From assembly GCF_004345365.1 (NCBI RefSeq), contig NZ_SLVF01000015.1, positions 1 to 64,000 of the forward strand: a DNA stretch of 64,000 nt, in the 5' to 3' direction. Under the pieces are notes generated by a model. That model searched no databases and was not told the DNA's origin. It saw nothing but the letters and a program-made list of their open reading frames with translations. Positions 1 through 64,000 of the stretch are shown piece by piece (position 1 is the stretch's first letter; every line of letters starts with the position of its first letter). Source of the stretch: Kribbella sp. VKM Ac-2568 (GTDB taxonomy: Bacteria > Actinomycetota > Actinomycetes > Propionibacteriales > Kribbellaceae). The position numbers were made by a program, and so were the translations under genes.

Positions 1-2
1 GA

Positions 3-368
3 TCAGGCTGCCGCCAGCTTCCACCCGACCGCTACGACGGCCGAGCGATGCAGGTCTCTCACCTCCATCCGAAACAACAGCGCCTCGTGGCGCACTACAT
101 ACTCGTCGAGGTCGAACGTCGTTACCACGAGTACGGTGGGCGGCGGCTCCATCTTGACCAGCGAGCGGGTTGCGGCGATTCCGTCGAGCCGGGGCATCCG
201 GACGTCCATCAGCACGACGTCCGGTCGGAGACGCCTGGCCTGCTCGACGGCTTCGACGCCGTCGGCCGCCTCGCCGACCACCTCGACGTCAGGCTCGGTG
301 TTGAGGATCATCCTGTAGCCGGCCCTGATCAGTCGCTCGTCGTCGGCGACGAGGACGCGGATGCTCAC
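3..368 (-). pseudogene. Truncated NarL-type response regulator (receiver domain only)
   Basis: The first ~95 residues are a clear CheY-like receiver: acidic pair VADDE near residue 9, phospho-acceptor in DVVLMDVRMP near residue 54, and the TTFDLDEYV strand. After residue ~95 the expected Leu-Lys strand and the whole LuxR-type DNA-binding domain are missing. They are replaced by about 25 unrelated residues ending in TGA at the window edge. The GTG start overlaps the stop of the histidine kinase at 365 (GTGA), so the two were co-transcribed as a two-component pair. A receiver without an output domain would not regulate transcription. Deletion, insertion or rearrangement near base 100 is the likely cause, and sequence left of the window is needed to see it. 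Confidence 0.7.
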
Positions 369-1495
369 GGCGCCGTACCAGGGACGGGGAGACGCGCGCG
401 CACGCCGAAACCGCCGCCGGGCTCGCTGCCCGCGTGGAAGCTGCCTCCGAAGAGCTCGGCGCGTTCGCGCATTCCGATCAGGCCGTGTCCGTCGCCGCCG
501 TTGAGCGACCCCGGCCCGTCATCGGTCACCTCGATGGCCACGGCGTCGAGCTCGTAGCTGACGTGCAGCCGGGCGCGGCTGCCGGGAGCGTGCTTGAGCG
601 CGTTCGTGAGGGCCTCCTGCGCGATGCGGTAGGCCGACAGCTCGATGGCTGGGGCGAGGTCGCGGCGCTTCCCGTCGACCACGAGCTCGACGACCGCGCC
701 TGACGCCCGGGCCTGGTCGACCAGCGCCTCGAGCTCGTAGAGCTTCGGCTGTGGTGCAAGTGGGGCGGCCTCCGGTTCGGCCGATCGCAGGATTCCCAGC
801 AACCGGCGCATCTCGTCGAGGCAGTCCGCAGCTACCCGCTCGATGTCGTCGAACGCCAGCCGCGCCGTCCCGGGCTCTACGGCGAGCATGCGGCGTCCGC
901 CGCGAGCTTGGAGCACGACGACGCTCATCCCGTGGGCGACCACGTCGTGCAGTTCGCGTGCGATGCGTGCCCGCTCGTCGGCGGCGATCTGCTGGGCACG
1001 GTGCTCGGCTTCGTCGGCGCGGTCGCGGTATCCGCGTACCAGTGCGCCGGCGCCGAGGATCAGCAAGACGATGAGCGCATATGTGACTGCCTCGCCGATC
1101 GGGTCGTTCGGATCCCTCAGCCCCTGCACGTAGAACAGCGCCGTCGTCAGCGCGGCCGAAGCGATCGCTCTTCGCAAGGTTGGTGCGTATACCGCCAGGC
1201 TGTAGACAGCGATGATGCCGACCAGCGCCTCGCCGTACACGTTCGGCGGTGCAGTCACGTAGGGCTGGAGCGCAGCCAGCGCAGCGACAAACGGCGCCAC
1301 GACCAGCGGGAAGACCCTGCGCCAGGCAAGGGATGACGCAGCCACCACAGCGATCGCGAGGTGCAGGGCCGAAGGATGGTGGCCGGGCACGCGTTCGAAC
1401 GCGTAGCTGAAGTAGAGCTCGACCACGCTGAACACCGCCAGCGCGGCGGCCAGACCCACATCCGCCCGCAAGGGAGCCCGTCCCACCCAGGACAT
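365..1495 (-). CDS. NarL-family sensor histidine kinase
   Basis: 376 residues. The N-terminal half has about five hydrophobic segments (residues ~15-155) and is probably the membrane sensor. It is followed by a HisKA_3 dimerisation helix with the phospho-acceptor His in ELHDVVAHGMSVVV (~residue 184), then a HATPase domain with the N-box in AQEALTNALKHA and the glycine-rich DDGPG and GHGLIGMRERAELFGG motifs. It would autophosphorylate and pass phosphate to the response regulator encoded just downstream. That partner is truncated here, so the pathway may be dead or use another regulator. The ATG at 1495 faces a divergent gene at 1626. The signal sensed is not visible from sequence. Confidence 0.9.
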   Translation of the reverse strand: MSWVGRAPLRADVGLAAALAVFSVVELYFSYAFERVPGHHPSALHLAIAVVAASSLAWRRVFPLVVAPFVAALAALQPYVTAPPNVYGEALVGIIAVYSLAVYAPTLRRAIASAALTTALFYVQGLRDPNDPIGEAVTYALIVLLILGAGALVRGYRDRADEAEHRAQQIAADERARIARELHDVVAHGMSVVVLQARGGRRMLAVEPGTARLAFDDIERVAADCLDEMRRLLGILRSAEPEAAPLAPQPKLYELEALVDQARASGAVVELVVDGKRRDLAPAIELSAYRIAQEALTNALKHAPGSRARLHVSYELDAVAIEVTDDGPGSLNGGDGHGLIGMRERAELFGGSFHAGSEPGGGFGVRARLPVPGTAP

Positions 1496-1625
1496 GGCAT
1501 GAGTCTACGGCCGGCCTCACTGAGCCGCCGTCGTTCGAAAGAACGACCCTGCTCCCCAGAATGCCCGACGACTCCGGCCGGGCCGCTTCCTAGCGTCGAG
1601 ACGGAAGCGGAACCAAGGAGGAATC

Positions 1626-2298
1626 ATGGAAACTCTGCGGAAGAGGACCAGGCTGGCAGGGTGGTCGATGATGGCCGGCGGGCTGGCGATGACGGTGCCA
1701 CCGTTCCTAGGGCCACCGAACGGCGCCGACGACACCCGGCAACGGTTGGCCGACCTGGCCGCAAACCCCACTCCGACGGTCGCCAAGTCGCTCGTATTCC
1801 AAGCGTCGTCCTGCTGATCCTGCCCGGCGTGGCAGCGATCGTTGGCCGCACCGTGGGTCGAGGGAGCGCCACCGTAATATCGGGCGGTGTCGTGTACGGC
1901 GCCGGCCTCGTGGGGGCCCTCGGCTTCCTGTTGATGGGCGGCATCGAGGTCGCCGTCGCCGGCAGCGGGCCAATCAGCGCGACCATGGTCGACGCCGCCG
2001 ACCGCATGTCGAGCAGCCCGGCAGCCATCCCGGCGTTCGTCCTCGCCCTACTCTGCTTCCATCTCGTGGGGCTGCCGTGGCTCGCGTTCGGCATGGTGCG
2101 AGCTCGCCAGATCCCGTGGTGGCTCGCGACCGTCTGCACCATCGGACAGTTTTCGCGTTCTTCGGCAGTGGAACGAAGCTGGAGGCGGTCGGCTGGATCG
2201 TGCTCGGCCTCGCGATCGCCGCAGTCGGCTCGACCGTCGCACGGCCAACGGCTCTTACTCGACGCGCGTCGGCTGCCGTCAAGGCGCAGCCCGCGTAG
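1626..2298 (+). pseudogene. Frameshifted multi-pass membrane protein
   Basis: A strong ribosome site (AAGGAGGAATC) precedes ATG 1626. The product starts METLRKRTRLAGWSMMAGG, then stops at 1817 in this frame. The same protein continues in another frame (VVLLILPGVAAIVG through PWWLATVCTIG, about 1803-2145) and in a third (TVFAFFGSGTKLEAVGW to 2298). Both changes correspond to loss of one base, near 1806 and near 2148. Rejoined, it would be about 220 residues with four hydrophobic helices. It resembles small actinobacterial integral membrane proteins of unknown function; I do not recognise a specific family. Two losses suggest a decayed gene, though sequencing indels cannot be excluded. Confidence 0.65.
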
Positions 2299-3077
2299 AC
2301 CACGACCCCCGCCAGGCGCCCGGTCGGGTCGAGGTCACGCTGAGGTGCACCCATTTCTGGCCGGAGGCCATGGCGCAGTAGCCGTACACCGTGCCAAGCG
2401 CGTTTTGCGGGCGACCGGGCCGCGGCGCCACGGACGTGGTGGTCACGCAACTCGTACAGCCGCTGAAGACGGTCACACCCGGATCGCCGGCGAGTCCCGG
2501 CGGCCGTTGTTCGTGACACCGTCGGCTCGTTGGACAACTGCATGTAGACCTTGAGAGACGGCGGCACCATCGACGCTGTCTTACGAACCACTCAGGCACC
2601 GCAACCGCCAATGACCTCGCCAGGAGAGTTCAGTCAACTAGCCGCTGGGCGGACCGCCGATGAGTCCGCGGATGACCCCTTGCCTACCAGCAGGAGACGT
2701 CCGGCAGCCTGCGGTGGACCTGGACCGCAGACGAGCAATAGCCGAGCAGGCCGTCAGTCGGCCATGCGGCCTGATCAGCGGCAACCCGCTCGCCGCCAGG
2801 TCCACGCAGACATCGAGCGGATGGACCGCCTGATGGAAAGTCGGTGCAGGCGTCCCAGGCGGCACAGGATGCGCAGAGGCGGGCCGACAACCTGGCTGGA
2901 GCCACCGAAGCCCGGTACGACGCACGGAACGTCTCGCGTCGCACCGAAGATCTGGAGAAGGCCTCGCTGCAGCCGTTCATGGTCCGCGATCGCTCTCGAA
3001 AGGATTCCACATCATCGCAACGCTGATGGCCCGTGTGAGCCAGGCGCCGGCCCGGCTCACACGAGTCGGTTGAGTGC
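2299..3077. other. Intergenic stretch without a confident gene
   Basis: About 780 bases. Open frames exist on both strands but look like GC-rich shadows. The only piece with plausible codon use and composition is on + from about 2820 to 3026 (residues ...VQASQAAQDAQRRADNLAG..., charged and helical). It lacks a ribosome site and may be the remnant of a coiled-coil protein. Confidence 0.4.
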
Positions 3078-3632
3078 TCAGAAGCACGCCTCGGCGTAGT
3101 AGCACGGGTTCCCGTACCACGGGTCGGGCGGAGGCGGGTCCACAAAGAAGATGCGGAAATGCGCCTGGTTCTGGATGAACTGCCCCGAGTTTCCAGTCAG
3201 ATAGTTGGCGCGGACCGTCCAGACCTCCCCTCCAACGGTGTGCCTCGCAAGGTTGACGTACGTCTCGTTCGCGACGCAGTTGCCTCCGGCGACCCCGCTG
3301 TTGAAGGTGAACCGCCCGCTGACGTTGCTTTCGACGTTCCAGAACGCCGACGTGTACGGCCGCAGACCATTGCCGCCGACCCGCAGCGATGTCCAGTCAC
3401 TGGCGAACATCTGGTAGTCGTCAGTACCACCGTCCACCGGCTGGTTTTCGAACCGGAAGCTGGACGGATACACCGACGTCAGGTAGACGTGAGCATTGGT
3501 CCGACAAACTGTCGCCTGGGCGGGCTCCGCCACGACGACCGAGACGACCCCCGATGGGACCAGCACGGCCGCAACCGCGGCGAACCGTTTGAGCGCCCGC
3601 CGCCACCGGCCGGACGCACGCGTGTGTTGCAT
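3078..3632 (-). CDS. Small secreted protein, unknown function
   Basis: About 184 residues from ATG 3632, chosen because GAGAGGAAA lies 7 bases upstream; a GTG 18 bases further up would put that site inside the gene. There is an Arg-rich N-terminus, one hydrophobic helix and an AQA cleavage site near residue 40: a classical signal peptide. The mature part is polar and beta-like, rich in Asn, Tyr and Phe, with several Cys (CRT, GGNCV, NPCYYAEACF) that could form disulfides. The C-terminus has a Pro-rich patch (PPPPDPW). No enzymatic motif is recognised. It is probably an extracellular actinobacterial protein. Its neighbours give no functional link. Confidence 0.75.
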   Translation of the reverse strand: MQHTRASGRWRRALKRFAAVAAVLVPSGVVSVVVAEPAQATVCRTNAHVYLTSVYPSSFRFENQPVDGGTDDYQMFASDWTSLRVGGNGLRPYTSAFWNVESNVSGRFTFNSGVAGGNCVANETYVNLARHTVGGEVWTVRANYLTGNSGQFIQNQAHFRIFFVDPPPPDPWYGNPCYYAEACF

Positions 3633-4176
3633 GACTGTTTCCTCTCTCACAGGACGTTTGATCGGTCGACCGGTCGATCGAATGGATCACCCGATCTTCG
3701 GCACGACCAAGGCCGCGGATGGGGCGAGGTGAACAGGCACGAAACTCATCGCGGCTGGTTCAACTGATTTGCAGACAGCGCTCGGACCGCCGCGCCGCCG
3801 ACCCAGCAGCTCCCCACGCCCGTGCAGGCCCGGAACTCCCGAAGCTGGCCCAAGGGGTGACAAGCAGAATCGTGTGTCGCTCGCGGCCCCGGCCGCTATG
3901 CGCGCCGCATCACCGCTGGCCGCTGCACCTCGCGGCCTGACACCCTGGAGGTGCCGAACGGCCGTGCCGTTCGCTTGCTTGCCTCCGGGTTGGGCAAAGC
4001 GTCCGTCCTCGACACCGCGGCCACGGAAGCGACTCGCGATGCTGTGGGCGATGCCGAGGTTCAACTCGACGGCCTGGCTCATGCATTTGACCTTCCACCT
4101 ACTCGAAGCCGCACCCTGCCGACATGTCGGAAACAATGACGTGCCCGCGGTCAATCTCTGCGAGAGCCCAGCGACG

Positions 4177-5309
4177 GTGAAAGTCCGCGTGGAACGCGCT
4201 GTGCTGGCCGAGTCCATGGCCTGGGTTGCGCGGAGCCTGCCCAGTCGCCCGAGCGTCCCGATTCTGGCCGGACTTCTGGTCGAAGCCGAGGAGGGACAGC
4301 TCGTCCTGTCCGGCTTCGACTACGAGACTTCCACCCGCGTCACCGTGCCTGCGCAGGTCGCCGACGCCGGCAGATGCATCATCTCCGGGCGCCTGGTGGC
4401 TGAGATCTCCAGAAGCCTCCGCGGCCTGTCCGTCGACCTCTCCGCGATCGGCGCGAGGGCCCAGTTAGCCTGTGGGAGTTCGCGTTTCGCCCTGCAAACG
4501 CTTCCTTCGGACCAGTATCCGGCCCTGCCAGACTTCCCCGCCGCGAGCGGCGCTGTGCGTAGCGATGTTCTTGCCCAAGCTGTTGCTCAGGTTGCCATCG
4601 CCGCAGGCCACGAGGACACCTTGCCAGTGCTCACCGGCGTACAGATGGAGATCGAGGGATCCACGATCACGCTGCTCGCGACTGATCGGTACCGGCTCGC
4701 GGTCCGCGAGCTCGAGTGGAATCCCCGGTCCCCGGACGTGTCGGCCGCGGCGCTGGTCCCTCGCGAGTGCTGGCCGAGATCGCGAAGGCGACGACCGGGA
4801 CCGACATCGTGGTCTCGCTACCCGGCGCGGGTGACGGCATCGTCGGGTTCGAGGGCGGGAGACGGCGTACCACCACCCGGCTGCTCGACGGCGAGTTCCC
4901 GAAGGTGCGCCGCATCATCCCGGCCGAAGCGGCGATCGCGACAAGGGCGCGGATCGACACAGCCGGTCTGATTGAGGCGGTGAAGCGGGTGGCGCTGGTG
5001 GCCGAGCGTAATACCCCGGTCCGGCTGAGGTTCTGCGAGAGCAGTTTGACGCTGGATGCCGGCACGGGTGACGAGGCGCAGGCGTCGGAGTCGCTCGAGG
5101 CTCGTGTCGCCGGTGAACCAGTCACGGTGGGTTTCAACCCGACGTACCTGCTGGACGGCTTGAACGCGATCTGTGCCCCGGTGGCGCAACTGGCGTTCAC
5201 CCAGGCAGCGAAAGCGGCTGAACTCACCGGTCTGCAGGACTTCGACGGCGATCCGATCAGCGAGTTCCGCTACGTAGTAGTACCCGTCCGTTTGAACAAC
5301 TGGAGCTAG
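4177..5309 (+). pseudogene. dnaN-like: Second DNA polymerase III sliding clamp (beta), frameshifted
   Basis: The GTG at 4177 begins VKVRVERAVLAESMAWVARSLP, a typical DnaN N-terminus. Domains I and II follow (VPILAGLLVEA, ISGRLVAEISRSL, QTLPSDQYPALP, TGVQMEIEGSTITLLATDRYRLAVRE). At about 4765 the frame shifts: the coding continues as RVLAEIAKATTGTDIV and runs through domain III to RYVVVPVRLNNWS at 5309. Restoring one base near the CCCTCGCGAG run rejoins a 377-residue clamp, the normal family length. There is no dnaA, recF or gyrB nearby, so this is a paralogue and not the replication-origin copy. Known DnaN paralogues include a griselimycin-resistance clamp; that role here is only a possibility. 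If the frameshift is real, only the first two domains are made. Confidence 0.85.
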
Positions 5310-5890
5310 TCCAATTGACGGAGAGCGTCGAGGGCCGCGTCCGGCGTGCGGTCCCAGTTGCACCAGCGAAGCCCCCACCCGTACGGCGGAACGCCCGCGT
5401 CCAGGGAGCGCACCACCACGCCGTCCGGATAGGGTCGACAACAGGCCGAGCGCAACACATTCACCGGCGCGCACCAACTCCAGCGCCGGGCCGGTACCGT
5501 TCGTGCTGGCCGGGTGTCGCTCGGGAGTGAACCCGGCGGTCCGGCAGCAGGACAGGACGAACTCGTTCCACTCCGGGGGGAAGCCGTCCCGCGGCCGGTA
5601 GTGCGTCTCGTCCGTCAACTCCCGTACGGCGACCGATTGCGCCGCCGCGAGCGGGTGGTTCGCCGGCAGCGCGACGCCGAGAACCTCGCGCCGGATGATC
5701 CGCCCGGCGAGCCCGTCCGGACAATGCGAGGTCGATCCGCACAGACCGAGGTCGAGCCCGCCGTTCAGCAGGCGGCGGTGCTGGTCCCGGCTGCCGCGGC
5801 TGCTGACCTCGAGCCGAGCGCCGGCACGCGGTTGCACAGGCGGGCCAGTACCGCGCGCGGCGTGGCCCAATCCATGGCATGGAACGTGTC
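5306..5890 (-). pseudogene. LysR-type regulator, effector-binding domain remnant
   Basis: Three frames on the minus strand together give a LysR substrate-binding domain. First comes AVLARLCNRVPALGSRSAAAAAGTSTAA (about 5890-5770), then LLNGGLDLGLCGST...LAGRIIRREVLGVALPANHPLAAAQSVAV...ALELVRAGECVALGLLST (about 5775-5440), then RPYPDGVVVRSLDAG...ALDALRQLD ending at 5306. The winged-helix DNA-binding part is absent. One join needs a gained base and the other a lost base, so this is true decay and not one kind of sequencing error. The stop lies directly after the dnaN-like gene, tail to tail. Confidence 0.7.
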
Positions 5891-6446
5891 GGCTGGTGAC
5901 CAGATCTGTGACCGGGATGGCCTGAGACACGCTCGTTCGCATGGCCACGCAGGACGGTTGAGATCACGCCTCCGCCTAAAGAACCTGCCAGATGATGTCG
6001 GTAGAACGCCTGAGACGGCAGCGGCGCTACTCATAAACCGGCGGTTGCGCTATGTCCACCCGCCACACCGCCAGATCACGAACTACGGCTGGAGTACTAC
6101 GCGCGCTTCCCGCTGTCGGGACGCGAGCTCTGCGGTGACGCGCGCCTTCACCTGCTCCAGCAGAACCTCTCGATGCTTCGAGCGGCTTGCAGGGCCCTTT
6201 GTGTCGGAGTTGCCGGCGGCGGGGTTGCGTTCGGCGGTGTTGCTGATCCGGCTGGTGGTCCGGTGGGTTCGGGGTGGTGCTCGCTGTTGGTGATCGGGCA
6301 GCGGGAGCGGCGGTTGTCGAAGTCGTTGCGGGCGTGGTCGCCGAGGAACTGGGAGCGGTTCTTGGCGCAGAGTACGGATGTGTCGGTCGAGATGTCGGCG
6401 AAGTTTCTCGACATTGAATCGGTTCGGGCACGCCGGGACGCCGAGC
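5891..6446. other. Region without a confident gene
   Basis: About 550 bases. Both strands carry long open frames but none has a ribosome site or recognised domain. One minus-strand segment near 6190-6110 reads EVLLEQVKARVTAELASRQ and could be the C-terminal tail of a lost gene. Otherwise I see no supported feature. Confidence 0.35.
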
Positions 6447-7010
6447 CTGACGATCTCGGCGTACCGTCAGCGTCCGCCCGAGGCGCGGCAGTGGCTGCGG
6501 CTGGATGCGACCTATGTGGTGGGCACGTTGGCGACGACTCCTCCGATCCCGGTCGAGGTGCCGGAGACATGGCGGGAGTTCTTGGTCGCCCAGGCCGAGC
6601 GCTGGCCCTCGGTGTTCGGCTATGTGGCCGATGATGTGATCTCGGCCGGCACCCGCACCCGCTGGAAGCCATGCTCGCAACATTCCCGGATGAGACGTTG
6701 CCGTTGGCTGACTCGCAGGTGCGGAACTATTCGTGGGTCATGGTCAGGGCTGCCGGTGTTCTTCAACGGTTGGGAGGCATTGAAGCCGTTCGCGCGCGGG
6801 GAACGTTCGCCGCCGCGACTGTGCTGCCGTCAGGCGGGGCGGTATTACAGGCGACGCCGCGTCTGTCGGATTGCGAACGTGATGCGGTGTTGCGGGTGTT
6901 CGAGGCGCTGGCGCCGGTACTGCCCGAGAAGGCACCGTGGCCCGATGACTTCGACCGGTTCAAGTTGTACTACTTGCGCGGCGCCGCGCAAGTAGTACGG
7001 CTAGCAACAT
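6447..7010 (+). pseudogene. Unknown actinobacterial protein, frameshifted
   Basis: The coding signal begins near 6447 (LTISAYRQRPPEARQWLRLDATYVVG; the codon is CTG, so the true start may be mutated). It runs to about 6660 (VFGYVADDVISAGTRT), then continues in the next frame as EAMLATFPDETLPLADSQVRNYSWVMVRAAGVLQRLGG to DDFDRFKLYYLRGAA near 6985. The join corresponds to one lost base near 6663. No domain is recognised. It ends in a perfect 32-base palindrome (6967-6998), and the open frame then runs on without a stop into the next small gene. Confidence 0.5.
6967..6998. repeat. Perfect 32-bp palindrome with no loop
   Basis: GTACTACTTGCGCGGC is followed at once by its exact reverse complement: 16+16 bases with no spacer. 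It has no T-tract and no loop, so it is not a usual terminator. It lies at the 3' end of the frameshifted gene. Confidence 0.9.
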
Positions 7011-7016
7011 CCGCAA

Positions 7017-7038
7017 CGCGGCAGATGCGTGCGTCTGA
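7017..7038 (+). repeat. Dispersed intergenic repeat, copy 1
   Basis: CGCGGCAGATGCGTGCGTC. This is one of about a dozen related short sequences between 7 and 24 kb (see findings). It sits just before the ribosome site of the gene at 7052. Confidence 0.6.
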
Positions 7039-7051
7039 GAAAGGTGGTTCC

Positions 7052-7336
7052 ATGCCCGCAGTCATCGCCCGAATCGTGTCGTTGGAAAGCGATCCGTTCC
7101 CCGGTTGGGCTCATGTCGCACTGGAGTTGGCTGACGGCAGCAGCGTGGAAGTGCACGAAAAGCAGCCAGTGCTCGGGATCCAAGCACCGGCGCCAGGAGC
7201 AGTCGTTCATCTCGCCTGCGAGGTCATTAAGGACGTGCCGGACGGCGTGACCGTCCGATTGCTGGCCGGTGTAGAGACGACCGATGGGCGTGCCACCGTC
7301 AAGGTGAACCGGAACCAGATCATTGACTTCGAGTAG
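7052..7336 (+). CDS. Small hypothetical protein
   Basis: 94 residues from ATG 7052, with AAGGTGG five bases upstream. The sequence MPAVIARIVSLESDPFPGWAHVALELADGS alternates hydrophobic and charged residues and looks all-beta. It ends VKVNRNQIIDFE. There is no signal peptide or membrane segment. The frame is open upstream into the decayed gene before it, but the ribosome site and the intervening repeat argue for an independent start. Function unknown. Confidence 0.6.
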   Translation: MPAVIARIVSLESDPFPGWAHVALELADGSSVEVHEKQPVLGIQAPAPGAVVHLACEVIKDVPDGVTVRLLAGVETTDGRATVKVNRNQIIDFE

Positions 7337-7366
7337 TTCGTCCACCGCCGGTGCCGTACGACCGGA

Positions 7367-7425
7367 CATCGGCATGAGCGCCCTTTACCCTCGGCGGCAG
7401 ATCCGGTAGTTGGAGCGACGCGTCA
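7367..7425 (+). repeat. Dispersed intergenic repeat, long copy
   Basis: CATCGGCATGAGCG is followed by CGGCAGATCCGGTAGTTGG and GCGACGCGTCAGCGCACCC. The second half closely matches the copy at 23607-23662. Confidence 0.65.
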
Positions 7426-7503
7426 GCGCACCCGCGCGGTCCGTCGAGACGCAGGCGGGTTAATGGTTCGACTGGCGGGCCGCCGGGGCTGAGGATGACT
7501 GCG

Positions 7504-8022
7504 ATGACTACTACTTCCCCCCGAGCGGTTCGCTTCGTCGAGATGACCAGTACCGCGCTGAGCGCGTTGCTGGCCGACGACCGTCCCGCGGCACAGACAG
7601 AGCTCGGCTTCCCACTCGGCGACGAGTTCCTCACTGACCGGGCCAAGTGGCTATGGCGGTACCGCCTCGATCAGCTGACCCGGGATCCGAGCACCTTCGG
7701 GTGGCTCGTCAAGCTCGTCGTGGCCGACGGGATCGTGGTCGGCTATGCCGGTTTCCACGGTCCACCGGACGAGGCCGGCATGGTGGAGATCGGCTACACA
7801 GTCGACCCGCCGTACCGGCGACAGGGTTTCGCCAAGGCGATCTTGACCGCGCTCCTGGAGCGTGCGGCGGCCGAACCCGCAGTACGGACCGTGCGGGCCA
7901 CGATCAGCCCCACCAACCAGGCATCGCTGGCCACAATCGCCGGCTTCGGCTTCGTCGAGAACGGCGAACAGTGGGATGAGGAGGACGGCCTGGAGCTCAT
8001 CTTCGAACGCCCCAGCCGCTGA
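7504..8022 (+). CDS. GNAT-family N-acetyltransferase
   Basis: 172 residues from ATG 7504 (GAGG nine bases upstream); an in-frame ATG at 7495 overlaps that site. The acetyl-CoA fold is visible: LVKLVVADGIVVGYAGFHGPPDEAGMVEIGYTVDPPYRRQGFAKAILTAL, where YRRQGFA matches the Q/R-x-x-G-x-G/A pyrophosphate-binding motif A. It is followed by ATISPTNQASLATIAGFGFVENGEQ, typical of motif B in the RimJ-like group. It would transfer acetyl from acetyl-CoA to an amine, but the substrate is unknown. It stands alone between repeat-rich gaps. Confidence 0.85.
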   Translation: MTTTSPRAVRFVEMTSTALSALLADDRPAAQTELGFPLGDEFLTDRAKWLWRYRLDQLTRDPSTFGWLVKLVVADGIVVGYAGFHGPPDEAGMVEIGYTVDPPYRRQGFAKAILTALLERAAAEPAVRTVRATISPTNQASLATIAGFGFVENGEQWDEEDGLELIFERPSR

Positions 8023-8184
8023 CACGAACGTGGCTCGCGGCATCAGCGAGGACCTCGACGACCACCGTCGGTCGCACGTTCGTCGGCGGCTTCTTCGCGT
8101 CCTTGCCACCCCAGCCTGTCCTGGGTGTCGAAGGAGGACTGGCACGGATCAGGGGGACGGGGCGGGCTTGTACAGTTCTCGGAT

Positions 8185-8203
8185 CGCGGCAGATGAGTGC
8201 GTC
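8185..8203 (+). repeat. Dispersed intergenic repeat
   Basis: CGCGGCAGATGAGTGCGTC, differing by one base from the copy at 7017. It lies in the 238-base gap before the methyltransferase gene. Confidence 0.6.
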
Positions 8204-8260
8204 GCCGACTGGACCGCGCGCCTGGTTGGCGCACACCTGCGACCCGGGTAGAAACCTGTC

Positions 8261-8980
8261 ATGCCAGATTCGGTGAGCAAGTCCGCTGCCCCAGTCGCTG
8301 ACTACGACAGTTTCGCGGCCGCGTACTCGGCCAGTAACGAGAGCAATCTCTTCAATGCTTACTACGCGCGTCCGGAGATGATTCGTCTCGCCGGCGACGT
8401 CGCGGGCCTGGAGATTCTCGACGCCGGATGCGGGTCAGGCCCCTTGATGGAAGCTCTGCGTAGCAAGGATGCGGTCGTGTCGGGCTTCGACCTGAGCCCC
8501 GCCATGGTCGAACTCGCCCGCCAAAGGCTCGGCGAGGACGCGGACGTGAGAGTCGCAGACCTTGGTGCGCCCCTGCCCTATCCCGACGACGCGTTCGACC
8601 TCGTCGTCGCATCGCTGTCCCTGCACTACGTCAAGGACTGGGCCGCGGCACTGGCCGAGCTGCGGCGTGTGCTCAAACCCGGCGGTCGGCTCATCGGCTC
8701 GATCATCCACCCCACGGTCTACGCGATTGTGTACCCCGAGGCCGACTACTTCGCCCTCACGCAGTACTCCGAGGACTACGACTTCGGCGAAGGGACCGTG
8801 TGGATGACCTACTGGCACCGACCCCTGCAGGACGTCATCAACACGTTCATCGATGCGGGGTTCGGCATCAAGACGGTCACTGAGCCGCCGCCCGCGGCCA
8901 ACACCCCAGCGGAACTGCTGCCCACCGCGGACGGTCGCTCATTTATCTGCTTCCTGTTCTTCGAGCTGGAAGCGCGCTGA
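8261..8980 (+). CDS. Class I SAM-dependent methyltransferase
   Basis: 239 residues from ATG 8261. It has the Rossmann fold of methyltransferase group 11: motif I EILDAGCGSGPLMEAL (~residue 50), an acidic residue binding the ribose at VVSGFDLSPAMVELA, DVRVADLGAPLPYPDDAFDLVVASLSLHYVKDW, and LKPGGRLIGSIIHP. The C-terminal part, with WMTYWHRPLQDVINTFIDAGFG, fits small-molecule methyltransferases of the UbiE/BioC type. The substrate cannot be inferred. There is no operon partner. Confidence 0.88.
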   Translation: MPDSVSKSAAPVADYDSFAAAYSASNESNLFNAYYARPEMIRLAGDVAGLEILDAGCGSGPLMEALRSKDAVVSGFDLSPAMVELARQRLGEDADVRVADLGAPLPYPDDAFDLVVASLSLHYVKDWAAALAELRRVLKPGGRLIGSIIHPTVYAIVYPEADYFALTQYSEDYDFGEGTVWMTYWHRPLQDVINTFIDAGFGIKTVTEPPPAANTPAELLPTADGRSFICFLFFELEAR

Positions 8981-9275
8981 ACAGGTGCGGCGCTGGCTGT
9001 GACCAAGGCAGCCCTGCCCGGCTGGTGCATGACGCGCTCCAGCATCCGCACGTCGGCAGGAGCGAACCCACGGACAGCTAGGTCCGGACGTTTGAGGCTG
9101 CGAGCGGCTTGACAACGGTGCGGTCTCGAGCAGGTCGCGATACGTGGCAGGACGACGGCTCCGAGCGCTTGACCGTGGAGGTCGTCAAGGCCATCGAAGG
9201 TCGGCATCTAGGGCGGCTCGTTCCAGACCACGCGCCCAACGAATAGCGGCACCATTCCTTGGCTCGCGATCCAGG
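8981..9275. other. Gap with no confident gene
   Basis: A minus-strand frame (about 9207-8980, ...LAVRGFAPADVRMLERVMHQPG...) has protein-like composition but no ribosome site or known domain. It may be a gene remnant. Confidence 0.3.
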
Positions 9276-9857
9276 TCAACCGGCTGCTGACCTGGCGGCC
9301 GCCTCGATCTCCTCGCGGCGCTCCCTCCAGAAGGCTGGGTCGTGCCGCTGCTCGGCCATGTCCTCCGCGTCGGTTCCTACCGCTCCGTCGAGCGCTTCGC
9401 GCAGGATGTCGGCGTGGCCGGCGTGCCGACTGGTTTCGGCGAGCAGGTGGACGAGGATGTTGAACAAGGGCACCTCGGCGTCCTGCCACCAGGCGACGCG
9501 GCCCGTGGCATCGAGGGCGAGGGCCTCCACCGTCGCGTCGCTGTGGTCCCACACCCGTCGGTAGCGGTCGACGATGTCGCTGCGGGCCTCGCGCTCGGTC
9601 GCCCACATGTCGGCGAGTCGCTCGGCCTCGACGTCCCACCGAGGCAGGGGTTCGGGAAAGGGACGGTCGAAGACCTCGCCGAGGTACCTGGCCTCCCATG
9701 TCGCCAGGTGCTTGACCAGGCCCAGCAGGTTGGTCCCGGTGACGGTCAGCGGGCGACGGACGTCGTACTCGGAAAGACCGTCGAGCTTGGCAAGCACCGC
9801 CTCGCGCTCGTGCCTCAGGTAGTTGTACAAGTTGGCCTTCGCGGCGTCGTCAATCAT
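9276..9857 (-). CDS. DinB-family (DUF664) protein
   Basis: 193 residues from ATG 9857 (MIDDAAKANLYNYLRHEREAVLAKLDGL). It has a four-helix DinB-like fold with the metal-ligand histidine pattern: NLLGLVKHLATWEARYLGEVF near residue 45 and LFNILVHLLAETSRHAGHADILREAL near residue 145. The family includes mycothiol-dependent thiol transferases and damage-induced proteins. The His-x3-His arrangement (RHAGHADILRE) supports metal binding. The exact reaction is unknown. Confidence 0.85.
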   Translation of the reverse strand: MIDDAAKANLYNYLRHEREAVLAKLDGLSEYDVRRPLTVTGTNLLGLVKHLATWEARYLGEVFDRPFPEPLPRWDVEAERLADMWATEREARSDIVDRYRRVWDHSDATVEALALDATGRVAWWQDAEVPLFNILVHLLAETSRHAGHADILREALDGAVGTDAEDMAEQRHDPAFWRERREEIEAAARSAAG

Positions 9858-10104
9858 GGGACAGCACCCTGCCACCAGTGCCACCAGGTGGCAGCAGATC
9901 GCGAGTCAGGCGCTTGTCGACGGCAATGGCTTCCTGCAGGCCAAACCACGAACGAGGAGGCCAAAGGTTAGCGCGCGTGCAACTTTCGGGGGATCGGTAA
10001 GACCCGACCGGTGAAGATTCTGAGCACGAGTAACGAGCCGGCCCCGAGCCCGGCTCTGCGGTTCGGGAAACAACCTCAATTCGGCACGACAGGAAGACCT
10101 GCTT

Positions 10105-11027
10105 TCAAGTGGCGGAGGCCATGTATGCGGCGAGGATGTAGTTGGGATGGCGGTCGAGGTTCTTGCGGGCGCGGTCATAGCGCATGGTGGTTCGTGGGTC
10201 GGCGTGGCGGACGGCGATTTGTACATCACGCAGGTCAACGCCGGCGTCGAGCATCGTGGTGACGAAGGTATGCCTGAGCATGTGCGGGTGCATCCGCGGA
10301 AGCTTGATACCTGCTTGTTCGGCGAGGCGGCGCAGTCGGCGGGTTGCGCAGTGCCGGTCCATCCGCGTGCCCCGACAGGTCAGCAGCATCGGTCCGGCGG
10401 TCCGCTCGTCGATGGCCCGCTCAATGGCACGGCCTACGGCTGGGGGAAGCGGTACAAGCACGATCTTGTCGCCCTTGCCATGCACGCGGAGAACCCGATG
10501 GCCGTGCTCCTCGCCGAGGTCCTCGATGTCGCTGCCGGTAGCCTCGAAGATCCGAAGTCCGAGCAGCCCCAACATCGAGACGAGGGCGAAGTCGCAGCGG
10601 TTGGGCGACTGCCTCCCGGCGGTCAACACGGCCTCGAACTGCAGGTGTGTCAGCCCGAGCGTCGGGGATTCGGCCGGCACGTGCGGGCGTCGCACATACT
10701 CGGCTGGGGAGTGCTCAAGGACACGTCTATCACGCACGTCTGTTAGAAGCCCGCGACGACCGACATGCGTCGGGACACCGTCGATGGCCCGTACCGGCGC
10801 ACTTCTTGTAGCCAGCGGATGTAGAGCTCAACATGTGGCCGGCTCACTGCGAGAGGGTCCAGGTCGCGCAGATCGCACCACACGAGATACCCCCGCAGGT
10901 CCGACTCGGTGTGGATCCGGGACTGACCTTTGAACCGAGCCAGGTAGGCGGCGACGGCTATCCGTAGGACGCGAGACGTCGTGACGACGACACCGGAGAC
11001 GGCCGGGCCCGGTTGTGAGATCTCCAT
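10105..11027 (-). pseudogene. Tyrosine recombinase/integrase, broken
   Basis: The N-terminal core-binding part (start 11027, VLRIAVAAYLARFKGQSRIHTESDLRGYLVWC...STVSRRMSVVAGF) ends at a TAA at 10743. The catalytic part resumes one base out of frame at about 10737 (VLEHSPAEYVRRPHVPAESPTLGL...). It carries the full active site: Arg in LGLLGLRIFEATG, Lys in HGKGDK, HMLRHTF, the second His in VRHADPRTT and the Tyr nucleophile in MRYDRAR. Both a nonsense codon in the expected F-Y-R/Q-T-C-V-I-D stretch and a one-base deletion are present, so this is real decay. It is likely the leftover integrase of a lost or frozen element in this region. Confidence 0.85.
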
Positions 11028-11178
11028 TCCCTCAGTGCCCAGGGCGCGGCAGGTCGCGTCAACCGCCTCACAAGTTCACCATCGCGGCTATGAGCGGACG
11101 TACGACGGTCCACAGCGCCGGCACGTCACTGCGGAATCGGGACGTGCGCCAACCGCAATAGTCGATATCCTCGCCGAC

Positions 11179-11535
11179 ATGGCCATCGCTCGCTTGCCCC
11201 TCATCGCTATCGACTGTCCCGTTCCTGGTGCGCTCGCCAGGTTCTACGGCGCGATGCTGGAATGGAAGATCGACGTCTCCACCGACCGGGCTTCGGTTTG
11301 CCCTGAGGACGGCCAGTGCATCGCCTTCCACCGGGTGGCTGATTACACGCCGCCGACGTGGCCGACCCAGGAGCGACCCAAGCAGATGCACCTCGACATG
11401 CTCGTTGACGACCTCGACGCAGCCGAGGCGGCAGTGATCGATCTCGGTGCAACCAAACATCCGGACCAGCCCGGTACGTCCTACAGGGTCTTCCTGGACC
11501 CTGCAGGTCACCCCTTCTGCCTTTGTCTGGAATGA
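11179..11535 (+). CDS. VOC (glyoxalase-like) domain protein
   Basis: 118 residues from ATG 11179. Beta-alpha-beta modules: MAIARLPLIAIDCPVPGALARFYGAMLEWKI, then RPKQMHLDMLVDDLDAAEAAVIDLGATKHPDQPG, then YRVFLDPAGHPFCLCLE. The His of QMHLD and the terminal Glu of CLCLE fit the metal or substrate sites of the family. It is close to small VOC proteins annotated as bleomycin-resistance or glyoxalase-like. The actual ligand is unknown. It faces away from the broken integrase. Confidence 0.85.
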   Translation: MAIARLPLIAIDCPVPGALARFYGAMLEWKIDVSTDRASVCPEDGQCIAFHRVADYTPPTWPTQERPKQMHLDMLVDDLDAAEAAVIDLGATKHPDQPGTSYRVFLDPAGHPFCLCLE

Positions 11536-11611
11536 TCCAGAAGGGAGCCCTCGGCGTAGCGCTCGCACTCATCGGCTGCCCGCGCCTTCCTATCTGCGGC
11601 ATGAGAGTCCG

Positions 11612-11947
11612 TCATCGAGGCGGCTGGTCTTGCTGCTCTTGCCACAAGAGCGTCCGCGCCTCCTTGGTGTTCAGCAGCTCCAGCCCACGCCGAGCCCAGT
11701 CGCGAAGTAGTTGATCCTGGCCGGTCGGGGCATTGGACAGCACCGGTAGTGCCGCAGGAGTCCGAACTTCGCCTATGAGTTCGAGCAGCCAGCACTTCAT
11801 CCCATGGTCCTGCTCCACGCCGTATGCGGCGATGAGGTCGTCGAGGCGTTCGGCTGCAACCTCTTGCACAAGTCCGAAGCCGTCCTCTTGCAACTGAGGG
11901 TCGTGCTTGCGCATGAGACTCATGCCACCCGCGAACTGGTCGACCAT
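11612..11947 (-). CDS. Small HEAT-like helical repeat protein
   Basis: 111 residues from ATG 11947 (MVDQFAGGMSLMRKHDPQ). Helical repeats are visible: LVQEVAAERLDDLIAAYGVEQDHGMKCWLLELIGEVRTPAALPVLSNAP and LLRDWARRGLELLNTKEARTLLWQ. This matches short HEAT-repeat proteins of unknown role, probably a protein-binding scaffold. The start is uncertain because no good ribosome site is seen. A similar but unlinked protein is encoded at 14415-14864. Confidence 0.65.
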   Translation of the reverse strand: MVDQFAGGMSLMRKHDPQLQEDGFGLVQEVAAERLDDLIAAYGVEQDHGMKCWLLELIGEVRTPAALPVLSNAPTGQDQLLRDWARRGLELLNTKEARTLLWQEQQDQPPR

Positions 11948-12004
11948 GGGGGGTGACTCTATGGCACCCCACCTGGCCAAATGCCCAGCGCATATCCACG
12001 CGAA

Positions 12005-12026
12005 CGGCGGCAGATGCGGATGTTGG
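12005..12026 (+). repeat. Dispersed intergenic repeat
   Basis: CGGCGGCAGATGCGGATGTT, matching the second half of the copies at 13134 and 7367. It lies just upstream of the gene at 12062. Confidence 0.55.
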
Positions 12027-12061
12027 GCGTGAGTGGATGTGGGCGTGAGAAGCTCGCGGCC

Positions 12062-12589
12062 ATGCCTGAACTGACGCCCCAGCAGCGCGAGTCGCTCGAA
12101 CGCTTCAAGGTGTGGAAGCACAGACCCAAGGTGAAGGCGACCGACGACGCGAGCGTGCCGTCCCCGCAGCAGGTCTACGCGGAGATGATGAAGGCAACGT
12201 TCGGCCCATTGCTTCGCGGTCAGGGTCTGCGTGGCTCCGGAGGTCGATTTGAACTGCCGTCCGACAACTACTGGGCTCTACTCGGCTTTCGGAAGTCGGC
12301 ATACAGCGACGGCCAAGAGGTCCAGTTCACTGTGAACCTTTCCGTGATCAGCCGCGTCGCGTGGGCTGAACATGCCGCTGAGTCGCCGTCGCTGGGTGAG
12401 CGGCCGAAGCCCACGTTCGTCTATGGATCGTGGGCTACCCAGGCGCGACTCGGGGTGCTAACGCCCGAAGGCAGCGACAAGTGGTGGCGTATCGTCCGCG
12501 GGGTTGACCCAGGTCCAGTGGCCGAGGACGCGGTCTCGGACCTGCTGAGGTACGGCCTGCCCTGGCTGCGCGAACGGGCATCTACCTAG
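12062..12589 (+). CDS. DUF4304-like protein
   Basis: 175 residues from ATG 12062. YAEMMKATFGPLLRGQGLRGSGGRFELPSDNYWALLGFRKSAYSDGQEVQFTVNLSVIS is the DUF4304 pattern, in which the core reads F-x-P-x-L-x-x-x-G-x-K/R then an aromatic strand and L-x-x-Q-x-S. It continues with GERPKPTFVYGSWATQARLGVLTPEGSDKWW. The family is common in actinobacteria, often near toxin or defence genes, but has no assigned biochemistry. No linked partner is seen here. Confidence 0.75.
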   Translation: MPELTPQQRESLERFKVWKHRPKVKATDDASVPSPQQVYAEMMKATFGPLLRGQGLRGSGGRFELPSDNYWALLGFRKSAYSDGQEVQFTVNLSVISRVAWAEHAAESPSLGERPKPTFVYGSWATQARLGVLTPEGSDKWWRIVRGVDPGPVAEDAVSDLLRYGLPWLRERAST

Positions 12590-12593
12590 CCCG

Positions 12594-12632
12594 CTCATCG
12601 GCATGACAGCGCGGATCGCGGCAGATCCGGAC
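12594..12632 (+). repeat. Dispersed intergenic repeat
   Basis: CTCATCGGCATGACAGCGCG then GATCGCGGCAGATCCGGAC, directly after the DUF4304 stop. It carries both halves of the repeat family. Confidence 0.65.
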
Positions 12633-12684
12633 GGTACCGCTCAGGTGCGCCGACTCCGCACGCGCACAGCGCCGGTGGCGGGCT

Positions 12685-13074
12685 CTAGTCCTTGGGCACG
12701 ACGTCGTGCGCCCGGTATGCAGTCCAAATAAGGTGAGCCAACGTGGCACGCACGTCGGCGTCGCGGTCGAGTCTGGGAAGTTCTGCCAGTCGTTCCGGGG
12801 CGACGTCGAAATTGGTCAAGGCCGCCTCGGCCTTCGGGACTATCGCCTCGAACAGCAAGAGGCACCGGTACGCGCGCAACGCCTCGAAGCGCTCCTCGCG
12901 CAGAAAGGTCATGAGCAGAATGGGCGCATTGAGAACCTGACGTCGCAGCGCCTGGACGGATGTCCAGCGGGTCGAAAAGCCGTTCTGCTCCGCGCTAGTT
13001 TGAAGACCCGCCAGTTCATCAAGCGATATCGTGCAGACTCGAAAGTCGTCGTCTGTGCTCTGAATCGCGGACAC
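12685..13074 (-). CDS. Hypothetical protein, 129 residues
   Basis: GTG start at 13074. The sequence is mostly helical (VQALRRQVLNAPILLMTFLREERFEALRAYRCLLLFEAIVPKAEAALTNFDVAPERLAELPRLDRDADVRATLAHLIW). There is no signal peptide, membrane segment or known motif. Codon use looks like true coding. It is flanked by dispersed repeats on both sides. I do not recognise the family. Confidence 0.55.
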   Translation of the reverse strand: MSAIQSTDDDFRVCTISLDELAGLQTSAEQNGFSTRWTSVQALRRQVLNAPILLMTFLREERFEALRAYRCLLLFEAIVPKAEAALTNFDVAPERLAELPRLDRDADVRATLAHLIWTAYRAHDVVPKD

Positions 13075-13133
13075 GGCCGTCAGCCTATGGGGTACGACAT
13101 CTGGCCCCCTCGGACGTCATGGGCACTCGCCCG

Positions 13134-13180
13134 CTCAACGGCATGACCGCGCTTACCTCTCGGCGGCATGTCCGGATGTT
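13134..13180 (+). repeat. Dispersed intergenic repeat
   Basis: CTCAACGGCATGACCGCGC, then CTCGGCGGCATGTCCGGATG. It is in the same orientation as the copy at 12594. Confidence 0.65.
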
Positions 13181-13308
13181 AAGTGAACGGGCTCAGCCGG
13201 CCGAAGCGAAGCCCCGTTTGGCCGGGTCAGCTGGTGAGCCCGGCCGGTCGTCCCGGATGAGCCGGGAACCGGATCAGCTCGGTACGACAGCCGAGCAGGA
13301 GCGGCTTG

Positions 13309-14214
13309 TCACAACTCCAGTTGCGCGGCGACAACCGGCCAGGCGATCTTTGCGGCCTCGGCCTGTCCGCGCACGTTCAGGTGGTTCCAGTCGCTGGAGA
13401 AGTTCTCCAGGCGGTCGACATACGCAGCACGTGCACCGTCGTCAGTGCCGCAATTCGGTACCGTGGCGCACACCCGAGCCTGCTCGGCCTCGTAGTCCTC
13501 GATGATGGACGTCAGGGTGTCAAAATGCTCCTGGACGAGCCGTCCGTCAGGCCCGTAGAAATCGCATTCCCCGGTTCCGGTGAGACTTGCCTGCACAGTC
13601 GGGTCCTCGGCGACGACCTTCTCGACGAACGACGGGCTGGGTCGTGCCAGCTGGCCAACCACGAGGATTCGGGAGTTGGGCGACGTCGTACTCACAACCT
13701 CCAGCGCCTCCGCGAGCGCGGCCCCGAACTCGGGCACGTGCTCTCGGTCGGTTCCGTCACAGCGGATGTCGTTGTCGATCGTCTGGACGACAACGAGCGC
13801 GGGAACAGGAACGATTTCCAGCGCCCGCCGCACCTGCGCCGTCAGCACGGACGCAGACGCACCACCTTCGGCGGTGTTGGCGACATGGCCCTCAGTGACG
13901 GGCCGGACGGCCACCAATCGCCGGTAGATGCTGTTGACCTCCGAGGACGTGCCTGTCGCCCAAGAGTTCTCGGGGGCGGCCTGGCGAGGAAGGCTTCGAT
14001 CGGAGCCTGCACCGGTCAAGCCCGAGTGTCCGATTGCGACAACTCCGACCGGCCGGCCGGGGTCGGCCGACGACGCGGGCGGCGAGGGGGCCGGGCTGAC
14101 CGAGGCCGGGTTTGCGTCGTCACCACCGCCGCACCCGCCGGCAACCAGCGCGAACGCTAGGAAAGCGGCCGCTGGGCCCCCCGGGCCGCGCGAACGCCAT
14201 GATCTCGTGTTCAC
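13309..14214 (-). CDS. SGNH-hydrolase-like lipoprotein
   Basis: 301 residues from GTG 14214, with GGAGGTCATC before it. A lipobox LVAGGC (~Cys 28) marks a lipoprotein. It is followed by a Pro/Ser/Ala linker. The SGNH fold shows block I at GVVAIGHSGLTG (GHS in place of GDS), VVVQTIDND (block III-like), ILVVGQLARPSPS, and the catalytic D-x-x-H pair in DWNHLNVRGQAEAAKIAWP near the C-terminus. It is probably an exported esterase or lipase acting at the cell surface. The Asp to His change next to the nucleophile Ser is seen in some family members. The substrate is unknown. Confidence 0.8.
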   Translation of the reverse strand: MNTRSWRSRGPGGPAAAFLAFALVAGGCGGGDDANPASVSPAPSPPASSADPGRPVGVVAIGHSGLTGAGSDRSLPRQAAPENSWATGTSSEVNSIYRRLVAVRPVTEGHVANTAEGGASASVLTAQVRRALEIVPVPALVVVQTIDNDIRCDGTDREHVPEFGAALAEALEVVSTTSPNSRILVVGQLARPSPSFVEKVVAEDPTVQASLTGTGECDFYGPDGRLVQEHFDTLTSIIEDYEAEQARVCATVPNCGTDDGARAAYVDRLENFSSDWNHLNVRGQAEAAKIAWPVVAAQLEL

Positions 14215-14336
14215 GATGACCTCCTAGGCGCCGATGCTCGGATTCCATGAGCTGGGATCGATGCGGCCACTCCTTCGACCATGCACTCCAGGCGCTAGGC
14301 CCCTCAAGACTATGGAGGAATCCTCGGCGACCCAAC

Positions 14337-14364
14337 GTCCTCAATTCGGCAGATCCGGTTGTTC
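14337..14364 (+). repeat. Dispersed intergenic repeat, partial
   Basis: TCCTCAATTCGGCAGATCCG then GTTGTTCG. The CCTCAATTCGGCA part also occurs at 10074-10086 beside the broken integrase. Confidence 0.5.
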
Positions 14365-14414
14365 GCTGGTGTCGTGGCTGCGGCCGAACCCTGCTTGCGT
14401 GCCCTGCCTGACGC

Positions 14415-14864
14415 TCAGGCCGGCTCTTGTGGGTAGAGCACCGGGCGGATCTCAGCGAGCATCTCGCGCAGTTGGGCGGCGCCCTGACGAACTTGTGCAC
14501 TGGTGTCGAGCGACAGGGCATCGCATGCTTCCACCGCACGATCCCTCTCGAAGGCGAACACCATAAAGACAGCCGTGACGGCGTCGTGGATGTAGGTGCT
14601 GTGTTGAATATCCGCCTCGACCAGCGCTTCAGCGACAATCGTGAATCCTGCGGTGTCCTGTCGCCGGAGCAACGCCTCTGCGGTCGCGAGGGTAACGAGC
14701 GTGTCATTGACATCAAGGACGAGTCGAAGCAGTGACTCCCGCGCTTCGGTCGCCTCGGCGAAATTCGCCAGGGCACGACCCGCGTCGGCTCGATCCTGGT
14801 AGTCGTCGCTGGTAGCGAGCTTGATCAGCGCAGTGACTGCCAGGCGTCTCCGGTCCTGGTTCAC
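14415..14864 (-). CDS. HEAT-repeat-like protein
   Basis: 149 residues from GTG 14864 (MNQDRRRLAVTALIKLATSDDYQDRADAGRALANFAEATEARESLLRLVLDVNDTLVTLATAEALLRRQDTAGF). These are paired amphipathic helices typical of HEAT/armadillo scaffolds, with the last helices EACDALSLDTSAQVRQGAAQLREMLAEI. It is probably cytoplasmic and protein-binding. There is no catalytic motif. Stand-alone HEAT proteins of this size are common and unassigned. Confidence 0.7.
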   Translation of the reverse strand: MNQDRRRLAVTALIKLATSDDYQDRADAGRALANFAEATEARESLLRLVLDVNDTLVTLATAEALLRRQDTAGFTIVAEALVEADIQHSTYIHDAVTAVFMVFAFERDRAVEACDALSLDTSAQVRQGAAQLREMLAEIRPVLYPQEPA

Positions 14865-14927
14865 GGAACCATCGTTTCATGCGCTCACGCCGCGGCACGC
14901 CGCATGTCTGATCTACGCAGCGACCGC

Positions 14928-14970
14928 TCATCGGCATGTGAGCGCGCTGATCGCGGCATGTGCGTGCGTC
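14928..14970 (+). repeat. Dispersed intergenic repeat
   Basis: CTCATCGGCATGTGAGCGCG, then GATCGCGGCATGTGCGTGCG. It is the clearest full-length member together with 12594. Confidence 0.65.
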
Positions 14971-15088
14971 TACCGTCGGCGTGGTTTGGCAGGCGTTCGG
15001 CGTGGCTCAGTAGAGGCGTCGCTATAGTGCCGCTGGCACTCATTGCATGTGCTTGGCCACGTTGCCCGATACCTGAAAGGTTGAGGCC

Positions 15089-15628
15089 GTGATATCGGGC
15101 TTGGAGCTGTTGCTGGACGCGAGGGTGATGTCGGATGCCGACGTAGGTCGGGCCTTCGGGCATGGCGGACGGAGCAACGCCGACGAGGTGGACCGCGCGG
15201 CACTGGTCGCCGCGCTGCTGTCGAGCTTCACTCCGGCGGACGCGCCCCTGATCCGTGAGCTGACCCGCCAAGAGATCGCCGCGGTCGGTGATGCGGACTC
15301 AGGCTGCGGCGACGTGCTGCTGGCCTGTTGCTGGCTGCTGTTCATGATTGGCCACGTCGAGGACGCTGCACTGGTCTGGCGCGCGAAGAACGTCAACTTC
15401 GATGCGCACTGCTACATCGACTCGGTCTTTCTGATCCCGCAGGGGGCCGCCGTGACGGCCGAGTTCGCCCGGTCCCGGGACCTAATGGATCTGGTCGACT
15501 GGGTCGAAGGCGAGTGGATACGCGACACGGGGACCGTCGCGCGGGATTGGCGGTCCGGATCGTTCTTCGCCCGAGTGCCGCCCGCTGCAGCGTCTGTGGA
15601 GGACCTGGCGACATGGATGCGCCAGTGA
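15089..15628 (+). CDS. Hypothetical protein, 179 residues
   Basis: GTG start at 15089 with AAAGG about 10 bases upstream and a TATAGT hexamer near 15022 that could be a -10 box. It is mainly helical: AALVAALLSSFTPADAPLIRELTRQEIAAVGDADSGCGDVLLACCWLLFMIGHVEDAALVWRAKNVNFDAHCYIDSVFLIP. It resembles actinobacterial proteins of unknown function that pair a short helical repeat with a conserved Asp-rich loop. Its stop overlaps the start of the DUF4291 gene by 16 bases, so the two are translationally coupled. Confidence 0.65.
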   Translation: MISGLELLLDARVMSDADVGRAFGHGGRSNADEVDRAALVAALLSSFTPADAPLIRELTRQEIAAVGDADSGCGDVLLACCWLLFMIGHVEDAALVWRAKNVNFDAHCYIDSVFLIPQGAAVTAEFARSRDLMDLVDWVEGEWIRDTGTVARDWRSGSFFARVPPAAASVEDLATWMRQ

Positions 15629-16197
15629 CCCCACCAGCCCGGCAGGTGCGCGCGGTATTCGACGCCGAATCGATCATCGTCTACCAGGCATACGGCCACG
15701 AGATCGCCGACGCCGCCCTCGCCGCTGGCACGTTCGTCGCACCGTTCAGCATGAACCGGATGACGTGGATCAAGCCGTCGTTCCTGTGGATGATGTACCG
15801 CTGTGGCTGGGCGTCGAAACCGGGTCAGGAGCGCGTGCTCGCAATTCGGATGAGCCGGACCGGGTTCGAGGACGCGTTGGCTGAGTCGTGCCTGAGCCAC
15901 TTCGACCCCACGCTCTACCCCGACCGGGAAACCTGGCGGCGCGCGCTCGCGGACTGCCCGGTGCGCGTCCAGTGGGATCCCGAGCGCACATTGAGCGGCC
16001 AACCCCTGCCCTACCGGTCGCTCCAGGTCGGGTTGTCTGGGTCGGCCGTCACGCGCTACGCCACCAAGTGGGTCCGCAGCATCGAGGACATCACCGACAC
16101 GCTAGAACGTCGCCGCCACGGCCTGGACCGGCTTCCCGACGAACGCCCCTACCCGCTACCGGTCACCGTCGCGGAGCGCATCTCGGCGACCGTGTAG
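15613..16197 (+). CDS. DUF4291 domain protein
   Basis: 194 residues from ATG 15613. Family hallmarks: RQVRAVFDAESIIVYQAYGHEIADAALAAGTFVAPFSMNRMTWIKPSFLWMMYRCGWASKPGQERVLAIRMSRTGF, then FDPTLYPDRETWRRALADCPVRVQWDPERTL and the Arg/Lys-rich LPYRSLQVGLSGSAVTRYATKWV. This is a full-length DUF4291 protein. The biochemical role is not established. It is coupled to the preceding unknown gene, which may be a partner. Confidence 0.85.
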   Translation: MDAPVTPPARQVRAVFDAESIIVYQAYGHEIADAALAAGTFVAPFSMNRMTWIKPSFLWMMYRCGWASKPGQERVLAIRMSRTGFEDALAESCLSHFDPTLYPDRETWRRALADCPVRVQWDPERTLSGQPLPYRSLQVGLSGSAVTRYATKWVRSIEDITDTLERRRHGLDRLPDERPYPLPVTVAERISATV

Positions 16198-16611
16198 AGG
16201 TCGTACGCCGCGTCCGCACTGACGCCCTGTCATCGGCATGTGCGGATGAATGCCGTTGTCCTTAATCTCGAAGGGCTGGGATGCCAGTCAGCTGGGATCG
16301 ATAACCGGGCACGATCCCTCGATGTGGCCTCGGTCGAGGCTCGCCATTCCGCTCAGCCGCGCGCCGACTCCTGGAGGGCGGAGCATCGGCGGTACGAGGC
16401 CTCAATCTGGCACGCCAACCTAGGGGGATGACGACGATCTCGTCGCGCCGGAACTCGCCGGCATCCGCGCTCATCCGTTTCCGATGCGCCGAAACATCAC
16501 CTGGAAGGTGTCACGCACGTCTTCCAGGCACGGCACGGTGTTCCGCCGCGGCAACCGAACCGTGTACCGGAGCTGCACGACCTCATGGGCGCGATCGTCC
16601 GCACCGCTGAA
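16198..16611. other. Gap downstream of smpB with one repeat copy
   Basis: About 410 bases. A partial repeat CATCGGCATGTGCGGATG occurs at 16231. I looked for tmRNA, which often neighbours smpB, and saw no tRNA-like 3' end or tag-coding frame on either strand. No gene is supported. Confidence 0.45.
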
Positions 16612-17091
16612 TCAGTCCGGGCGACCCTTCAGCCGGCGGCTGACCGCACGCTCGGCCTCCCGGCTCGCCTCGCGCTCGGCGAGTGCGTGCCGCTTGTCCC
16701 AGGTCTTCTTGCCGCGGGCCAGGGCGATCTCGACCTTCGCGCGTCCGTCCTTGAAGTAGAGGGTCACTGGGACGATCGTCAGCCCGCTTTCGTTGACCTT
16801 GCGCTCGATCTTGTCGATCTGGGCACGATGCAGCAGCAGCTTCCGTTTGCGGCGTGAGCCGTCGTTGAACCAGCGGGCCTGGGAGTACTGCGGGATGTGC
16901 ACGCCGTGCAGCCAGATCTCCCGGTCCTCGACAGCGGCGAAGCCGCCGACCAGGGACGCCCGCCCGGCACGGAGCGCCTTCACCTCCGCACCCTGCAGCA
17001 CGATCCCTGCCTCCCAGGACTCGCCCAGATGGTAGTCGTGGGCAGCCTTGCGGTTACGCGCGACCACGGGGTCGGCCTCGGGCTTCTTCAC
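16612..17091 (-). CDS. smpB: SmpB-like tmRNA-binding protein
   Basis: 159 residues from GTG 17091 ([48 protein letters not shown]). It has the OB-fold of SmpB with conserved GxEVKxLRxGRASL, [52 protein letters not shown], and a basic C-terminal tail ([19 protein letters not shown]) that enters the ribosome A-site path. In the usual sequence LVDGFA the Asp is Gly here. In actinobacteria the main smpB normally follows ftsEX, which are absent. This could be a paralogue, or the only copy after rearrangement. It would take part in ribosome rescue with tmRNA. Confidence 0.88.
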
Positions 17092-17324
17092 ACGGTGATT
17101 CTGCCTCGACAGCCCTACCTGCGCGCCACCTGAGGCCGAGCTGGCTGCCCTGGCCGAGCAGCGAGACCCTCTGTGGCAGGGCCAAGTGGTGCGCCAGCTC
17201 ACGCGCGAGGACCCCTTCGAGGTTGCGCTGCGGCACTGTAAGCGGCCGGCCGGGGTTACGACGCCGCACGAGCCTTGCGCCGGTCACCTACAGCGACGAG
17301 CCGCAGACATCTGGGCCGCGATGG

Positions 17325-17346
17325 CTGCGGCAGATGTGCGCACTCG
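17325..17346 (+). repeat. Dispersed intergenic repeat, variant
   Basis: TGCGGCAGATGTGCGCACTC, in the 287-base gap between the APH-like gene and smpB. The rest of that gap holds no supported gene. Confidence 0.45.
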
Positions 17347-17378
17347 ACCGCCAATAACCCCACTCCTCGAACGCGTTC

Positions 17379-18119
17379 TCAGACCGCTCGAACTTCGGCG
17401 AGCCGCTTGACTGCGTACTCGTCGTCCCAGCAGACGGCGGCTTCCCATGCGGCCGACGCTTGCGCGGCGATGTCGTGCGCTCCGTCGTCGAGGCCGGCAG
17501 CGTTGTCGGGCAGCACGAGGTCGAGGTCGGGGACGTCGACGTGCGACTCGTCCCAGTCGATCAGTGCGACCTGATTCGCGGTCATGCGGACGTTGCCAGG
17601 GTTGGCGTCGCCGTGGACGACGCATGTCTGACGTCCGGTGAGCCGCGCCCACGCTGCTCGGCATCGAGCAACGCTCTCAGGGGGCATCGCGCCGAGGTCG
17701 ATCTTCGTCCCGGTCTCGGAGTGCAGGAGGTCGGTCGACGATCGCCAGCCTGGGCGCTGCGGCCAACCCTGTGTCAACCGATGCAGCTCGCGGAGCGTGC
17801 CAGCCACGCGACGCCAGTCGGCCTGCGTCTCGGGCGGTCCGCCATCCAGGTAGGTCATCACCACCAGACCGTCGGCGAATAGCCGGCCGTCGGTAGTCGG
17901 GATCGGCACCGGCACGGTCAGACCTCCACGGTCGAGGTGTTGGAGGAGCTCGGTCTCCCACGCGAGATCAGCGTCGCTCCTGGCGCCGAGACGACCGACC
18001 GCGAGGTGCCCGTTGACGCGCACGCTCCACACGTCGTTGGCGACTCCGCCAGCGAGCGGTTCGATGCGAGCGACGTCTTCACCCCACTGCCCGAGTGACT
18101 CCCACCCCACTGGCCACAC
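17379..18119 (-). CDS. APH-family phosphotransferase
   Basis: 246 residues from GTG 18119. Kinase-like fold: nucleotide loop region IEPLAGGVANDVWSVRVNGHLAVGRLG, hinge VVMTYLDGG, catalytic loop CVVHGDANPGNVRM (HGDxxxxN, the Brenner motif of aminoglycoside/choline kinases) and metal-binding Asp in ALIDWDESHVDVPDLDLV. Length fits the small end of the family. It phosphorylates a hydroxyl on a small molecule. Aminoglycoside resistance is possible but not shown; many such genes act on sugars or macrolides. The N-terminal start is uncertain. Confidence 0.82.
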   Translation of the reverse strand: MWPVGWESLGQWGEDVARIEPLAGGVANDVWSVRVNGHLAVGRLGARSDADLAWETELLQHLDRGGLTVPVPIPTTDGRLFADGLVVMTYLDGGPPETQADWRRVAGTLRELHRLTQGWPQRPGWRSSTDLLHSETGTKIDLGAMPPESVARCRAAWARLTGRQTCVVHGDANPGNVRMTANQVALIDWDESHVDVPDLDLVLPDNAAGLDDGAHDIAAQASAAWEAAVCWDDEYAVKRLAEVRAV

Positions 18120-18543
18120 CTTACGGGGCTACGAACATCACTGTTCTCAGTAGAAGTCCGCACCTGCTTAATTTGCCTCCCTGCGGTGTCATCTACGCGG
18201 AGTGCCTGTCGTGGGCCCGAGGACGTGAAGGCGAAGACGTACGAGGCCTTTGTCCAGTGGTTGACGCACAGACAGTGCGGCCCATCGAGCGCTACGCCGC
18301 AGTCGCTCCGGAGATCTGGAACCTGTCTACGCCACCATGACCAGCCTGGACTGAGAAACGGCCAATAGCCGCACTCATCTGCCATGGTTCAAACTCGACT
18401 ACGGATCAGAAGGCCGGCGGCCGGTGCGCCTGGTCGGGCCCAACCAGGCGAGAGCCGCGGCCTAGGGTGGTCGAGATGCATGGCATGACTCGTGCCACGA
18501 ACGACGGATGCGCATGGGGAATCTCGCGCTCGCTGCGGGCGGC
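18120..18543. other. Gap with one inverted repeat copy
   Basis: About 420 bases with no supported gene. GCACTCATCTGCCATGG at 18371 is the reverse complement of the repeat core seen at 8185, so the repeat family occurs in both orientations. Confidence 0.4.
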
Positions 18544-18638
18544 CGTGTTGCTAAAAGCGCTGGTAGAGAGCCTATGCGACGGTGCCGTTCCTCCTCGTGT
18601 TGAGAAGCTCGTCGGTTCGATTCCGATAGGCGGCTCCA
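18544..18638 (+). repeat. tRNA-Thr-like sequence, left direct repeat of the mraY cassette
   Basis: The 3' end looks like tRNA-Thr: T-arm GTCGG-TTCGATT-CCGAT followed by AGGCGGC-T-CCA. A CTCGTGT loop resembles an anticodon loop for CGU. The GGTAGAG D-loop piece is present, but 25 bases separate it from the anticodon loop in place of about 7, and no matching GCCGCCT acceptor lies 5'. It is not a working tRNA as it stands. It starts with CGTGTTGCTAAAAGCGCTG, shared with the copy at 20132. Confidence 0.7.
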
Positions 18639-18760
18639 TCCAAACCCCCAGGTCAGAGGCCAGTTCATGTGGCGCCACTTGGAAGTAGGCCAGTCGTTCA
18701 TGTGCTTCCTCTTCTTCGTCCTCGAGGCCGTTTGAGACTGAACTCAATTGCTCTTGGGGC

Positions 18761-19846
18761 TCAGGCAAGCCAAGAGGCATAGAAGATCCCGAGCCCGGTC
18801 GCGACGAAGATGCCGGCGACGATCCAGAAGCGGATCACTACGGTGACCTCGTCCCATCCCAGGTGTTCGAAGTGATGGTGAATGGGAGCGATTCGGAAGA
18901 TGCGACGCCCCGTGCCCGTGAGTCGCTTGGTCAGCTTGAACCAGATCATTTGCAGTAGCACGGACATGGTCTCGAGTACGAACAGTCCGGCGACGACGAC
19001 CATCAGGAGCTCGGTTCGAGACATGATTGCCAGCCCGGCCAAGGCGCCACCGATGGCGAGGGAGCCGACATCGCCCATGATGATCCGTGCGGGCTTGGCG
19101 TTCCACCAAAGGAAGCCGATACAAGCTGCAGCGATGGCGGCCGCGAAGACCGCGAGGTCGAGAGGGTCGCGCACCTGGTAGCACTGTGACTCCACCACAG
19201 TGGGCCGCGAGGAGTCGCACAGCTGGTTGTTCTGCCAGATGTTCACGATGGTGTACGCGCCGAAGATCAACGCCGAGGCGCCGGCGAGCAGCCCGTCGGC
19301 ACCATCAGTGAGGTTGGCGCCGTTGGAGGTCGCGGTGACGATGAACCAGATCAATAGCAGGACCACGATCAGGGGCAGCTTGATCCCCCAGTCATGAGTG
19401 GTGGAGATGTACTGCGACGCCGGCCTGACACCGCGCTCGTCGGCGAAGAATTGCGTGGACAGGACCCCGAAGACGAGCGCGACCAGCGTCTGACCCGCCA
19501 TCTTGGCCCGACTACTCAGACCCTGGTTGTTCTGGGTATAGACCTTGATGAAGTCGTCGAGGAACCCCACTACCCCGCAGCCGAAGAACAGCAACATCAG
19601 GAGCCAAGCGCTGGCACTCGGCCACCCGCCGGTCAAGATCGTTGCCGTCAGATATGCCGCAGTGGCACTCAGCAGGATCACGAGACCGCCCATGGTCGGT
19701 GTACCCCGCTTGACATGATGTGTCGTCGGTCCGTCGTGCCTGATCGGCTGGCCGAAGCCGTGACGGGCGAACCATCCGATAGCGATCCGGGTCCCCAGCA
19801 ACGAGCAGACCGTCGCCAGCGCGCCGCTCAGGAGTATTGCCGGCAT
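18761..19846 (-). CDS. mraY: Phospho-MurNAc-pentapeptide transferase (MraY), outside the dcw cluster
   Basis: 361 residues from ATG 19846 (GAGAGGG nine bases upstream). Ten membrane helices. Catalytic motifs are all present: DDFIKV (~residue 110, Asp-Asp), NLTDGADGL (NxxxD), RIIMGDVGSLAIGG, and FRIAPIHHHFEHLGW (the HHH motif typical of MraY and not of WecA). It transfers phospho-MurNAc-pentapeptide from UDP to undecaprenyl phosphate, the first membrane step of peptidoglycan synthesis. No mur, fts or other dcw genes are near, so this is an extra or relocated copy. It is flanked by two tRNA-like direct repeats. Extra MraY copies can protect against nucleoside inhibitors of MraY; that role here is inference. 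Confidence 0.92.
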   Translation of the reverse strand: MPAILLSGALATVCSLLGTRIAIGWFARHGFGQPIRHDGPTTHHVKRGTPTMGGLVILLSATAAYLTATILTGGWPSASAWLLMLLFFGCGVVGFLDDFIKVYTQNNQGLSSRAKMAGQTLVALVFGVLSTQFFADERGVRPASQYISTTHDWGIKLPLIVVLLLIWFIVTATSNGANLTDGADGLLAGASALIFGAYTIVNIWQNNQLCDSSRPTVVESQCYQVRDPLDLAVFAAAIAAACIGFLWWNAKPARIIMGDVGSLAIGGALAGLAIMSRTELLMVVVAGLFVLETMSVLLQMIWFKLTKRLTGTGRRIFRIAPIHHHFEHLGWDEVTVVIRFWIVAGIFVATGLGIFYASWLA

Positions 19847-20131
19847 AACGTTGAGCCCTCTCGGCCATTCGGGTGGTCGATCCCTTCGAGGCAAGAGGGA
19901 GTCGTCTCGCCGCCCATTCTGGGTTACAAGAATCGGCAAATCGGTCAAACATAGCGAAGATGCAGGTCCAGGCAGGCCGCGACCTGGGTCGAACTAGGCC
20001 AGAGGCCGGCCTTCGAGTAGCGGACGATCAATCGGAGGGGCGGCGCTGACTCGTCGGCCGCGGCCGTGGTGCAGGACGTGGTGCGAACCCCTGGAAAACT
20101 CATGGTGGAATTCGAGTGTGGTGCGGGTGTT

Positions 20132-20213
20132 CGTGTTGCTAGAAGCGCTGCTGGAGGGCGAATGCGACGCTGAGCGTCCTCCTCGTAATGAGGAGGTCAT
20201 CGGTTCGACTCCG
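20132..20213 (+). repeat. tRNA-like sequence, right direct repeat of the mraY cassette
   Basis: It begins CGTGTTGCTAGAAGCGCTG and shares ATGCGACG, TCCTCCTCGT and TCATCGGTTCGACTCCG with the copy at 18544, in the same order and orientation (about three quarters identical over 82 bases). CCTCCTC and GAGGAGG form a 7-bp hairpin around GTAAT. The acceptor end has diverged (no CCA). A 7-bp GC hairpin with TTC loop follows at 20245-20261. Confidence 0.7.
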
Positions 20214-20323
20214 TCTTTGCCGAGGTGAGCTCTTGTGGATCAAGGCGCGCCTTCGGCGCGCGGGGCGAGCGTGCGCGTGCGGCCTTCTGCCGTTCACCGT
20301 CGCAACCAGGTCATCGCGGACGC

Positions 20324-21160
20324 CTACAGCGGGTTCCCGCGGGCGTCGCAGGGAGGAGACACGTTCTGGTTGGCTACCACGAGCTCCTCGTCGATGATCT
20401 GCAGCGTTCGCTGCATGGCCACGGGCCGAAGGCCACCGAAGCCCTCATGGAATGGCTGGTTGAGCGCGCCCAGCAGCAAGAGCAGCGATGTGACGACGGA
20501 GGCCACCGTGCCCACGAGGAGGGCCTGGACCACTGGCCGTTCGCCACTGTCGGCGAAGAAGAGCATGTACAAGAGGATGAGGCCCGACACGAAGAACAGC
20601 ACCACCCACAGCGGGGCCGGGATCACTCCGACGGCACCGTGTAAGCGGTCGCCGCGGGCCTCCTCGCGAGTCTGTCGCTGACTCAGCCAGATGTCGAAGG
20701 CCGACTGCTCGGTCGCACTGCTCGGCTTGACCGTCTGCAGCGTCTGGAACATCTCGCCGGCCCAGGGGTTCAGCTCCTCGCCCAGCGTGCCGGCCTGCAT
20801 CCGGTCCCACTGGACCCCGGCCACCGAGCGGGCGTAGCAGACGAGATCATTGGTCAGCTCTATGCGGACAGGTTCCGGAAAGAACTGCGCGGTCTCGACC
20901 TGCTGGGAGACGATCAGCGCCTCCCGCTCCGCCCCCGTGCGGGCGGTGTCGTAGCTGGTGAAGGCCAGGAACACGACGAAACCCGACAGGACTGCGAAGC
21001 CGGTGGCCAGTACGCCGAACACGCCTGCCGCGCGGTCCCCGTCGTGGAAGAAACTGCCGTCCGGCGCATGACGGCGCACAACCAGCATGCCCGCGATGGC
21101 CAGGACGGTCACCGCGACAACGATGAGGATGGAGACCAGAATGTTCGTGGGACCAGTCAA
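20324..21160 (-). CDS. DUF4239-like membrane protein
   Basis: 278 residues; the TTG at 21160 is the apparent start but lacks a clear ribosome site. Two N-terminal membrane helices (NILVSILIVVAVTVLAIAGMLVV; AAGVFGVLATGFAVLSGFVVFLAF) are followed by a soluble helical part with TSYDTARTGAEREALIVSQQVETAQFFPEPVRIELTNDLVCYARSVAGVQW. Two more helices follow (APLWVVLFFVSGLILLYMLFFAD; ALLVGTVASVVTSLLLLLGALNQPF). The RTGAEREA segment and the LxxLxRPF-like end match the bestrophin-like DUF4239 group. Function is unestablished; it is probably an ion channel-like membrane protein. Confidence 0.72.
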   Translation of the reverse strand: MTGPTNILVSILIVVAVTVLAIAGMLVVRRHAPDGSFFHDGDRAAGVFGVLATGFAVLSGFVVFLAFTSYDTARTGAEREALIVSQQVETAQFFPEPVRIELTNDLVCYARSVAGVQWDRMQAGTLGEELNPWAGEMFQTLQTVKPSSATEQSAFDIWLSQRQTREEARGDRLHGAVGVIPAPLWVVLFFVSGLILLYMLFFADSGERPVVQALLVGTVASVVTSLLLLLGALNQPFHEGFGGLRPVAMQRTLQIIDEELVVANQNVSPPCDARGNPL

Positions 21161-21689
21161 GCCCGCAGTAGCGGAAATCGCCTCATCTGGTTGGGGTGAT
21201 GCAGATCGCCGAGACCTGCATGCCGCCTCGTCCGATAAGCACGTGTGAGGAGGGTCCGCACGCAGACGATAGCGCCCCCGGAGTACGCACCCTCCTGACC
21301 TGCAGCCGCCACGACCGGGGTGGTTGCAGATCGTCTACCAATGCCACGCGATGTGTAGTCGATCCGCGTTGTTCAGCGACCTGGGCACCCGGTCCCACGG
21401 CGTGTCCAAACCCACCGGACCGACCTCGGTCTGCAGCGTCCTCGGCGTGCTGCCGTTGCAAGAGTTCGGCACGCCCGACCGGCCGGGTCGCCCTTGTCAT
21501 AGCCCAGATGATCGCTCAGCTCGGCGGCCAAACCCCGCTCCAAGACAGCCTTCACTAGGCCTCGCTGTCACTGTGGCGACCGCATCACCGGCATCCTCCA
21601 CAGGGCGACGGTGGACGTCAGCGGCGACCTCATCGAAGACCCCGAGTCCAAACTACGAGCCCACATGGCGAGGCGGTAGTGGGACACCA
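21161..21689 (-). mobile_element. IS256-type transposase remnant in a gene-poor gap
   Basis: On the minus strand, 21555-21460 reads MKAVLERGLAAELSDHLGYDKGDPAGR, the conserved N-terminal motif of IS256 (Mutator) transposases. It continues in a shifted frame with a Ser/Asn-Gly-x-x-x-K/R-T-L-x-T-E-V-G-like stretch before degenerating near 21340. The DDE catalytic domain is absent. No terminal inverted repeats were found. The rest of the gap holds only a short plus-strand open piece (about 21580-21680, GILHRATVDVSGDLIEDPESKLRAHMARR), perhaps the tail of a lost gene. Confidence 0.7.
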
Positions 21690-22370
21690 TCATGACGGGG
21701 TGTCCGTCTGTTCAGCGGCGACTTCACGGGTTGGCGGGCGGGTGAAGAGAATGACCACGCTGACGAGGAGAACCCAAGCGGGAAAGGCTAGTTGGGTCCA
21801 TCGGTGTTCACCGGCGGCCACCAGCAGCACCACCGCGACGAGATAGCCGAGGATTGCCACCCACCGGGGGAAGGCTGAAGTGCGCAGACCCACGGTACTC
21901 ACCGAGAGGGTGAACACTGCGGCCATGCGCATGGCGTAGACGGAAATGAGCGCCTGCGTGCTGGTGCGGCCGTACGCCCAGACGTCGGCGTTGACGTCCG
22001 ATCCCGCGAGCATCGCCGTCATGCTGGACGCCGTGACAGCGCCAATGAAGAGCATGGCCAGGAAGAGAAGCCCACTGCCCAGGAAGACGGTGGAGAACAG
22101 TCGGTCCTCGACGTCGCCGAGCTGATCACGAACGACGCCGATGAACCACAGAAAGGCGATTCCGGCAAACGGCACGAGCTGGAGACTGATCTGGATCAGC
22201 CTCCGTCGCGCTGCGTCGGATTCGAGCGACTGAAGGCTGTCCGCGGAAAGTGCGATGCGGACCATCGTCAACGCTGCCAGGAGCAGCACCCCAAACACGA
22301 TCCCTGCGACGGCTGCTGACCGTCGACTTCGCCAGAATCGTGCCTCCAGCCTCGGCGCCCTGGCGTTCAC
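21690..22370 (-). CDS. Integral membrane protein, unknown
   Basis: 226 residues if started at GTG 22370 (VNARAPRLEARFWRSRRSAAVAGIVFG); upstream in-frame codons lack coding character. About six hydrophobic helices, including AAVAGIVFGVLLLAALTMVRIAL, LVPFAGIAFLWFIGVV, LLFLAMLFIGAVTASSM, WVAILGYLVAVVLLVAAG and FPAWVLLVSVVILFTRPP. The arginine cluster at the N-terminus suggests a cytoplasmic N-terminus. No transporter or enzyme motif is recognised. It resembles conserved actinobacterial membrane proteins without known role. Confidence 0.7.
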   Translation of the reverse strand: MNARAPRLEARFWRSRRSAAVAGIVFGVLLLAALTMVRIALSADSLQSLESDAARRRLIQISLQLVPFAGIAFLWFIGVVRDQLGDVEDRLFSTVFLGSGLLFLAMLFIGAVTASSMTAMLAGSDVNADVWAYGRTSTQALISVYAMRMAAVFTLSVSTVGLRTSAFPRWVAILGYLVAVVLLVAAGEHRWTQLAFPAWVLLVSVVILFTRPPTREVAAEQTDTPS

Positions 22371-22897
22371 ATCGGCCCTGCCTGTGCAGTCAGCAGGGAG
22401 GCTTCGTGAAGCCCAACAAGCCAGACAAACCCACGTGACCGAACCATGTGCCCCCCCGTTCGTCAAGCTACGCCGAAGCGGCCTTCAGAGGCAACGGTCC
22501 GCCGATGTCCGGCCGACGGGGGAGACGGAATGCTGCTCGTCTTCCTCGTGTCCGGACTCAGCTCGTGGAAGCGGCGGCACGAGACTGTGAGGTATGGCGA
22601 CGGTGTGCGATGTGCCGACTATGGGAGACCTCAGCGAGCCTGCGGTGGGTCTGGACTGCGGGTGATCGCTGGCCCCGCCGGTCGCCGGTCGACCACGCGG
22701 CCTGAGATCTTCGTCGCCGGCTGCGCGCAGGGGTGACGCTGCAGGGTCGGGCGTGATCGGTGATCAGCCAGATCCGGCCCGTACCGGCTGAGTCATACCC
22801 TACGGGTGATGCCAGGCGGACTCAGGTGCTGGCAACGTCGAAGTCATGTCCATTGTCTGGCTTGCCGTGACGATCGCCGTCAGCGTTTCGGGCGATC
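22371..22897. other. Gap with a partial repeat
   Basis: About 527 bases without a supported gene. TGATCAGCCAGATCCGGCC at 22761 shares CAGCCAGATCCGG with the repeat copy at 23607. Confidence 0.4.
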
Positions 22898-23593
22898 GTG
22901 GCTGAGGGTTTGACGCCGTCCGAGTCGGCCAAAGAGCTCGAGCACCATCGGCATGCCGAGCAGGGCGCGCACGGCGAGCACCGTCGTGAGGTCATTGCCG
23001 TGGTGGAGGCTGTGCTCCTGTCGGTCGTCACAATCGTGACTGCCTGGGCGGGCTACTCCGCAGCCAAATGGGGCACCGAGTCCCGTCTGGACCTCGCGCA
23101 TGGATCCGCGCTGCGCATCGAGGCGAACCGAGCCTTTGCTGTCGCCGCCGAGAACCGCAACTTCGACGCAAGCACGTTCAACGCCTGGTTCATCGCCAAC
23201 ACGCTCGGCAACCCCGAGAAGATGGCGATCGCCGAGCGCCGGTTCCGGCCGGGATTCCGGGTCGCGTTCGATGCTTGGCGGGCGACGGACCCCGACCATA
23301 ATCCGTCAGCCCCGCCGGGTCCGACCTACATGCCGGACTACCGACAGCCGGAGAAGGACCAAGCCGACCAGCTTGATCGAGGCGCCGACGCGGCCACCGC
23401 CAGCGGCTACCAGTCAGCAGGTGTTGCTGACAACTACGTCCGGATCACGGTGCTGCTGGCCACGGTGCTGTTCTTGGTAGGGATTGGTAGCACGTTCAAG
23501 GCCAGGCAGGTGCGCGTCGTCCTGGCCTCGGTCGGTGCCGTGATGCTCGTGACTGCGGTGGTCCTCATCGCGCAGCAGCCGCGACCCCGCTGA
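22898..23593 (+). CDS. Membrane protein with large central soluble domain
   Basis: 231 residues from GTG 22898 (VAEGLTPSESAKELEHHRHAEQGAHGEHRREVIAVVEAVLLSVVTIVTAWAGYSAAKW). It has one membrane helix near residue 35-55, a central soluble stretch with LRIEANRAFAVAAENRNFDASTFNAWFIANTLGNPEKMAIAERRFRPGF, and two C-terminal helices (ITVLLATVLFLVGIGSTF; VVLASVGAVMLVTAVVLIAQ). The layout resembles DUF4337-type proteins. The His-rich N-terminus could bind metal but this is speculative. Function unknown. Confidence 0.72.
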   Translation: MAEGLTPSESAKELEHHRHAEQGAHGEHRREVIAVVEAVLLSVVTIVTAWAGYSAAKWGTESRLDLAHGSALRIEANRAFAVAAENRNFDASTFNAWFIANTLGNPEKMAIAERRFRPGFRVAFDAWRATDPDHNPSAPPGPTYMPDYRQPEKDQADQLDRGADAATASGYQSAGVADNYVRITVLLATVLFLVGIGSTFKARQVRVVLASVGAVMLVTAVVLIAQQPRPR

Positions 23594-24061
23594 CGGAGGA
23601 TGGTCAGCCAGATCCGGTAGTTGGTGCGACGTGCGTCAGCGCGCCCGCGACGCGGTCTGTCGTGGTGATCCAGCTTTTCAGCCAGTGTTTCGCAGCGGCG
23701 AGAGTTTGCCGCAGACAGTCGAGGTTGACTGCAGGCACAGGATTATGAGGGCCATGGCACCTGCCACTCCGGCTGACTCCGGGCTGCACGACTTCTGCTG
23801 CTGCCCCCTGGGGAACTGGAGCCACGCTGTTGGACCTGATTTCATGGCACGAACCATGGCATGCGAGTGCCGCCCGGGTAGTTCGCCCGGGCGCACGTTG
23901 GCCAGCGGCCCCCGCTGGTTTGGGGGGCCACTCGCTGTGAGCCGTTACCTGCGACGGGAGACACGCCGCGCGGTGCGACGCCCGGTTCGGCGTGCGACCC
24001 TGCGTGATCCAAACATCCGGTCTACCTCCTCCCTGTGCGCTGGCGAACGTCGGCCGCACGG
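23594..24061. other. Gap with long repeat copy and a hairpin
   Basis: The dispersed repeat at 23607-23662 (GCCAGATCCGGTAGTTGG, then GCGACGTGCGTCAGCGCGCC) matches 7385-7430. A strong hairpin lies at 23867-23896 (GTGCCGCCCGGG against CCCGGGCGCAC, with one bulge). No gene is supported; the hairpin has no T-tract. Confidence 0.5.
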
Positions 24062-24610
24062 TCAGCGGGTGGCGGCCGCTGTTTCCATCTCGTGCAGTTC
24101 CTTGGCTTCCTCAGCCGCCACCAGCCCGATCTCGACGAGGTCCAGTGGGCTGATGAAACCGTCGCTGATTCGGAACCCCCCGGCACGGGCAATGGCGTCC
24201 CGGAGCGGCACAGCCCAGTGGTGCTCCAGCAGGATGAGCGCCGCGGCGGAGTCGTTCGGGATGTCCTCAAGCACATCCCAGGCATCCTCCCCGGTCAACG
24301 CGCCCACACCGCCCTGCTCGGCAACCGCTTCGGCGCCGGCTTCCGCGCCAGCCGCCATCCCCTCCTCGCCCTCGAAGCCCAGGCCGATCAGCGCCCCGAT
24401 CTTGCTGCCCAGCTCGACCGCTTCCTGCTCGGACAGGTTGCTGAGATGCTCCGCCTCCAGGTCGCCGTCCGCGCTCTTGTAGACCGCCAACGAGTCGATC
24501 ACGCGGACGGTGTCGCTCGACCGGAGCCTTTCGAGTTCGGCGATGATCTCACCGTGGAATTCAGGGTGCCGGAATCCCAGCACGATGAGCTGTACTGGCC
24601 CGATTGCCAT
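24062..24610 (-). CDS. DUF6325/DUF1269-like protein
   Basis: 182 residues from ATG 24610 (GGGAGAGTGG upstream). It begins MAIGPVQLIVLGFRHPEFHGEIIAELERLRSSDTVRVIDSLAVYKSADGDLEA, the opening typical of this family. A central Gly/Ala-rich helix pair follows (LGSKIGALIGLGFEGEEGMAAGAEAGAEAVAEQGG), then NDSAAALILLEHHWAVPLRDAIARAGGFRISDGFISP. These proteins are small, acidic and often near stress or membrane genes in actinobacteria. The biochemical role is not known. Confidence 0.8.
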   Translation of the reverse strand: MAIGPVQLIVLGFRHPEFHGEIIAELERLRSSDTVRVIDSLAVYKSADGDLEAEHLSNLSEQEAVELGSKIGALIGLGFEGEEGMAAGAEAGAEAVAEQGGVGALTGEDAWDVLEDIPNDSAAALILLEHHWAVPLRDAIARAGGFRISDGFISPLDLVEIGLVAAEEAKELHEMETAAATR

Positions 24611-24984
24611 GTTCCACTCTCCCTCTCTTCTCCTGAGTACCCGCTCAAAGCCGCAAAGTCATCTCGGGTTGCGGTCCGTGAGCACTGTCAGGAGGAATCC
24701 ATTGGCTGCACCCCACACTGCTGCGGGCGTCACGTTTGCGCGTCATCCAGGACGGATGATCGTCGCAAGCGATGAGCACGCTCGCCCCTTGACCCGTACC
24801 GCGCGCTGGAAGATCGCTTCACCGCCAAGCACCTGACGGTGAACCAGGTCCCGAGAACCTTTGCCAGAGCTACCAGCTGCTCTTCCGCCACCTGTGGGGG
24901 TGAGGTGACGGCCGTCGTGAGTGCGCGGTTGACTACGCGATCACGAGCTCGATAGTTCAGGATGGAGCAGCTTGGCCCCGCCTT
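24611..24984. other. Gap without a confident gene
   Basis: 374 bases. An AGGAGG site at about 24691 precedes a TTG and a 45-codon open frame (LAAPHTAAGVTFARHPGRM...), which could be a leader peptide or a fragment. Evidence is weak. Confidence 0.3.
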
Positions 24985-27330
24985 CTATTGCCGTGCGAAC
25001 GCAGCCCGCGCCTCGAGAGCGAGATCCGCGAAAGCCGCGCCGCTGACGTCGATGACGACCCGCTTGACAGTGGCGCCGACGAATGGCCAGGGCCGTTCAC
25101 CGGGGAAGTCGTCGGTGACCGGTTCGGCTCCCGATCGGCCGACGACGAGCCCTCCGCCGCCGAGCCCGAACTTTCCGGGTTGAGTCCGAATCCGTCCCTC
25201 GCCGACCTTGCGGTCCTGGATGTAGAGACTGAGCACGCCCTCGGCGGGCATTGCATTGCCGTCCTTCTCGAACGAGGCAGAGACAACTACGTGACCGGCC
25301 GGGATCATCTCATCGGATTCGATGGTCTGCACCAGCTCGCCGACCCAGTTGTAGACGTAGCGGAGTTTGCCTTCGTTGAGGTAGAGGGCGTGACCACCGA
25401 ACCTCGAGCCTTGCGAGAAGATCACACCGCCGGCCTCCGGCGTCGTGACTTCAAGCTCCGCAGCGACGGTGTATGAGCGGTTGCGGATGTTCGGGGCGAC
25501 TGACTCGGGAATTTCCGCGCCACCCGCGTGGTAGACGTAGCGGGTCCGCGGCTTCGACAGCTGGGGGCGCTCGGTGGTGAGAATCTCCACAGCGCCGCGA
25601 GACTCGAGTGGGAGGGCCTGGAGGCGTCCGGCTTCGGCCCACCACAGTGCGACGAGCTGCTGCAACTTCCCCGGCTGTTTGTCGGCAAGATCCTCGCATT
25701 CGCTCGGATCCGCCTGGGTGTCGAACAGCTCCCACCGTTGCAGATGGAAGTCGCCCCACGACTCGGGCGCGGCCGGTACCGCGGTGGCGGCCTTCCAGCC
25801 CTGGTGCCAGATTGCCCGCGTCCCGAGCATGGAGTAGAACTGCGTCTCCTTCTGGGTCGCTGCGGTCGCGTCGTTGAAGGTGTACCGGAAGCTGGTGCCT
25901 TCCAACGGCTTCTGCGTGTATCCGTTGACGACGTCGGGAAGCTCGACTCCGAGGCATTCGTACAGGGTCGGCACGATATCGATGGCGTGGGTGTACTGAC
26001 GGCGCGTCTCGGCGGTCGCGGTGAAACCGCGCGGCCACGAGACGATCAGTGGGTCGGCCGTGCCGCCCTCGTAGTTCGCGTAGCGCTTCCACATCTTGAA
26101 CGGGGTGTTGAAGGCCCAGGCCCAACCCGTCGGATAGTGGTTGTACGTCTCAGTCCCACCGAGCTGGTCCAGCGCCTTCAGGTTCTCCTCGGTCGTGTCG
26201 GGGACACCGTTGAAGAACTTGTTCTCGTTGACCGAGCCATTCGGGCCGCCCTCGCCCGAGGCGCCATTGTCGGAGACGAGTACGACGATGGTGTTGTCGA
26301 GCTGGCCGGTGCCCTCCAGGTAGTCGAGCAGCCTGCCCAGCTCGTGGTCGGCGTGGCTGAGGAAACCGGCGTACACCTCCGCCATCCGGGCGAACAGCCG
26401 CTGCTCCGCGTCGGAGAGCGAGTCCCACGGCCGGACCCGGTCGACCTCGGACCAGGGCTTGCCGTCGTGGCTCGTCGTCTCCGCGTACGGGTTGATCGGC
26501 GACAGCTCAGCGCTCTCGGGCAGGATGCCCATGGCCTTCTGCCGCTCGAACACGCCTTCGCGGTACGCCTCATATCCCATGTCGAAGCGGCCCCGGTACT
26601 TGTCGGCCCACTCCTTCGGCGCGTGATGCGGTGCGTGGGCCGCGCCGGGACAGTAGTAGAGGAAGAACGGCTTGTCCGGTGCGATCGCCTTTGAATCCTG
26701 GATGAACTCGATCGCCTTGTCCGTCAGGTCGACCGTCAAGTGGTAGCCGTCCTCCGGCAGCGCCGGCTGAGGCACCGGGTGGTTGTCGTAGACCAGGTCG
26801 GGATACCACTGGTTCGTTTCGCCACCGAGGAAGCCGTAATACCGCTCGAACCCCCGGCCGAGCGGCCATTGCCGCTTCGACGAGGCGAGGTTCATCTCGT
26901 CCTCGGCACACAGGTGCCACTTGCCGACCATGAACGTGTTCCAGCCCTGCTCGCCCAGCACCTCAGCGATATTCGCGCACTCGAACGGGATGTGACCGTT
27001 AGCGTTCGGGAACCCGGACGTCGCCTCTGTGATGCAGCCCATGCCGTTGGTGGTGTGGTTGCGCCCCGTCATCAGGCAAGAACGGGTAGGGGAGCAGAGC
27101 GCGGTCGTGTGGAAGTTCGTGTACGTCAGCCCCTGCTGAGCGATCCGCCCGACGTTCGGCGTTTCGATCAGACCTCCGAACGGCTCCATCGCCGAGAAAC
27201 CCACATCGTCCAGCACGACGTACAACACATTCGGGGAGCCATCCGCCGCGATCGGCTGAGTGTACGGCTGCCAATCGGGAACCGAATCCTTGATGTCAAT
27301 GTCGATCTTTCCTCGGAACGGCTTGCTCAC
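24985..27330 (-). CDS. Arylsulfatase (type I, formylglycine-dependent)
   Basis: 781 residues from GTG 27330; GGGGAGAGG precedes it, so the much longer open frame upstream is not used. Type I sulfatase fold: metal-binding NVLYVVLDDVGFS (~residue 35), the modification motif CSPTRSCLMTGRNHTTNG where Cys becomes formylglycine, MVGKWHLCAEDE, PFFLYYCPGAAHAPHHAPKEW, and VLVSDNGASGEGGPNGS with the second metal site. The C-terminal ~200 residues form a beta domain (NRSYTVAAELEVTTPEAGGVIFSQGSRFGGHALYLNEGKLRYVYNWVG). It hydrolyses sulfate esters. No signal peptide is seen at this start, suggesting cytoplasmic or unconventional export. A sulfatase-modifying enzyme is not encoded in the window. Confidence 0.93.
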   Translation of the reverse strand: MSKPFRGKIDIDIKDSVPDWQPYTQPIAADGSPNVLYVVLDDVGFSAMEPFGGLIETPNVGRIAQQGLTYTNFHTTALCSPTRSCLMTGRNHTTNGMGCITEATSGFPNANGHIPFECANIAEVLGEQGWNTFMVGKWHLCAEDEMNLASSKRQWPLGRGFERYYGFLGGETNQWYPDLVYDNHPVPQPALPEDGYHLTVDLTDKAIEFIQDSKAIAPDKPFFLYYCPGAAHAPHHAPKEWADKYRGRFDMGYEAYREGVFERQKAMGILPESAELSPINPYAETTSHDGKPWSEVDRVRPWDSLSDAEQRLFARMAEVYAGFLSHADHELGRLLDYLEGTGQLDNTIVVLVSDNGASGEGGPNGSVNENKFFNGVPDTTEENLKALDQLGGTETYNHYPTGWAWAFNTPFKMWKRYANYEGGTADPLIVSWPRGFTATAETRRQYTHAIDIVPTLYECLGVELPDVVNGYTQKPLEGTSFRYTFNDATAATQKETQFYSMLGTRAIWHQGWKAATAVPAAPESWGDFHLQRWELFDTQADPSECEDLADKQPGKLQQLVALWWAEAGRLQALPLESRGAVEILTTERPQLSKPRTRYVYHAGGAEIPESVAPNIRNRSYTVAAELEVTTPEAGGVIFSQGSRFGGHALYLNEGKLRYVYNWVGELVQTIESDEMIPAGHVVVSASFEKDGNAMPAEGVLSLYIQDRKVGEGRIRTQPGKFGLGGGGLVVGRSGAEPVTDDFPGERPWPFVGATVKRVVIDVSGAAFADLALEARAAFARQ

Positions 27331-27477
27331 GCCGGCCCTCTCCCCTCGCGCAACGCCTGTTAACGACGCCGAAGCCCGGCGCGGGCCGCCGCGTCCTGCT
27401 GACGCCAGTCTCGTTGCCGGCCCGGTGCCGGTCCTCATCCTTCGGGGGTGAGACCGCCGACGAGGGCACAGCCGCTG

Positions 27478-27720
27478 CCGTGGGACATGCCTCCCAAGCT
27501 GACCCCCAGCGCCGACGACATCACGATTGGCGGTGCAGAGCTCGCCGGCGAGGCGATGGCCGCAGGCTTGGTCGACGAATGCCACCTGTTCCTCGGCCCG
27601 ATTGTCGTCGGCGGCGGAAAGCGCGCCCTGCCGGACGGCGTACGCGTCCAACTCGAGCTCCTGGACGAGCACCGCTTCAAAAGCGGTGTCGTTCACCTCC
27701 GCTACGGGGTACGCATCTGA
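27478..27720 (+). pseudogene. C-terminal half of a dihydrofolate-reductase-like (RibD_C) protein
   Basis: The coding part reads DITIGGAELAGEAMAAGLVDECHLFLGPIVVGGGKRALPDGVRVQLELLDEHRFKSGVVHLRYGVRI. This is the last ~70 residues of the RibD_C/DHFR-like fold, with the NADPH-binding GGAELA and VVGGGKRAL motifs. The N-terminal substrate-binding half is missing. It lies head to head with the sulfatase gene, so insertion or recombination there may have removed the 5' half. Confidence 0.75.
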
Positions 27721-28117
27721 CCTGGCCGCGCTGCCGCTGACACTGTCGTCTTCAGTTGCTGCCCGGCTCCAGCGCGGCTTTGATGGCCAGCCACCGGCTT
27801 TCCTGTAGGGCGGTCGTTGCCATGTCGCCGCAGTCCCACAGCTTTCCTGCGTCAAGCGGAGGATTCCACGCTGATGGGGTGCGAGTTGGATGGTGTTCCG
27901 GGCTTGGTGCCTCGGCTGTTGCGTGATCCCCAGATTGGGCTGGTGCGCTCGGATGAGCGCCCTCGACCAATCCGCCCGGGACCGTCTTGAATTGGTGTCC
28001 GGGATGGTGTCGGATCAGAGCGCTGCCGTTCGTGGAGTTGGTGTGCGGGGGCCGCCTTGGCCGCCGCAGCCGAGGAGACATTAGATGACCCTCGTTTTGG
28101 CCTGAGAGGAGACGACA
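27721..28117. other. Gap without a confident gene
   Basis: About 400 bases. A plus-strand piece near 27870-27970 (LDGVPGLVPRLLRDPQIGLVRSDERPRPI) has protein-like composition but no clear start. It may be a gene fragment. Confidence 0.3.
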
Positions 28118-28495
28118 GTGGCGGAGTATCTGATCACTTTCAACGACGAGTGGGTGCCCGACTTCACGTTGGAGGAGGTGCGCGAGAAGTCCACCTCCGT
28201 GAGGCCCGTGATCGAGGAGATGAAGGCCGCCGGTGTCTTCGTCTTCAGTAACGGGGGTCTCGACGCCTCGACCGCGGTGTGCAGCGTCACGGCGCGAGAC
28301 GGGGAGCCGGTCTTCACCGACGGGCCGTACGTCGAGTCCAAGGAGCACCTGGGCGGCTTCGCCGTGGTCGAGGTTGCGGATGACGCTGCCGCGCGGTACT
28401 GGGCCGGCCGGATCGCCGTCGCGCTTGATTGGCCGCAAGAGGTGCACCGGTTCCCCCGTTCCGTCGGGACCAACGAAACCGACACCATCGCCTGA
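28118..28495 (+). CDS. YCII-related protein
   Basis: 125 residues from GTG 28118, with GAGGAGACGACA upstream. The YCII fold shows in MAEYLITFNDEWVPDFTLEEVREKSTSVRPVIEEMKAAGVFVFSNGG, then AVCSVTARDGEPVFTDGPYVESKEHLGGFAVVEVADDAAARYWAGRIAVALDWPQEVHRFP. The DGPYVESKEHLGGF block matches the conserved G-P-x-x-E-x-K-E-x-x-x-G-F motif. Such proteins often sit beside ECF sigma factors, which is not the case here. Function is uncertain, probably small-molecule binding or a lyase-like fold. Confidence 0.85.
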   Translation: MAEYLITFNDEWVPDFTLEEVREKSTSVRPVIEEMKAAGVFVFSNGGLDASTAVCSVTARDGEPVFTDGPYVESKEHLGGFAVVEVADDAAARYWAGRIAVALDWPQEVHRFPRSVGTNETDTIA

Positions 28496-28759
28496 AGGGG
28501 GAGTAAGGTGCGCGATTTTGTCGCAACTCCCGGTGCATCGAACTCCCGTTCCTGCCAGTTCCCATCGACCCTCGACGAGACCCCGATGTCCGGGCACGCT
28601 GCGCTCCGAAACCGTCTCGCGGCCGGATAGTCACCTCCGGCGTACCAGAAAGTCCTCGTAAGAAGTCGGGGAGGTGGTGTCGGAGCGGGGTCGGTGTGTT
28701 CGTAGCAGGAGTGAGCGGCCGCCCACGAGGGGCGCGCCACCGTACTCAAGGAGAGCACC

Positions 28760-29338
28760 ATGGCCGCTACTTACACCTTCGACGTCTTTTCCAGCCTCGA
28801 CGGCTTCGGCGCCGCCAGCGCCAACTGGGGCGGCTACTGGGGTAAGCAAGGCCCCGAGTTGCTTGACCATCGCCTCGCCGTGTACGGCGCGGAGCAGCGG
28901 ATGGTCTTCGGGGCCAACACGTATCGGGCGTTCGTGGGGATGTTGGCCTCGAGCACCGAGGAGTCCGAGGTGCGTGACCCATGGGTCACCCGGATGAGGG
29001 ACCTGCCGGCAACGGTAGTGTCGACGACACTGCAGCGACCCCTCGACTGGCCGGACGCGACCCTCGTGAGCGGTGACGCCGTCGAGGTCGTCGCCCGGTT
29101 CAAGGAGGAGTCCGAGGTGCCGTTGCGCTCGCACGGCAGCTTGTCGATGAACCGGGCGCTGATGGCGGCTGGTCTGGTCGATCGTGTCCAGGTGACGATC
29201 TTTCCTGTGATCACCGGTCAGACCGGGGTGGATCCGATCTTCCAGGGTGCGGCCGATTTCGATCTCGAGTTGATCGAGAGCCGGACGCTCGACGGCAACA
29301 TCCAGGAGCTCATCTACCGGCCCACCCTGCATGTTTAG
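28760..29338 (+). CDS. Dihydrofolate-reductase-like (RibD_C) protein
   Basis: 192 residues from ATG 28760 with AAGGAG upstream. YTFDVFSSLDGFGAASANWGGYWGKQGPELLDHRLAVYGAEQRMVFGANTYRAF is the N-terminal half; SHGSLSMNRALMAAGLVDRVQVTIFPVITGQTGVDPIFQGAADFDLELIESRTLDGNIQELIYRP is the C-terminal half. GANTYRAF and GSLSMNRAL are the nucleotide-contacting segments. It is an NADPH-dependent reductase-like protein of unknown substrate. It is the intact relative of the half gene at 27478. Confidence 0.85.
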   Translation: MAATYTFDVFSSLDGFGAASANWGGYWGKQGPELLDHRLAVYGAEQRMVFGANTYRAFVGMLASSTEESEVRDPWVTRMRDLPATVVSTTLQRPLDWPDATLVSGDAVEVVARFKEESEVPLRSHGSLSMNRALMAAGLVDRVQVTIFPVITGQTGVDPIFQGAADFDLELIESRTLDGNIQELIYRPTLHV

Positions 29339-29943
29339 GTCCAACTCGGCAGAGCCGGCAGCCAGGAAAGCTCTGGCCTGACGTCGACACAGCTCGTTGC
29401 GACGTGACTCGGTTCGTGACGCGAAATGGTGTCAAACGGCGCCGGCAGAGGGCGAGATGGGGTGAGACGCCGGACTAACGGAGTCCAACGTTGTCCAGCG
29501 GTGGTGTTGCCATGGCTCTCCTAAATCCCTCGATCGTGGGTTCGAGTCCCACCCGCCCCATCTAGTACGACGCGCGCCACCCAGCCTGAGTCGCGGGCTC
29601 CTCCGTCGCCCGCTCACCGGAAGCAAGTGGTGTCAGCGCGGAGGTGGCCGTGGGAGCGGGTGTGGTTGCGTGTCATTGCCGGGGAGCAAGTACATCGAAG
29701 ATCGGACCGACAGGCCGCGTGGTGTGACGAGCACGAGGAGTTCGGCGTCTCGGCCAGTGCCTAGCGCCTGAGGACTGGTGACGTCGGTGTTTGTTGGGCG
29801 GGAGAGTGGCTGCGCACATCCGATCGGCCGGTGGCGACGAAGAGGGGGTTGAGACGTCGCCGGAGCTGGGCCCACCGGCGGCTCTCGCTCGGCGACCGGG
29901 CCGCGAGGGGCGGATCGGCGCCGCGACCGAGAGGTGAATCACC
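29339..29943. other. Gap marking the edge of the accessory region
   Basis: About 600 bases holding only the tRNA-Arg-like remnant at 29459-29560 and, at its right end, the ribosome site GAGAGGTGAATCACC for the next gene. No other feature is supported. Genes to the right are intact and more regularly spaced. Confidence 0.5.
29459..29560 (+). pseudogene. tRNA-Arg-like remnant
   Basis: The 3' part is tRNA-like: CTCCTAA loop (anticodon CCU, Arg), then a perfect T-arm GTGGG-TTCGAGT-CCCAC and acceptor strand CCGCCCC-A. GGGGTGA at 29459 could pair with six of the seven acceptor bases, and GGACT/AGTCC forms a hairpin near 29475. The total span of about 102 bases and a poor anticodon stem argue against a functional tRNA. 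It is probably an integration-site scar or a decayed tRNA. Confidence 0.5.
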
Positions 29944-30861
29944 ATGTACCAACCACGACGACAGTTCCTCGTCGTCGCCGCGACGGTGGCTACGATCGCG
30001 TTGCCCGCGACGGCCCTGGCCCTCAGCGGCGGGACGCAGGCGGCGGCCGGCGACAGGCTGTCCGCGACCGCGCCTGCGACGGCCCGGCCCAAGGGCTTCG
30101 ATGTGGTCGGCCTGACCGACAAGGGCCGGCTGGTGAAGTTCAGCAGCGCCTCGACCGACCGGATCCGGCGTTCGGCCCGGGTCCAGGGACTGAAGAACGA
30201 CCAGGGCCTGGTCGGCATCGACTACCGGGTCCAGAACCGGAAACTGTACGGCGTCGGCGACCGCGGCGGCATCTACACGATCAGCACCGGGGGCGACTTC
30301 GGCTCGGCCACCAAGGTCTCGCAGCTCACCGTCCCGCTGGTCGGCCAGAACTTCGGGGTGGACTTCAACCCGGCCGCGAACCGGCTGCGCGTGATCAGCG
30401 ATACCGGCCAGAACCTGCGCCACAACCTCGACGACCCCGCCGGTACGCCGGCGGCGGGCATGACCGCCACCGACGGCGCGCTGGCCTACCCAGGCGTGCC
30501 GCCTGCTCCTCCGACTACGGCGTCCCAGGTGACGGCGGCGGCGTACACGAACAACGACCTCGACCCGAACACCGCGACCACGCTGTACGACATCGACACC
30601 ATGCTCGACCAGGTCGTAATCCAGTCGCCGGCGAACGCCGGACTGCTCGCGCCCACCGGCAAGCTCACTGTCGACGCCAACCAGTGGGCCGGATTCGACA
30701 TCTACATGCGGGGCACCGACAACCGCGGTCTCGCAGTACTGAACACCGGTGGCCGCACACGGCTGTACGACATCGGCCTGACCACCGGTAAGGCCACCCG
30801 GCTCGGATCGTTCCCGAGCAACCTGCAGGTCGTCGACCTGGCCGTTCCGCTCGGCCGATAG
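29944..30861 (+). CDS. DUF4394 domain secreted protein
   Basis: 305 residues from ATG 29944. The N-terminus MYQPRRQFLVVAATVATIALPATALAL is a signal peptide with an RR pair, possibly Tat-dependent. The mature part is a beta-propeller-like DUF4394 domain: FDVVGLTDKGRLVKFSSASTDRIRRSARVQGLKNDQGLVGIDYRVQNRKLYGVGDRGGIYTI, then GQNFGVDFNPAANRLRVISDTGQNLRHNLDD and AAAYTNNDLDPNTATTLYDID. The family occurs on secreted proteins of unknown function. It is a single-gene unit with its own terminator at 30869. Confidence 0.88.
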   Translation: MYQPRRQFLVVAATVATIALPATALALSGGTQAAAGDRLSATAPATARPKGFDVVGLTDKGRLVKFSSASTDRIRRSARVQGLKNDQGLVGIDYRVQNRKLYGVGDRGGIYTISTGGDFGSATKVSQLTVPLVGQNFGVDFNPAANRLRVISDTGQNLRHNLDDPAGTPAAGMTATDGALAYPGVPPAPPTTASQVTAAAYTNNDLDPNTATTLYDIDTMLDQVVIQSPANAGLLAPTGKLTVDANQWAGFDIYMRGTDNRGLAVLNTGGRTRLYDIGLTTGKATRLGSFPSNLQVVDLAVPLGR

Positions 30862-30868
30862 TCCTGCG

Positions 30869-30906
30869 CGGCCAGGCTCCGGTGTTCCACCACCGGAGCC
30901 TGGCCG
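30869..30906 (+). terminator. Terminator hairpin after the DUF4394 gene
   Basis: A perfect 16-bp stem: GGCCAGGCTCCGGTG against CACCGGAGCCTGGCC, plus one outer C-G pair, with loop TTCCAC. It starts 8 bases past the stop codon. There is no T-run, as is usual for actinobacterial hairpin terminators. Confidence 0.85.
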
Positions 30907-31112
30907 GCGGCCCTGCTGACCAGGGCTTCTTTCTGCAAGCCACCCCAGCCGTCGAAGCTGCCGCCGGGGTGACCGATCAGGAGACTCTCGAGCAGGTCGC
31001 CCGTCGGCCAGCCGCAAGCGGGCGCGGTACGGCGTCCTCCTGGCATGTTGCCCGAGGCAACGTGAGTGGTCACCAGGTCGGCCATCAGCAGTGGGAGCTC
31101 AAGCCGGGGGAG

Positions 31113-33314
31113 TCAGGTTCCTGGTCTCTGGAGGAGGTAGTCCTCGGCGTGCATGGAGGCGGCCGGCTTGATGTCTTCGGGGAGGAGTTCGCGTAGGTCG
31201 CGCTCGGTCAGGGTGTCCGGGTCGCGCATCGAGAGCCGGGTCGCCTGGTTGGAGATGGCTTCCTCCAGCACGTTCCGGATAAACCGGCCGTTGCCGAAGT
31301 TGTGGGCGCGGGGAGCAGCCGGGATGATCCGGCGTACCACGGCCAGTACGTCGGCGCTGTGGATCATTCCCTTCTGACGGGCCTGGAGCTCGAAGATGGC
31401 GACGAGTTGGTCCGTGTCGTACTCGCTGAAGGACAGCAGCTTCGGGAACCGCGACGCCAGCCCGGTGTTCGACTCCATGAACCGCTGCATCTCGCGGTGG
31501 TACCCGGCGACGATCACGACGCACTCGTCGCGGTTGTCCTCCATCATCTTCAGCAGCGTGGCGACGGCTTCGAGGCCGTAATCGCCCGGAATGTTCTCCG
31601 GGACAAGGGTGTAGGCCTCATCGACGAACAGCACCCCGCCGAGTGCCTCGCGGAACTTGGCCGCCGTCATCGGCGCGGTGGAACCGACGCTGGGACCGAC
31701 CAGGTCGGACCGGTCGACCTCGACCACGTGGCCCTTCTCGAGCACGCCCAGCTCCTGGTAGATCCGGGCGAGCAACCGCGCGATGGTGGTCTTGGCGGTG
31801 CCGGGCTTGCCGACGAACACCATGTGCCGGGCCCGGTCCTGGGTCGGCAGGCCGAGCTCCTTGCGGCGCTGGTTGGTCTTGATCTCGGCCACCATCCGGC
31901 GGACCGACTCCTTGACCGACTCCAGTCCCACCAGCGCTTCCAGTTCGGCGAGCGCGCCGTCGCGGGGGACCACCGGCTTCGGGACCGCAGACTCGTCGGC
32001 CGCCGGCTGGATCGCCGACTCGCCAGCCGCCAGCCGGTTCCCGGTCGCGGCAACAGAGGCGGCAGCAGGCGCGGCCTCGGTCGCTGGCTCGAGCACGTCG
32101 GTGACCGCAGGCTCGGCCTCGGGCAGCGGATCGGCGGAGCCCGCTGCCTGGTCGGAGCTCCAGGCAAGCTTGAGCGGAGTCGGCACTGCCGACTGCTCCG
32201 TTCCACCGGAAACGGTGCCTGTACTGCGGAACGCCGGCGCGGCGCGTTCCGCAGTACTGAGCAGGGGCACGTCCACCGGTGCGAAGCGCTCCCGCTCTAG
32301 GAGCTGGAAGAGCGCGCCCAGGTCTGGGATCTCCGGTTCCGGCCACGGCGCCTTCTCGAGGACGCCGGCCAGGTGGACCGACACGCGGGTGGCCGCGGCG
32401 GCCCAGGATCGCGCGAGTACCTGCTGGTCCTGGGCTACCGCGCGGGCCAGCCATTCAGTGTTGCGGGTCAGCCAGCTGTCCCGGTCGAAGCCGCCCCTTA
32501 GGTCGGCGAGGGCGTGTTCGACGTCCCAGCCGGCGACGCCGAGGATCTGGCCCACGGCCGCCGGTTGGCCGTCGAGCCCGGTGGCACGGATCAGGCGGGC
32601 CAGCAGTTGCGCGAAGTCCCGCGCGTCGTCGTCCGCAATCGCCGCCGACAGCTTGGCGTGCGCGTCCCGCAGCGTGTCGAGCGAGTACCGCAAGGCCGCC
32701 GAGGAGCCGGCCAGCTCCGGGAGTACTGCGCGCTCGGCGTCGCTGAGTACGGCGGTCCTCCAGAACTGGACGATCGTCTCGTAGTCGGCGGCGACGTGCA
32801 TCCGGGTGGCCTCGCGGTCGGCCAGCACCCGGTCATACGCGGCGGTCAGAGCCTGGGCGCGGGCTGCCATCGGCGGGGCATCGACGAACAGGCTCACCAC
32901 GTCGCGGGACAGCTGCAGCGCCTGCAGGCGGCCCTCTGCGTCGAAGCTCCGCGCGCCGGCGACCGTTTGCAGCGGCCAGTCGGTAGCCGCGACCCGGATC
33001 AGGTGTCCGGCGCCGCCGAACCGGACCGGCGGCCGATGGAAGTCCCGAGTCAGTACGGCGGCAATGTCGGCGTACTCGCCGTGGAGCACCGGGATCCAGC
33101 CGGTGAGCAGCGGCGCGACTTGATGGGTGAACCACACCGCCGCGGGTGTTCCCTCGACGAATTCCGGCAAGGCACCCGGCCGCAGCGTGTTCGGGTCCTC
33201 GGCCCAGGCCTGGAGTCGGCCACGGACACCGGCCAGCCACTCGTCCGGCACTTCCCAGGGTTGGTCGGCGGCGAGAACGTCGAGCACACGCGGTCTCCGG
33301 GTGTGGTGAGCCAC
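31113..33314 (-). CDS. CbxX/CfxQ-type AAA+ ATPase with long N-terminal region
   Basis: 733 residues from GTG 33314 (AAAGGA upstream). Residues 1-~380 are mainly helical with no named domain (VLDVLAADQPWEVPDEW...). A Pro/Ala/Glu-rich linker follows (~395-470). The AAA+ domain then shows LVGLESVKESVRRMVAEI, Walker A VGKPGTAKTTIARLL, Walker B GGVLFVDEAYTL, sensor 1 CVVIVAGYH, and Arg finger SNTGLASRFPKLLSF. The architecture resembles EccA of type VII secretion and SpoVK-like ATPases, but no other secretion genes are nearby. It would be a hexameric remodelling ATPase. Its partner is unknown. Confidence 0.88.
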   Translation of the reverse strand: MAHHTRRPRVLDVLAADQPWEVPDEWLAGVRGRLQAWAEDPNTLRPGALPEFVEGTPAAVWFTHQVAPLLTGWIPVLHGEYADIAAVLTRDFHRPPVRFGGAGHLIRVAATDWPLQTVAGARSFDAEGRLQALQLSRDVVSLFVDAPPMAARAQALTAAYDRVLADREATRMHVAADYETIVQFWRTAVLSDAERAVLPELAGSSAALRYSLDTLRDAHAKLSAAIADDDARDFAQLLARLIRATGLDGQPAAVGQILGVAGWDVEHALADLRGGFDRDSWLTRNTEWLARAVAQDQQVLARSWAAAATRVSVHLAGVLEKAPWPEPEIPDLGALFQLLERERFAPVDVPLLSTAERAAPAFRSTGTVSGGTEQSAVPTPLKLAWSSDQAAGSADPLPEAEPAVTDVLEPATEAAPAAASVAATGNRLAAGESAIQPAADESAVPKPVVPRDGALAELEALVGLESVKESVRRMVAEIKTNQRRKELGLPTQDRARHMVFVGKPGTAKTTIARLLARIYQELGVLEKGHVVEVDRSDLVGPSVGSTAPMTAAKFREALGGVLFVDEAYTLVPENIPGDYGLEAVATLLKMMEDNRDECVVIVAGYHREMQRFMESNTGLASRFPKLLSFSEYDTDQLVAIFELQARQKGMIHSADVLAVVRRIIPAAPRAHNFGNGRFIRNVLEEAISNQATRLSMRDPDTLTERDLRELLPEDIKPAASMHAEDYLLQRPGT

Positions 33315-33698
33315 AGAAATCCTTTCCGCCCGTCGGGCACTTCGGCTAGCTGCAGGCGGACCACGTCGGGCACCCACCGCGGCGCCCGACGGCTGGCGGC
33401 TTGACGCACCCGCCCACGGCGAATCCCAAGCGTGGCATCGCGCCCGCTCACTTTAGTGCGTCAACGGCCGACCGCACTGCCATCGGCGTGACGGGAACGG
33501 TTACAAGAAGGCTCAGAGGCCCTTCTGGCATGAGCTTCTCAGGAATCGTTTGAGCTGGGTGCGCGACTTCAGTCTGACGAAGTGGACGTAACCTCGCGGC
33601 GGTTCTTCCGTGCAATCTCTCGACGGTAGCGGTGGGCGGCGTCGTTGATAACTTTCGGACCGCCGGCGGCATCAGGCTCAGTAACCGAGGGAGCTTCG
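33315..33698. other. Divergent promoter region
   Basis: About 380 bases between the AAA+ gene and the secreted protein at 33699. TTGATAACTTTCGG near 33645 may be part of the rightward promoter. No gene is supported. Confidence 0.4.
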
Positions 33699-34622
33699 AT
33701 GAACAGCAGGTCAAGAACGCTAGGGGTGCTGGGTGCGGCCGTCCTCACGGCGGGCCTGCTGCCTGGAACAGCGATCGGGAAGCCGAGTGCAGTCTCGGTG
33801 TCGAGTACTGCGTCGGCACAGTGCGGGATGTCGCTGGGATCCGTGTCGGCTACGGGTGACCATCAGATACAAGGTCTCATCGCGACGTCGCCGCCCACGA
33901 ACCAGGGCAACCATGTCGTGGTTCGAGACCTGTACCCCGACGGGCAGGCGCGACTCAGTGCCGCGACGGTCCAAGAACCCGTTCCCAGCGGCCTCAGAAC
34001 CTTCGGGTACGCCGTGCTCGGCTCCGCGCTGTACAGCACCTCGTACGACAGCCTCCAGCCCGAGACGGTCAACGTGCATCGGATCGGCGGAGGCTGGGGA
34101 CCCTTCGTCGCTTTGACTGAGGCTCGGTATGCACCGTACATGGGGAGCCACTACCGAACGCACGAGTACGCATTGAGGAACGACGGCGTGCTGTTCCGGT
34201 GGACGCGAGACGGTGCGTACATCTGGCGCAACGTCACCTCGGCGCCAGGGTTCGCGTCGGTGAAGGCGATGGCTCTGATCAGTAAGACGCGGACCTACGA
34301 CACCTTCCTGGTGACTCTCAAGGGCGGGGCGCTCTACACCGTCCACATCCCGACGACCGCACCGATGAAGCCGGTGGTGAAGCTGGTACGTCGCTCGACC
34401 TGGCAGGGTTTCGAGTCCTTGGTCGCGGAGAAGTGCGGCAACCAAGGCACGCTGCTGGTCGGCATCGACAAGGACACCAAGACGGCCCACATGTACGCCG
34501 TTGGCCACGCCCAGGGCACGTCCACCGTCATCCGCAGCATCGGCAAGATCCCCGGCACCTTCGACGCCCCTGTCTACTTCCGCTGGGCCACCCTCGACCA
34601 CGACGAACTCTTCGGCGAGTAG
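33699..34622 (+). CDS. Secreted protein, unknown (lectin/propeller-like)
   Basis: 307 residues from ATG 33699, where GAGGGAG lies at the right distance; an upstream in-frame start lacks a site. Signal peptide MNSRSRTLGVLGAAVLTAGLLPGTAIG. The mature part consists of repeated beta blades: FGYAVLGSALYSTSYDSLQPETVNVHRIGGGWGPFVALTEARY, HEYALRNDGVLFRWTRDGAYIWRNVTSAPGFASVKAMALIS, LVTLKGGALYTVHIPTTAPMKPVVKLVRRSTWQGFESLVAEKC. This suggests a propeller similar to tachylectin-like proteins; two Cys may form a disulfide. Role unknown. A terminator follows at 34677. Confidence 0.8.
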   Translation: MNSRSRTLGVLGAAVLTAGLLPGTAIGKPSAVSVSSTASAQCGMSLGSVSATGDHQIQGLIATSPPTNQGNHVVVRDLYPDGQARLSAATVQEPVPSGLRTFGYAVLGSALYSTSYDSLQPETVNVHRIGGGWGPFVALTEARYAPYMGSHYRTHEYALRNDGVLFRWTRDGAYIWRNVTSAPGFASVKAMALISKTRTYDTFLVTLKGGALYTVHIPTTAPMKPVVKLVRRSTWQGFESLVAEKCGNQGTLLVGIDKDTKTAHMYAVGHAQGTSTVIRSIGKIPGTFDAPVYFRWATLDHDELFGE

Positions 34623-34676
34623 CCGCCGGCAGCCACCTCGACCAAGAGCGCGACGTACCCGAGAAGTGCGGCTGGG

Positions 34677-34710
34677 AAGGGGGCCTCCGGCAACCGCTGG
34701 AGGCCCCCTT
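34677..34710 (+). terminator. Terminator hairpin after the secreted protein
   Basis: Stem AAGGGGGCCTCC against GGAGGCCCCCTT, 12 perfect pairs, loop of 10 bases, 54 bases after the stop codon. Confidence 0.88.
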
Positions 34711-34881
34711 CGAAGACGTGTCGAACTGTCGGCGCGACGACCAAGCCGATGCCTGTAGGTTCCACGGTTTGAGGTAGCAAACTGCCCGGACAGTATGCCG
34801 CCGTGGCGGGGCAGTCGAGGCTCATTCCGCAGATTGCAGCAAGCTGCAGTTCAGCCGGTACCAGTCACTCCGGTGCTGCGA

Positions 34882-35589
34882 CTAGGAAGCTGCTGAAAGG
34901 GAGGCGGCTACTGCGTAGCCTAGGACGGCGGATAGGGCGGCGTAGTCGGTGGCCTTTTGTTGTGCTTCGGGGATCATTGAGCTGATCAGCATTACTAGGA
35001 GGGCGCCGGCCGCGAAGCCGTCGATGACGCCTTCGAAGCGGTCGCCTCCTACTTGGGAGAGGCCGTAGCCGCCGAGCGTTGCCAGTACGCAGACGAGGGC
35101 CACGAGGGTCCAGCCGATGAGGATGGTGCGGGTGCTCCTGCCGGCTTGCTTCATGTCGGTGGAGGAGCCGATGGACTCGGGGAGGTTCGAGACAAAGATG
35201 GCAACGAGCAGGGCGACGCTGATGCCCTGACCGGCGGCCAGGCCGATGCCGAGTACTGCTTGCTCGGGGATCCCGTCCAGCATGGCGCCGAGCGCGAGGG
35301 GGAGACCGGCCGCCGTACCGCCGGAACGGCCGCCGATCCGGGCGACCAGCCGGTCACCGAAGAAGAAGGCCAGCGCGCCGAGGGCCAGGCCGATGCCCAC
35401 AGCTAGACCGCCGGAGGCCTCGAATCCCTCCTGCGCGAGTTCGAACGAGACGCTCGAGATCAGCGCGCCCGCGCCGAATCCGAGGACGCAACCGATCACC
35501 CGGTCGCTCCAGTTCCGTACGACGCCGAGGACTGCCCCGATGACCAGGGAGGAGGCAGCCACCGCACCCCAAAGCACCGCAGCCCACAT
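34882..35589 (-). CDS. ZIP-family metal transporter
   Basis: 235 residues from ATG 35589 (MWAAVLWGAVAASSLVIGAVLG). About eight membrane helices. ZIP signatures are visible: GALISSVSFELAQEGFE in the second to third helices, then the metal-site helix LPLALGAMLDGIPEQAVLGIGL (His of the usual H-x-x-P-E replaced in part by Asp-Gly-Ile-Pro-Glu) and VALLVAIFVSNLPESIGSS (N-x-P-E). The C-terminal half repeats the pattern ALLVMLISSMIPEA. It would move divalent metal such as zinc or manganese into the cytoplasm. The replacement of the usual His next to Asp-Gly-Ile-Pro-Glu is a common variant in this subgroup. Confidence 0.85.
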   Translation of the reverse strand: MWAAVLWGAVAASSLVIGAVLGVVRNWSDRVIGCVLGFGAGALISSVSFELAQEGFEASGGLAVGIGLALGALAFFFGDRLVARIGGRSGGTAAGLPLALGAMLDGIPEQAVLGIGLAAGQGISVALLVAIFVSNLPESIGSSTDMKQAGRSTRTILIGWTLVALVCVLATLGGYGLSQVGGDRFEGVIDGFAAGALLVMLISSMIPEAQQKATDYAALSAVLGYAVAASLSAAS

Positions 35590-35739
35590 AGACACGGACC
35601 CTATCGCCCCAGAACTCGATGTCTCAGAGGCAAGTCCGCGAGCCACTCCAGGGTTCGACCAGGGACATCGACGGGCGCGAACGGGACCGGCCGGTCAGAA
35701 GGTGGAGGCAGGCAAATCCGCCGCTTTGAGGGAGGCAAC

Positions 35740-36606
35740 GTGACGAGTGAGGCAGACAGGACAGCACCGGTCGACCCGACCGCTCAATTCACCGTTGACG
35801 AGGTCTTGCCGTCGTACTGGAGGGTGACCTTCGAGAACGGCCCGGTGAATTTGGTCGATCCCGACTCCGTCGAGCAGCTTGCTCAGCTGGTCACCCGGAT
35901 CGAGGAGTCGCCCGCCTTGACAGTTGTCGTCTTCGACAGCGCGAACCCGGACTACTTCATGGCGCACTGGGACCTGAAGTCCGACCGGGCGCGAGTGGCG
36001 GCAATGGTGCCCGGTCCGACCGGACTGCACCCGTATGTGGACAACCTGATCAGACTCAGCAAGGTTCCCGCTGTCACCGTCTCCGCGATCCGGGGACGTG
36101 CACGAGGAGCCGGCAGCGAGTTCGTGCTCGCGACCGACATCCGCTTCGCCGGCGACAAGGCGATCCTCGGTCAGTTCGAGGTGGGCCTCGGGTCGGTGCC
36201 CGGAGGTGGACCGATGGCGCGGCTCGCCCGGTTGGTCGGCCGTGGGCGGGCGGCGGAGATCCTCCTCGGTGCCGATGACTTCCCTGCGGAACTCGCTGAG
36301 CGGTACGGGTACGTCAATCGCGTGCTGCCGGACGGGGAACTAGCCGTGTTCGTCGACGCGTTCGCGCGACGGATCGCCGGGTTCGACAAGGTAGCCGTCA
36401 CCGGCACGAAGGCTCTGCTCGATGTGGCGTCCCTGCCGCCGGATGAGGAGTTCGGTCCGGGTCTTGCGGCCTTCTTCCGCACCTCCGGTCGCCCCGAGAA
36501 CGCGGCGATAGTGCGCTATCTGTTCGAAAACGGCCTGCAGACTTCGACCGGAGTGGAGCGCGACCTCGGACGCGTTGTCGGCAGCTATTCGAATTCGCCG
36601 GACTAG
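35740..36606 (+). CDS. Enoyl-CoA hydratase/isomerase-like (crotonase) protein
   Basis: 288 residues from GTG 35740 with GGGAGGCAAC upstream. Crotonase fold: VTFENGPVNLVDPDSVEQLAQLVTRIEE, LTVVVFDSANPDYFMAHWDLKSD (first oxyanion strand), VPAVTVSAIRGRARGAGSEFVLATDIRFAGDKAILGQFEVGLGSVPGGGPMARLARLVGRGRAAEILLGADDFPAELAERYGYVNRVLP. The catalytic Glu pair of true hydratases is not both obvious (Glu in QFEVGLG is present, the earlier one is Ser/Glu in GAGSEF). It may be a CoA-independent relative. It is a single gene followed by an inverted-repeat element. Confidence 0.85.
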   Translation: MTSEADRTAPVDPTAQFTVDEVLPSYWRVTFENGPVNLVDPDSVEQLAQLVTRIEESPALTVVVFDSANPDYFMAHWDLKSDRARVAAMVPGPTGLHPYVDNLIRLSKVPAVTVSAIRGRARGAGSEFVLATDIRFAGDKAILGQFEVGLGSVPGGGPMARLARLVGRGRAAEILLGADDFPAELAERYGYVNRVLPDGELAVFVDAFARRIAGFDKVAVTGTKALLDVASLPPDEEFGPGLAAFFRTSGRPENAAIVRYLFENGLQTSTGVERDLGRVVGSYSNSPD

Positions 36607-36624
36607 CCGGTGAACAGACCCCAG

Positions 36625-36800
36625 CGGCTAGGGCGTGTCTCCCAATTCCCTGCGTGCTGTGCGGCACTCGGCACGGCACCTCGCCGCACTGGAGCAAAGG
36701 CCACGATGGAAAAACATCGAGACCTTCACTCCAGCACGCCGAGCTACCGCACCGAGCACCTGCTCGCGACTGCAGGGAATTGGGAGACACGCCCTAGCCG
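36625..36800. mobile_element. MITE-like element with 29-bp perfect inverted repeats
   Basis: The left end at 36625-36653 and the right end at 36772-36800 are exact reverse complements over 29 bases (core TAGGGCGTGTCTCCCAATTC). A 118-base interior has no gene. If TA is the target duplication, the ends start GGGCGTGTCTCCC, like many IS5-type actinobacterial elements. The right end supplies the TAG stop of the thioredoxin-like gene. No transposase is inside, so it would need one in trans. Confidence 0.82.
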
Positions 36801-37807
36801 AAGGTGAAGGCGAAGACCTCGACGCCGGGGTCGAGGAAGGTGATCTCGAAGGTGCGGTCGGCGACGGTCTCAGGCTGGCGGATCAGCTGGTACAGCCGCT
36901 GTTCGACGACCGTGCCGCGACCGTCGGCGTCCACATCACCTCCGTGCGCGTCGCCCGGTGGCTGCCCGTCGAGGAGGACGCGGAACGGTACGGCGGTGCC
37001 GGCTGCCGGCCTCATGACCATGTGGAGGTCGCGGGCGTGGAACCGGTAGACGACCTGCCCCTCGGCCGTGTTCAGCCTGGGGGCATGGGGTCGCATCGTC
37101 CAATCACCCGACAAGGCCCAGCGGTTGAGCCTCAGCTCCGGCGGTACGGCGTACGAATGAGGCTTGTCCTGTACGACGCCGCCGGGTGAGGCGAAACTCT
37201 CGGTGCGGTAGTACCCGGCGTAGGTCTCCGGGGTTCTCAAGGTGTCCCAGTCGGCTGGTGCCTCCAGACCGTCGCCCTCGACCGATACCAAAGAGTCGCT
37301 CGTGGAGGATCCAGCCTCGGCCAGGAGTTGCTGGATGACCGTCTCCGACCGCTCGTACTCGCCTTCCCCGAAGTGGTGATGCCGGATCCGCCCCTCCGCG
37401 TCGGCGAAGTACAGAGCAGGCCAGTAGTGATTGTCGAACGCTTGCCAGACCGCGTAGTCGCTGTCGATCGCGACCGGGTAGTCGACACGAAGGTCCCGCA
37501 CCGCCCGGTTGACGTTGCCGGCATCCTGCTCGAACGGGAACTCAGGCGTGTGTACGCCGACCACCACCAGCCCCTGCTCGGAGTACTTCTCGGCCCACGC
37601 GCGCACATACGGAAGCTGGCGGAGCCAGTTGATGCACGTATAGGTCCAGAAGTCGATAACAACCACCTTCCCGCGCAGCCCGGCCGCACTCAGCGCCGGC
37701 GAGTTGAGCCACCCCGTCGCACCGTCGAAGGACGGCAACTCACCCTCGACAGGCAGCCGATCCGAGTCCTTGCGAAGCCAGGCAGGCACGCGCCGCTGTC
37801 CGCTCAT
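36794..37807 (-). CDS. Thioredoxin-like protein with C-terminal beta domain
   Basis: 337 residues from ATG 37807 (GAGGAAAGG seven bases upstream). The N-terminal half is a TlpA/AhpC-like thioredoxin fold: GKVVVIDFWTYTCINWLRQLPYVRAWAEKYSEQGLVVVGVHTPEFPFE...VRDLRVDYPVAIDSDYAVWQAFDNHYWPALYFADAEGRIRHHHFGEGEYERSE. The usual Cys-x-x-Cys reads C-I-N-W, so only the first Cys remains. The C-terminal ~150 residues (TPETYAGYYRTESFASPGG...VVYRFHARDLHMVMRP) form the DipZ C-terminal-type beta domain. It may be a one-Cys peroxidase-like or disulfide protein. The stop codon lies inside the MITE-like repeat. Confidence 0.85.
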   Translation of the reverse strand: MSGQRRVPAWLRKDSDRLPVEGELPSFDGATGWLNSPALSAAGLRGKVVVIDFWTYTCINWLRQLPYVRAWAEKYSEQGLVVVGVHTPEFPFEQDAGNVNRAVRDLRVDYPVAIDSDYAVWQAFDNHYWPALYFADAEGRIRHHHFGEGEYERSETVIQQLLAEAGSSTSDSLVSVEGDGLEAPADWDTLRTPETYAGYYRTESFASPGGVVQDKPHSYAVPPELRLNRWALSGDWTMRPHAPRLNTAEGQVVYRFHARDLHMVMRPAAGTAVPFRVLLDGQPPGDAHGGDVDADGRGTVVEQRLYQLIRQPETVADRTFEITFLDPGVEVFAFTFG

Positions 37808-37904
37808 GACAAGACCTTTCCTCGGGAACAACCTCACAGTCGCACGCCGCCCCGGCGCCTCGCACCAGTGAGACGCCCTGGGACAGACACCGGCCGAGCC
37901 GGTG

Positions 37905-38975
37905 TCAGCGGCGTTTGCGGGCTGCGGTACGGCGGAACGGTGGGGCTGAGGTGGCCCGGAGGACGAGGTGGGTGGGGAGGACGACCTCTGGCGGCGGGGT
38001 GGAGGTGGGGGAGGCCAGGGACTCTAGGAGGAGGTGGGCGGCGGTGGTGCCTTGAGTGTGGGGGGATTGAGCGACTGTGGTCAGGTCCATGAGCTGGGAC
38101 ATTTCGTGGTTGTCGATGCCTACGACCGACATTTGGTGGGGTACTGCGAGGCCGGCGCGGCGGAGGGCCCAGAGGGCGCCCATGGCCAGTTCGTCGTACT
38201 CGGCGAAAACGGCGGTGGGGAGTACGGAGCCGGACAGGAGTTGGGCCATTGCGATGCCGCCTCCGTCGAGGCCGTAGGGGCCCGCGACGCTGAGGTTGTC
38301 GTCGATCGAGAGTCCGGCGGCTTCGAGAGCCAGGCGGTAGCCGTGGTGGCGGAGCTCGGACGAGACGAAGCCGAAGTCGGGGTCGTCGGGAACGCCGGCG
38401 ATGAAGGCGATGCGCTCGTGGCCCTGGTGGATGAGGTGGTTGACCGCGGTCTGGGCGGCCGCGATCTCGTCGATGCGAACGGACGGTACTCCGGGCACGG
38501 GGGAGCCGACGCTCACGAGGGGGATGTCCAGGGCGCGTAGGGCCAGGGTGTGCTCGTCGGTGAGGGGCATCGAGAGGGTGAGGATGCCGTCCACTCGACG
38601 AGCCAGCGGCATCCGCTCGAAGAAGCGGTCCCGGTCGGCGGCGCTGCCGAGGTGGTACAGGATCACGTCGTAGCCGGACTCCCGCAGTACGTCGGTCACG
38701 CCGGCGACGACGGTGCTGAAGAACCAGCGCGTGATGAAGGGGACGACCACCGCGACGGCCCGGGTCCGGCCTGAGGCGAGGCCGGAGGCCTGGGGCGAGG
38801 CGACATACGAGAGCTCCCGGGCGGCGTCCAGCACTCGCTGGCGGGTCTCGGGCGCGACCTTGGACTGCCCGCGTAGTGACCGGGAGACGGTCGCGGGGGA
38901 GACGCCGGCCAGCGCCGCGACATCGAGGATGCCGGGCCGGTCGCCAGTCGGCGGCCGGCGGATGTCAGCGTTCAC
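37905..38975 (-). CDS. LacI-family repressor of the sucrose locus
   Basis: 356 residues. HTH: ILDVAALAGVSPATVSRSLRGQSKVAPETRQRVLDAARELSYVASPQASGLASG, with the hinge helix. The periplasmic-binding-like core follows: AVAVVVPFITRWFFSTVVAGVTDVLRESGYDVILYHLG, RRVDGILTLSMPL, HERIAFIAGVPDD, PTAVFAEYDELAMGALWALRRAGL, SVVGIDNHEMSQLMDLTTVAQ. It lies divergent to the SRPBCC-transporter-USP-phosphorylase operon; two LacI-type palindromes lie between (39007, 39132). It is therefore the likely local repressor, probably released by sucrose or a related sugar. Confidence 0.9.
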   Translation of the reverse strand: MNADIRRPPTGDRPGILDVAALAGVSPATVSRSLRGQSKVAPETRQRVLDAARELSYVASPQASGLASGRTRAVAVVVPFITRWFFSTVVAGVTDVLRESGYDVILYHLGSAADRDRFFERMPLARRVDGILTLSMPLTDEHTLALRALDIPLVSVGSPVPGVPSVRIDEIAAAQTAVNHLIHQGHERIAFIAGVPDDPDFGFVSSELRHHGYRLALEAAGLSIDDNLSVAGPYGLDGGGIAMAQLLSGSVLPTAVFAEYDELAMGALWALRRAGLAVPHQMSVVGIDNHEMSQLMDLTTVAQSPHTQGTTAAHLLLESLASPTSTPPPEVVLPTHLVLRATSAPPFRRTAARKRR

Positions 38976-39006
38976 GACTCAACCTCCCCACGAGGGTCAT
39001 CATCAA

Positions 39007-39020
39007 TGAAAACGCTTCCA
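39007..39020. promoter_or_regulatory. LacI-type operator 1
   Basis: TGAAAACGCTTCCA, an imperfect palindrome around the central CG typical of LacI-family operators. It lies 32 bases before the regulator gene start, suited to autoregulation. Confidence 0.7.
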
Positions 39021-39131
39021 CGAAGAATTTCTCCACATGGTACTGCGCGAACAGCCCTTCTAAATAAGAGATCGACAAGTCAAGCGCGACACGCCCTTGT
39101 CAGCAAAAGTGACCCATGCCACACTGCGCAG

Positions 39132-39145
39132 TGAAAACGCTTTTA
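39132..39145. promoter_or_regulatory. LacI-type operator 2
   Basis: TGAAAACGCTTTTA, sharing TGAAAACGCTT with operator 1, 125 bases away and 85 bases before the TTG start of the SRPBCC gene. The pair suggests joint control of both directions, possibly by looping. Confidence 0.7.
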
Positions 39146-39229
39146 CCGACTCCCGCCAGCGGCGACCGTCAGCGTCCGCCCCGACCCGAGTCCCGGTCGA
39201 GTACTGAGTCGCGTACTGAGGAGGACCCC

Positions 39230-39709
39230 TTGACTGCGAATGTGATCGTCACGGTGGAGCGGCAGTTCGACTTCCCTCGGGAACAGGTCTTCCGGGCCTG
39301 GACCGACCCACTGGAACTGGTCCGATGGCGTGGTTCCCCGGGCTGGCACGTGGAGCTGGACAGCGTGCGAGGTGAGCTGAAACTCGGCGGCCGCCACTAC
39401 CACGTCAAAGTGCGTGACGCCGATCCCACCACCCGCGTCGGCACCGACGGCGTCTACACCGAGTACTTCGATCCCGACGTCTTCGTGTCGCGCGAGCGGA
39501 TCACGGGCGATCCCGGCATCGATCCCGACGTACCGCTCGAACTGCGGGTGGAGTTCTCCAAGACCGGCCGGGACGGAACGCTGGTCCGGGTGATCCAGGG
39601 CCCGTACGAACCCGACGTCGCCGGCTGGCACGGCGAGGGCTGGGAGAAGGAGCTCGGCCGGCTCAACGACTTCCTCGTCACGACTGGCCGGCAGGAGGTC
39701 AGCTCATGA
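39230..39709 (+). CDS. SRPBCC (AHSA1-like) domain protein
   Basis: 159 residues from TTG 39230, chosen because GAGGAGGACCCC lies directly before it. The START/AHSA1 fold shows as VIVTVERQFDFPREQVFRAWTDPLELVRWRGSPGWHVELDSVRGELKLGGRHYHVKVRDADP, then VYTEYFDPDVFVSRERITGDPG and GTLVRVIQGPYEPDVAGWHGEGWEKELGRLNDFLVT. It is a hydrophobic ligand-binding cup protein. It is the first gene of the sucrose operon and its stop overlaps the transporter start (ATGA), which implies tight coupling, but why a START-fold protein is there is unclear. Confidence 0.85.
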   Translation: MTANVIVTVERQFDFPREQVFRAWTDPLELVRWRGSPGWHVELDSVRGELKLGGRHYHVKVRDADPTTRVGTDGVYTEYFDPDVFVSRERITGDPGIDPDVPLELRVEFSKTGRDGTLVRVIQGPYEPDVAGWHGEGWEKELGRLNDFLVTTGRQEVSS

Positions 39710-41082
39710 GTTCCACCGAGCAGCGCTCGAGCTTGCAGCACACCGCGATCATCCGGCAGAAGCCGCTGATGACCATGAACCAGATCCTGCTGATGAACCT
39801 CGGGTTCTTCGGCATCCAGTACAGCTTCGGCATGCAGCAGACCGCGGTGAACCCGGTCTACGAGTTCCTCGGCGCCGATCCCGCCGACCTGCCGATCCTC
39901 AACCTGGCCGGACCGATCACCGGTCTGCTCATCCAGCCCCTGATCGGCGCCCTCTCGGACCGGACCTGGAGTCCCCGGTGGGGCCGGCGCAAGCCGTTCT
40001 TCCTGATCGGGGCCCTGGGCTGCAGCATCTGCCTTTTCCTGTTCCCGTTCGTCACGGCGGTCTGGATGGCCGTGCTGCTGCTCTGGCTGCTGGACGCGAG
40101 CAACAACACCGCGATGGAGCCGTACCGCGCGTTCATCGCCGACAAGTTGCCGCCGTCCCAGCTGGGCAAGGGTTTCCTGGCCCAGTCGTTCTTCACCGGC
40201 CTGGGCATCACGCTCGCCAACATCTCGCTGTACGTCTTCCAGCAGTTCATCGAGGGCGGCACCAAGGCCGGCATCCCGTACTGGGTGCTCGGGTCGTTCA
40301 TGCTCGGTGCGGTCTGCTCGATCGGAACGGTCCTCGTCTCGGTGCTCACCACCCCCGAGATCCCGCCGAGTGCGGATGAGCTCGCCGCGCTCCGGGCGAA
40401 GAAGGGCGGCTTCGGTACTGCGATCAAGGAGATCGTCGAGGCGATCGTCGAGATGCCGCCGGAGCTCCGCAAGCTCGGCCTCGTCTACCTGTTCCAGTGG
40501 TACGGCATGGTCTGCTACTGGCAGTTCGTCGCGCTGTCCATCGCCAAGTCGGTCTTCCCGCCGACCGATCAGGGCAAGGAGGACGCCGTCGCGTGGAGCG
40601 GCCTGGTCAACGGCTGGTACAACATCGTCACCTTCAGCGTCGCGTTCGCACTGGTCGCCTTCGCACGTCGGCGCGGCGCCAAGGTGGTGCACTGCGTCTG
40701 CCTGATGCTGGCCGCGATCGGCCTGCTGGTCTTCCCGTCGATCGAGAACAAGTACCTGCTGTTCATCCCGATCATCGGTCTCGGCATCGCCTGGGCCTCG
40801 ATCATGGGCGTGCCCTACATCATGGCGGTCCGGATGATCCCCTCGACCCGGTACGGCGTCTACATGGGCATCATCAACATGATGATCGTGGTCCCGATGC
40901 TGATCCAGTCCGTCACCTTCGGATGGATCTACACCAACGTCCTCGGCGACAACCCCAACAACGCGATCCGGTTCGCCGGCATCCTGCTCGGGCTGGCCGG
41001 CGCCACCATGCTGTGGATCAAGGAACCGCCGATGGTCCGGGACGTCGACGAGGTCAGCTACATGCCGTCGGCCGGGCACTGA
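39706..41082 (+). CDS. GPH/SLC45-type sugar transporter
   Basis: 458 residues, start overlapping the previous stop. Twelve membrane helices of the MFS. NQILLMNLGFFGIQYSFGMQQTAVNPVYEFLGA is the opening seen in SLC45 and plant-like sucrose/maltose symporters; GALSDRTWSPRWGRRKPFFLIGA is the RxGRRxP loop of that group. Later parts are SSIENKYLLFIPIIGLGIAWASIMGVPYIMAVRMIPSTRYGVYMGIINMMIVVPML (second half). It is likely a proton symporter for sucrose or another disaccharide, feeding the sucrose phosphorylase encoded downstream. Confidence 0.88.
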   Translation: MSSTEQRSSLQHTAIIRQKPLMTMNQILLMNLGFFGIQYSFGMQQTAVNPVYEFLGADPADLPILNLAGPITGLLIQPLIGALSDRTWSPRWGRRKPFFLIGALGCSICLFLFPFVTAVWMAVLLLWLLDASNNTAMEPYRAFIADKLPPSQLGKGFLAQSFFTGLGITLANISLYVFQQFIEGGTKAGIPYWVLGSFMLGAVCSIGTVLVSVLTTPEIPPSADELAALRAKKGGFGTAIKEIVEAIVEMPPELRKLGLVYLFQWYGMVCYWQFVALSIAKSVFPPTDQGKEDAVAWSGLVNGWYNIVTFSVAFALVAFARRRGAKVVHCVCLMLAAIGLLVFPSIENKYLLFIPIIGLGIAWASIMGVPYIMAVRMIPSTRYGVYMGIINMMIVVPMLIQSVTFGWIYTNVLGDNPNNAIRFAGILLGLAGATMLWIKEPPMVRDVDEVSYMPSAGH

Positions 41083-41093
41083 GGAGGATCGCC

Positions 41094-41594
41094 ATGACCA
41101 TGAAGGACTACCGCACGATCGTCGTCGGGACGGACGGCTCGGAACTCGCCGAGCCGGTGGTCGCCCGAGCCGCCTGGCTCGCCGTACGCGACGATGCCGA
41201 CCTGGTCGTCGTCTGCGCGTTCGCCGAGTTGTCCCGCCGGACCGAGGCCATGAATGTGGCCACCCTCGGCGGCGACACCCGCACCGGCCAGGTACTGGGT
41301 CGCGAAGCCGCGGCCGTCGCCCTGGACAAGGCGATGGCGACCGCCAGGGCTGAGGGGGCGACGGTGTCCGCTGCCCTCCTGGTCGACGGTGAACCGTCCA
41401 AGGTGCTGATCGCCACCGCCGAGGAGCGCCACGCGGACCTCGTGGTACTCGGCGCCATTCATGACCGTTCGCTCGCTGACCGCCTGCTCGGGACGGTGGC
41501 CACGGAGGTGACCAAACGCGCTACCTGCGACGTGCTCGTCGTCCGGCCCACCGACGACAAGGGCGACCTCGAAGTTCCAGAGAACGCGCCCTAG
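41094..41594 (+). CDS. Universal stress protein
   Basis: 166 residues from ATG 41094 (GAGGAGGATCGCC). UspA fold: DYRTIVVGTDGSELAEPVVARAAWLAVRDDADLVVVCAF, then LIATAEERHADLVVLGAIHDRSLADRLLGTVATEVTKRATCDVLVVRP. The nucleotide loop G-x2-G-x9-G(S/T) reads LGAIHDRSLADRLLGTVATEV, which is partly changed, so ATP binding is uncertain. It is located between the transporter and the phosphorylase in the operon. It could modulate the transporter or metabolism under stress. Confidence 0.85.
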   Translation: MTMKDYRTIVVGTDGSELAEPVVARAAWLAVRDDADLVVVCAFAELSRRTEAMNVATLGGDTRTGQVLGREAAAVALDKAMATARAEGATVSAALLVDGEPSKVLIATAEERHADLVVLGAIHDRSLADRLLGTVATEVTKRATCDVLVVRPTDDKGDLEVPENAP

Positions 41595-41622
41595 TCCGTA
41601 CTACGAGGAGACGGGAGGTCTG

Positions 41623-43131
41623 GTGATGGCGGACCAGGTCGAGCTGATCACGTACGCCGACCGGCTCGGGGGAGACCTCGCCGGTCTGCGCGAGGTACTG
41701 CGTGGACCGCTCGCGGGGCTCTTCGGCGGTGTCCACGTGCTGCCGTTCTTCCAGCCGTACGACGGGGCCGATGCCGGATTCGACCCGGAGGACCACGCCG
41801 AGGTGGATGAGCGGCTCGGCACCTGGGCGGACGTCGCCCGCCTGGCCGAGGAGTTCGACCTGATGGTCGACGTGATCGTCAACCACGTCTCGGCCAACTC
41901 CCGGGCTTTCCGGGACTGGCTCGCGAAGGGGGAGCATTCGGAGTACGGGGGGATGTTCCTGACCTTCGCGGGGGTCTTCCCGGACGGCGCGACCGAGGAG
42001 GTGCTGCTGCGCCTCTATCGGCCGCGCCCCGGGCTGCCGTTCACGCCGTACCAGTTCGCGGACGGCACCAGGCGGCTGGTCTGGACGACGTTCACGTCGC
42101 AGCAGATCGACGTCGACGTCCGGAACGCGATCACGCAGGAGTACCTCGTCAAGGTGCTCGACCGGTTGGCCGCGGCCGGCGTACGGCGGGTGCGTCTCGA
42201 CGCGGTCGGGTACGCCGTGAAGACGCCGGGACTGACCTCGTTCATGACTCCCGAGACCTTCGCCTTCATCGACGAGATGACCGGGTGGTGCCGCGAGCGC
42301 GGACTCGAGGTACTGGTCGAGGTGCACTCCTACTACCGGCGGCAGCTCGAGATCGCTCAGCAGGTCGACCGGGTGTACGACTTCGCGCTCCCGCCGCTGG
42401 TGCTGCACGCGCTCACGGCCGCGGATGCCGATCCGCTGCTGGCCTGGATGGACCTGCGACCGGTCAACGCGGTCACCGTGCTGGACACCCACGACGGCAT
42501 CGGCGTCATAGACGTCGGCGCTGACGGGCCTCGCCCCGGGCTGCTGGCGCCCGAGCAGATCGACCGGCTGGTCGAGGCGATTCACAAGAGCAGCGGCGGG
42601 ACCTCGCGGCAGGCCACCGGCGCGGCAGCCTCGAACGTCGACCTCTACCAGGTGAACTGCACCTTCTACGACGCGCTCGGCCGCGACGATGACCGCTACC
42701 TGCTGGCTCGCGCCCTGCAGCTCTTCGCGCCCGGCATCCCGCAGGTGTACTACGTGGGCCTCCTCGCCGGTACCAACGACATGGACTTGCTTGCCCGTAG
42801 CAACGTCGGCAGGGACGTCAACCGGCACTACTACACCCGCGAGGAGATTGACCTGGAGCTCCGACGCCCTGTGGTACAAGCACTGCTGGGGCTCATCCGG
42901 TTCCGCAACTCGCATCCCGCCTTCGGAGGGACGTGCACCGTCACCGGCGGCGGCCCACAGCTGACCATGACCTGGACCCACGCCGACGAGCGTGCGACCC
43001 TCGACGCCGCGCTCGAGACCGCGTCCGCAACCATCACCTGGACCGACGAAGACGGCATCCGAACAGCCGCGCTTGACCAACTCCCTGAAGCTGCCAGGTT
43101 CTCAGGAGACCTCCAGAGCTTCGGAGACTGA
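41623..43131 (+). CDS. Sucrose phosphorylase (GH13_18)
   Basis: 502 residues; GTG 41623 or ATG 41626, after GGGAGG. The opening ELITYADRLGGDLAGLREVLRGPLAGLFGGVHVLPFFQPYDGADAGFDPEDHAEVD is diagnostic of sucrose phosphorylases and their close relatives. Catalytic residues: nucleophile Asp in VRRVRLDAVGYA, acid/base Glu in LEVLVEVHSYY, stabilising Asp in VTVLDTHDGI. The VYYVGLLAGTNDMDLL segment is conserved. It would phosphorolyse sucrose to glucose 1-phosphate and fructose. The substrate could also be sucrose 6-phosphate or glucosylglycerate, which this subfamily includes. It ends overlapping tail to tail with the histidine kinase by 30 bases. Confidence 0.88.
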   Translation: MMADQVELITYADRLGGDLAGLREVLRGPLAGLFGGVHVLPFFQPYDGADAGFDPEDHAEVDERLGTWADVARLAEEFDLMVDVIVNHVSANSRAFRDWLAKGEHSEYGGMFLTFAGVFPDGATEEVLLRLYRPRPGLPFTPYQFADGTRRLVWTTFTSQQIDVDVRNAITQEYLVKVLDRLAAAGVRRVRLDAVGYAVKTPGLTSFMTPETFAFIDEMTGWCRERGLEVLVEVHSYYRRQLEIAQQVDRVYDFALPPLVLHALTAADADPLLAWMDLRPVNAVTVLDTHDGIGVIDVGADGPRPGLLAPEQIDRLVEAIHKSSGGTSRQATGAAASNVDLYQVNCTFYDALGRDDDRYLLARALQLFAPGIPQVYYVGLLAGTNDMDLLARSNVGRDVNRHYYTREEIDLELRRPVVQALLGLIRFRNSHPAFGGTCTVTGGGPQLTMTWTHADERATLDAALETASATITWTDEDGIRTAALDQLPEAARFSGDLQSFGD

Positions 43132-44295
43132 GGTCGGCAAAGTCGCGGCGACGATGAACCTGTCCTGATCGGAGCCGGCGTCCAGGTGGCCTCCGACGAG
43201 TCGGGCGCGTTCCTGTAGCCCGTACAGGCCCCTACCTGTCGAGAGCTGTCGTGTCTCGGAGGGCCGCGCGCCGGTGACGTGGTTCGAGATACGGAGGCTG
43301 AGCTGGTTCGGCGTCCAGCCCACGGCGAGCTCGATCCGGGCAGCGGGCTCGCCGTGTTTGACAGCGTTCGTCAGGGACTCCTGCGCGATTCGGTGCGCCG
43401 CGAGGCGGATGCTGGGGTCGAGTTCCGTCGGCGTTCCTGTGACCACCAGCGCGACCTCGTGGCCGCTGTCGCCGACCTGCGCGATCAGTTGCCGAACCCC
43501 TGGAAGTAGGTCGGGGATCTCACCAGAACCGGCGGACTCCGTTTCCAGAGGTCCGCTGCCGGTCTCCTCGATCAGCGTCAGCATCCTCCGGAGTTCGTTG
43601 ATGGCCTGCTGGCTGAGCCGGCCGATCGAGTCCATGGACTGAGTCGCGCGGGCCGGATCGCGGTCCATCACCCGAGCGGCGCCGGCCGCCTGGATGGCGA
43701 TCAGGCTGATCGAATGCGCCACGATGTCGTGGAGCTCGCGAGCGATCCGCTGCCTCTCCGCCTTCACCGCTTCAGCCGCGAGGGCCGCTCGCGAAGCTTC
43801 CAGGTACTCCGCGCGCTGCCGTGCTGCCGAGCTCCGTCGCCCCGCGGCCCACGTCGCGAGGTCGAGCAACACGAACACCGTCGCCACTGCGACCACTGCG
43901 AATGGGCGTGGTCCGGGCCCGGACAGCGTCGCTTCGTAGGCGGTCGAGACCGCATTCGCCGCGAGGGTTGCGGCCAAGCACTGAAGGGCTCGCCGCCGAC
44001 TGCTCCACGCCGCTGCCGTGTAGAGGGCGACGAGCAAGGTGAGTAGTGGTCGCGTGCCGATGACCACGGTGCAGAGGATCGAGTAGCCGCTGAGAATGAG
44101 GCTGACAGCAACGGGTGCCCGCCTGCGGAAGGCCAGCAACGGCACCGCGACGGCTCCTGCCTCGATGATCACGGCCGCGGGGATCCCGGTCCCCGCCCAG
44201 CCGTACCGATCGGGATCGTCCGACAGTTGCGAGAAGAGCGCGATGTCCACGCCCGCCGCGACGACCGCGACCAGCCAATCACGCGCCGACGGCAC
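43102..44295 (-). CDS. NarL-family sensor histidine kinase
   Basis: 397 residues. The N-terminal membrane region has several hydrophobic helices (WLVAVVAAGVDIALFSQL, GIPAAVIIEAGAVAVPLLAF, VAVSLILSGYSILCTVVIG, LLTLLVALYTAAAWSS, FAVVAVATVFVLLDLATW). HisKA_3: RQRIARELHDIVAHSISLIAIQAAGAARVMDRD, phospho-acceptor His in ELHD. HATPase: AAHRIAQESLTNAVKHG and GRGLYGLQERARLVGGHLDAGSDQD; the glycine loop is GRGLYG. The gene upstream (44298-44852) ends three bases before, so they form one operon. The response regulator at 45622 is the probable partner. Confidence 0.9.
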   Translation of the reverse strand: MPSARDWLVAVVAAGVDIALFSQLSDDPDRYGWAGTGIPAAVIIEAGAVAVPLLAFRRRAPVAVSLILSGYSILCTVVIGTRPLLTLLVALYTAAAWSSRRRALQCLAATLAANAVSTAYEATLSGPGPRPFAVVAVATVFVLLDLATWAAGRRSSAARQRAEYLEASRAALAAEAVKAERQRIARELHDIVAHSISLIAIQAAGAARVMDRDPARATQSMDSIGRLSQQAINELRRMLTLIEETGSGPLETESAGSGEIPDLLPGVRQLIAQVGDSGHEVALVVTGTPTELDPSIRLAAHRIAQESLTNAVKHGEPAARIELAVGWTPNQLSLRISNHVTGARPSETRQLSTGRGLYGLQERARLVGGHLDAGSDQDRFIVAATLPTSVSEALEVS

Positions 44296-44297
44296 GG

Positions 44298-44852
44298 TCA
44301 GTCCCAGCGAAAGATCCGGCAGAGCCCATCCGTCACCGACTGCACGTCAGACACCGTCGCCCGAAAAGACTGCGGTACCGCGGTCTCCGGCGCGGCGGCG
44401 GGTGCTGGTGAGGTGGTCGCCATCGGGGCGCCGGCTTGCACAGGTGCGAACCGTGAGAAACCTCCCAGGGACTGCCTGACATTTCGCGATGTGGTCAATT
44501 CCTGTGCCAACTGGGCTGCGGCGACGCTCGAGTCCGGGGCCGACAGAGTGGGAGGAGCTGTCAGCGTGATGGCGCCCACGTTGGTGTCCAGGTCGGCACC
44601 TTGAAAACCGAAGATGTCGACCTTCCGCGGTGTGCACCACACGGTCCGTGCAGAGGCTCCGTCGTTGACAGCGACGGCGAACGGTGTCGAGTAGCCCAAC
44701 GAGGCGGGCCACGGCGCGACCAGGGCGACGAGCGCGGGCGGGCCATTGTCCTGAGGCACCCGGACGACGACGCCGCCGGTACCGCTGACAGGTCCCGCCG
44801 AGTCGTAGAGCACGACCCGCGGTGCTTCGGCATCTCCTGAATCGACGGTCAC
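44298..44852 (-). CDS. Unknown protein co-transcribed with the histidine kinase
   Basis: 184 residues from GTG 44852, fixed by a strong GGGGGGAGGAAGTC site. VTVDSGDAEAPRVVLYDSAGPVSGTGGVVVRVPQDNGPPALVALVAPWPASLGYSTPFAVAVNDGASARTVWCTPRKVDIFGFQGADLDTNVGAITLTAPP is mostly beta. A Pro/Ala-rich linker (VQAGAPMATTSPAPAAAPETAV) and a short C-terminal part ending GLCRIFRWD follow. No signal peptide or membrane helix. I do not recognise the family. Its position three bases before the kinase suggests a linked role. Confidence 0.6.
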   Translation of the reverse strand: MTVDSGDAEAPRVVLYDSAGPVSGTGGVVVRVPQDNGPPALVALVAPWPASLGYSTPFAVAVNDGASARTVWCTPRKVDIFGFQGADLDTNVGAITLTAPPTLSAPDSSVAAAQLAQELTTSRNVRQSLGGFSRFAPVQAGAPMATTSPAPAAAPETAVPQSFRATVSDVQSVTDGLCRIFRWD

Positions 44853-44985
44853 GACTTCCTCCCCCCGGCTGACACAGGCCCATCGTGGCACTGCGCGAGG
44901 CCCGGGAACAGGCGCGAGGACCGCGTTAATCACTGCCGGAAATCCCCAGGCACGGCGATGAAAAGTCACCTGCTGGACGTGACGC

Positions 44986-45025
44986 GGTCCTCGCTCCGAT
45001 CCTGTGCGGGATCGGGGCGAGGACC
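44986..45025 (-). terminator. Terminator hairpin after the LecA-like gene
   Basis: A 17-bp stem: GGTCCTCGCTCCGATCC against GGATCGGGGCGAGGACC, with a single G-T pair and a 6-base loop, 23 bases past the stop of the gene ending at 45048. It separates the lectin-like gene from the kinase operon. Confidence 0.85.
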
Positions 45026-45047
45026 ACGGTTCGCAGTACGACGGAGA

Positions 45048-45434
45048 TCAGCGCCAGACCTGGATCTTCACCAGGAAGGAGCCATCGCCGTTGCCCGGGC
45101 GGTCGTCGTTGATGCGGAACGACAGGCGGGTCCGGCCCGGGCCGAGGGTGGCGTTCTGGTAGGTGCGGCGCATGCCCTCGCCGATCCAGAAGTAGCCGTC
45201 CTCGGCGGTCATGCCGAGCACACCGAAGGGTGCGGCGCCCGGCAAGGGGGAGTCGTTGTTCGCCGACCACCCCGGCCAGCCGTTCGGTCCGTTGCGACCG
45301 GTGAACCAGACGCCGGCCCAGATCGAGCCGCTGACGCTGATGTCGACCCAGTCCCCGTTCTGCAGTTCGACGTTCGCGTCGACGTCGGAGTCGAACTCCC
45401 TGATGGTGACGTACTTGTCCACGACGAGAGCCAT
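45048..45434 (-). CDS. Small beta protein resembling LecA (PA-IL) lectin
   Basis: 128 residues from ATG 45434 (GGAGGGACCATC upstream). MALVVDKYVTIREFDSDVDANVELQNGDWVDISVSGSIWAGVWFTGRNGPNGWPGW, then PFGVLGMTAEDGYFWIGEGMRRTYQNATLGPGRTRLSFRINDDRPGNGDGSFLVKIQVW. The order of features matches LecA of Pseudomonas: a strand with G-x-x-V-D-I, G-x-N-G-W-P-G, a G-x-L-G-M strand, and the calcium/sugar loop N-D-x-x-G-N-x-x-G-S-F-x-V-x-I. No signal peptide, as with LecA. It likely binds a sugar or calcium. It sits between response regulator and kinase genes. Confidence 0.7.
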   Translation of the reverse strand: MALVVDKYVTIREFDSDVDANVELQNGDWVDISVSGSIWAGVWFTGRNGPNGWPGWSANNDSPLPGAAPFGVLGMTAEDGYFWIGEGMRRTYQNATLGPGRTRLSFRINDDRPGNGDGSFLVKIQVWR

Positions 45435-45554
45435 GATGGTCCCTCCCTCTTCGAGACCTCGCGGGCTGCGAGATCGATCACCCCGAGAGTGGGCTTCCGG
45501 GTCGGTCCCGGTCGTCTGCCGGAAGGCAGAACCTCGGCTCTGCCTCCAGACAGA

Positions 45555-45631
45555 GCGATCAGGCCGTCGGACAAGGCAATCAGTCCGGCAGGTTGGGCGA
45601 TCAGTACGGCAGGCAGGGCGATCAGGCGCGG
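45555..45631. repeat. 21-bp tandem repeat
   Basis: About 3.5 units of 21 bases, each starting GCGATCAG or GCAATCAG and containing CCGGCAGG or TACGGCAGG. The last unit overlaps the stop codon of the response regulator (TCA at 45622). Confidence 0.85.
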
Positions 45632-46287
45632 GAGCGGACCAGGTCGTGCCGGTAGGCGAACGCGATCGCCTGGGCGCGATCGCGCACACCGAGCTTGGTG
45701 AGGATGTGGGAGACGTGGGTCTTCACTGTGCCCACCTCGATCACCAGCCGCGCGGCAAGCTCCTGGTTCGACAGCCCCTCGGCCGCCAGCAGCAGCACTT
45801 CCCGCTCCTTGGGCGTCAACCGCCCGACCTCCGGCGGCTCACGCGAGGCGGCGGTCTGGTCGCGTCCGTAGCTCTCCACCAGCAGGCGGACGATCCGCGG
45901 CTCCAGCGCCACATCGCCACGAGCGACAGTCCGGATCGCGCTGACCAGATCGGTGGCAGTCCGCGACTTCAGGACGAAGCCGGCGGCGCCCGCGCGCAAC
46001 GACGCCCATACGGCTTCATCCAGGTCGAACGACGTCAACATCACCACTGCCGGCGCGCCCAATCCCATCCGCGCCCGCAGTGTCGCCGTCGCCTCGATGC
46101 CGTCCGTGCCAGGCATCCGAACATCCATCAGTACTACGTCCGGCCGCAGCCGGGCCGCCTCGACGACGGCGGCTGATCCGTCGGAGCACTCTCCGACGAT
46201 GTCCAGGTCCGGCTCGGCCGAGAGGACCATCGCGATGCCGGAACGCACCAGGTCCTCGTCGTCGACGACGAGGACCCGGATGCTCAC
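45622..46287 (-). CDS. NarL/LuxR response regulator
   Basis: 221 residues from GTG 46287. Receiver: MSIRVLVVDDEDLVRSGIAMVLSAEPDLDIVGECSDGSAAVVEAARLRPDVVLMDVRMPGTDG with phospho-Asp ~54, conserved Thr/Ser in VVMLTSFDLDEAV and Lys in AAGFVLKSRT. HTH: RLTPKEREVLLLAAEGLSNQELAARLVIEVGTVKTHVSHILTKLGVRDRAQAIAFAYRH. It is the intact counterpart of the truncated regulator at the left edge. It is likely paired with the kinase at 43102, though two other genes lie between. Confidence 0.92.
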   Translation of the reverse strand: MSIRVLVVDDEDLVRSGIAMVLSAEPDLDIVGECSDGSAAVVEAARLRPDVVLMDVRMPGTDGIEATATLRARMGLGAPAVVMLTSFDLDEAVWASLRAGAAGFVLKSRTATDLVSAIRTVARGDVALEPRIVRLLVESYGRDQTAASREPPEVGRLTPKEREVLLLAAEGLSNQELAARLVIEVGTVKTHVSHILTKLGVRDRAQAIAFAYRHDLVRSRA

Positions 46288-46361
46288 GTGAACTCCTTGG
46301 CGGCAGGATTCGCCTCAGTGTGGCACAGGCGCAGCCGCCATCAACCCCCAGAAGATCCCTT

Positions 46362-47027
46362 TCAGTCCTGCGTCCAGGTGAAGGTGACGACGTCACCGGG
46401 CAGCAACAGATCCAGGCTGCCGACCGAGAAGATGTCGGCCCAGATGCCGAGGAACTTGGGCTTGCGAAAGGTGAGTTGCTGGTGGTTCTGCACCTGCTGC
46501 GACCAGAGCCCGTTCTCGGCCGAGCCATGAGCCGGCGCCGTGACGGTCCACTCGCCGCCGGTGCCGTCGCGCAGTACGAAGGCCTTGTCCCAGCCGCACT
46601 CGTCGACGAGCCGGAAGGCGACCACGCTGGGGTCGGTGGCGCCGCGGTCGACGTGCCAGCTGACCAGGTCGCCTTCAGCGCTGGCGAACACGCCGTCAGC
46701 CTTGCCGGCCCAGTCGGTCGCCACGTCCTGGACGTGCCGGGTAGAGGGGATCACCACGCCCGGAGCCAGCAGGCCGTACAGGGGATAGGTGAGGAAGACC
46801 CCCTGCCCCTTGTCGGACATGCGGATGGCCTGCACCTCCCAGGCGACATGCAGGGCGAGCGCGGCCGCGACGATCGGCGAGGCGAAGGCGCTGACTCCCA
46901 GCGCCGCCAGTTTCGCGCCGATCGCCTTGACGTCGGTCGAGGTACTGAGGAACGAGACCAGATCCTGGGTCTCCTGGTGATCCAGCTCCATGAGAAGTCC
47001 ATAGGGCTGTTCGGTGATGGTCGGCAT
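46362..47027 (-). CDS. Unknown protein with hydrophobic helix and beta domain
   Basis: 221 residues from ATG 47027 (GGAGG five bases upstream). N-terminal helical part: MPTITEQPYGLLMELDHQETQDLVSFLSTSTDVKAIGAKLAALGVSAFASPIVAAALALHVAWEVQAIRMSDKG, containing one hydrophobic helix pair. The C-terminal beta part is VVAFRLVDECGWDKAFVLRDGTGGEWTVTAP...LGIWADIFSVGSLDLLLPGDVVTFTWTQD. No signal peptide. It is not recognised. It precedes the response regulator by 75 bases on the same strand, so it may be part of the same signalling locus. The layout is reminiscent of small membrane-active proteins but this is speculative. Confidence 0.6.
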   Translation of the reverse strand: MPTITEQPYGLLMELDHQETQDLVSFLSTSTDVKAIGAKLAALGVSAFASPIVAAALALHVAWEVQAIRMSDKGQGVFLTYPLYGLLAPGVVIPSTRHVQDVATDWAGKADGVFASAEGDLVSWHVDRGATDPSVVAFRLVDECGWDKAFVLRDGTGGEWTVTAPAHGSAENGLWSQQVQNHQQLTFRKPKFLGIWADIFSVGSLDLLLPGDVVTFTWTQD

Positions 47028-47239
47028 GAGTGCCTCCGAGATGTGCTCCGCCGCCAGGACGGATGCCGGAACCTCCGACCCCTCCAAGCTCGTCTCCACC
47101 CCGCCCACCCACGTCAGCCCACAGTCCTAACCCCACCTCTATCCAAAGGCAGAGACTCCACCGGTCAGCCGTCGCTCGCGACTGGCTGAAGGCGCGCGAC
47201 GGCAGGCGGGGGTGACGGTACGGCGGGTCGCGCGGGGGG

Positions 47240-48289
47240 TCAGGAGACGGCGGCTGCGGAGATTCGGGCGGGGGAGGCGGTGGAGTCGCGGATGATCAGG
47301 CGGGTGGCCAGTTCGACGTGGTGCGAGTCGACCTTTTCGCCGGCGGCCAGTTGGAGGGCGGTGCGGAGGGCTACGGCTCCCATCTCGCGGATCGGCTGCT
47401 TCACCGTGGTGAGCTGGGGTGAGGCGAGCCGGGCGACCTGGGTGTCGTCGAAGCCGACGATGCTGAGGTCCTCGGGCACGCGGAGACCCCGGGCGCGGGC
47501 CGCTTCCATCGCGCCGAGGGCGACCTCGTCGCTGCCGGCGAAGATCGCGGTTGGTGGTTCGGGGAGGTCGAGCAGAGCCGCCCCGCCCGCCAGGCCGTCG
47601 GCGTACAGGAACTCGCGCAACCACACGTAGTCCTTGGGGACCGGCGCGCCCGCCGCTTCCATGGCGCCGCGGAAGCCGTTCATGCGGGCCTGGTTGCAGC
47701 CCGAGGTCGGGGGACCGCCGAGGTACGCGATCCTGCGGTGGCCCAGCGACAGCAGATGCTGCGTCGCCGCCATGCCGCCGGCGAAGTTCGTCGAGCCGAC
47801 ACTCGTCACGTCGGGCTGCGCGATGTTCAACGGATCGACCACGACCAGGGGCAATCGGGCCCGCGAGAGAGCGGCAAGATCCGCGGCGGTCAGGTCGCTG
47901 GTGATGCCGATGGCCGCGCGTCGGTTCGACGCGGTCAGGTCCCGGATCCACTGCGCCGCCCGGCCAGTACTGCGTGCCTGCGGCCGGGGCGGGCGCGAAC
48001 TCAGCACGATGTCGACCTCAGCCGATTGGCCCGCCTCGAGCACTCCCTGGATGACCTCGATCGAGTAGCTGTTCACGACGCCCTGGAAGAACAGTTCGAG
48101 CGTGGCCCGCTCGACCGGCTCCGGCCTGCGCCCGACGTACTCGTGCTCGCGGAGGACCTCCTGCACCCGCGCGCGGGTGGACTCGGAGACGTCGCTGCGC
48201 CCGTTGAGCACCTTGGAGACAGTCGCGACCGACACGCCCGCGGAGCTGGCGACCGTGGCCAGGGTGACGCGGCTTCTCAAGGGCGGCAC
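47240..48289 (-). CDS. LacI-family repressor of the xyloside locus
   Basis: 349 residues. HTH: VTLATVASSAGVSVATVSKVLNGRSDVSESTRARVQEVLREHEYVGRRP. The effector domain is LFFQGVVNSYSIEVIQGVLEAGQSAEVDIVLSSRPP..., LPLVVVDPLNIAQPDVTSVGSTNFAGGMAATQHLLSLGHRRIAYLGGPPTSGCNQARMNGFRGAMEAAG, IFAGSDEVALGAMEAARARGLRVPEDLSIVGFDDTQVARLASPQLTTVKQPI. It is co-transcribed after the GH3 gene (gap of 4 bases). It probably represses both directions of the locus via the palindrome at 50755. Confidence 0.9.
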   Translation of the reverse strand: MPPLRSRVTLATVASSAGVSVATVSKVLNGRSDVSESTRARVQEVLREHEYVGRRPEPVERATLELFFQGVVNSYSIEVIQGVLEAGQSAEVDIVLSSRPPRPQARSTGRAAQWIRDLTASNRRAAIGITSDLTAADLAALSRARLPLVVVDPLNIAQPDVTSVGSTNFAGGMAATQHLLSLGHRRIAYLGGPPTSGCNQARMNGFRGAMEAAGAPVPKDYVWLREFLYADGLAGGAALLDLPEPPTAIFAGSDEVALGAMEAARARGLRVPEDLSIVGFDDTQVARLASPQLTTVKQPIREMGAVALRTALQLAAGEKVDSHHVELATRLIIRDSTASPARISAAAVS

Positions 48290-48293
48290 CTCC

Positions 48294-50714
48294 TCACGCT
48301 CCTCCTCCGGCTCTGGAGGCCTCGCCGGTGATCGGCGTCAGGTCGACTGGGGTCACCATCGTACGATCGTGACCGACTGCTCGCACATTTCCGGTCAGCC
48401 GCACGGTGCCGCGGCACGGCAGGTCCGCCGACGAGGTGCCGACCAGTACTTCGAGCTCGCCGGGCTCGACGATCCGGACCAGGTCGGCCCCGGTGTACGC
48501 AGTACGGTCCGTGTGGACGCGGAACGAGACATCCATCGCCTCGCCCGGCTCCAGCGAGACCCGCGCGAAGCCGGTCAGCAGCTTCAGCGGCCGGGCGACC
48601 TGGGCGACCAGGTCGTGCAGGTACAGCTGAACGACCTCGTCACCGGCCCGGGCGCCGGTGTTGCGGAGCCGGACGGTCGCAGTGAACTCGCCGTCGGTCG
48701 GTACTTCGGTCGCGCTGAGGCGCAGGTCGTCGACCTCGAAGGTCGTGTAGGAGGAGCCGAATCCGAAGGGGTACAGCGGAACCACGTCGAGACCGCTGAT
48801 GCCGGCGCTCTCCACACTGCCGAGCGCGGGCTGCAGGTAGGTGCCGGGCTGGCCGCCAACGTGCCGGGGGATCTGGACCGGCAGCTTGCCACCGGGCACC
48901 ACCCGCCCGCTGAGCACACCGGCGATCGCGGCGCCGCCTTCCTGGCCGGGGATGAAGGCCTGGACGAGGCCTGCCAGGCGGTCCGCGAAATCACCCAGGG
49001 CGTAGGGCCGGCCGGAGACGACCACCACGACGACCGGCGTACCGGTGTCGAGAAGTTGGGTGAGCAGATCGGCCTGGACGCCGGGGAGGCGCAGGTCTTC
49101 GGCGTCGCACCCCTCGCCCGAGGAGCCGTGTCCGAACAGGCCGGATAGGTCGCCGACGTACGCGATGCAGAGCTCCGCACCGCGAGCCGCTTCGACGGCC
49201 GCGGCAATACCGGACCGGTCTTGCCCAAGGACGGTGCAGCCCTGCTCGTGCACGAGTTCGACGCCCTCGAGCTCCTGGCGGAGCGCGTCGACCCCGCTCT
49301 GTACGTCGATTCCCAGCCCGCGGTCGGGGTAGCGCGGCAGGACGTGGTTGGGGAAGGCGTAGCAGCCCATGAAGGTCTTGGGATCGCCCGAGCAGGGCCC
49401 GACGACAGCGACTCGTTGCAGTGCGGGCCGATCCTCGCCGAGCAGCGGCAGCGTCGAGCCGGCGTCGAGCAGTACCACGGAGCGCTCCGCCAGTTCGCGG
49501 GCGATGGCGCGGTTGTCCGGCGAGTCGAGGCCCACTTCGCCTTGCTGGACAGAGTCCTTGGGGCTCCAGTCCGGGTCGAGCAGGCCGAGTTCCACCTTCT
49601 GCAGCAGCAGGCGCCGGGCGGCGCGATCGACGAGATCCTCCGAGAGCTCACCGGACCTGACTCGCTCGACCAGACCCGGGCCGAAGCCGATCGTGTCCGG
49701 GAGTTCGACATCGGTACCGGCGGTGAGCGCCAACGCGCCGGCGCCGTCGGTGTCAGCGGCGACGTGGTGCATCGTGGCGAGGAACGGCACGGCCCAGTAG
49801 TCGGAGACGACCGTGCCGGTGAATCCCCACTCGTCGCGGAGCAGCTTGGTGAACAGCCACGGGTCGGCGCCCGCGGGGAGGCCGTCGATGTCGGAGTACG
49901 AGCTCATCACCGAGCTCGCGCCGGCCGTCGCGATCGCCGTCTCGAACGTCGGCAGGATGATGTCGAGCAGCTCGCGGCGGCCCATCGACACGGGTCCGTG
50001 GTTGCGTGCGGCCCGCGACGCGGAGTACCCCGCGAAGTGCTTCAGCGTCGCGAGCACCCCGGCACCCTGCAGGCCTCGCACGTACGCCGAACCGAGCATC
50101 GCGACGAGGTACGGGTCCTCGCCGATCGTCTCCTCCACCCGGCCCCACCGGTAGTCGCGGACGACGTCGAGCACGGGGGAGAGGCCCTGGTGGACACCGA
50201 CGGCGGCCATGTCCCGCCCGATCGCGGCGGCCATCCGTTCCACCAGGGCCGGGTCGAAGGTGGCTCCCCAGGCGAGCGCCGTCGGGTAGACGGTCGCGCC
50301 GTACGTCGTGAAGCCGGTCAGGCATTCCTCGTGGACCAGCGCGGGGACACCGAGCCGCGATCCCTCGAGGACGACCTCGTGCTGGCGGATGAGTTCCGCC
50401 GTACCCTCCTCGACCGTGAGCGGGACGCTGCCCCAGACGCGGGTGAGGTGGCCGAGTCCGTGGCGGCTCGCGTCCTCCAGCGAGAGGCTCCCGCCGGCCG
50501 CGAAGACGTCCTGCATCGGGGCGACGTTGATCGCCTCCTCGGCGGGGACCTCGACGTCGGCCATGTCGTTGCCGGCCCAGCGGCTGCCGAGCTGGGCTAC
50601 CTTCTCCTCCAGCGTCATGGCCTGCAGGAGAAGATCGGTCCGCTGCTCCGCGGTCAGCGCGGTGTTCTGCCACGGGCGGTCGCCGGCAGCCGGCGCGGAG
50701 GTAGAGGTCGTCAC
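48294..50714 (-). CDS. Glycoside hydrolase family 3 (beta-glucosidase/beta-xylosidase)
   Basis: 806 residues from the start at 50714. N-terminal TIM barrel: GLSPVLDVVRDYRWGRVEETIGEDPYLVAMLGSAYVRGLQG, LATLKHFAGYSASRAARNHGPVSMGRRELLDIILPTFETAI, nucleophile Asp in GFTGTVVSDYWAVPFL. The second domain is an alpha/beta sandwich: VVLLDAGSTLPLLGEDRPALQRVAVVGPCSGDPKTFMGCYAFPNHVLPRYPDRGLGIDV, CIAYVGDLSGLFGHGSSGEGCDAEDLRLPGVQADLL. The fibronectin-like C-terminal domain is YPFGFGSSYTTFEVDDLRLSATEVPTDGEFTATVRLRNTGARAGDEVVQLYLHD. There is no signal peptide, so it acts inside on imported oligosaccharide. Linkage to xylA favours a beta-xylosidase. Confidence 0.9.
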   Translation of the reverse strand: MTTSTSAPAAGDRPWQNTALTAEQRTDLLLQAMTLEEKVAQLGSRWAGNDMADVEVPAEEAINVAPMQDVFAAGGSLSLEDASRHGLGHLTRVWGSVPLTVEEGTAELIRQHEVVLEGSRLGVPALVHEECLTGFTTYGATVYPTALAWGATFDPALVERMAAAIGRDMAAVGVHQGLSPVLDVVRDYRWGRVEETIGEDPYLVAMLGSAYVRGLQGAGVLATLKHFAGYSASRAARNHGPVSMGRRELLDIILPTFETAIATAGASSVMSSYSDIDGLPAGADPWLFTKLLRDEWGFTGTVVSDYWAVPFLATMHHVAADTDGAGALALTAGTDVELPDTIGFGPGLVERVRSGELSEDLVDRAARRLLLQKVELGLLDPDWSPKDSVQQGEVGLDSPDNRAIARELAERSVVLLDAGSTLPLLGEDRPALQRVAVVGPCSGDPKTFMGCYAFPNHVLPRYPDRGLGIDVQSGVDALRQELEGVELVHEQGCTVLGQDRSGIAAAVEAARGAELCIAYVGDLSGLFGHGSSGEGCDAEDLRLPGVQADLLTQLLDTGTPVVVVVVSGRPYALGDFADRLAGLVQAFIPGQEGGAAIAGVLSGRVVPGGKLPVQIPRHVGGQPGTYLQPALGSVESAGISGLDVVPLYPFGFGSSYTTFEVDDLRLSATEVPTDGEFTATVRLRNTGARAGDEVVQLYLHDLVAQVARPLKLLTGFARVSLEPGEAMDVSFRVHTDRTAYTGADLVRIVEPGELEVLVGTSSADLPCRGTVRLTGNVRAVGHDRTMVTPVDLTPITGEASRAGGGA

Positions 50715-51059
50715 GAAAGTCTCCCTGTTATTCGATCGTTACAGCCGAGAAGTATCGAAAGTTTTCGACCTTTTCGCGTGGTCTGATCGTAACCCGGGAG
50801 GTTCGCTGATCCCGGCACATTTTCCTGATGATTGAGCACATCTGCGCTCACACTGTGCCTCTGTCACGGCTTGGATTCAAGGTCTTGACAGCGTCCCCAG
50901 CGAAACCTACGTTACGAAACATAGTTTTAACCGGCAGGTGCTTCCGCTACCTCGTGGAGCCGTCGGCGAGGGGGCGGCCCAGGCCGTGCCGATGGCCGTC
51001 GCACCTGGAAAAACCACGCGCCGTGGAGTGGTCCACGGCCACGGAGTACGGAGATCACG
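50715..51059. promoter_or_regulatory. Divergent promoter of the xyloside locus
   Basis: 345 bases between the GH3 gene and the solute-binding protein. A palindrome TCGAAAGTTTTCGA at 50755-50768 (arms TCGAAA/TTTCGA, center GT) is a likely operator for the LacI protein encoded next to GH3. A second AT-rich weak palindrome lies near 50914 (ACGAAACATAGTTTTAAC). AT content is much higher than in the flanks. Confidence 0.7.
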
Positions 51060-52418
51060 GTGGATCCCATCACGACATCCCGGCGCAATTTCCTTCGCTT
51101 CACCGCCGGCGCTGCCGGACTCGCCGCCGGTCTCAGCGCCTGCGGCACGTCCGGCCCGCAGAGTTCCGGCGGCAGTTCCACGGGGGGCACGACAGCGAGT
51201 GGCGCCTCTTACTGGTTCCTCACCGGCGCGCCTCAGGAGGCCATCCGCGACGCGCAGGTCAAGCGCTTCAACGACGCGAACTCGGGCACCCAGATCAAGA
51301 CCACCAAGTTCCAGAACGACGCCTTCAAGCAGAAGATCAAGACGGCGATCGGGGCCGGCCAGGCGCCGACGCTGATCTGGGGCTGGGGCGGTGGCGGCCT
51401 GAAGAGCTACGTCGACGCCAACCAGGTCGAGGACCTGACCGGCTGGTTCGGCCAGAACGCCGAACTGAAGAACGGGATCTTCCCGTCCGCGTTCGGCGCG
51501 GCCACCGTGAGCAGCAAGATCTACGCGATGCCGGTCGAGACGACCACGCCGATCGTGTTGTTCTACGACAAGCGCTCCTTCGAGAAGATCGGCGCCGAGC
51601 CTCCGAAGTCGTGGGGCGACATCATGAACCTGGTGCCGAAATTCAACGAGAAGGGCATCGCGCCGTTCTCGCTCGGCGGCCAGTCCCGCTGGACCAACAT
51701 GATGTGGCTGGAGTTCCTGTTCGACCGGATCGGCGGTCCGGAGGTCTTCCAGAACATCTTCGACGGCAAGGCCGACGGCTGGAACGACCCGGCGGCGATC
51801 CAGGCGCTGACCGAGGTACAGAACCTGGTGAAGGCGAACGGGTTCATCAAGGGCTTCTCCTCGATCACGGCCGACTCCAACGCGGACCAGGCCCTGCTCT
51901 TCACCGGCAAGGCCGCGATGATGCTGCACGGCGCCTGGACCTACGGCAACATGAAGACCTCCGGCGGTGACTTCGTCACCGGTGGCCACCTCGGGTACAT
52001 GAACTTCCCGCCGGTCGACGGCGGCAAGGGCGATCCGAGCAACACGGTCGGCAACCCGGGTCAGTACCTGTCGATCTCGTCGAAGGCGACCGACGGGGAG
52101 AAGGAGACCGCGAAGAAGTTCCTGGCCAACAACACCCTCGACGACGCGTCGGTGGACGCGTGGGTCAAGTCGGGCAACATCCCGGTCGTGAAGAGCGCGA
52201 AGGACAAGCTCTCCTCGGTCAGCGACGAGAACGACAAGGCCTGGCTGAACTTCGTCTACGACACCTCGGCCAACGCCAAGAGCTTCGCGCAGTCGTGGGA
52301 CCAGGCACTCAGCCCGGCCGCCGCGGAGACGCTGCTCGACAACATCGCCAAGCTGTTCCAGCTTTCGGTCACCCCGCAGCAGTTCGCGAGCAACATGAAC
52401 GCGGTGATCGGGAAGTGA
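51060..52418 (+). CDS. ABC sugar transporter, solute-binding lipoprotein
   Basis: 452 residues from GTG 51060. It carries both a Tat-like motif SRRNFLRFTAGAAG and a lipobox LAAGLSAC (~Cys 24), followed by a Ser/Gly/Thr linker. MalE-like fold: SYWFLTGAPQEAIRDAQVKRFNDANSGTQIKTTKFQNDAFKQKIKTAIGAGQAPTLIWGWGGGGLKSYVDANQVEDLTGWFG, TTPIVLFYDKRSFEKIGAEPPKSWGDIMNLVPKFNEKGIAPFSL. It would capture an oligosaccharide outside the cell and hand it to the two permeases downstream. No ATPase is encoded here; a shared MsiK-type ATPase is usual in actinomycetes. Confidence 0.92.
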   Translation: MDPITTSRRNFLRFTAGAAGLAAGLSACGTSGPQSSGGSSTGGTTASGASYWFLTGAPQEAIRDAQVKRFNDANSGTQIKTTKFQNDAFKQKIKTAIGAGQAPTLIWGWGGGGLKSYVDANQVEDLTGWFGQNAELKNGIFPSAFGAATVSSKIYAMPVETTTPIVLFYDKRSFEKIGAEPPKSWGDIMNLVPKFNEKGIAPFSLGGQSRWTNMMWLEFLFDRIGGPEVFQNIFDGKADGWNDPAAIQALTEVQNLVKANGFIKGFSSITADSNADQALLFTGKAAMMLHGAWTYGNMKTSGGDFVTGGHLGYMNFPPVDGGKGDPSNTVGNPGQYLSISSKATDGEKETAKKFLANNTLDDASVDAWVKSGNIPVVKSAKDKLSSVSDENDKAWLNFVYDTSANAKSFAQSWDQALSPAAAETLLDNIAKLFQLSVTPQQFASNMNAVIGK

Positions 52419-53341
52419 CGGCGGTCGTTCCGCCCGGCGCGCAGGCCGTGGGTCGATCCTCAGCCACTGGCGCCGGGCGGAGCGGCCCGGTGGCCTGGAT
52501 GGTGCTGCCCGCCCTGGTGATGTTCACGGTGTTCGGCGTCGTGCCGCTGGTCGGCGTGCTCGTGCTGAGCTTCACCCAGTGGGACGGTCTCGGCCCGATC
52601 AACCCTGCCGGCGTGTCGAACTGGCAGGCCGCGCTCAAGGATCCGGGGCTCTACCACGCGCTGTGGGTCACCTTCGAGATCATGATCCTGTCCTGGCTGG
52701 TCCAGACTCCGATGAGCCTGCTGCTCGGGGTGTTCCTGGCCGGCCGGCAGCGGTACCGCGCGTTCCTCGCCGTCCTCTTCTTCATCCCGCTGCTGCTCAG
52801 CTCGACGGCGATCGCGATCACCTACAAGGCGCTGCTCGACCCGAACTTCGGCCTCGGCCCCGGCCTGCACCTGGAGCTGCTGACCAAGGACTGGCTCGGC
52901 GACGCCAAGCTCGCCATCGCGGTGATCATCTTCATCGTGTCCTGGCAGTTCATCCCGTTCCACTCGCTCATCTACCAAGGCGGTGTCCGGCAGATCCCGA
53001 CGTCGATGTACGAGGCGGCCGCGATCGACGGCGCCGGGCGGGTGCGGCAGTTCTTCAGCATCACGGTGCCGCAGCTGAAGTACACGATCATCACCTCGTC
53101 GACGCTGATGGTGGTTGGGTCGCTGACCTTCTTCGACCTGATCTTCGTGCTGACCGCAGGCGGTCCCGGCGACTCGACCCGGGTGCTCGCGCTGCTCATG
53201 TATCAGCAGGGGTTCCAGGCGAACCAGATGGGACTGGCCAGCGTGATCGCGGTCGTCATCGTCCTGCTCGGCCTGGTCCTCGCGCTGCTGCTCCGCCGGC
53301 TCGGTGGCAGCCTGACGACCAGCCAGATGGAAGGAATGTGA
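52415..53341 (+). CDS. ABC sugar transporter permease (MalF-like)
   Basis: 308 residues from GTG 52415, overlapping the previous stop by four bases. Six membrane helices: VAWMVLPALVMFTVFGVVPLVGVLVLSF, MILSWLVQTPMSLLLGVFLAG, AFLAVLFFIPLLLSSTAIAITYKALLD, LAIAVIIFIVSWQFIPFHSLIYQGGVRQIPTSMYEAAAIDGAGRVRQFFSITVPQL with the EAA loop (EAAAIDGAGRVRQFFSITVP), and two more at the C-terminus. It forms the channel with the next gene product. Confidence 0.93.
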   Translation: MTAVVPPGAQAVGRSSATGAGRSGPVAWMVLPALVMFTVFGVVPLVGVLVLSFTQWDGLGPINPAGVSNWQAALKDPGLYHALWVTFEIMILSWLVQTPMSLLLGVFLAGRQRYRAFLAVLFFIPLLLSSTAIAITYKALLDPNFGLGPGLHLELLTKDWLGDAKLAIAVIIFIVSWQFIPFHSLIYQGGVRQIPTSMYEAAAIDGAGRVRQFFSITVPQLKYTIITSSTLMVVGSLTFFDLIFVLTAGGPGDSTRVLALLMYQQGFQANQMGLASVIAVVIVLLGLVLALLLRRLGGSLTTSQMEGM

Positions 53342-53342
53342 C

Positions 53343-54242
53343 ATGGCCGTGGTGACCAGCGAAACGCGGGCGACGACGGCCCGGCCGGCCGGTGGTGGTG
53401 GCGGCGTGCCGGTGGGGCGCAAGCTGCTCCGGATGAACTGGCTCGGCGGGACCGCGGGCTGGGTCTGGCTGCTGATCGTGATGGTCCCGCTGTACTGGGT
53501 CGTCGTCACCAGCTTCAAAGCCCAGAGCGTGTACTACCTCCACAACCCGCTCTCACTGCCGACGGACCCGACGCTGGACAACTACCGACTGGTGATCGAG
53601 TCCGATTTCCCGCGGTTCTTCCTGAACAGCGTGATCGTTGCCGCCGGCACCGTGATCCCGGCGGGCGCGATCGCGTTCATGGCGGCGTACGCGATCGTCC
53701 GCGGCGCCGGCAGCCGGTTCCTCGCCCTGACGAACGGGCTGTTCCTGATGGGGCTGGCGATCCCGCTGCAGGCGACGATCATCCCGGTCTACCTGCTGAT
53801 CATCAAGATGCAGCTCTACGACAGCCTGCTGGCGCTGATGCTGCCGTCGATCGCGTTCGCGATCCCGCTTTCGGTGCTGGTGCTGACCAACTTCATCCGC
53901 GACGTGCCCAAGGAACTGTTCGAGTCCATGCGGGTCGACGGCGCCACCGAGTGGGGGATGTTGCGGACGCTCGCGCTGCCGCTCACGCGACCCGCGCTCG
54001 TCACCGTCGGCATCTACAACGGTCTCGCGGTCTGGAACGGCTTCCTGCTGCCGCTGATCCTGACCCAGAGCCCGGACAAGCGGACCCTGCCGCTCGGACT
54101 GTGGACATTCCAGGGCCAGTACTCCGTGAACGTGCCGGCCGTACTGGCGTCGGTCGTGCTGAGCACGTTGCCGATCGTCATCCTCTACGCGATCGGGCGG
54201 CGGCAACTGCTGAGCGGTCTCACCGCCGGGTTCAGCAAATGA
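53343..54242 (+). CDS. ABC sugar transporter permease (MalG-like)
   Basis: 299 residues, starting one base after the previous stop codon. Six membrane helices, with the EAA loop [71 protein letters not shown]. The N-terminal cytoplasmic tail is Arg/Gly-rich ([28 protein letters not shown]). It completes the transporter with the MalF-like permease. It is followed after 73 bases by xylA. Confidence 0.93.
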
Positions 54243-54315
54243 CCTCCCCTGTGTGACTCCCCGCGGAGGCAGCGCCGCCTTCGTCGCTACAGCCCCAAGA
54301 AATGAGGAACATCCC

Positions 54316-55482
54316 ATGACCGATGCCGACTTCGAACCCACCCGTGAGGACAAGTTCTCCTTCGGTCTGTGGACGGTCGGCTGGCAAGGTGTCGACGTGT
54401 TCGGCGGTGCGGTGCGGCCGGTGCTCGACCCGGCCGAGGCAGTGCACAAGCTGAGCGAGCTCGGCGCCTACGGCATCACCTTCCACGACAACGACGTGTT
54501 CCCGTTCGGCAGTACGGCCGCGGAGCGCGACGCCCACCTGAAGCCGTTCCGCGCGGCCCTGGAGGAGACCGGCCTCGCCGTACCGATGGTGACGACGAAC
54601 CTGTTCTCCCACCCGGTCTTCCGGGACGGCGGGTTCACCAACAACGACCGCGACGTACGCCGGTACGCGATCCGCAAGACCGCCGACCAGCTCGACCTGG
54701 CCGCCGAGCTGGGGGCGGAGACGTTCGTCGCCTGGGGTGGTCGCGAGGGCGCGGAGTCCGGCGCCGCCAAGGACATCCGGTCCGCGCTCGATCGGTACAA
54801 GGAAGCGTTCGACATCCTCGGGTCGTACGCGATCGAGCAGGGCTACGACATCCGGTTCGCGATCGAGCCGAAGCCGAACGAGCCGCGCGGCGACATCCTG
54901 CTGCCGACGATCGGTCACGCTCTGGCCTTCATCAATGAGCTCGAGCACTCGGAGCGGGTCGGCCTCAACCCCGAGGTCGGGCACGAGGAGATGGCCGGAC
55001 TCAACTACGCGCACGGCCTTGCTCAGGCGTTGTGGCACGGCAAGCTGTTCCACGCCGACCTCAACGGTCAGACCGGCCCGCGCTTCGACCAGGACCTGCG
55101 GTTCGGTGCGGGCAACGCGCGCGGTGCGTTCTGGACGGTCGACATCCTGGAGCACGGTGGCTACGAAGGCCCGCGGCACTTCGACTTCAAGCCTCCGCGC
55201 ACCGAGGACATGGACGGCGTCTGGGCGTCGGCCGCCGGCTGCATGACCAATTACCTGATCCTGCGTGACAAGGTGCGGGCGTTCCGCGCTGATCCCGCTG
55301 TCCAGCAGGCGCTGGCCGACGCCCGGGTGGACCAGCTCGCGCAGCCTTCGCTCGCGGCCGGCGAGACGGTGGCGACCCTGCGGGCCGAGGACTTCGACCC
55401 CGAGGAAGCCGGCCGCCGCGGCATGGCCTTCGAGCAGCTGGACCAGCTCGCCCTGGAGTACCTGTACGGCGTACGCGGCTGA
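54316..55482 (+). CDS. xylA: Xylose isomerase
   Basis: 388 residues from ATG 54316 (GAGGAACATCCC upstream). Actinobacterial class I xylose isomerase: [52 protein letters not shown] (catalytic His-Asp), [52 protein letters not shown], metal-binding [68 protein letters not shown]. It converts D-xylose to D-xylulose, with Mg or Mn. As the last gene of this operon it fits xyloside use: import, GH3 cleavage, isomerisation. No xylulokinase is seen in the window. Confidence 0.97.
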
Positions 55483-55490
55483 CGTGCGAC

Positions 55491-55527
55491 AGAAGGGCCG
55501 GTGTCCGTCGTGGACACCGGCCCTTCT
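55491..55527 (+). terminator. Terminator hairpin after xylA
   Basis: AGAAGGGCCGGTGTCC pairs with GGACACCGGCCCTTCT, 16 perfect pairs with a 5-base loop, 8 bases past the stop and followed by TCTCG. This is a strong end of the ABC-xylA operon. Confidence 0.92.
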
Positions 55528-55791
55528 TCTCGTACTGCGTTATGCCGGGGTGCTCAGCACCTGACCAGGAGCTCCGTCAACGCAGAGCAGGTCCCGGTCG
55601 CACGGTCGTTGGCGGGTTCAGGTCACTCGGCACAACAGGCAGGCGTAATCACCAACTGTCAGCGGGAGGTGTTCACTGCGTAGTCATCGAGGCATCGAGC
55701 CGTCGCCGTGTCAGCCGGTCAGAGCGCACGGGGGAGCAGCCAGCGGCGCGGCCCCGGAAGGCCGCGGCCCGTGGCGGATGGGGAGGGTTCG
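55528..55791. other. Gap with no supported gene
   Basis: 264 bases after the terminator. I see no gene on either strand; the open frames have no start site and no protein-like signal. Confidence 0.45.
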
Positions 55792-56019
55792 TCAGAGCGA
55801 GTGGAGCTTGGCGAAGGGGGCTACGACCCGGAGCAGGCGACCTGCTCCGAAGTCGACGACCACCGCGGTGGTGCCGTCGACGGAACTGATCCGGCCGAGG
55901 CCTTCCTTGTCGTGGGACACGCGCTCGCCGACCTCGAAAACCTTGATCGGGTCAGGCACGCGGGGCTTGAAGGGACTGGTGGGCAGGTGACGACGCGTCG
56001 TCGCGCGGGAGGACTCCAT
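55792..56019 (-). CDS. Small CarD/KOW-like protein
   Basis: 75 residues. VFEVGERVSHDKEGLGRISSVDGTTAVVVDFGAGRLLRVVAPFAKLHSL is a small SH3-like/Tudor barrel as in CarD RNA-polymerase-interacting and KOW proteins, with the VGERVSHDKEGLGRI core. The N-terminal 25 residues are basic. Such small proteins are conserved in actinobacteria; direct binding to RNA polymerase or RNA is possible. The start may be internal. Confidence 0.7.
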   Translation of the reverse strand: MESSRATTRRHLPTSPFKPRVPDPIKVFEVGERVSHDKEGLGRISSVDGTTAVVVDFGAGRLLRVVAPFAKLHSL

Positions 56020-56107
56020 CAGACCTCAAGTATGCGTCTTCGCCGGAAGGGACGCGAGTGAACGAGCCCGAATCGAGTCCCGACCGATGCCGAAGGGGTG
56101 CCTCCGC

Positions 56108-56968
56108 TCAGCCGGCGATCCCGGTGATCGCCGCCATCTCCTCCGGCGCGAGGGTGATGGCCGCGGCCGCGAGATTCTCCTGGAAGTGCTCGAAGCTGGT
56201 CGTGCCGGGAATCGGCAGCACGGCGGGAGAACGTTGAAGCTGCCAGGCAAGAGCGACCTGGCGCAGGCTCACGCCGTACTGCTTCGCGATGGGCTCGAGT
56301 ACTGCGGCCGCTTGCTCGGTCTTGTCGCCATCGGTGAGCGACACCGGGTGCCACGGCGACACCACAGCGCCTGTCTTCTCGGCTGCATCGAACAGGTCCT
56401 GGCCGGTGCGCACGGTCACGTTGTAGTGCGCGGTGACGGCTGCGATCTCGACGATCTGCTGGGCCTGACGGAACTGGTCGAGAGTGACGTTCGACAGCCC
56501 GATGTGCCTGATCAGCCCCTCTTCCCGCAGCTCGGCGAGGGTCGCGACCTGCTCCTCGAACGGCACGTCCGTCGCCTGGCCGCTGTGCAGGTAGTAGAGG
56601 TCCAGTTGGTCGACGCCGAGTCGCCGTGCGCTGAGCCGGGCGCTCTGCCGCAGGTAGTTCTTGTTCCCGACGGCATCGAGGGTGGAGAGCTCGAATCCGC
56701 CCCGGACGAAGCCACCCTTGGTCGCGATCACCAGACCCTCGGGGTACGGGTGGAGCGCGTCGTGGATCAGGATCTCGTTCGTGTGGGGTCCGTAGACGTC
56801 GGCCGTGTCGATGAAGTTCACCCCCGCGTCGACGATCCGGCGGAGCAGGTCGATGCCACCGTCGCGATCTGGGTACTCACCCCACACCTGCCTGCCGGTC
56901 AGCTGCATCGCGCCGTACCCCAGACGGTTCACCGTGAGGTCGCCGCCGATGGTCACCGTGTCGTTCAT
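56108..56968 (-). CDS. Aldo/keto reductase
   Basis: 286 residues from ATG 56968 (the longer open frame lacks a site). AKR barrel: LTVNRLGYGAMQLTGRQVWGEYPDRDGGIDLLRRIVDAGVNFIDTADVYGPHTNEILIHDALHPYPEGLVIATKGGF with catalytic Asp, Tyr, Lys, then QLDLYYLHSGQ (His), IRHIGLSNVTLDQFRQ, VALAWQLQRSPAVLPIPGTTSFEHFQENLAAA with NADPH-binding end. It reduces carbonyls using NADPH. Its promoter carries a large palindrome (57000-57043), so it is under a dedicated regulator not next to it. Confidence 0.92.
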   Translation of the reverse strand: MNDTVTIGGDLTVNRLGYGAMQLTGRQVWGEYPDRDGGIDLLRRIVDAGVNFIDTADVYGPHTNEILIHDALHPYPEGLVIATKGGFVRGGFELSTLDAVGNKNYLRQSARLSARRLGVDQLDLYYLHSGQATDVPFEEQVATLAELREEGLIRHIGLSNVTLDQFRQAQQIVEIAAVTAHYNVTVRTGQDLFDAAEKTGAVVSPWHPVSLTDGDKTEQAAAVLEPIAKQYGVSLRQVALAWQLQRSPAVLPIPGTTSFEHFQENLAAAAITLAPEEMAAITGIAG

Positions 56969-56999
56969 CCCTGCACTGTCCTCTCGAACCCTCACTCCT

Positions 57000-57043
57000 G
57001 AACCGGAGCTATGCCTCCATTTTAGTGGAGCAGGCTCCGGTTC
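57000..57043. promoter_or_regulatory. Nested palindrome in the aldo/keto reductase promoter
   Basis: Outer arms GAACCGGAGC (57000-57009) and GCTCCGGTTC (57034-57043) are perfect; inner arms CTCCA (57015-57019) and TGGAG (57026-57030) flank TTTTAG. It lies 32 bases before the gene start and looks like an operator for a dimeric repressor or for a MerR-type activator. Confidence 0.8.
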
Positions 57044-57060
57044 CCAATCAGAGCGCTCTG

Positions 57061-57236
57061 GGGCGTTTCTCACGTGTCCGATTGCTCACCTTGTTCGCTG
57101 AGCGAGGGGTCGGTGGTGTCGAGGGAGCGGCTGGAGGTGGGTGGGTGGCCGGTGAGGCGGGTGATGATGTCGGCGGCCACGTCGCGGAGTCTGCGGTTGT
57201 TGTTCTGGGAGTGGGCGCGGTGGTCGGCGCTGAGCG
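57061..57236 (-). pseudogene. Possible ANTAR-domain C-terminal fragment
   Basis: A minus-strand frame reads DRPLSADHRAHSQNNNRRLRDVAADIITRLTGHPPTSSRSLDTTDPSLSEQGEQSDT before a stop near 57064. The NNNRRLRDVAADIITRL helix resembles the end of ANTAR RNA-binding regulators. There is no start codon with a ribosome site and the rest of the gene is missing, as the preceding gene occupies that space. Confidence 0.4.
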
Positions 57237-57241
57237 GACGG

Positions 57242-58504
57242 TCAGACGGGTGGCAGGTCGGCGCTGAGGCTGAGGAGGCGGTCCAGTACTGCGCCGCCGG
57301 AGGCCCGGCCGCCGTCGTGCTCCCACTCGTTGGTGATCCAGGTCACGAGATTGCCGATCCGGCCGGCCGTGGTGAGGGACAGGCTCGCGTCGACGTACAT
57401 GTCGTCGTGCCAGATCGCCGCGGCCACCGGGACGCGGTTGTCCCGCAGCCGCGCGACGTCGTACAGGGGTGTCCAGTCGGTGGCGGTGGCGAGCAGGTCG
57501 GCCGCCTCCGCGAAGGGCTGCAGGCCATCCATTTCCTGCAGCATCCAGGGGTAGATCATCTCGCCGGTGAACAGCAGGGGAGACGCGTCCTCGCCGAACT
57601 CGGGCGGCCGCAGACGGGCGGCCGCCCAGTTGGTCGGTCGCTCGTCCTGGGCGTAGATGCTCTCGTGCAGCACCACGAAGATCGGCTCGAGTCCCATCGT
57701 GGTGCGGCCCATCGCCCAGCGCAGGAAGCCGCGTGACAACTCGTCGCCGTCCCAGGCCTCGTCGACCGCCCAGTGCAGCGCCTCCGCGTAGTCGCCCATG
57801 CCGAGCCCGAACCCGAGGGTCTGGAACCGCCTGACGGTCAGCCGATCACCGTCCGGAAGCCGTAGGTCGTTGTCCCGTAGGTGATCCGCGATCCGGCGGA
57901 CCCGGTCGACGTCCTCGGGATAGCGCCGGTAGAACGCCTCGGTCTTCGCGCGGACGCGGGGATACGTGCGGCTGTAGACGTCGTCGGCGGTGGCGTCGAG
58001 GCCGGGGAGACCGCCGGTGATCAGGCTGGCGCGGAGACCCTCGGGCGCCTGCGACAAGTAGGTGAGCGTGATGAAGCCGCCGTAGCTCTGGCCAAGCGTC
58101 GTCCACGGCTCGCCCGGGCTGAGCTCGGCGCGGATGAGCTCGAGGTCCTTGACGATCGAGTCCGCGCGGAAGTGACGCAGGTACGCCGCCAGCTCGTCGG
58201 GAGTTCTGCTTGTTGCCGTTCTAGGAGTGACCGGAGTACTGCGGCCGGTGCCGCGCTGGTCGACCAGGAGCACTCGGTAGTCGCGGGTGGCGCGTTCGAG
58301 CCAGCCACTCGCGGCCATCGGCCGAGGTGCGGACATGCCTGGTCCGCCCTGCAGGTAGACCAGCCAGGGCAGGTCCGAGTCCACCTTCGTCGAGGCGACG
58401 GCCTCGCGCGCCAGCACCTCGATCGTCGGTCCGTCGGGTCGCGCGTGGTCCAGCGGAACGGTGAACAGGTGATCGCTGACGACAAGTCCAGGAAGTCTCG
58501 GCAC
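57242..58504 (-). CDS. Alpha/beta hydrolase of peptidase S33 type (proline iminopeptidase-like)
   Basis: 420 residues from GTG 58504. DHLFTVPLDHARPDGPTIEVLAREAV...PWLVYLQGGPGMSAPRP is the signature HGGPG-like oxyanion loop (here QGGPG); DYRVLLVDQRGTGRSTPV; nucleophile elbow WTTLGQSYGGFITLTYLS; later Asp and His in VPVAAAIWHDDMYVDASLS and GNLVTWITNEWEHDGGRASGGAVLDRLL. It likely cleaves N-terminal proline or an amide/ester from small peptides. It shares strand with the TetR gene upstream, separated by a 24-bp tandem repeat. The GTG start is crowded by the Shine-Dalgarno-like GGGGAGG, so the exact start is uncertain. Confidence 0.87.
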   Translation of the reverse strand: MPRLPGLVVSDHLFTVPLDHARPDGPTIEVLAREAVASTKVDSDLPWLVYLQGGPGMSAPRPMAASGWLERATRDYRVLLVDQRGTGRSTPVTPRTATSRTPDELAAYLRHFRADSIVKDLELIRAELSPGEPWTTLGQSYGGFITLTYLSQAPEGLRASLITGGLPGLDATADDVYSRTYPRVRAKTEAFYRRYPEDVDRVRRIADHLRDNDLRLPDGDRLTVRRFQTLGFGLGMGDYAEALHWAVDEAWDGDELSRGFLRWAMGRTTMGLEPIFVVLHESIYAQDERPTNWAAARLRPPEFGEDASPLLFTGEMIYPWMLQEMDGLQPFAEAADLLATATDWTPLYDVARLRDNRVPVAAAIWHDDMYVDASLSLTTAGRIGNLVTWITNEWEHDGGRASGGAVLDRLLSLSADLPPV

Positions 58505-58510
58505 CTCCCC

Positions 58511-58629
58511 ATCCTGTCCGGGACCGAGGTCAGGCTCCTCTCCGGGACCGAGGTGAGGATCCTGTCCGGGACCGAGGTGAGGATCCTCTCCGGAGCCAGG
58601 GGCAGGACCCTGTCCGGCCGGAGGTCAGG
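58511..58629. repeat. 24-bp tandem repeat between TetR and hydrolase genes
   Basis: Five units of 24 bases, each like ATCCTGTCCGGGACCGAGGT plus CAGG or GAGG, the last two diverged. The array runs from just before the hydrolase start to the stop of the TetR gene (58625). The unit length is a multiple of three but no gene reads through it. Confidence 0.88.
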
Positions 58630-59245
58630 GGAGCTGGGCGGGTTGGGTCGCGGAGGAGGGGAGTTCGTCGACGAGCGCGAGGGTCGCGCGGATCCTGGCG
58701 ACATGGTCGGTCGGGGTGTCGCCGGCCAGGATCTGGCGGATCGACTCGAGATGCACGGTCCGGTACGCCGCGGCCGTCAGCGCGGCGGTCAACCGCGGTT
58801 GGGCGACGTTGGTGGCGGCCATCGCTGCGGCGACCGCGTCTTCGAGCATCTCGGCGAGTTCCCGGGCTCGCGCCTGAAGCGCGCGTGACCCCGCGACCAG
58901 CCGCCAGAAACTGGCGAACCGGGGACGCATCGCCGCCGCGGGATGCCCCGCCTCGGCCAGCTCGACCAGCAGGTCGGAGATCGCCCGTACCGCGGAGGTC
59001 GTGGCCTGGCGGTCGCGCACAGCCGCGACGAACATCGCCTCGGTCTCCGGGTAGCGGTCGAACAGCAGGTCTTCCTTGCGTGGGAAGTGCGCGAAGACGG
59101 TGGGCCTGGCGACGTCGGCGGCCTCGGCGATCTGCGAGACCGACACCTCGTCGAAGCCGTGCTCGAGGAACAGGGCGGTGGCGATGTCGGAGATGTGCGT
59201 CCGGACCGCGGCCTTCTTCCGCTCGCGGCGACCCTGCTGTTCCAT
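58625..59245 (-). CDS. TetR-family repressor
   Basis: 206 residues. HTH: RRERKKAAVRTHISDIATALFLEHGFDEVSVSQIAEAADVARPTVFAHFPRKEDLLFDRYPE, then an all-helical ligand domain (AISDLLVELAEAGHPAAAMRPRFASFWRLVAGSRALQARARELAEMLEDAVAAAM). The palindrome CATACTGAGTATG at 59271 lies in the divergent promoter, so it probably represses itself and the plus-strand gene at 59309. It may also affect the hydrolase that follows it. Confidence 0.9.
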   Translation of the reverse strand: MEQQGRRERKKAAVRTHISDIATALFLEHGFDEVSVSQIAEAADVARPTVFAHFPRKEDLLFDRYPETEAMFVAAVRDRQATTSAVRAISDLLVELAEAGHPAAAMRPRFASFWRLVAGSRALQARARELAEMLEDAVAAAMAATNVAQPRLTAALTAAAYRTVHLESIRQILAGDTPTDHVARIRATLALVDELPSSATQPAQLP

Positions 59246-59253
59246 CCGCTGAG

Positions 59254-59283
59254 CATACTCGGATAAAAGACATACTGAGTATG
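59254..59283. promoter_or_regulatory. TetR operator
   Basis: Perfect palindrome CATACTGAGTATG at 59271-59283 plus a further half-site CATACTC at 59254, in the 63-base divergent gap between the repressor gene and the gene at 59309. Confidence 0.78.
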
Positions 59284-59308
59284 AGATTGACTGCTAGAGT
59301 GTCAGGCC

Positions 59309-60403
59309 ATGCGAGCCATCGGGGTGAACTACGACACGGGAATGGAAGTCGAAGGGCGGACAACTCGCTCGGTCTTCGACCAGGCGACGGCACGCCGCGA
59401 ACTGCGGGTCATCGCTGACGAACTGCACGCGAAGGCTGTCCGGTTGAGCGGCAGCCACCTGGATCGGCTGGCCGTCGCCGGAGCAGAAGCACTCGCCGCC
59501 GGCCTGGACCTCTGGTTCTCGCCGGTCGCCACGGACCTCGAACCGGACGAGCTGATCGCCTTTCTCGCCGCCGCAGCGACCCAGGCAGAGCACCTGCGAA
59601 CCGACGCAGCCACCCAAGGCGTACAGGCGGAAGGGCCGAGCGCATCCGCTGAAGAAGGCGGTGAGCAGCCGGGGGAGGCCCCGCCGGAGGCGACCTCGCC
59701 GGAGGTCGTGCTGGTGCTCGGGTTCGAGATCTCCTTGTCGTGCAAGGGGTTCGTGCCGGGGGACACGATGGAGGAGCGGCTGGGAACGATGATGGATCAG
59801 ACCACCTGGACGGATCCGGAGAAGCTGGCCCGGATGCAGCAGGGGCTCGAGCGCTGGGGCCAGGTGCAGGGGCAGATCGCCGAGGCGGCGCGCAGTGAGT
59901 TCGGCGGCCGGATCACCTACGCCGCCGGGATGTGGGAGGACGTCGACTGGAGCCTGTTCGACATCGTCTCCCTCGACGCCTACCGCGATGCCCAGAACGC
60001 ATCGACCTTCCGCGAACAGGTGGCGGAGCGGTCGCGGTGGGGTAAGCCGCTCGCCGTCACGGAGTTCGGCTGCGCCACCTATCGAGGAGCCGCCGACCGC
60101 GGCGGTTCCGGCTGGATGATCGTCGACCGCTCGGTCGACCCACCGGTCATCAACGGGCACTACGAGCGAGACGAGGAGGAACAGGTGACGTATCTGCAGG
60201 AGTTGGCCGAGGTGTTCGACCAGATCGACGCGGCCGCCTTCTGGTTCAGCTTCGCCGGCTACGAACTGCCGCACGACCCGGACGACCCGGCCCACGACCT
60301 CGACCTCTCGGCGTACGGGCTGGTCGCCACGAGTCCAGACGGCACCTGGCGCCGCAAACGCGCCTTCGACGCATTGGCCGAACTGAACGCGAAGCGAGTC
60401 TGA
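59309..60403 (+). CDS. TIM-barrel-like protein, probable glycosidase relative
   Basis: 364 residues. MRAIGVNYDTGMEVEGRTTRSVFDQATARRELRVIADELHAKAVRLSGSHLDRLAVAGAEALAAGLDLWFSPVATDLEPDELIAFLAAAATQAEHLR is a barrel start. A ~35-residue acidic Pro/Ala/Glu linker follows (GVQAEGPSASAEEGGEQPGEAPPEATSPE), then VVLVLGFEISLSCKGFVPGDTMEERLGTMMDQTTW, GRITYAAGMWEDVDWSLFDIVSLDAYRD, KPLAVTEFGCATYRGAADRGG (Glu in TEFG like GH catalytic Glu) and DAAAFWFSFAGYE. Relatives are sometimes named abortive infection proteins without evidence. It is divergent from and probably repressed by the TetR protein. Confidence 0.7.
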   Translation: MRAIGVNYDTGMEVEGRTTRSVFDQATARRELRVIADELHAKAVRLSGSHLDRLAVAGAEALAAGLDLWFSPVATDLEPDELIAFLAAAATQAEHLRTDAATQGVQAEGPSASAEEGGEQPGEAPPEATSPEVVLVLGFEISLSCKGFVPGDTMEERLGTMMDQTTWTDPEKLARMQQGLERWGQVQGQIAEAARSEFGGRITYAAGMWEDVDWSLFDIVSLDAYRDAQNASTFREQVAERSRWGKPLAVTEFGCATYRGAADRGGSGWMIVDRSVDPPVINGHYERDEEEQVTYLQELAEVFDQIDAAAFWFSFAGYELPHDPDDPAHDLDLSAYGLVATSPDGTWRRKRAFDALAELNAKRV

Positions 60404-60556
60404 TGCGGTACACCCCCACGGCTGCGACACGGCCGACGCGTACTCCAAGGGCACCAGCGCGCGATGTGATCCCGCTCTGCCTCGACGCAGCGGCCTCACG
60501 CGGTGATCGCCTGAAAGGCAGCGCGGTGAGCTCTTGAGAGGGCTAACGTAGGGCGG

Positions 60557-61423
60557 GTGCGAGTAGCTACCTGGAACGTCAACTCGGTGAAGCAGCGGAT
60601 GCCGCGGTTGTTGGGCTGGCTGGACGAACGGCAGCCCGATGTGGTCTGTCTGCAGGAGACGAAGCTCGCGGACGACGCCTTCACGAAGTTGCTCGGCGAG
60701 GAGTTGTCCGGCCGCGGCTACGAGACCGCCCTGTACGGCGAAGTGCAGTGGAACGGTGTCGCCCTGCTCTCCAAGGTCGGCCTGAAAGACGTCGTCAAGG
60801 GGGTCGCGGGAGCACCGGGATTCCCCGACCCGGAGGCGCGGGCGGTCGCGGCGACCTGCGGCGGGATCCGGGTGCACTCGCTGTACGTGCCGAACGGCCG
60901 GGTGCCCGACTCGGACCACTACCGCTACAAGCTCGAGTGGCTCGCCGCACTGAAGGAAGTCGTTGCCGACGGCCCGGCTGAGGCGATCGTCTGCGGCGAC
61001 ATGAACATCGCCCCGACCGATGCCGACGTCTTCGACCCTGCCGCTTACGTCGGCTCCACGCACGTGACCGCCCCCGAGCGGCAGGCTCTCGCGAACCTGA
61101 TGTCGACCGGGCTGCACGACGTGGTCCGGGACCGGTGGCCCGACGAGCGGGTGTTCAGCTACTGGGACTACCGCGCCGGGATGTTCCACCAGGACCTCGG
61201 GATGCGGATCGACCTGATGCTCGCGTCGGATCCGGTGGCCGAACGGGTCAAGGCCGCCTGGATCGATCGCAAGGCCCGCAAGGGAACCGGGCCGAGCGAC
61301 CACGCGCCGGTGATCATCGACCTGGACGTGGCGCCCGACGGCGACATCGGTCCGGTCGTGCCGCCGCCGTCTGCGCCGCGCGGCGGTCGCAAGCGCACCA
61401 CCAAGCTCCCGCAGAACCGCTGA
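60557..61423 (+). CDS. xthA: Exodeoxyribonuclease III
   Basis: 288 residues from GTG 60557. EEP fold with full active site: VATWNVNSVKQR, DVVCLQETKL (metal Glu), GIRVHSLYVPNGRVPDSDHYRYKLEWLAAL, CGDMNIAPTDADV (Asp-Met-Asn), FSYWDYRAGMFHQDLGMRIDLMLAS, SDHAPVIIDLD (catalytic Asp-His). It cleaves AP sites and trims 3' ends in DNA repair. The next gene begins 17 bases after its stop, on the same strand. Confidence 0.95.
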   Translation: MRVATWNVNSVKQRMPRLLGWLDERQPDVVCLQETKLADDAFTKLLGEELSGRGYETALYGEVQWNGVALLSKVGLKDVVKGVAGAPGFPDPEARAVAATCGGIRVHSLYVPNGRVPDSDHYRYKLEWLAALKEVVADGPAEAIVCGDMNIAPTDADVFDPAAYVGSTHVTAPERQALANLMSTGLHDVVRDRWPDERVFSYWDYRAGMFHQDLGMRIDLMLASDPVAERVKAAWIDRKARKGTGPSDHAPVIIDLDVAPDGDIGPVVPPPSAPRGGRKRTTKLPQNR

Positions 61424-61440
61424 GTGCGGAGCGGGCGTCG

Positions 61441-62628
61441 ATGCGGAAGAACTCGAGAAAGGCCGTCAGCCTGGCGGCCGTGCTCCTGAGCGTCGCGATC
61501 ACGGCGACGGCGTGCAGCGAGGACAAGGCCACCCCACCCCAGGCGATCGCCTGGACGAAGGTCGACCTGCCGGCCGAGCCCGTAGTACTGACCGGGCAGG
61601 GGACCGACCTGCTGATCGGGCTCCGGGACCGCGGCGCCAAGGTGGTCCCGCGGTTGCTGCTGCAGAAGCAGGACGGTGGCCGGCAGGAGATCAAGGTCGA
61701 GCCGAAGAGCCCGTACGCGTTCGAGGCGACCTGGCAGTCGATCGCGTACGACGGCCGGCGACTGCTCGCCCTGGGTGGCGCATCGGGCGGCGCACATTCC
61801 AACACCCGCTGGACGGTCTGGACCGGCTCGACGACCGCCCTCACCGAGCACCCGCAGGAGTTCAACACCTTCGGCGGACAGACCGCGGGTGCGCTGTACT
61901 CCGCGCTGATCACCCCGGCCGGCGAGGCGCTCGCCGGGTCGTGGGGTGGCCTGGCTGGTCTGGACGCGGCGATCTGGTTGCCGCAGGGCGACAAGTGGAA
62001 CCGGCAGGACTCTACTGGGACAGCCCTCCGCAGTACGCCGGCGCTGCTGGTGGGACCGAGCTTCGGTACGACGTCCGGCCGGCAACTCGTGCTCGTCGGA
62101 TCACAGGTCCGGCTGGCTCCGAACGTCGTCCAGCAGGAGGCTGCCGTCTGGCGATCGACCACCGTCAACCAGGGCTGGTCAGGTATCGCCCTGCCAGAGC
62201 CGGGCAACCGCAGCCAGGCGAACACCGTCAGCTGCACGGCGGACCTCTGCACGATCTCGGGGTACGTCGACGGCAAGCTGGCGATCTGGCAACTGCCGAG
62301 CACGCCGGCCAACGGGTCGTCGGCCGACGGCGGCTCCCAGGGGAAGCGGCTGAAGAACGTGCCGGGGATCACCGTCGGGGACAAGGACAAGGTGCCGCCA
62401 CCGGTCGTCGACAGCGGTCGCGTCTACCAGGTCGTTGCTGAAGGCAACAAGGTGAAGGTGGTCAGCGGTCACGACGACAGCTGGACCGTGCAGGACTCCA
62501 CCGGCTCGGAAGGCACCGACGGCCCAACAGGTGCCGTCAAGGACGTGGCGCTGATCGGTAAGACGCTCTACCTGCTGGCGGGTCCCGCCGACGGACCGGC
62601 CAGCCTCTGGAAAACGACCCTCAGCTGA
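61441..62628 (+). CDS. Lipoprotein, unknown (beta-propeller-like)
   Basis: 395 residues from ATG 61441. Signal peptide and lipobox: RKNSRKAVSLAAVLLSVAITATACSEDK (Cys ~25). The mature part has repeated W-rich beta blades: YAFEATWQSIAYDGRRLLALGGASGGAHSNTRWTVWTGS, FGGQTAGALYSALITPAGEALAGSWGGLAGLDAAIWLPQGDKWNRQDS, VSCTADLCTISGYVDGKLAIWQLPS, VYQVVAEGNKVKVVSGHDDSWTVQDS. It is likely a surface-anchored propeller. Its role is unknown. It may be co-transcribed with exonuclease III only by read-through. Confidence 0.8.
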   Translation: MRKNSRKAVSLAAVLLSVAITATACSEDKATPPQAIAWTKVDLPAEPVVLTGQGTDLLIGLRDRGAKVVPRLLLQKQDGGRQEIKVEPKSPYAFEATWQSIAYDGRRLLALGGASGGAHSNTRWTVWTGSTTALTEHPQEFNTFGGQTAGALYSALITPAGEALAGSWGGLAGLDAAIWLPQGDKWNRQDSTGTALRSTPALLVGPSFGTTSGRQLVLVGSQVRLAPNVVQQEAAVWRSTTVNQGWSGIALPEPGNRSQANTVSCTADLCTISGYVDGKLAIWQLPSTPANGSSADGGSQGKRLKNVPGITVGDKDKVPPPVVDSGRVYQVVAEGNKVKVVSGHDDSWTVQDSTGSEGTDGPTGAVKDVALIGKTLYLLAGPADGPASLWKTTLS

Positions 62629-62700
62629 GGGCGACCCGCAGCTGAACGTCGACCCTCAGCCGAGGGCGACCCCGCGGCTGAACGTCGCAGCTCAGCTGAG
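62622..62700. repeat. 36-bp imperfect tandem repeat at convergent gene ends
   Basis: Two units share GAGGGCGACCC, then GCNGCTGAACGTCG, then CTCAGC. It spans the stop codons of the lipoprotein gene (62628) and the DinB-like gene (62692). CTCAGCTGAG palindromes within it could end transcription from both sides. Confidence 0.72.
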
Positions 62701-63192
62701 CAGCCCCCGCACGTACGCCGCCTGACCCGCGTGCTGCAGGTCGTCGGCGATCACGCTGACCAGCCGCACGCCCAACGTCACCGGCGGGGTCCAGCGCTTG
62801 TCGACGATCCGGTCGAGGTCCTCGTCGGACAGCCCTTCCAGGAATCGGGTGGTCCGCGCGTGCACGGCGTCGTAGTACCCGGCGAGCAGGACGGCGGGGA
62901 CCTTCACGGCGGCGACGTCCTCGGCGCTGTGCCCGTAGCCGGTGTCGGACGGGTCGAACGGGAGGCCGAGCCGGTCGTGCCACCCGTCGGCGGTGTACAC
63001 CTGCTCGTAGCCGCCGGCGTCGGCCAGGTGGTCGTCCTGGATCCGGGTCAGGTGCCAGACCAGCCAGGCGATGGAGTTGCCGGTGCCGTCCGGCCGGATG
63101 CCGAGGTGCTTGTCGTCGAGCCGGTCGACGGCTTCGTGCACGACCTCCTTGATCCGGCCGAACGCGTCGATCAGCAGTTCGCTGGTGTTCAT
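62692..63192 (-). CDS. DinB/mycothiol-transferase-like protein
   Basis: 166 residues from ATG 63192. Metal-site His: NSIAWLVWHLTRIQDDHLADAGG (~residue 45) and VSVIADDLQHAGQAAYVRGLL near the C-terminus, the W-H-x3-R and H-A-G-Q-x2-Y pattern of DUF664-type mycothiol-dependent enzymes. Middle helices: AVKVPAVLLAGYYDAVHARTTRFLEGLSDEDLDRIVDKRWTPPVTLG. It may use mycothiol as a thiol cofactor. It is convergent with the lipoprotein gene. Confidence 0.85.
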   Translation of the reverse strand: MNTSELLIDAFGRIKEVVHEAVDRLDDKHLGIRPDGTGNSIAWLVWHLTRIQDDHLADAGGYEQVYTADGWHDRLGLPFDPSDTGYGHSAEDVAAVKVPAVLLAGYYDAVHARTTRFLEGLSDEDLDRIVDKRWTPPVTLGVRLVSVIADDLQHAGQAAYVRGLLS

Positions 63193-63397
63193 CGAATTCC
63201 CCTTCGTCGCACCGAGGCCGCCAGGCTACTTGCCGCCTCGGACAGTGCCCGGCAACCACCTCGGGAAACGTCTTCCGGCCCGGACCAGGCCCGCTGCGGG
63301 GAATTGCCGGACACGACCTAGTGTGGTGACGACCACCTGGTTCCCACGCCGGAGCAGTTCGCCGCGGGGGCCTGTTCTCTCGATCGAGGAGCAGTTG

Positions 63398-64000
63398 TGG
63401 AATACCGCACTCTGGGCAACAGCGGCGCTGTCGTCTCCACCTACGCGCTCGGCACGATGACCTTCGGCAACGAGACCAGCGAGGAGGGCGCGCGCGAGCA
63501 GCTCGACCGGTACGTCGAGGCCGGCGGCACCTTCATCGACACCGCCGACGTGTACTCGGCCGGCGTGTCCGAGCAGATCGTCGGCAGCTGGCTCGGCAAG
63601 AGCTCCCAGCGCGACAACATGGTCGTAGCGACCAAGGGACGATTCCCGACCGGCGACGGGCCGAACGACGTCGGCACCTCCCGGGTCCACCTCCGCCGCG
63701 CGCTCGACGCGTCGCTCAGCCGGCTCGGCGTGGACTACGTCGACCTGTACCAGTTGCACGCGTGGGACCCGGTCACGCCTCTGCAGGAGACCCTCGGCTT
63801 CCTCGAGGACGCGGCACGGGACGGCAAGATCGTGTACGGCGGCGTCTCCAACTTCACCGGGTGGCAGCTGCAGAAGGCGGCCGACCTGATCGACCGGCAG
63901 GGCTGGGCGCCACTTGTCACGCTGCAACCGCAGTACAACCTGCTCGTCCGTGAGATCGAGTGGGAGATCGTCCCGGCCGCGCTGGAGAACAAGCTCGGTC
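63398..64000 (+). CDS. Aldo/keto reductase, cut by the window end
   Basis: 201 residues visible from GTG 63398 (GAGGAG five bases before). Reads VEYRTLGNSGAVVSTYALGTMTFGNETSEEGAREQLDRYVEAGGTFIDTADVYSAGVSEQIVGSWLGKSSQRDNMVVATKGRFPTGDG, with the catalytic Asp/Tyr/Lys, then RLGVDYVDLYQLHAWDPVTPLQETLGFLEDAARDGKIVYGGVSNFTGWQLQKA. It belongs to the AKR subgroup with LGTMTFG, close to oxidoreductases acting on sugars or aryl alcohols. The C-terminal cofactor-binding part lies outside. Confidence 0.9.

What the first reader, a model, noticed from the sequence alone, without database searches (positions are those of the whole stretch)
43102..47027. Two-component locus interleaved with a LecA-like protein and two unknown proteins
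On one strand, in order: unknown protein with a hydrophobic helix and beta domain, response regulator, LecA-like small lectin with its own terminator, unknown beta protein, histidine kinase. The kinase and regulator are separated by two small proteins with no signal peptides. Pairing a sensing system with a cytoplasmic lectin-like protein and two unrecognised proteins is not a standard arrangement and could be a new secreted-lectin or contact-response system.
Basis: partly seen in the sequence, partly recalled or inferred. Interest (0 to 1): 0.55.

Follow-up and report, generated by a model that had tools for sequence, protein, structure and literature searches.

The report
Kinase-linked lectin gene cassette in Kribbella
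Five neighbouring genes in an actinobacterium (Kribbella) combine a membrane sensor and its gene switch with a small lectin-type protein and two uncharacterised proteins; sensors of the same branch sit beside related genes in three other bacteria, which suggests a shared sensing-and-response module, although what it senses and does is unknown.

Summary
On the minus strand of a Kribbella genome lie U1 (hydrophobic stretch), a NarL-type regulator, a LecA-like protein, U2 and a HisKA_3 kinase. The small protein is a remote PA-IL/LecA homologue: its 9-row profile hits only that family in the PDB, and a confident model (pLDDT 92.7) matches LecA, PllA and EclA. The exact five-gene order was found nowhere else, but gene content recurs. 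K. pittospori has regulator and lectin plus a kinase. Pseudarthrobacter has a kinase-regulator pair near one caspase / U1-type / LecA-like fusion. A Streptomyces plasmid has U2-like, kinase, small protein, U1-type, regulator. These four kinases, none found by a kinase search, form one clade (100/99) among 48. Eight further loci carry a LecA-like or U1-type domain without the pair, so 4 of 12 show the link. An 18-bp palindrome lies twice before lecA (also in K. pittospori) and once before U1, with no site in 800 kb elsewhere in the genome. Best reading: a self-regulating membrane-sensor module inducing a glycan-binding protein and a membrane-associated partner. Binding, export and stimulus are untested; a role in conflict or cell death is only suggested by caspase fusions. 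New variant of a known kind; interest 0.55.

The parts
46362..47027 (-). U1, 221 aa: N-terminal ~95-aa domain with hydrophobic stretch (U1N) plus C-terminal part, probably beta
   Evidence: full-length homologue in 1 of 393 other class genomes (L069); U1N also in L010 fusion, Streptomyces plasmid L115 and L116
45622..46287 (-). NarL/LuxR-type response regulator, 221 aa
   Evidence: 78% to K. pittospori, 51% to Pseudarthrobacter, 50% to Streptomyces L115
45048..45434 (-). LecA-like (PA-IL family) protein, 128 aa
   Evidence: profile hits only PA-IL family in PDB; AF2 pLDDT 92.7; Foldseek top LecA 1l7l E 4.6e-6
44298..44852 (-). U2, 184 aa from the GTG with a ribosome-site-like stretch (223 aa from 44969); unknown, 2 bp before the kinase
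   Evidence: same-position relative in Streptomyces L115, Z 7.7 against 2000 shuffles, BLASTP E only 0.64
43102..44295 (-). Sensor histidine kinase, 397 aa, several hydrophobic segments then HisKA_3/HATPase_c
   Evidence: clade with the three other module kinases
45538..45555 (.). 18-bp palindrome 1 before lecA, candidate regulator site
   Evidence: same distance (103 bp) in K. pittospori
45514..45531 (-). 18-bp palindrome 2 before lecA
   Evidence: same distance (79 bp) and 6-bp spacing in K. pittospori
47137..47154 (-). 18-bp palindrome before U1, 109 bp from the start codon
45547..45625 (-). 21-bp tandem repeat, 3.8 copies, from the regulator's stop into palindrome 1
   Evidence: not reported for K. 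pittospori L009 4500-8200
44965..45050 (-). strong hairpin after lecA, possible transcript end
   Evidence: no T-run

Best explanation
A self-regulating two-component module. The kinase, whose N-terminal part is mostly hydrophobic segments, senses a membrane or envelope condition; the regulator is phosphorylated and binds 18-bp palindromes before lecA and U1, raising lectin, U1 and (through U1-RR) its own level. The LecA-like protein binds glycan, perhaps with calcium, and U1 associates with membrane, the two acting together as the output; U2 is an accessory of the kinase. Shown: gene content, predicted LecA fold, kinase clade, locus-specific palindromes, partial recurrence. Inferred: regulator binding to the palindromes, operon structure, glycan binding, joint action of U1 and lectin, role of U2, the stimulus.
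For: LecA family and fold. The kinases of four loci form one clade, 100/99, among 48 kinases, the 44 others all from the own genome and G015. The Pseudarthrobacter kinase picks the window kinase first of 27 in the own genome (264 against 158 bits for the next) and the lectin-side kinase first of 26 in G015 (172 against 161, a small margin). The sensor part is 44% identical to Pseudarthrobacter's, the kinase part 39%. U1N-type and LecA-like parts lie in one Pseudarthrobacter protein near the pair. The Streptomyces plasmid carries U2-like, kinase, small protein, U1N, regulator. Palindromes: 3 sites in the locus, 0 in 800 kb of the same genome, same distances before lecA in K. pittospori. The DNA-binding parts of the window and K. 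pittospori regulators are 59 of 66 identical.
Against: The exact gene order was found only here. U1 and U2 were not found in G015/K. pittospori. Of 12 distinct loci with a LecA-like or U1N domain, 4 have the pair (for the 8 without). K. pittospori's regulator and lectin are near (78%, 91%) but its kinase is far (37-39%) and on the other strand. The Streptomyces small protein is not lectin-like by sequence (Z 0.4). The palindrome was not found above chance in L010 or L115. BLASTP between U2 and its Streptomyces counterpart gives E 0.64, and the reversed counterpart still gives Z 3.5. The U1 model is poor. The calcium loop differs in the window's group.
Confidence: 0.6

Rival explanations
1. Lectin, U1 and U2 are signal-side accessory proteins: they modulate the kinase (as co-sensors or inhibitors) and are not the output.
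For: U2 ends 2 bp before the kinase start and its Streptomyces counterpart also directly precedes the kinase; all lie among the signalling genes.
Against: LecA-like or U1-type domains occur without this pair in 8 of 12 loci, among them in a caspase protein, in a cytolysin-domain protein or with a signal-type start, which fits effectors better. The palindromes make lecA and U1 likely targets.
Confidence: 0.2
2. A conflict or cell-death module: lectin and U1 act as a split form of the Pseudarthrobacter caspase / U1N / LecA-like fusion, damaging the own or a rival membrane when the envelope is disturbed.
For: Caspase proteins with a LecA-like end in two loci (L010, L064; both also match PADLOC's caspase model), one of them near the same kinase clade; patchy distribution (lectin in 3 of 38 genomes) at a variable site.
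Against: No caspase or other enzyme domain found in the window's five genes beyond the kinase; no PADLOC match for U1, lectin or U2; membrane damage by U1 is a guess from hydrophobicity.
Confidence: 0.25
3. Unrelated genes collected at a variable site; only the kinase-regulator pair is a unit.
For: Exact order not conserved; the region beside LacI differs in 8 of 8 relatives read.
Against: Kinase clade, same-position U2 relative, U1N-LecA fusion, shared palindromes.
Confidence: 0.12

Closest known systems
PA-IL / LecA lectin family (LecA, PllA, EclA)
   Same: Profile and predicted fold match; no signal peptide (for LecA this is recalled)
   Different: 15-19% identity in the fold matches; no Pfam match; calcium loop differs in the window's group; sugar ligand unknown; beside a two-component pair
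NarL-type two-component systems with membrane-embedded kinases (DesK, LiaS; comparison recalled)
   Same: HisKA_3 kinase with hydrophobic sensor part, receiver plus GerE regulator
   Different: Kinase and regulator are separated by a lectin and U2; separate kinase clade among the kinases compared; below the NCBIfam cut-off for all named kinases and regulators shown
EclA of Enterobacter (PMC11875179, passages seen)
   Same: LecA-type domain joined to another domain
   Different: There the partner is a second carbohydrate-binding domain; here relatives join caspase or cytolysin domains. [quoted passage not shown]
Caspase-bearing conflict systems of multicellular prokaryotes (PMC7159879, passages seen)
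   Same: Caspase proteins occur in two relatives' loci
   Different: No caspase in the window's five genes; the terms LecA and PA-IL do not occur in that paper's main text

Membership tests
PA-IL / LecA | profile similarity to LecA, PllA, EclA | tested here: met
   5 of 5 PDB sequences listed up to E 10 are this family, best 8.6e-6, LecA 3.1e-4; a search with the single sequence did not find it
PA-IL / LecA | jelly-roll fold of LecA | tested here: met
   11 of 11 matches at E up to 0.001 are LecA, PllA or EclA; TM 0.64-0.80; a prediction, not a solved structure
PA-IL / LecA | calcium and galactose pocket residues | tested here: inconclusive
   by eye: the invariant Asp (9 of 9 rows) lines up with the Asp before PllA's calcium loop; the first of the next two calcium-side positions is Asn in 6 and Asp in 3 of 9, the second is Gly in 6 (window included) and Asn in 3; the loop is two residues shorter; equation with LecA Asp100/Asn107 (named in PMC9321714) rests partly on recall; sugar contacts not compared
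PA-IL / LecA | match to a Pfam family | tested here: not met
   no Pfam family for the window, L019, L020 or L063 proteins; whether the library holds a PA-IL model was not checked
NarL-type two-component system | HisKA_3 kinase and receiver + GerE regulator | tested here: met
   above curated cut-offs
NarL-type two-component system | phosphotransfer between this kinase and this regulator | not testable with these tools
   needs purified proteins
Caspase conflict system | caspase in the locus | tested here: not met
   none in the window's five genes; present in relatives L010, L064

The most novel reading that the evidence does not exclude
An undescribed, horizontally mobile actinobacterial module in which an envelope-sensing two-component pair controls a glycan- or membrane-binding protein and a U1-type hydrophobic partner that together act as a membrane effector in conflict or self-killing, split in Kribbella and Streptomyces and fused to a caspase in Pseudarthrobacter.
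Probability: 0.3. Interest if true: 0.8.

Novelty: new variant of a known kind. Interest (0 to 1): 0.55.

Why it matters
It links LecA-type lectins, with solved members from Pseudomonas, Photorhabdus and Enterobacter, to a sensor pair in actinobacteria and to caspase-domain proteins, and it gives two protein families without a Pfam match (U1N, U2) a testable setting. The palindromes make the regulatory claim directly testable.

Tried and rejected
Single-sequence searches of PDB and Pfam for the lectin and U1 gave nothing useful; U2 likewise. The lectin was not found in plasmids, phages or viral contigs, U1 not in plasmids. The window kinase has no plasmid match at 1e-50 and none at 1e-50 among 393 other class genomes, but 4 candidates per listed genome were scored there, so that absence is weak. 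A weak U2 hit in G028 with a stop inside and three weak U1 hits were taken as chance. The U1 model was too poor for a fold search. A thought that a 138-aa gene in L064 is EACC1, put in a note, was dropped: no Pfam match. The 112-aa Streptomyces protein resembles the perforin C2 domain only weakly (E 0.13). A kinase tree of 10 rows (95/98) was replaced by one of 48 (100/99). For the latter, of the 27 and 26 kinase hits, 4 and 4 were not fetched; ORFs under 250 or over 750 aa, and rows sharing a stretch with one already taken, were dropped.

Full report
Locus. The window lies in a Kribbella genome (genus from the K. pittospori match; own handle G000). G015 is taken to be K. pittospori because the contig length and lectin identity agree. 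Gaps: U1-RR 74 bp, RR-lecA 187, lecA-U2 195, U2-HK 2. Four of the five have a ribosome-site-like stretch; HK has none evident and follows U2 closely (by eye).

The small protein. Alone it matches no Pfam family and nothing useful in the PDB. A 9-row alignment of its family hits only PA-IL proteins, PllA 8.6e-6, LecA 3.1e-4. The AlphaFold2 model has pLDDT 92.7, and its 11 Foldseek matches at E up to 0.001 are all LecA, PllA or EclA. An Asp invariant in 9 of 9 rows lines up with the Asp before PllA's calcium loop; the next calcium-side pair is Asn-Gly in the window's group and Asp-Asn in 3 rows. Calcium binding is therefore open.

Distribution. The lectin is in 3 of 38 Kribbella genomes, one as the end of a thiol-cytolysin-domain protein; in 3 of 394 class and 3 of 396 phylum genomes, the own one counted each time (10 candidates scored per listed genome). 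U1 is in 1 of 38, the own; in the class sample 5 of 394 at E up to 0.01, of which only the own and G169 (E 4.7e-30) are convincing. G169 is the only one of 35 in its family. The kinase has a match at 1e-40 in 2 of 38, the other being G015's beside its lectin. LacI is in 37 of 38 and the GH3 gene lies beside it in 28 of 30 loci, the own included. In 8 relatives' 18-kb stretches beside LacI there is no U1, lectin, U2 or sucrose phosphorylase-like gene at E up to 1e-4; one of the 8 (G010) has another kinase-regulator pair, 29% and 43% identical, whose kinase falls outside the module clade. So the site is variable.

Relatives. K. pittospori (L009): RR 78% and lectin 91% on one strand, HK 37% on the other; no U1 or U2 in G015. 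Pseudarthrobacter (L010): RR 51%, HK 41%, near a 614-aa protein with a caspase domain, a U1N-type stretch and a LecA-like end; BLASTP between U1 and that protein is weak (E 0.012). Streptomyces sp. NBC_00564 plasmid (L115), found with the U1N-LecA query: U2-like, HK, 112-aa protein, U1N protein, RR. U2 against its counterpart: Z 7.7, 0 of 2000 shuffles; 7 control proteins Z -0.9 to 0.6; the counterpart reversed Z 3.5; BLASTP E 0.64; phmmer E 6.6e-5 against a set of 12 proteins. U1N: window U1 against L010 Z 6.4, L115 11.3, L116 7.1; the L069 homologue 7.7, 5.9 and 3.5. Twelve distinct loci carry a LecA-like or U1N domain. Four have the pair: window, K. pittospori, Pseudarthrobacter, Streptomyces. 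Eight have no kinase or regulator of this kind at E up to 1e-4 in the DNA held: L021 (round L008), L011, L019 (5.6-kb contig with transposase-like ORFs), L020, L063 (5-kb contig), L064, L069 (only the DNA-binding part of a LuxR-type gene, 39%) and L116.

Kinase clade. None of the four kinases was found by a kinase search. In a 48-row tree they are one side of a branch with 100/99 support, 0 of 500 label shuffles as clustered; the 44 other rows are all from G000 and G015. The window kinase is nearer to the Pseudarthrobacter and Streptomyces ones than to K. pittospori's, so it did not simply descend within Kribbella (inference). Reciprocal search.

Promoters. The upstream regions of lecA in the window and K. 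pittospori are more alike than in each of 100 resampled controls (best 30-base stretch 21 identical, control maximum 20). A pattern fitted to palindrome 1 of both, with one mismatch allowed, finds only the lecA and U1 sites in 64 kb (4 matches, as both strands count; expected 0.07) and none in 800 kb of two other contigs. I had already seen the U1 site when I wrote it, so the test is not fully blind. A looser pattern drawn from all sites, and so circular, gives three sites and none in the 800 kb. In K. pittospori both lecA palindromes lie 103 and 79 bp from the start, 6 bp apart, as in the window; as these regions are homologous, that is not independent evidence, while the U1 site is. No such site was found near K. 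pittospori's regulator start (up to 4 mismatches), and none above chance in L010 or L115.

Novelty. Paper searches. No listed title or abstract start names a LecA-type lectin with an adjacent two-component pair in actinobacteria. Only listings were seen, apart from passages of PMC7159879, PMC11875179 and PMC9321714. Most subscription papers and all bioRxiv preprints are missing from the library.

Verdict. A real association, recurrent in four loci, with a specific regulatory hypothesis; the biochemical function is not shown.

Noticed in passing
L010:4504-6348, 49-1572, 6568-8406, 9166-10086, 10483-12321: Caspase / U1N-type / LecA-like fusion near M14 and M6 peptidase genes, a RimK-like ATP-grasp gene and a second caspase gene (Pseudarthrobacter).
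   Followed up: partly
L064:11332-12651: 439-aa caspase protein with a strongly hydrophobic stretch and LecA-like end, near a subtilase gene.
   Followed up: partly
L008:1429-3042: Thiol-cytolysin-domain protein with a LecA-like end in another Kribbella.
   Followed up: no
L011:5856-6309: LecA-like gene with a signal-type start in another frame than the rest; could be real or a sequencing error.
   Followed up: no
L116:7881-9131: U1N-type domain followed by a weak BNR-repeat match (below cut-off) on a Streptomyces goshikiensis plasmid, near a Tn3 transposase gene.
   Followed up: partly
L019 (5561 bases): 62% lectin relative on a short contig with transposase-like ORFs.
   Followed up: no
window:45547-45625: 21-bp tandem repeat, 3.8 copies, upstream of lecA.
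   Followed up: partly
window:3-1495: A second regulator-kinase pair at the window's edge; its kinase is outside the module clade.
   Followed up: yes
L115:1566-4877: Patatin/DUF3376 gene upstream of the Streptomyces module.
   Followed up: no
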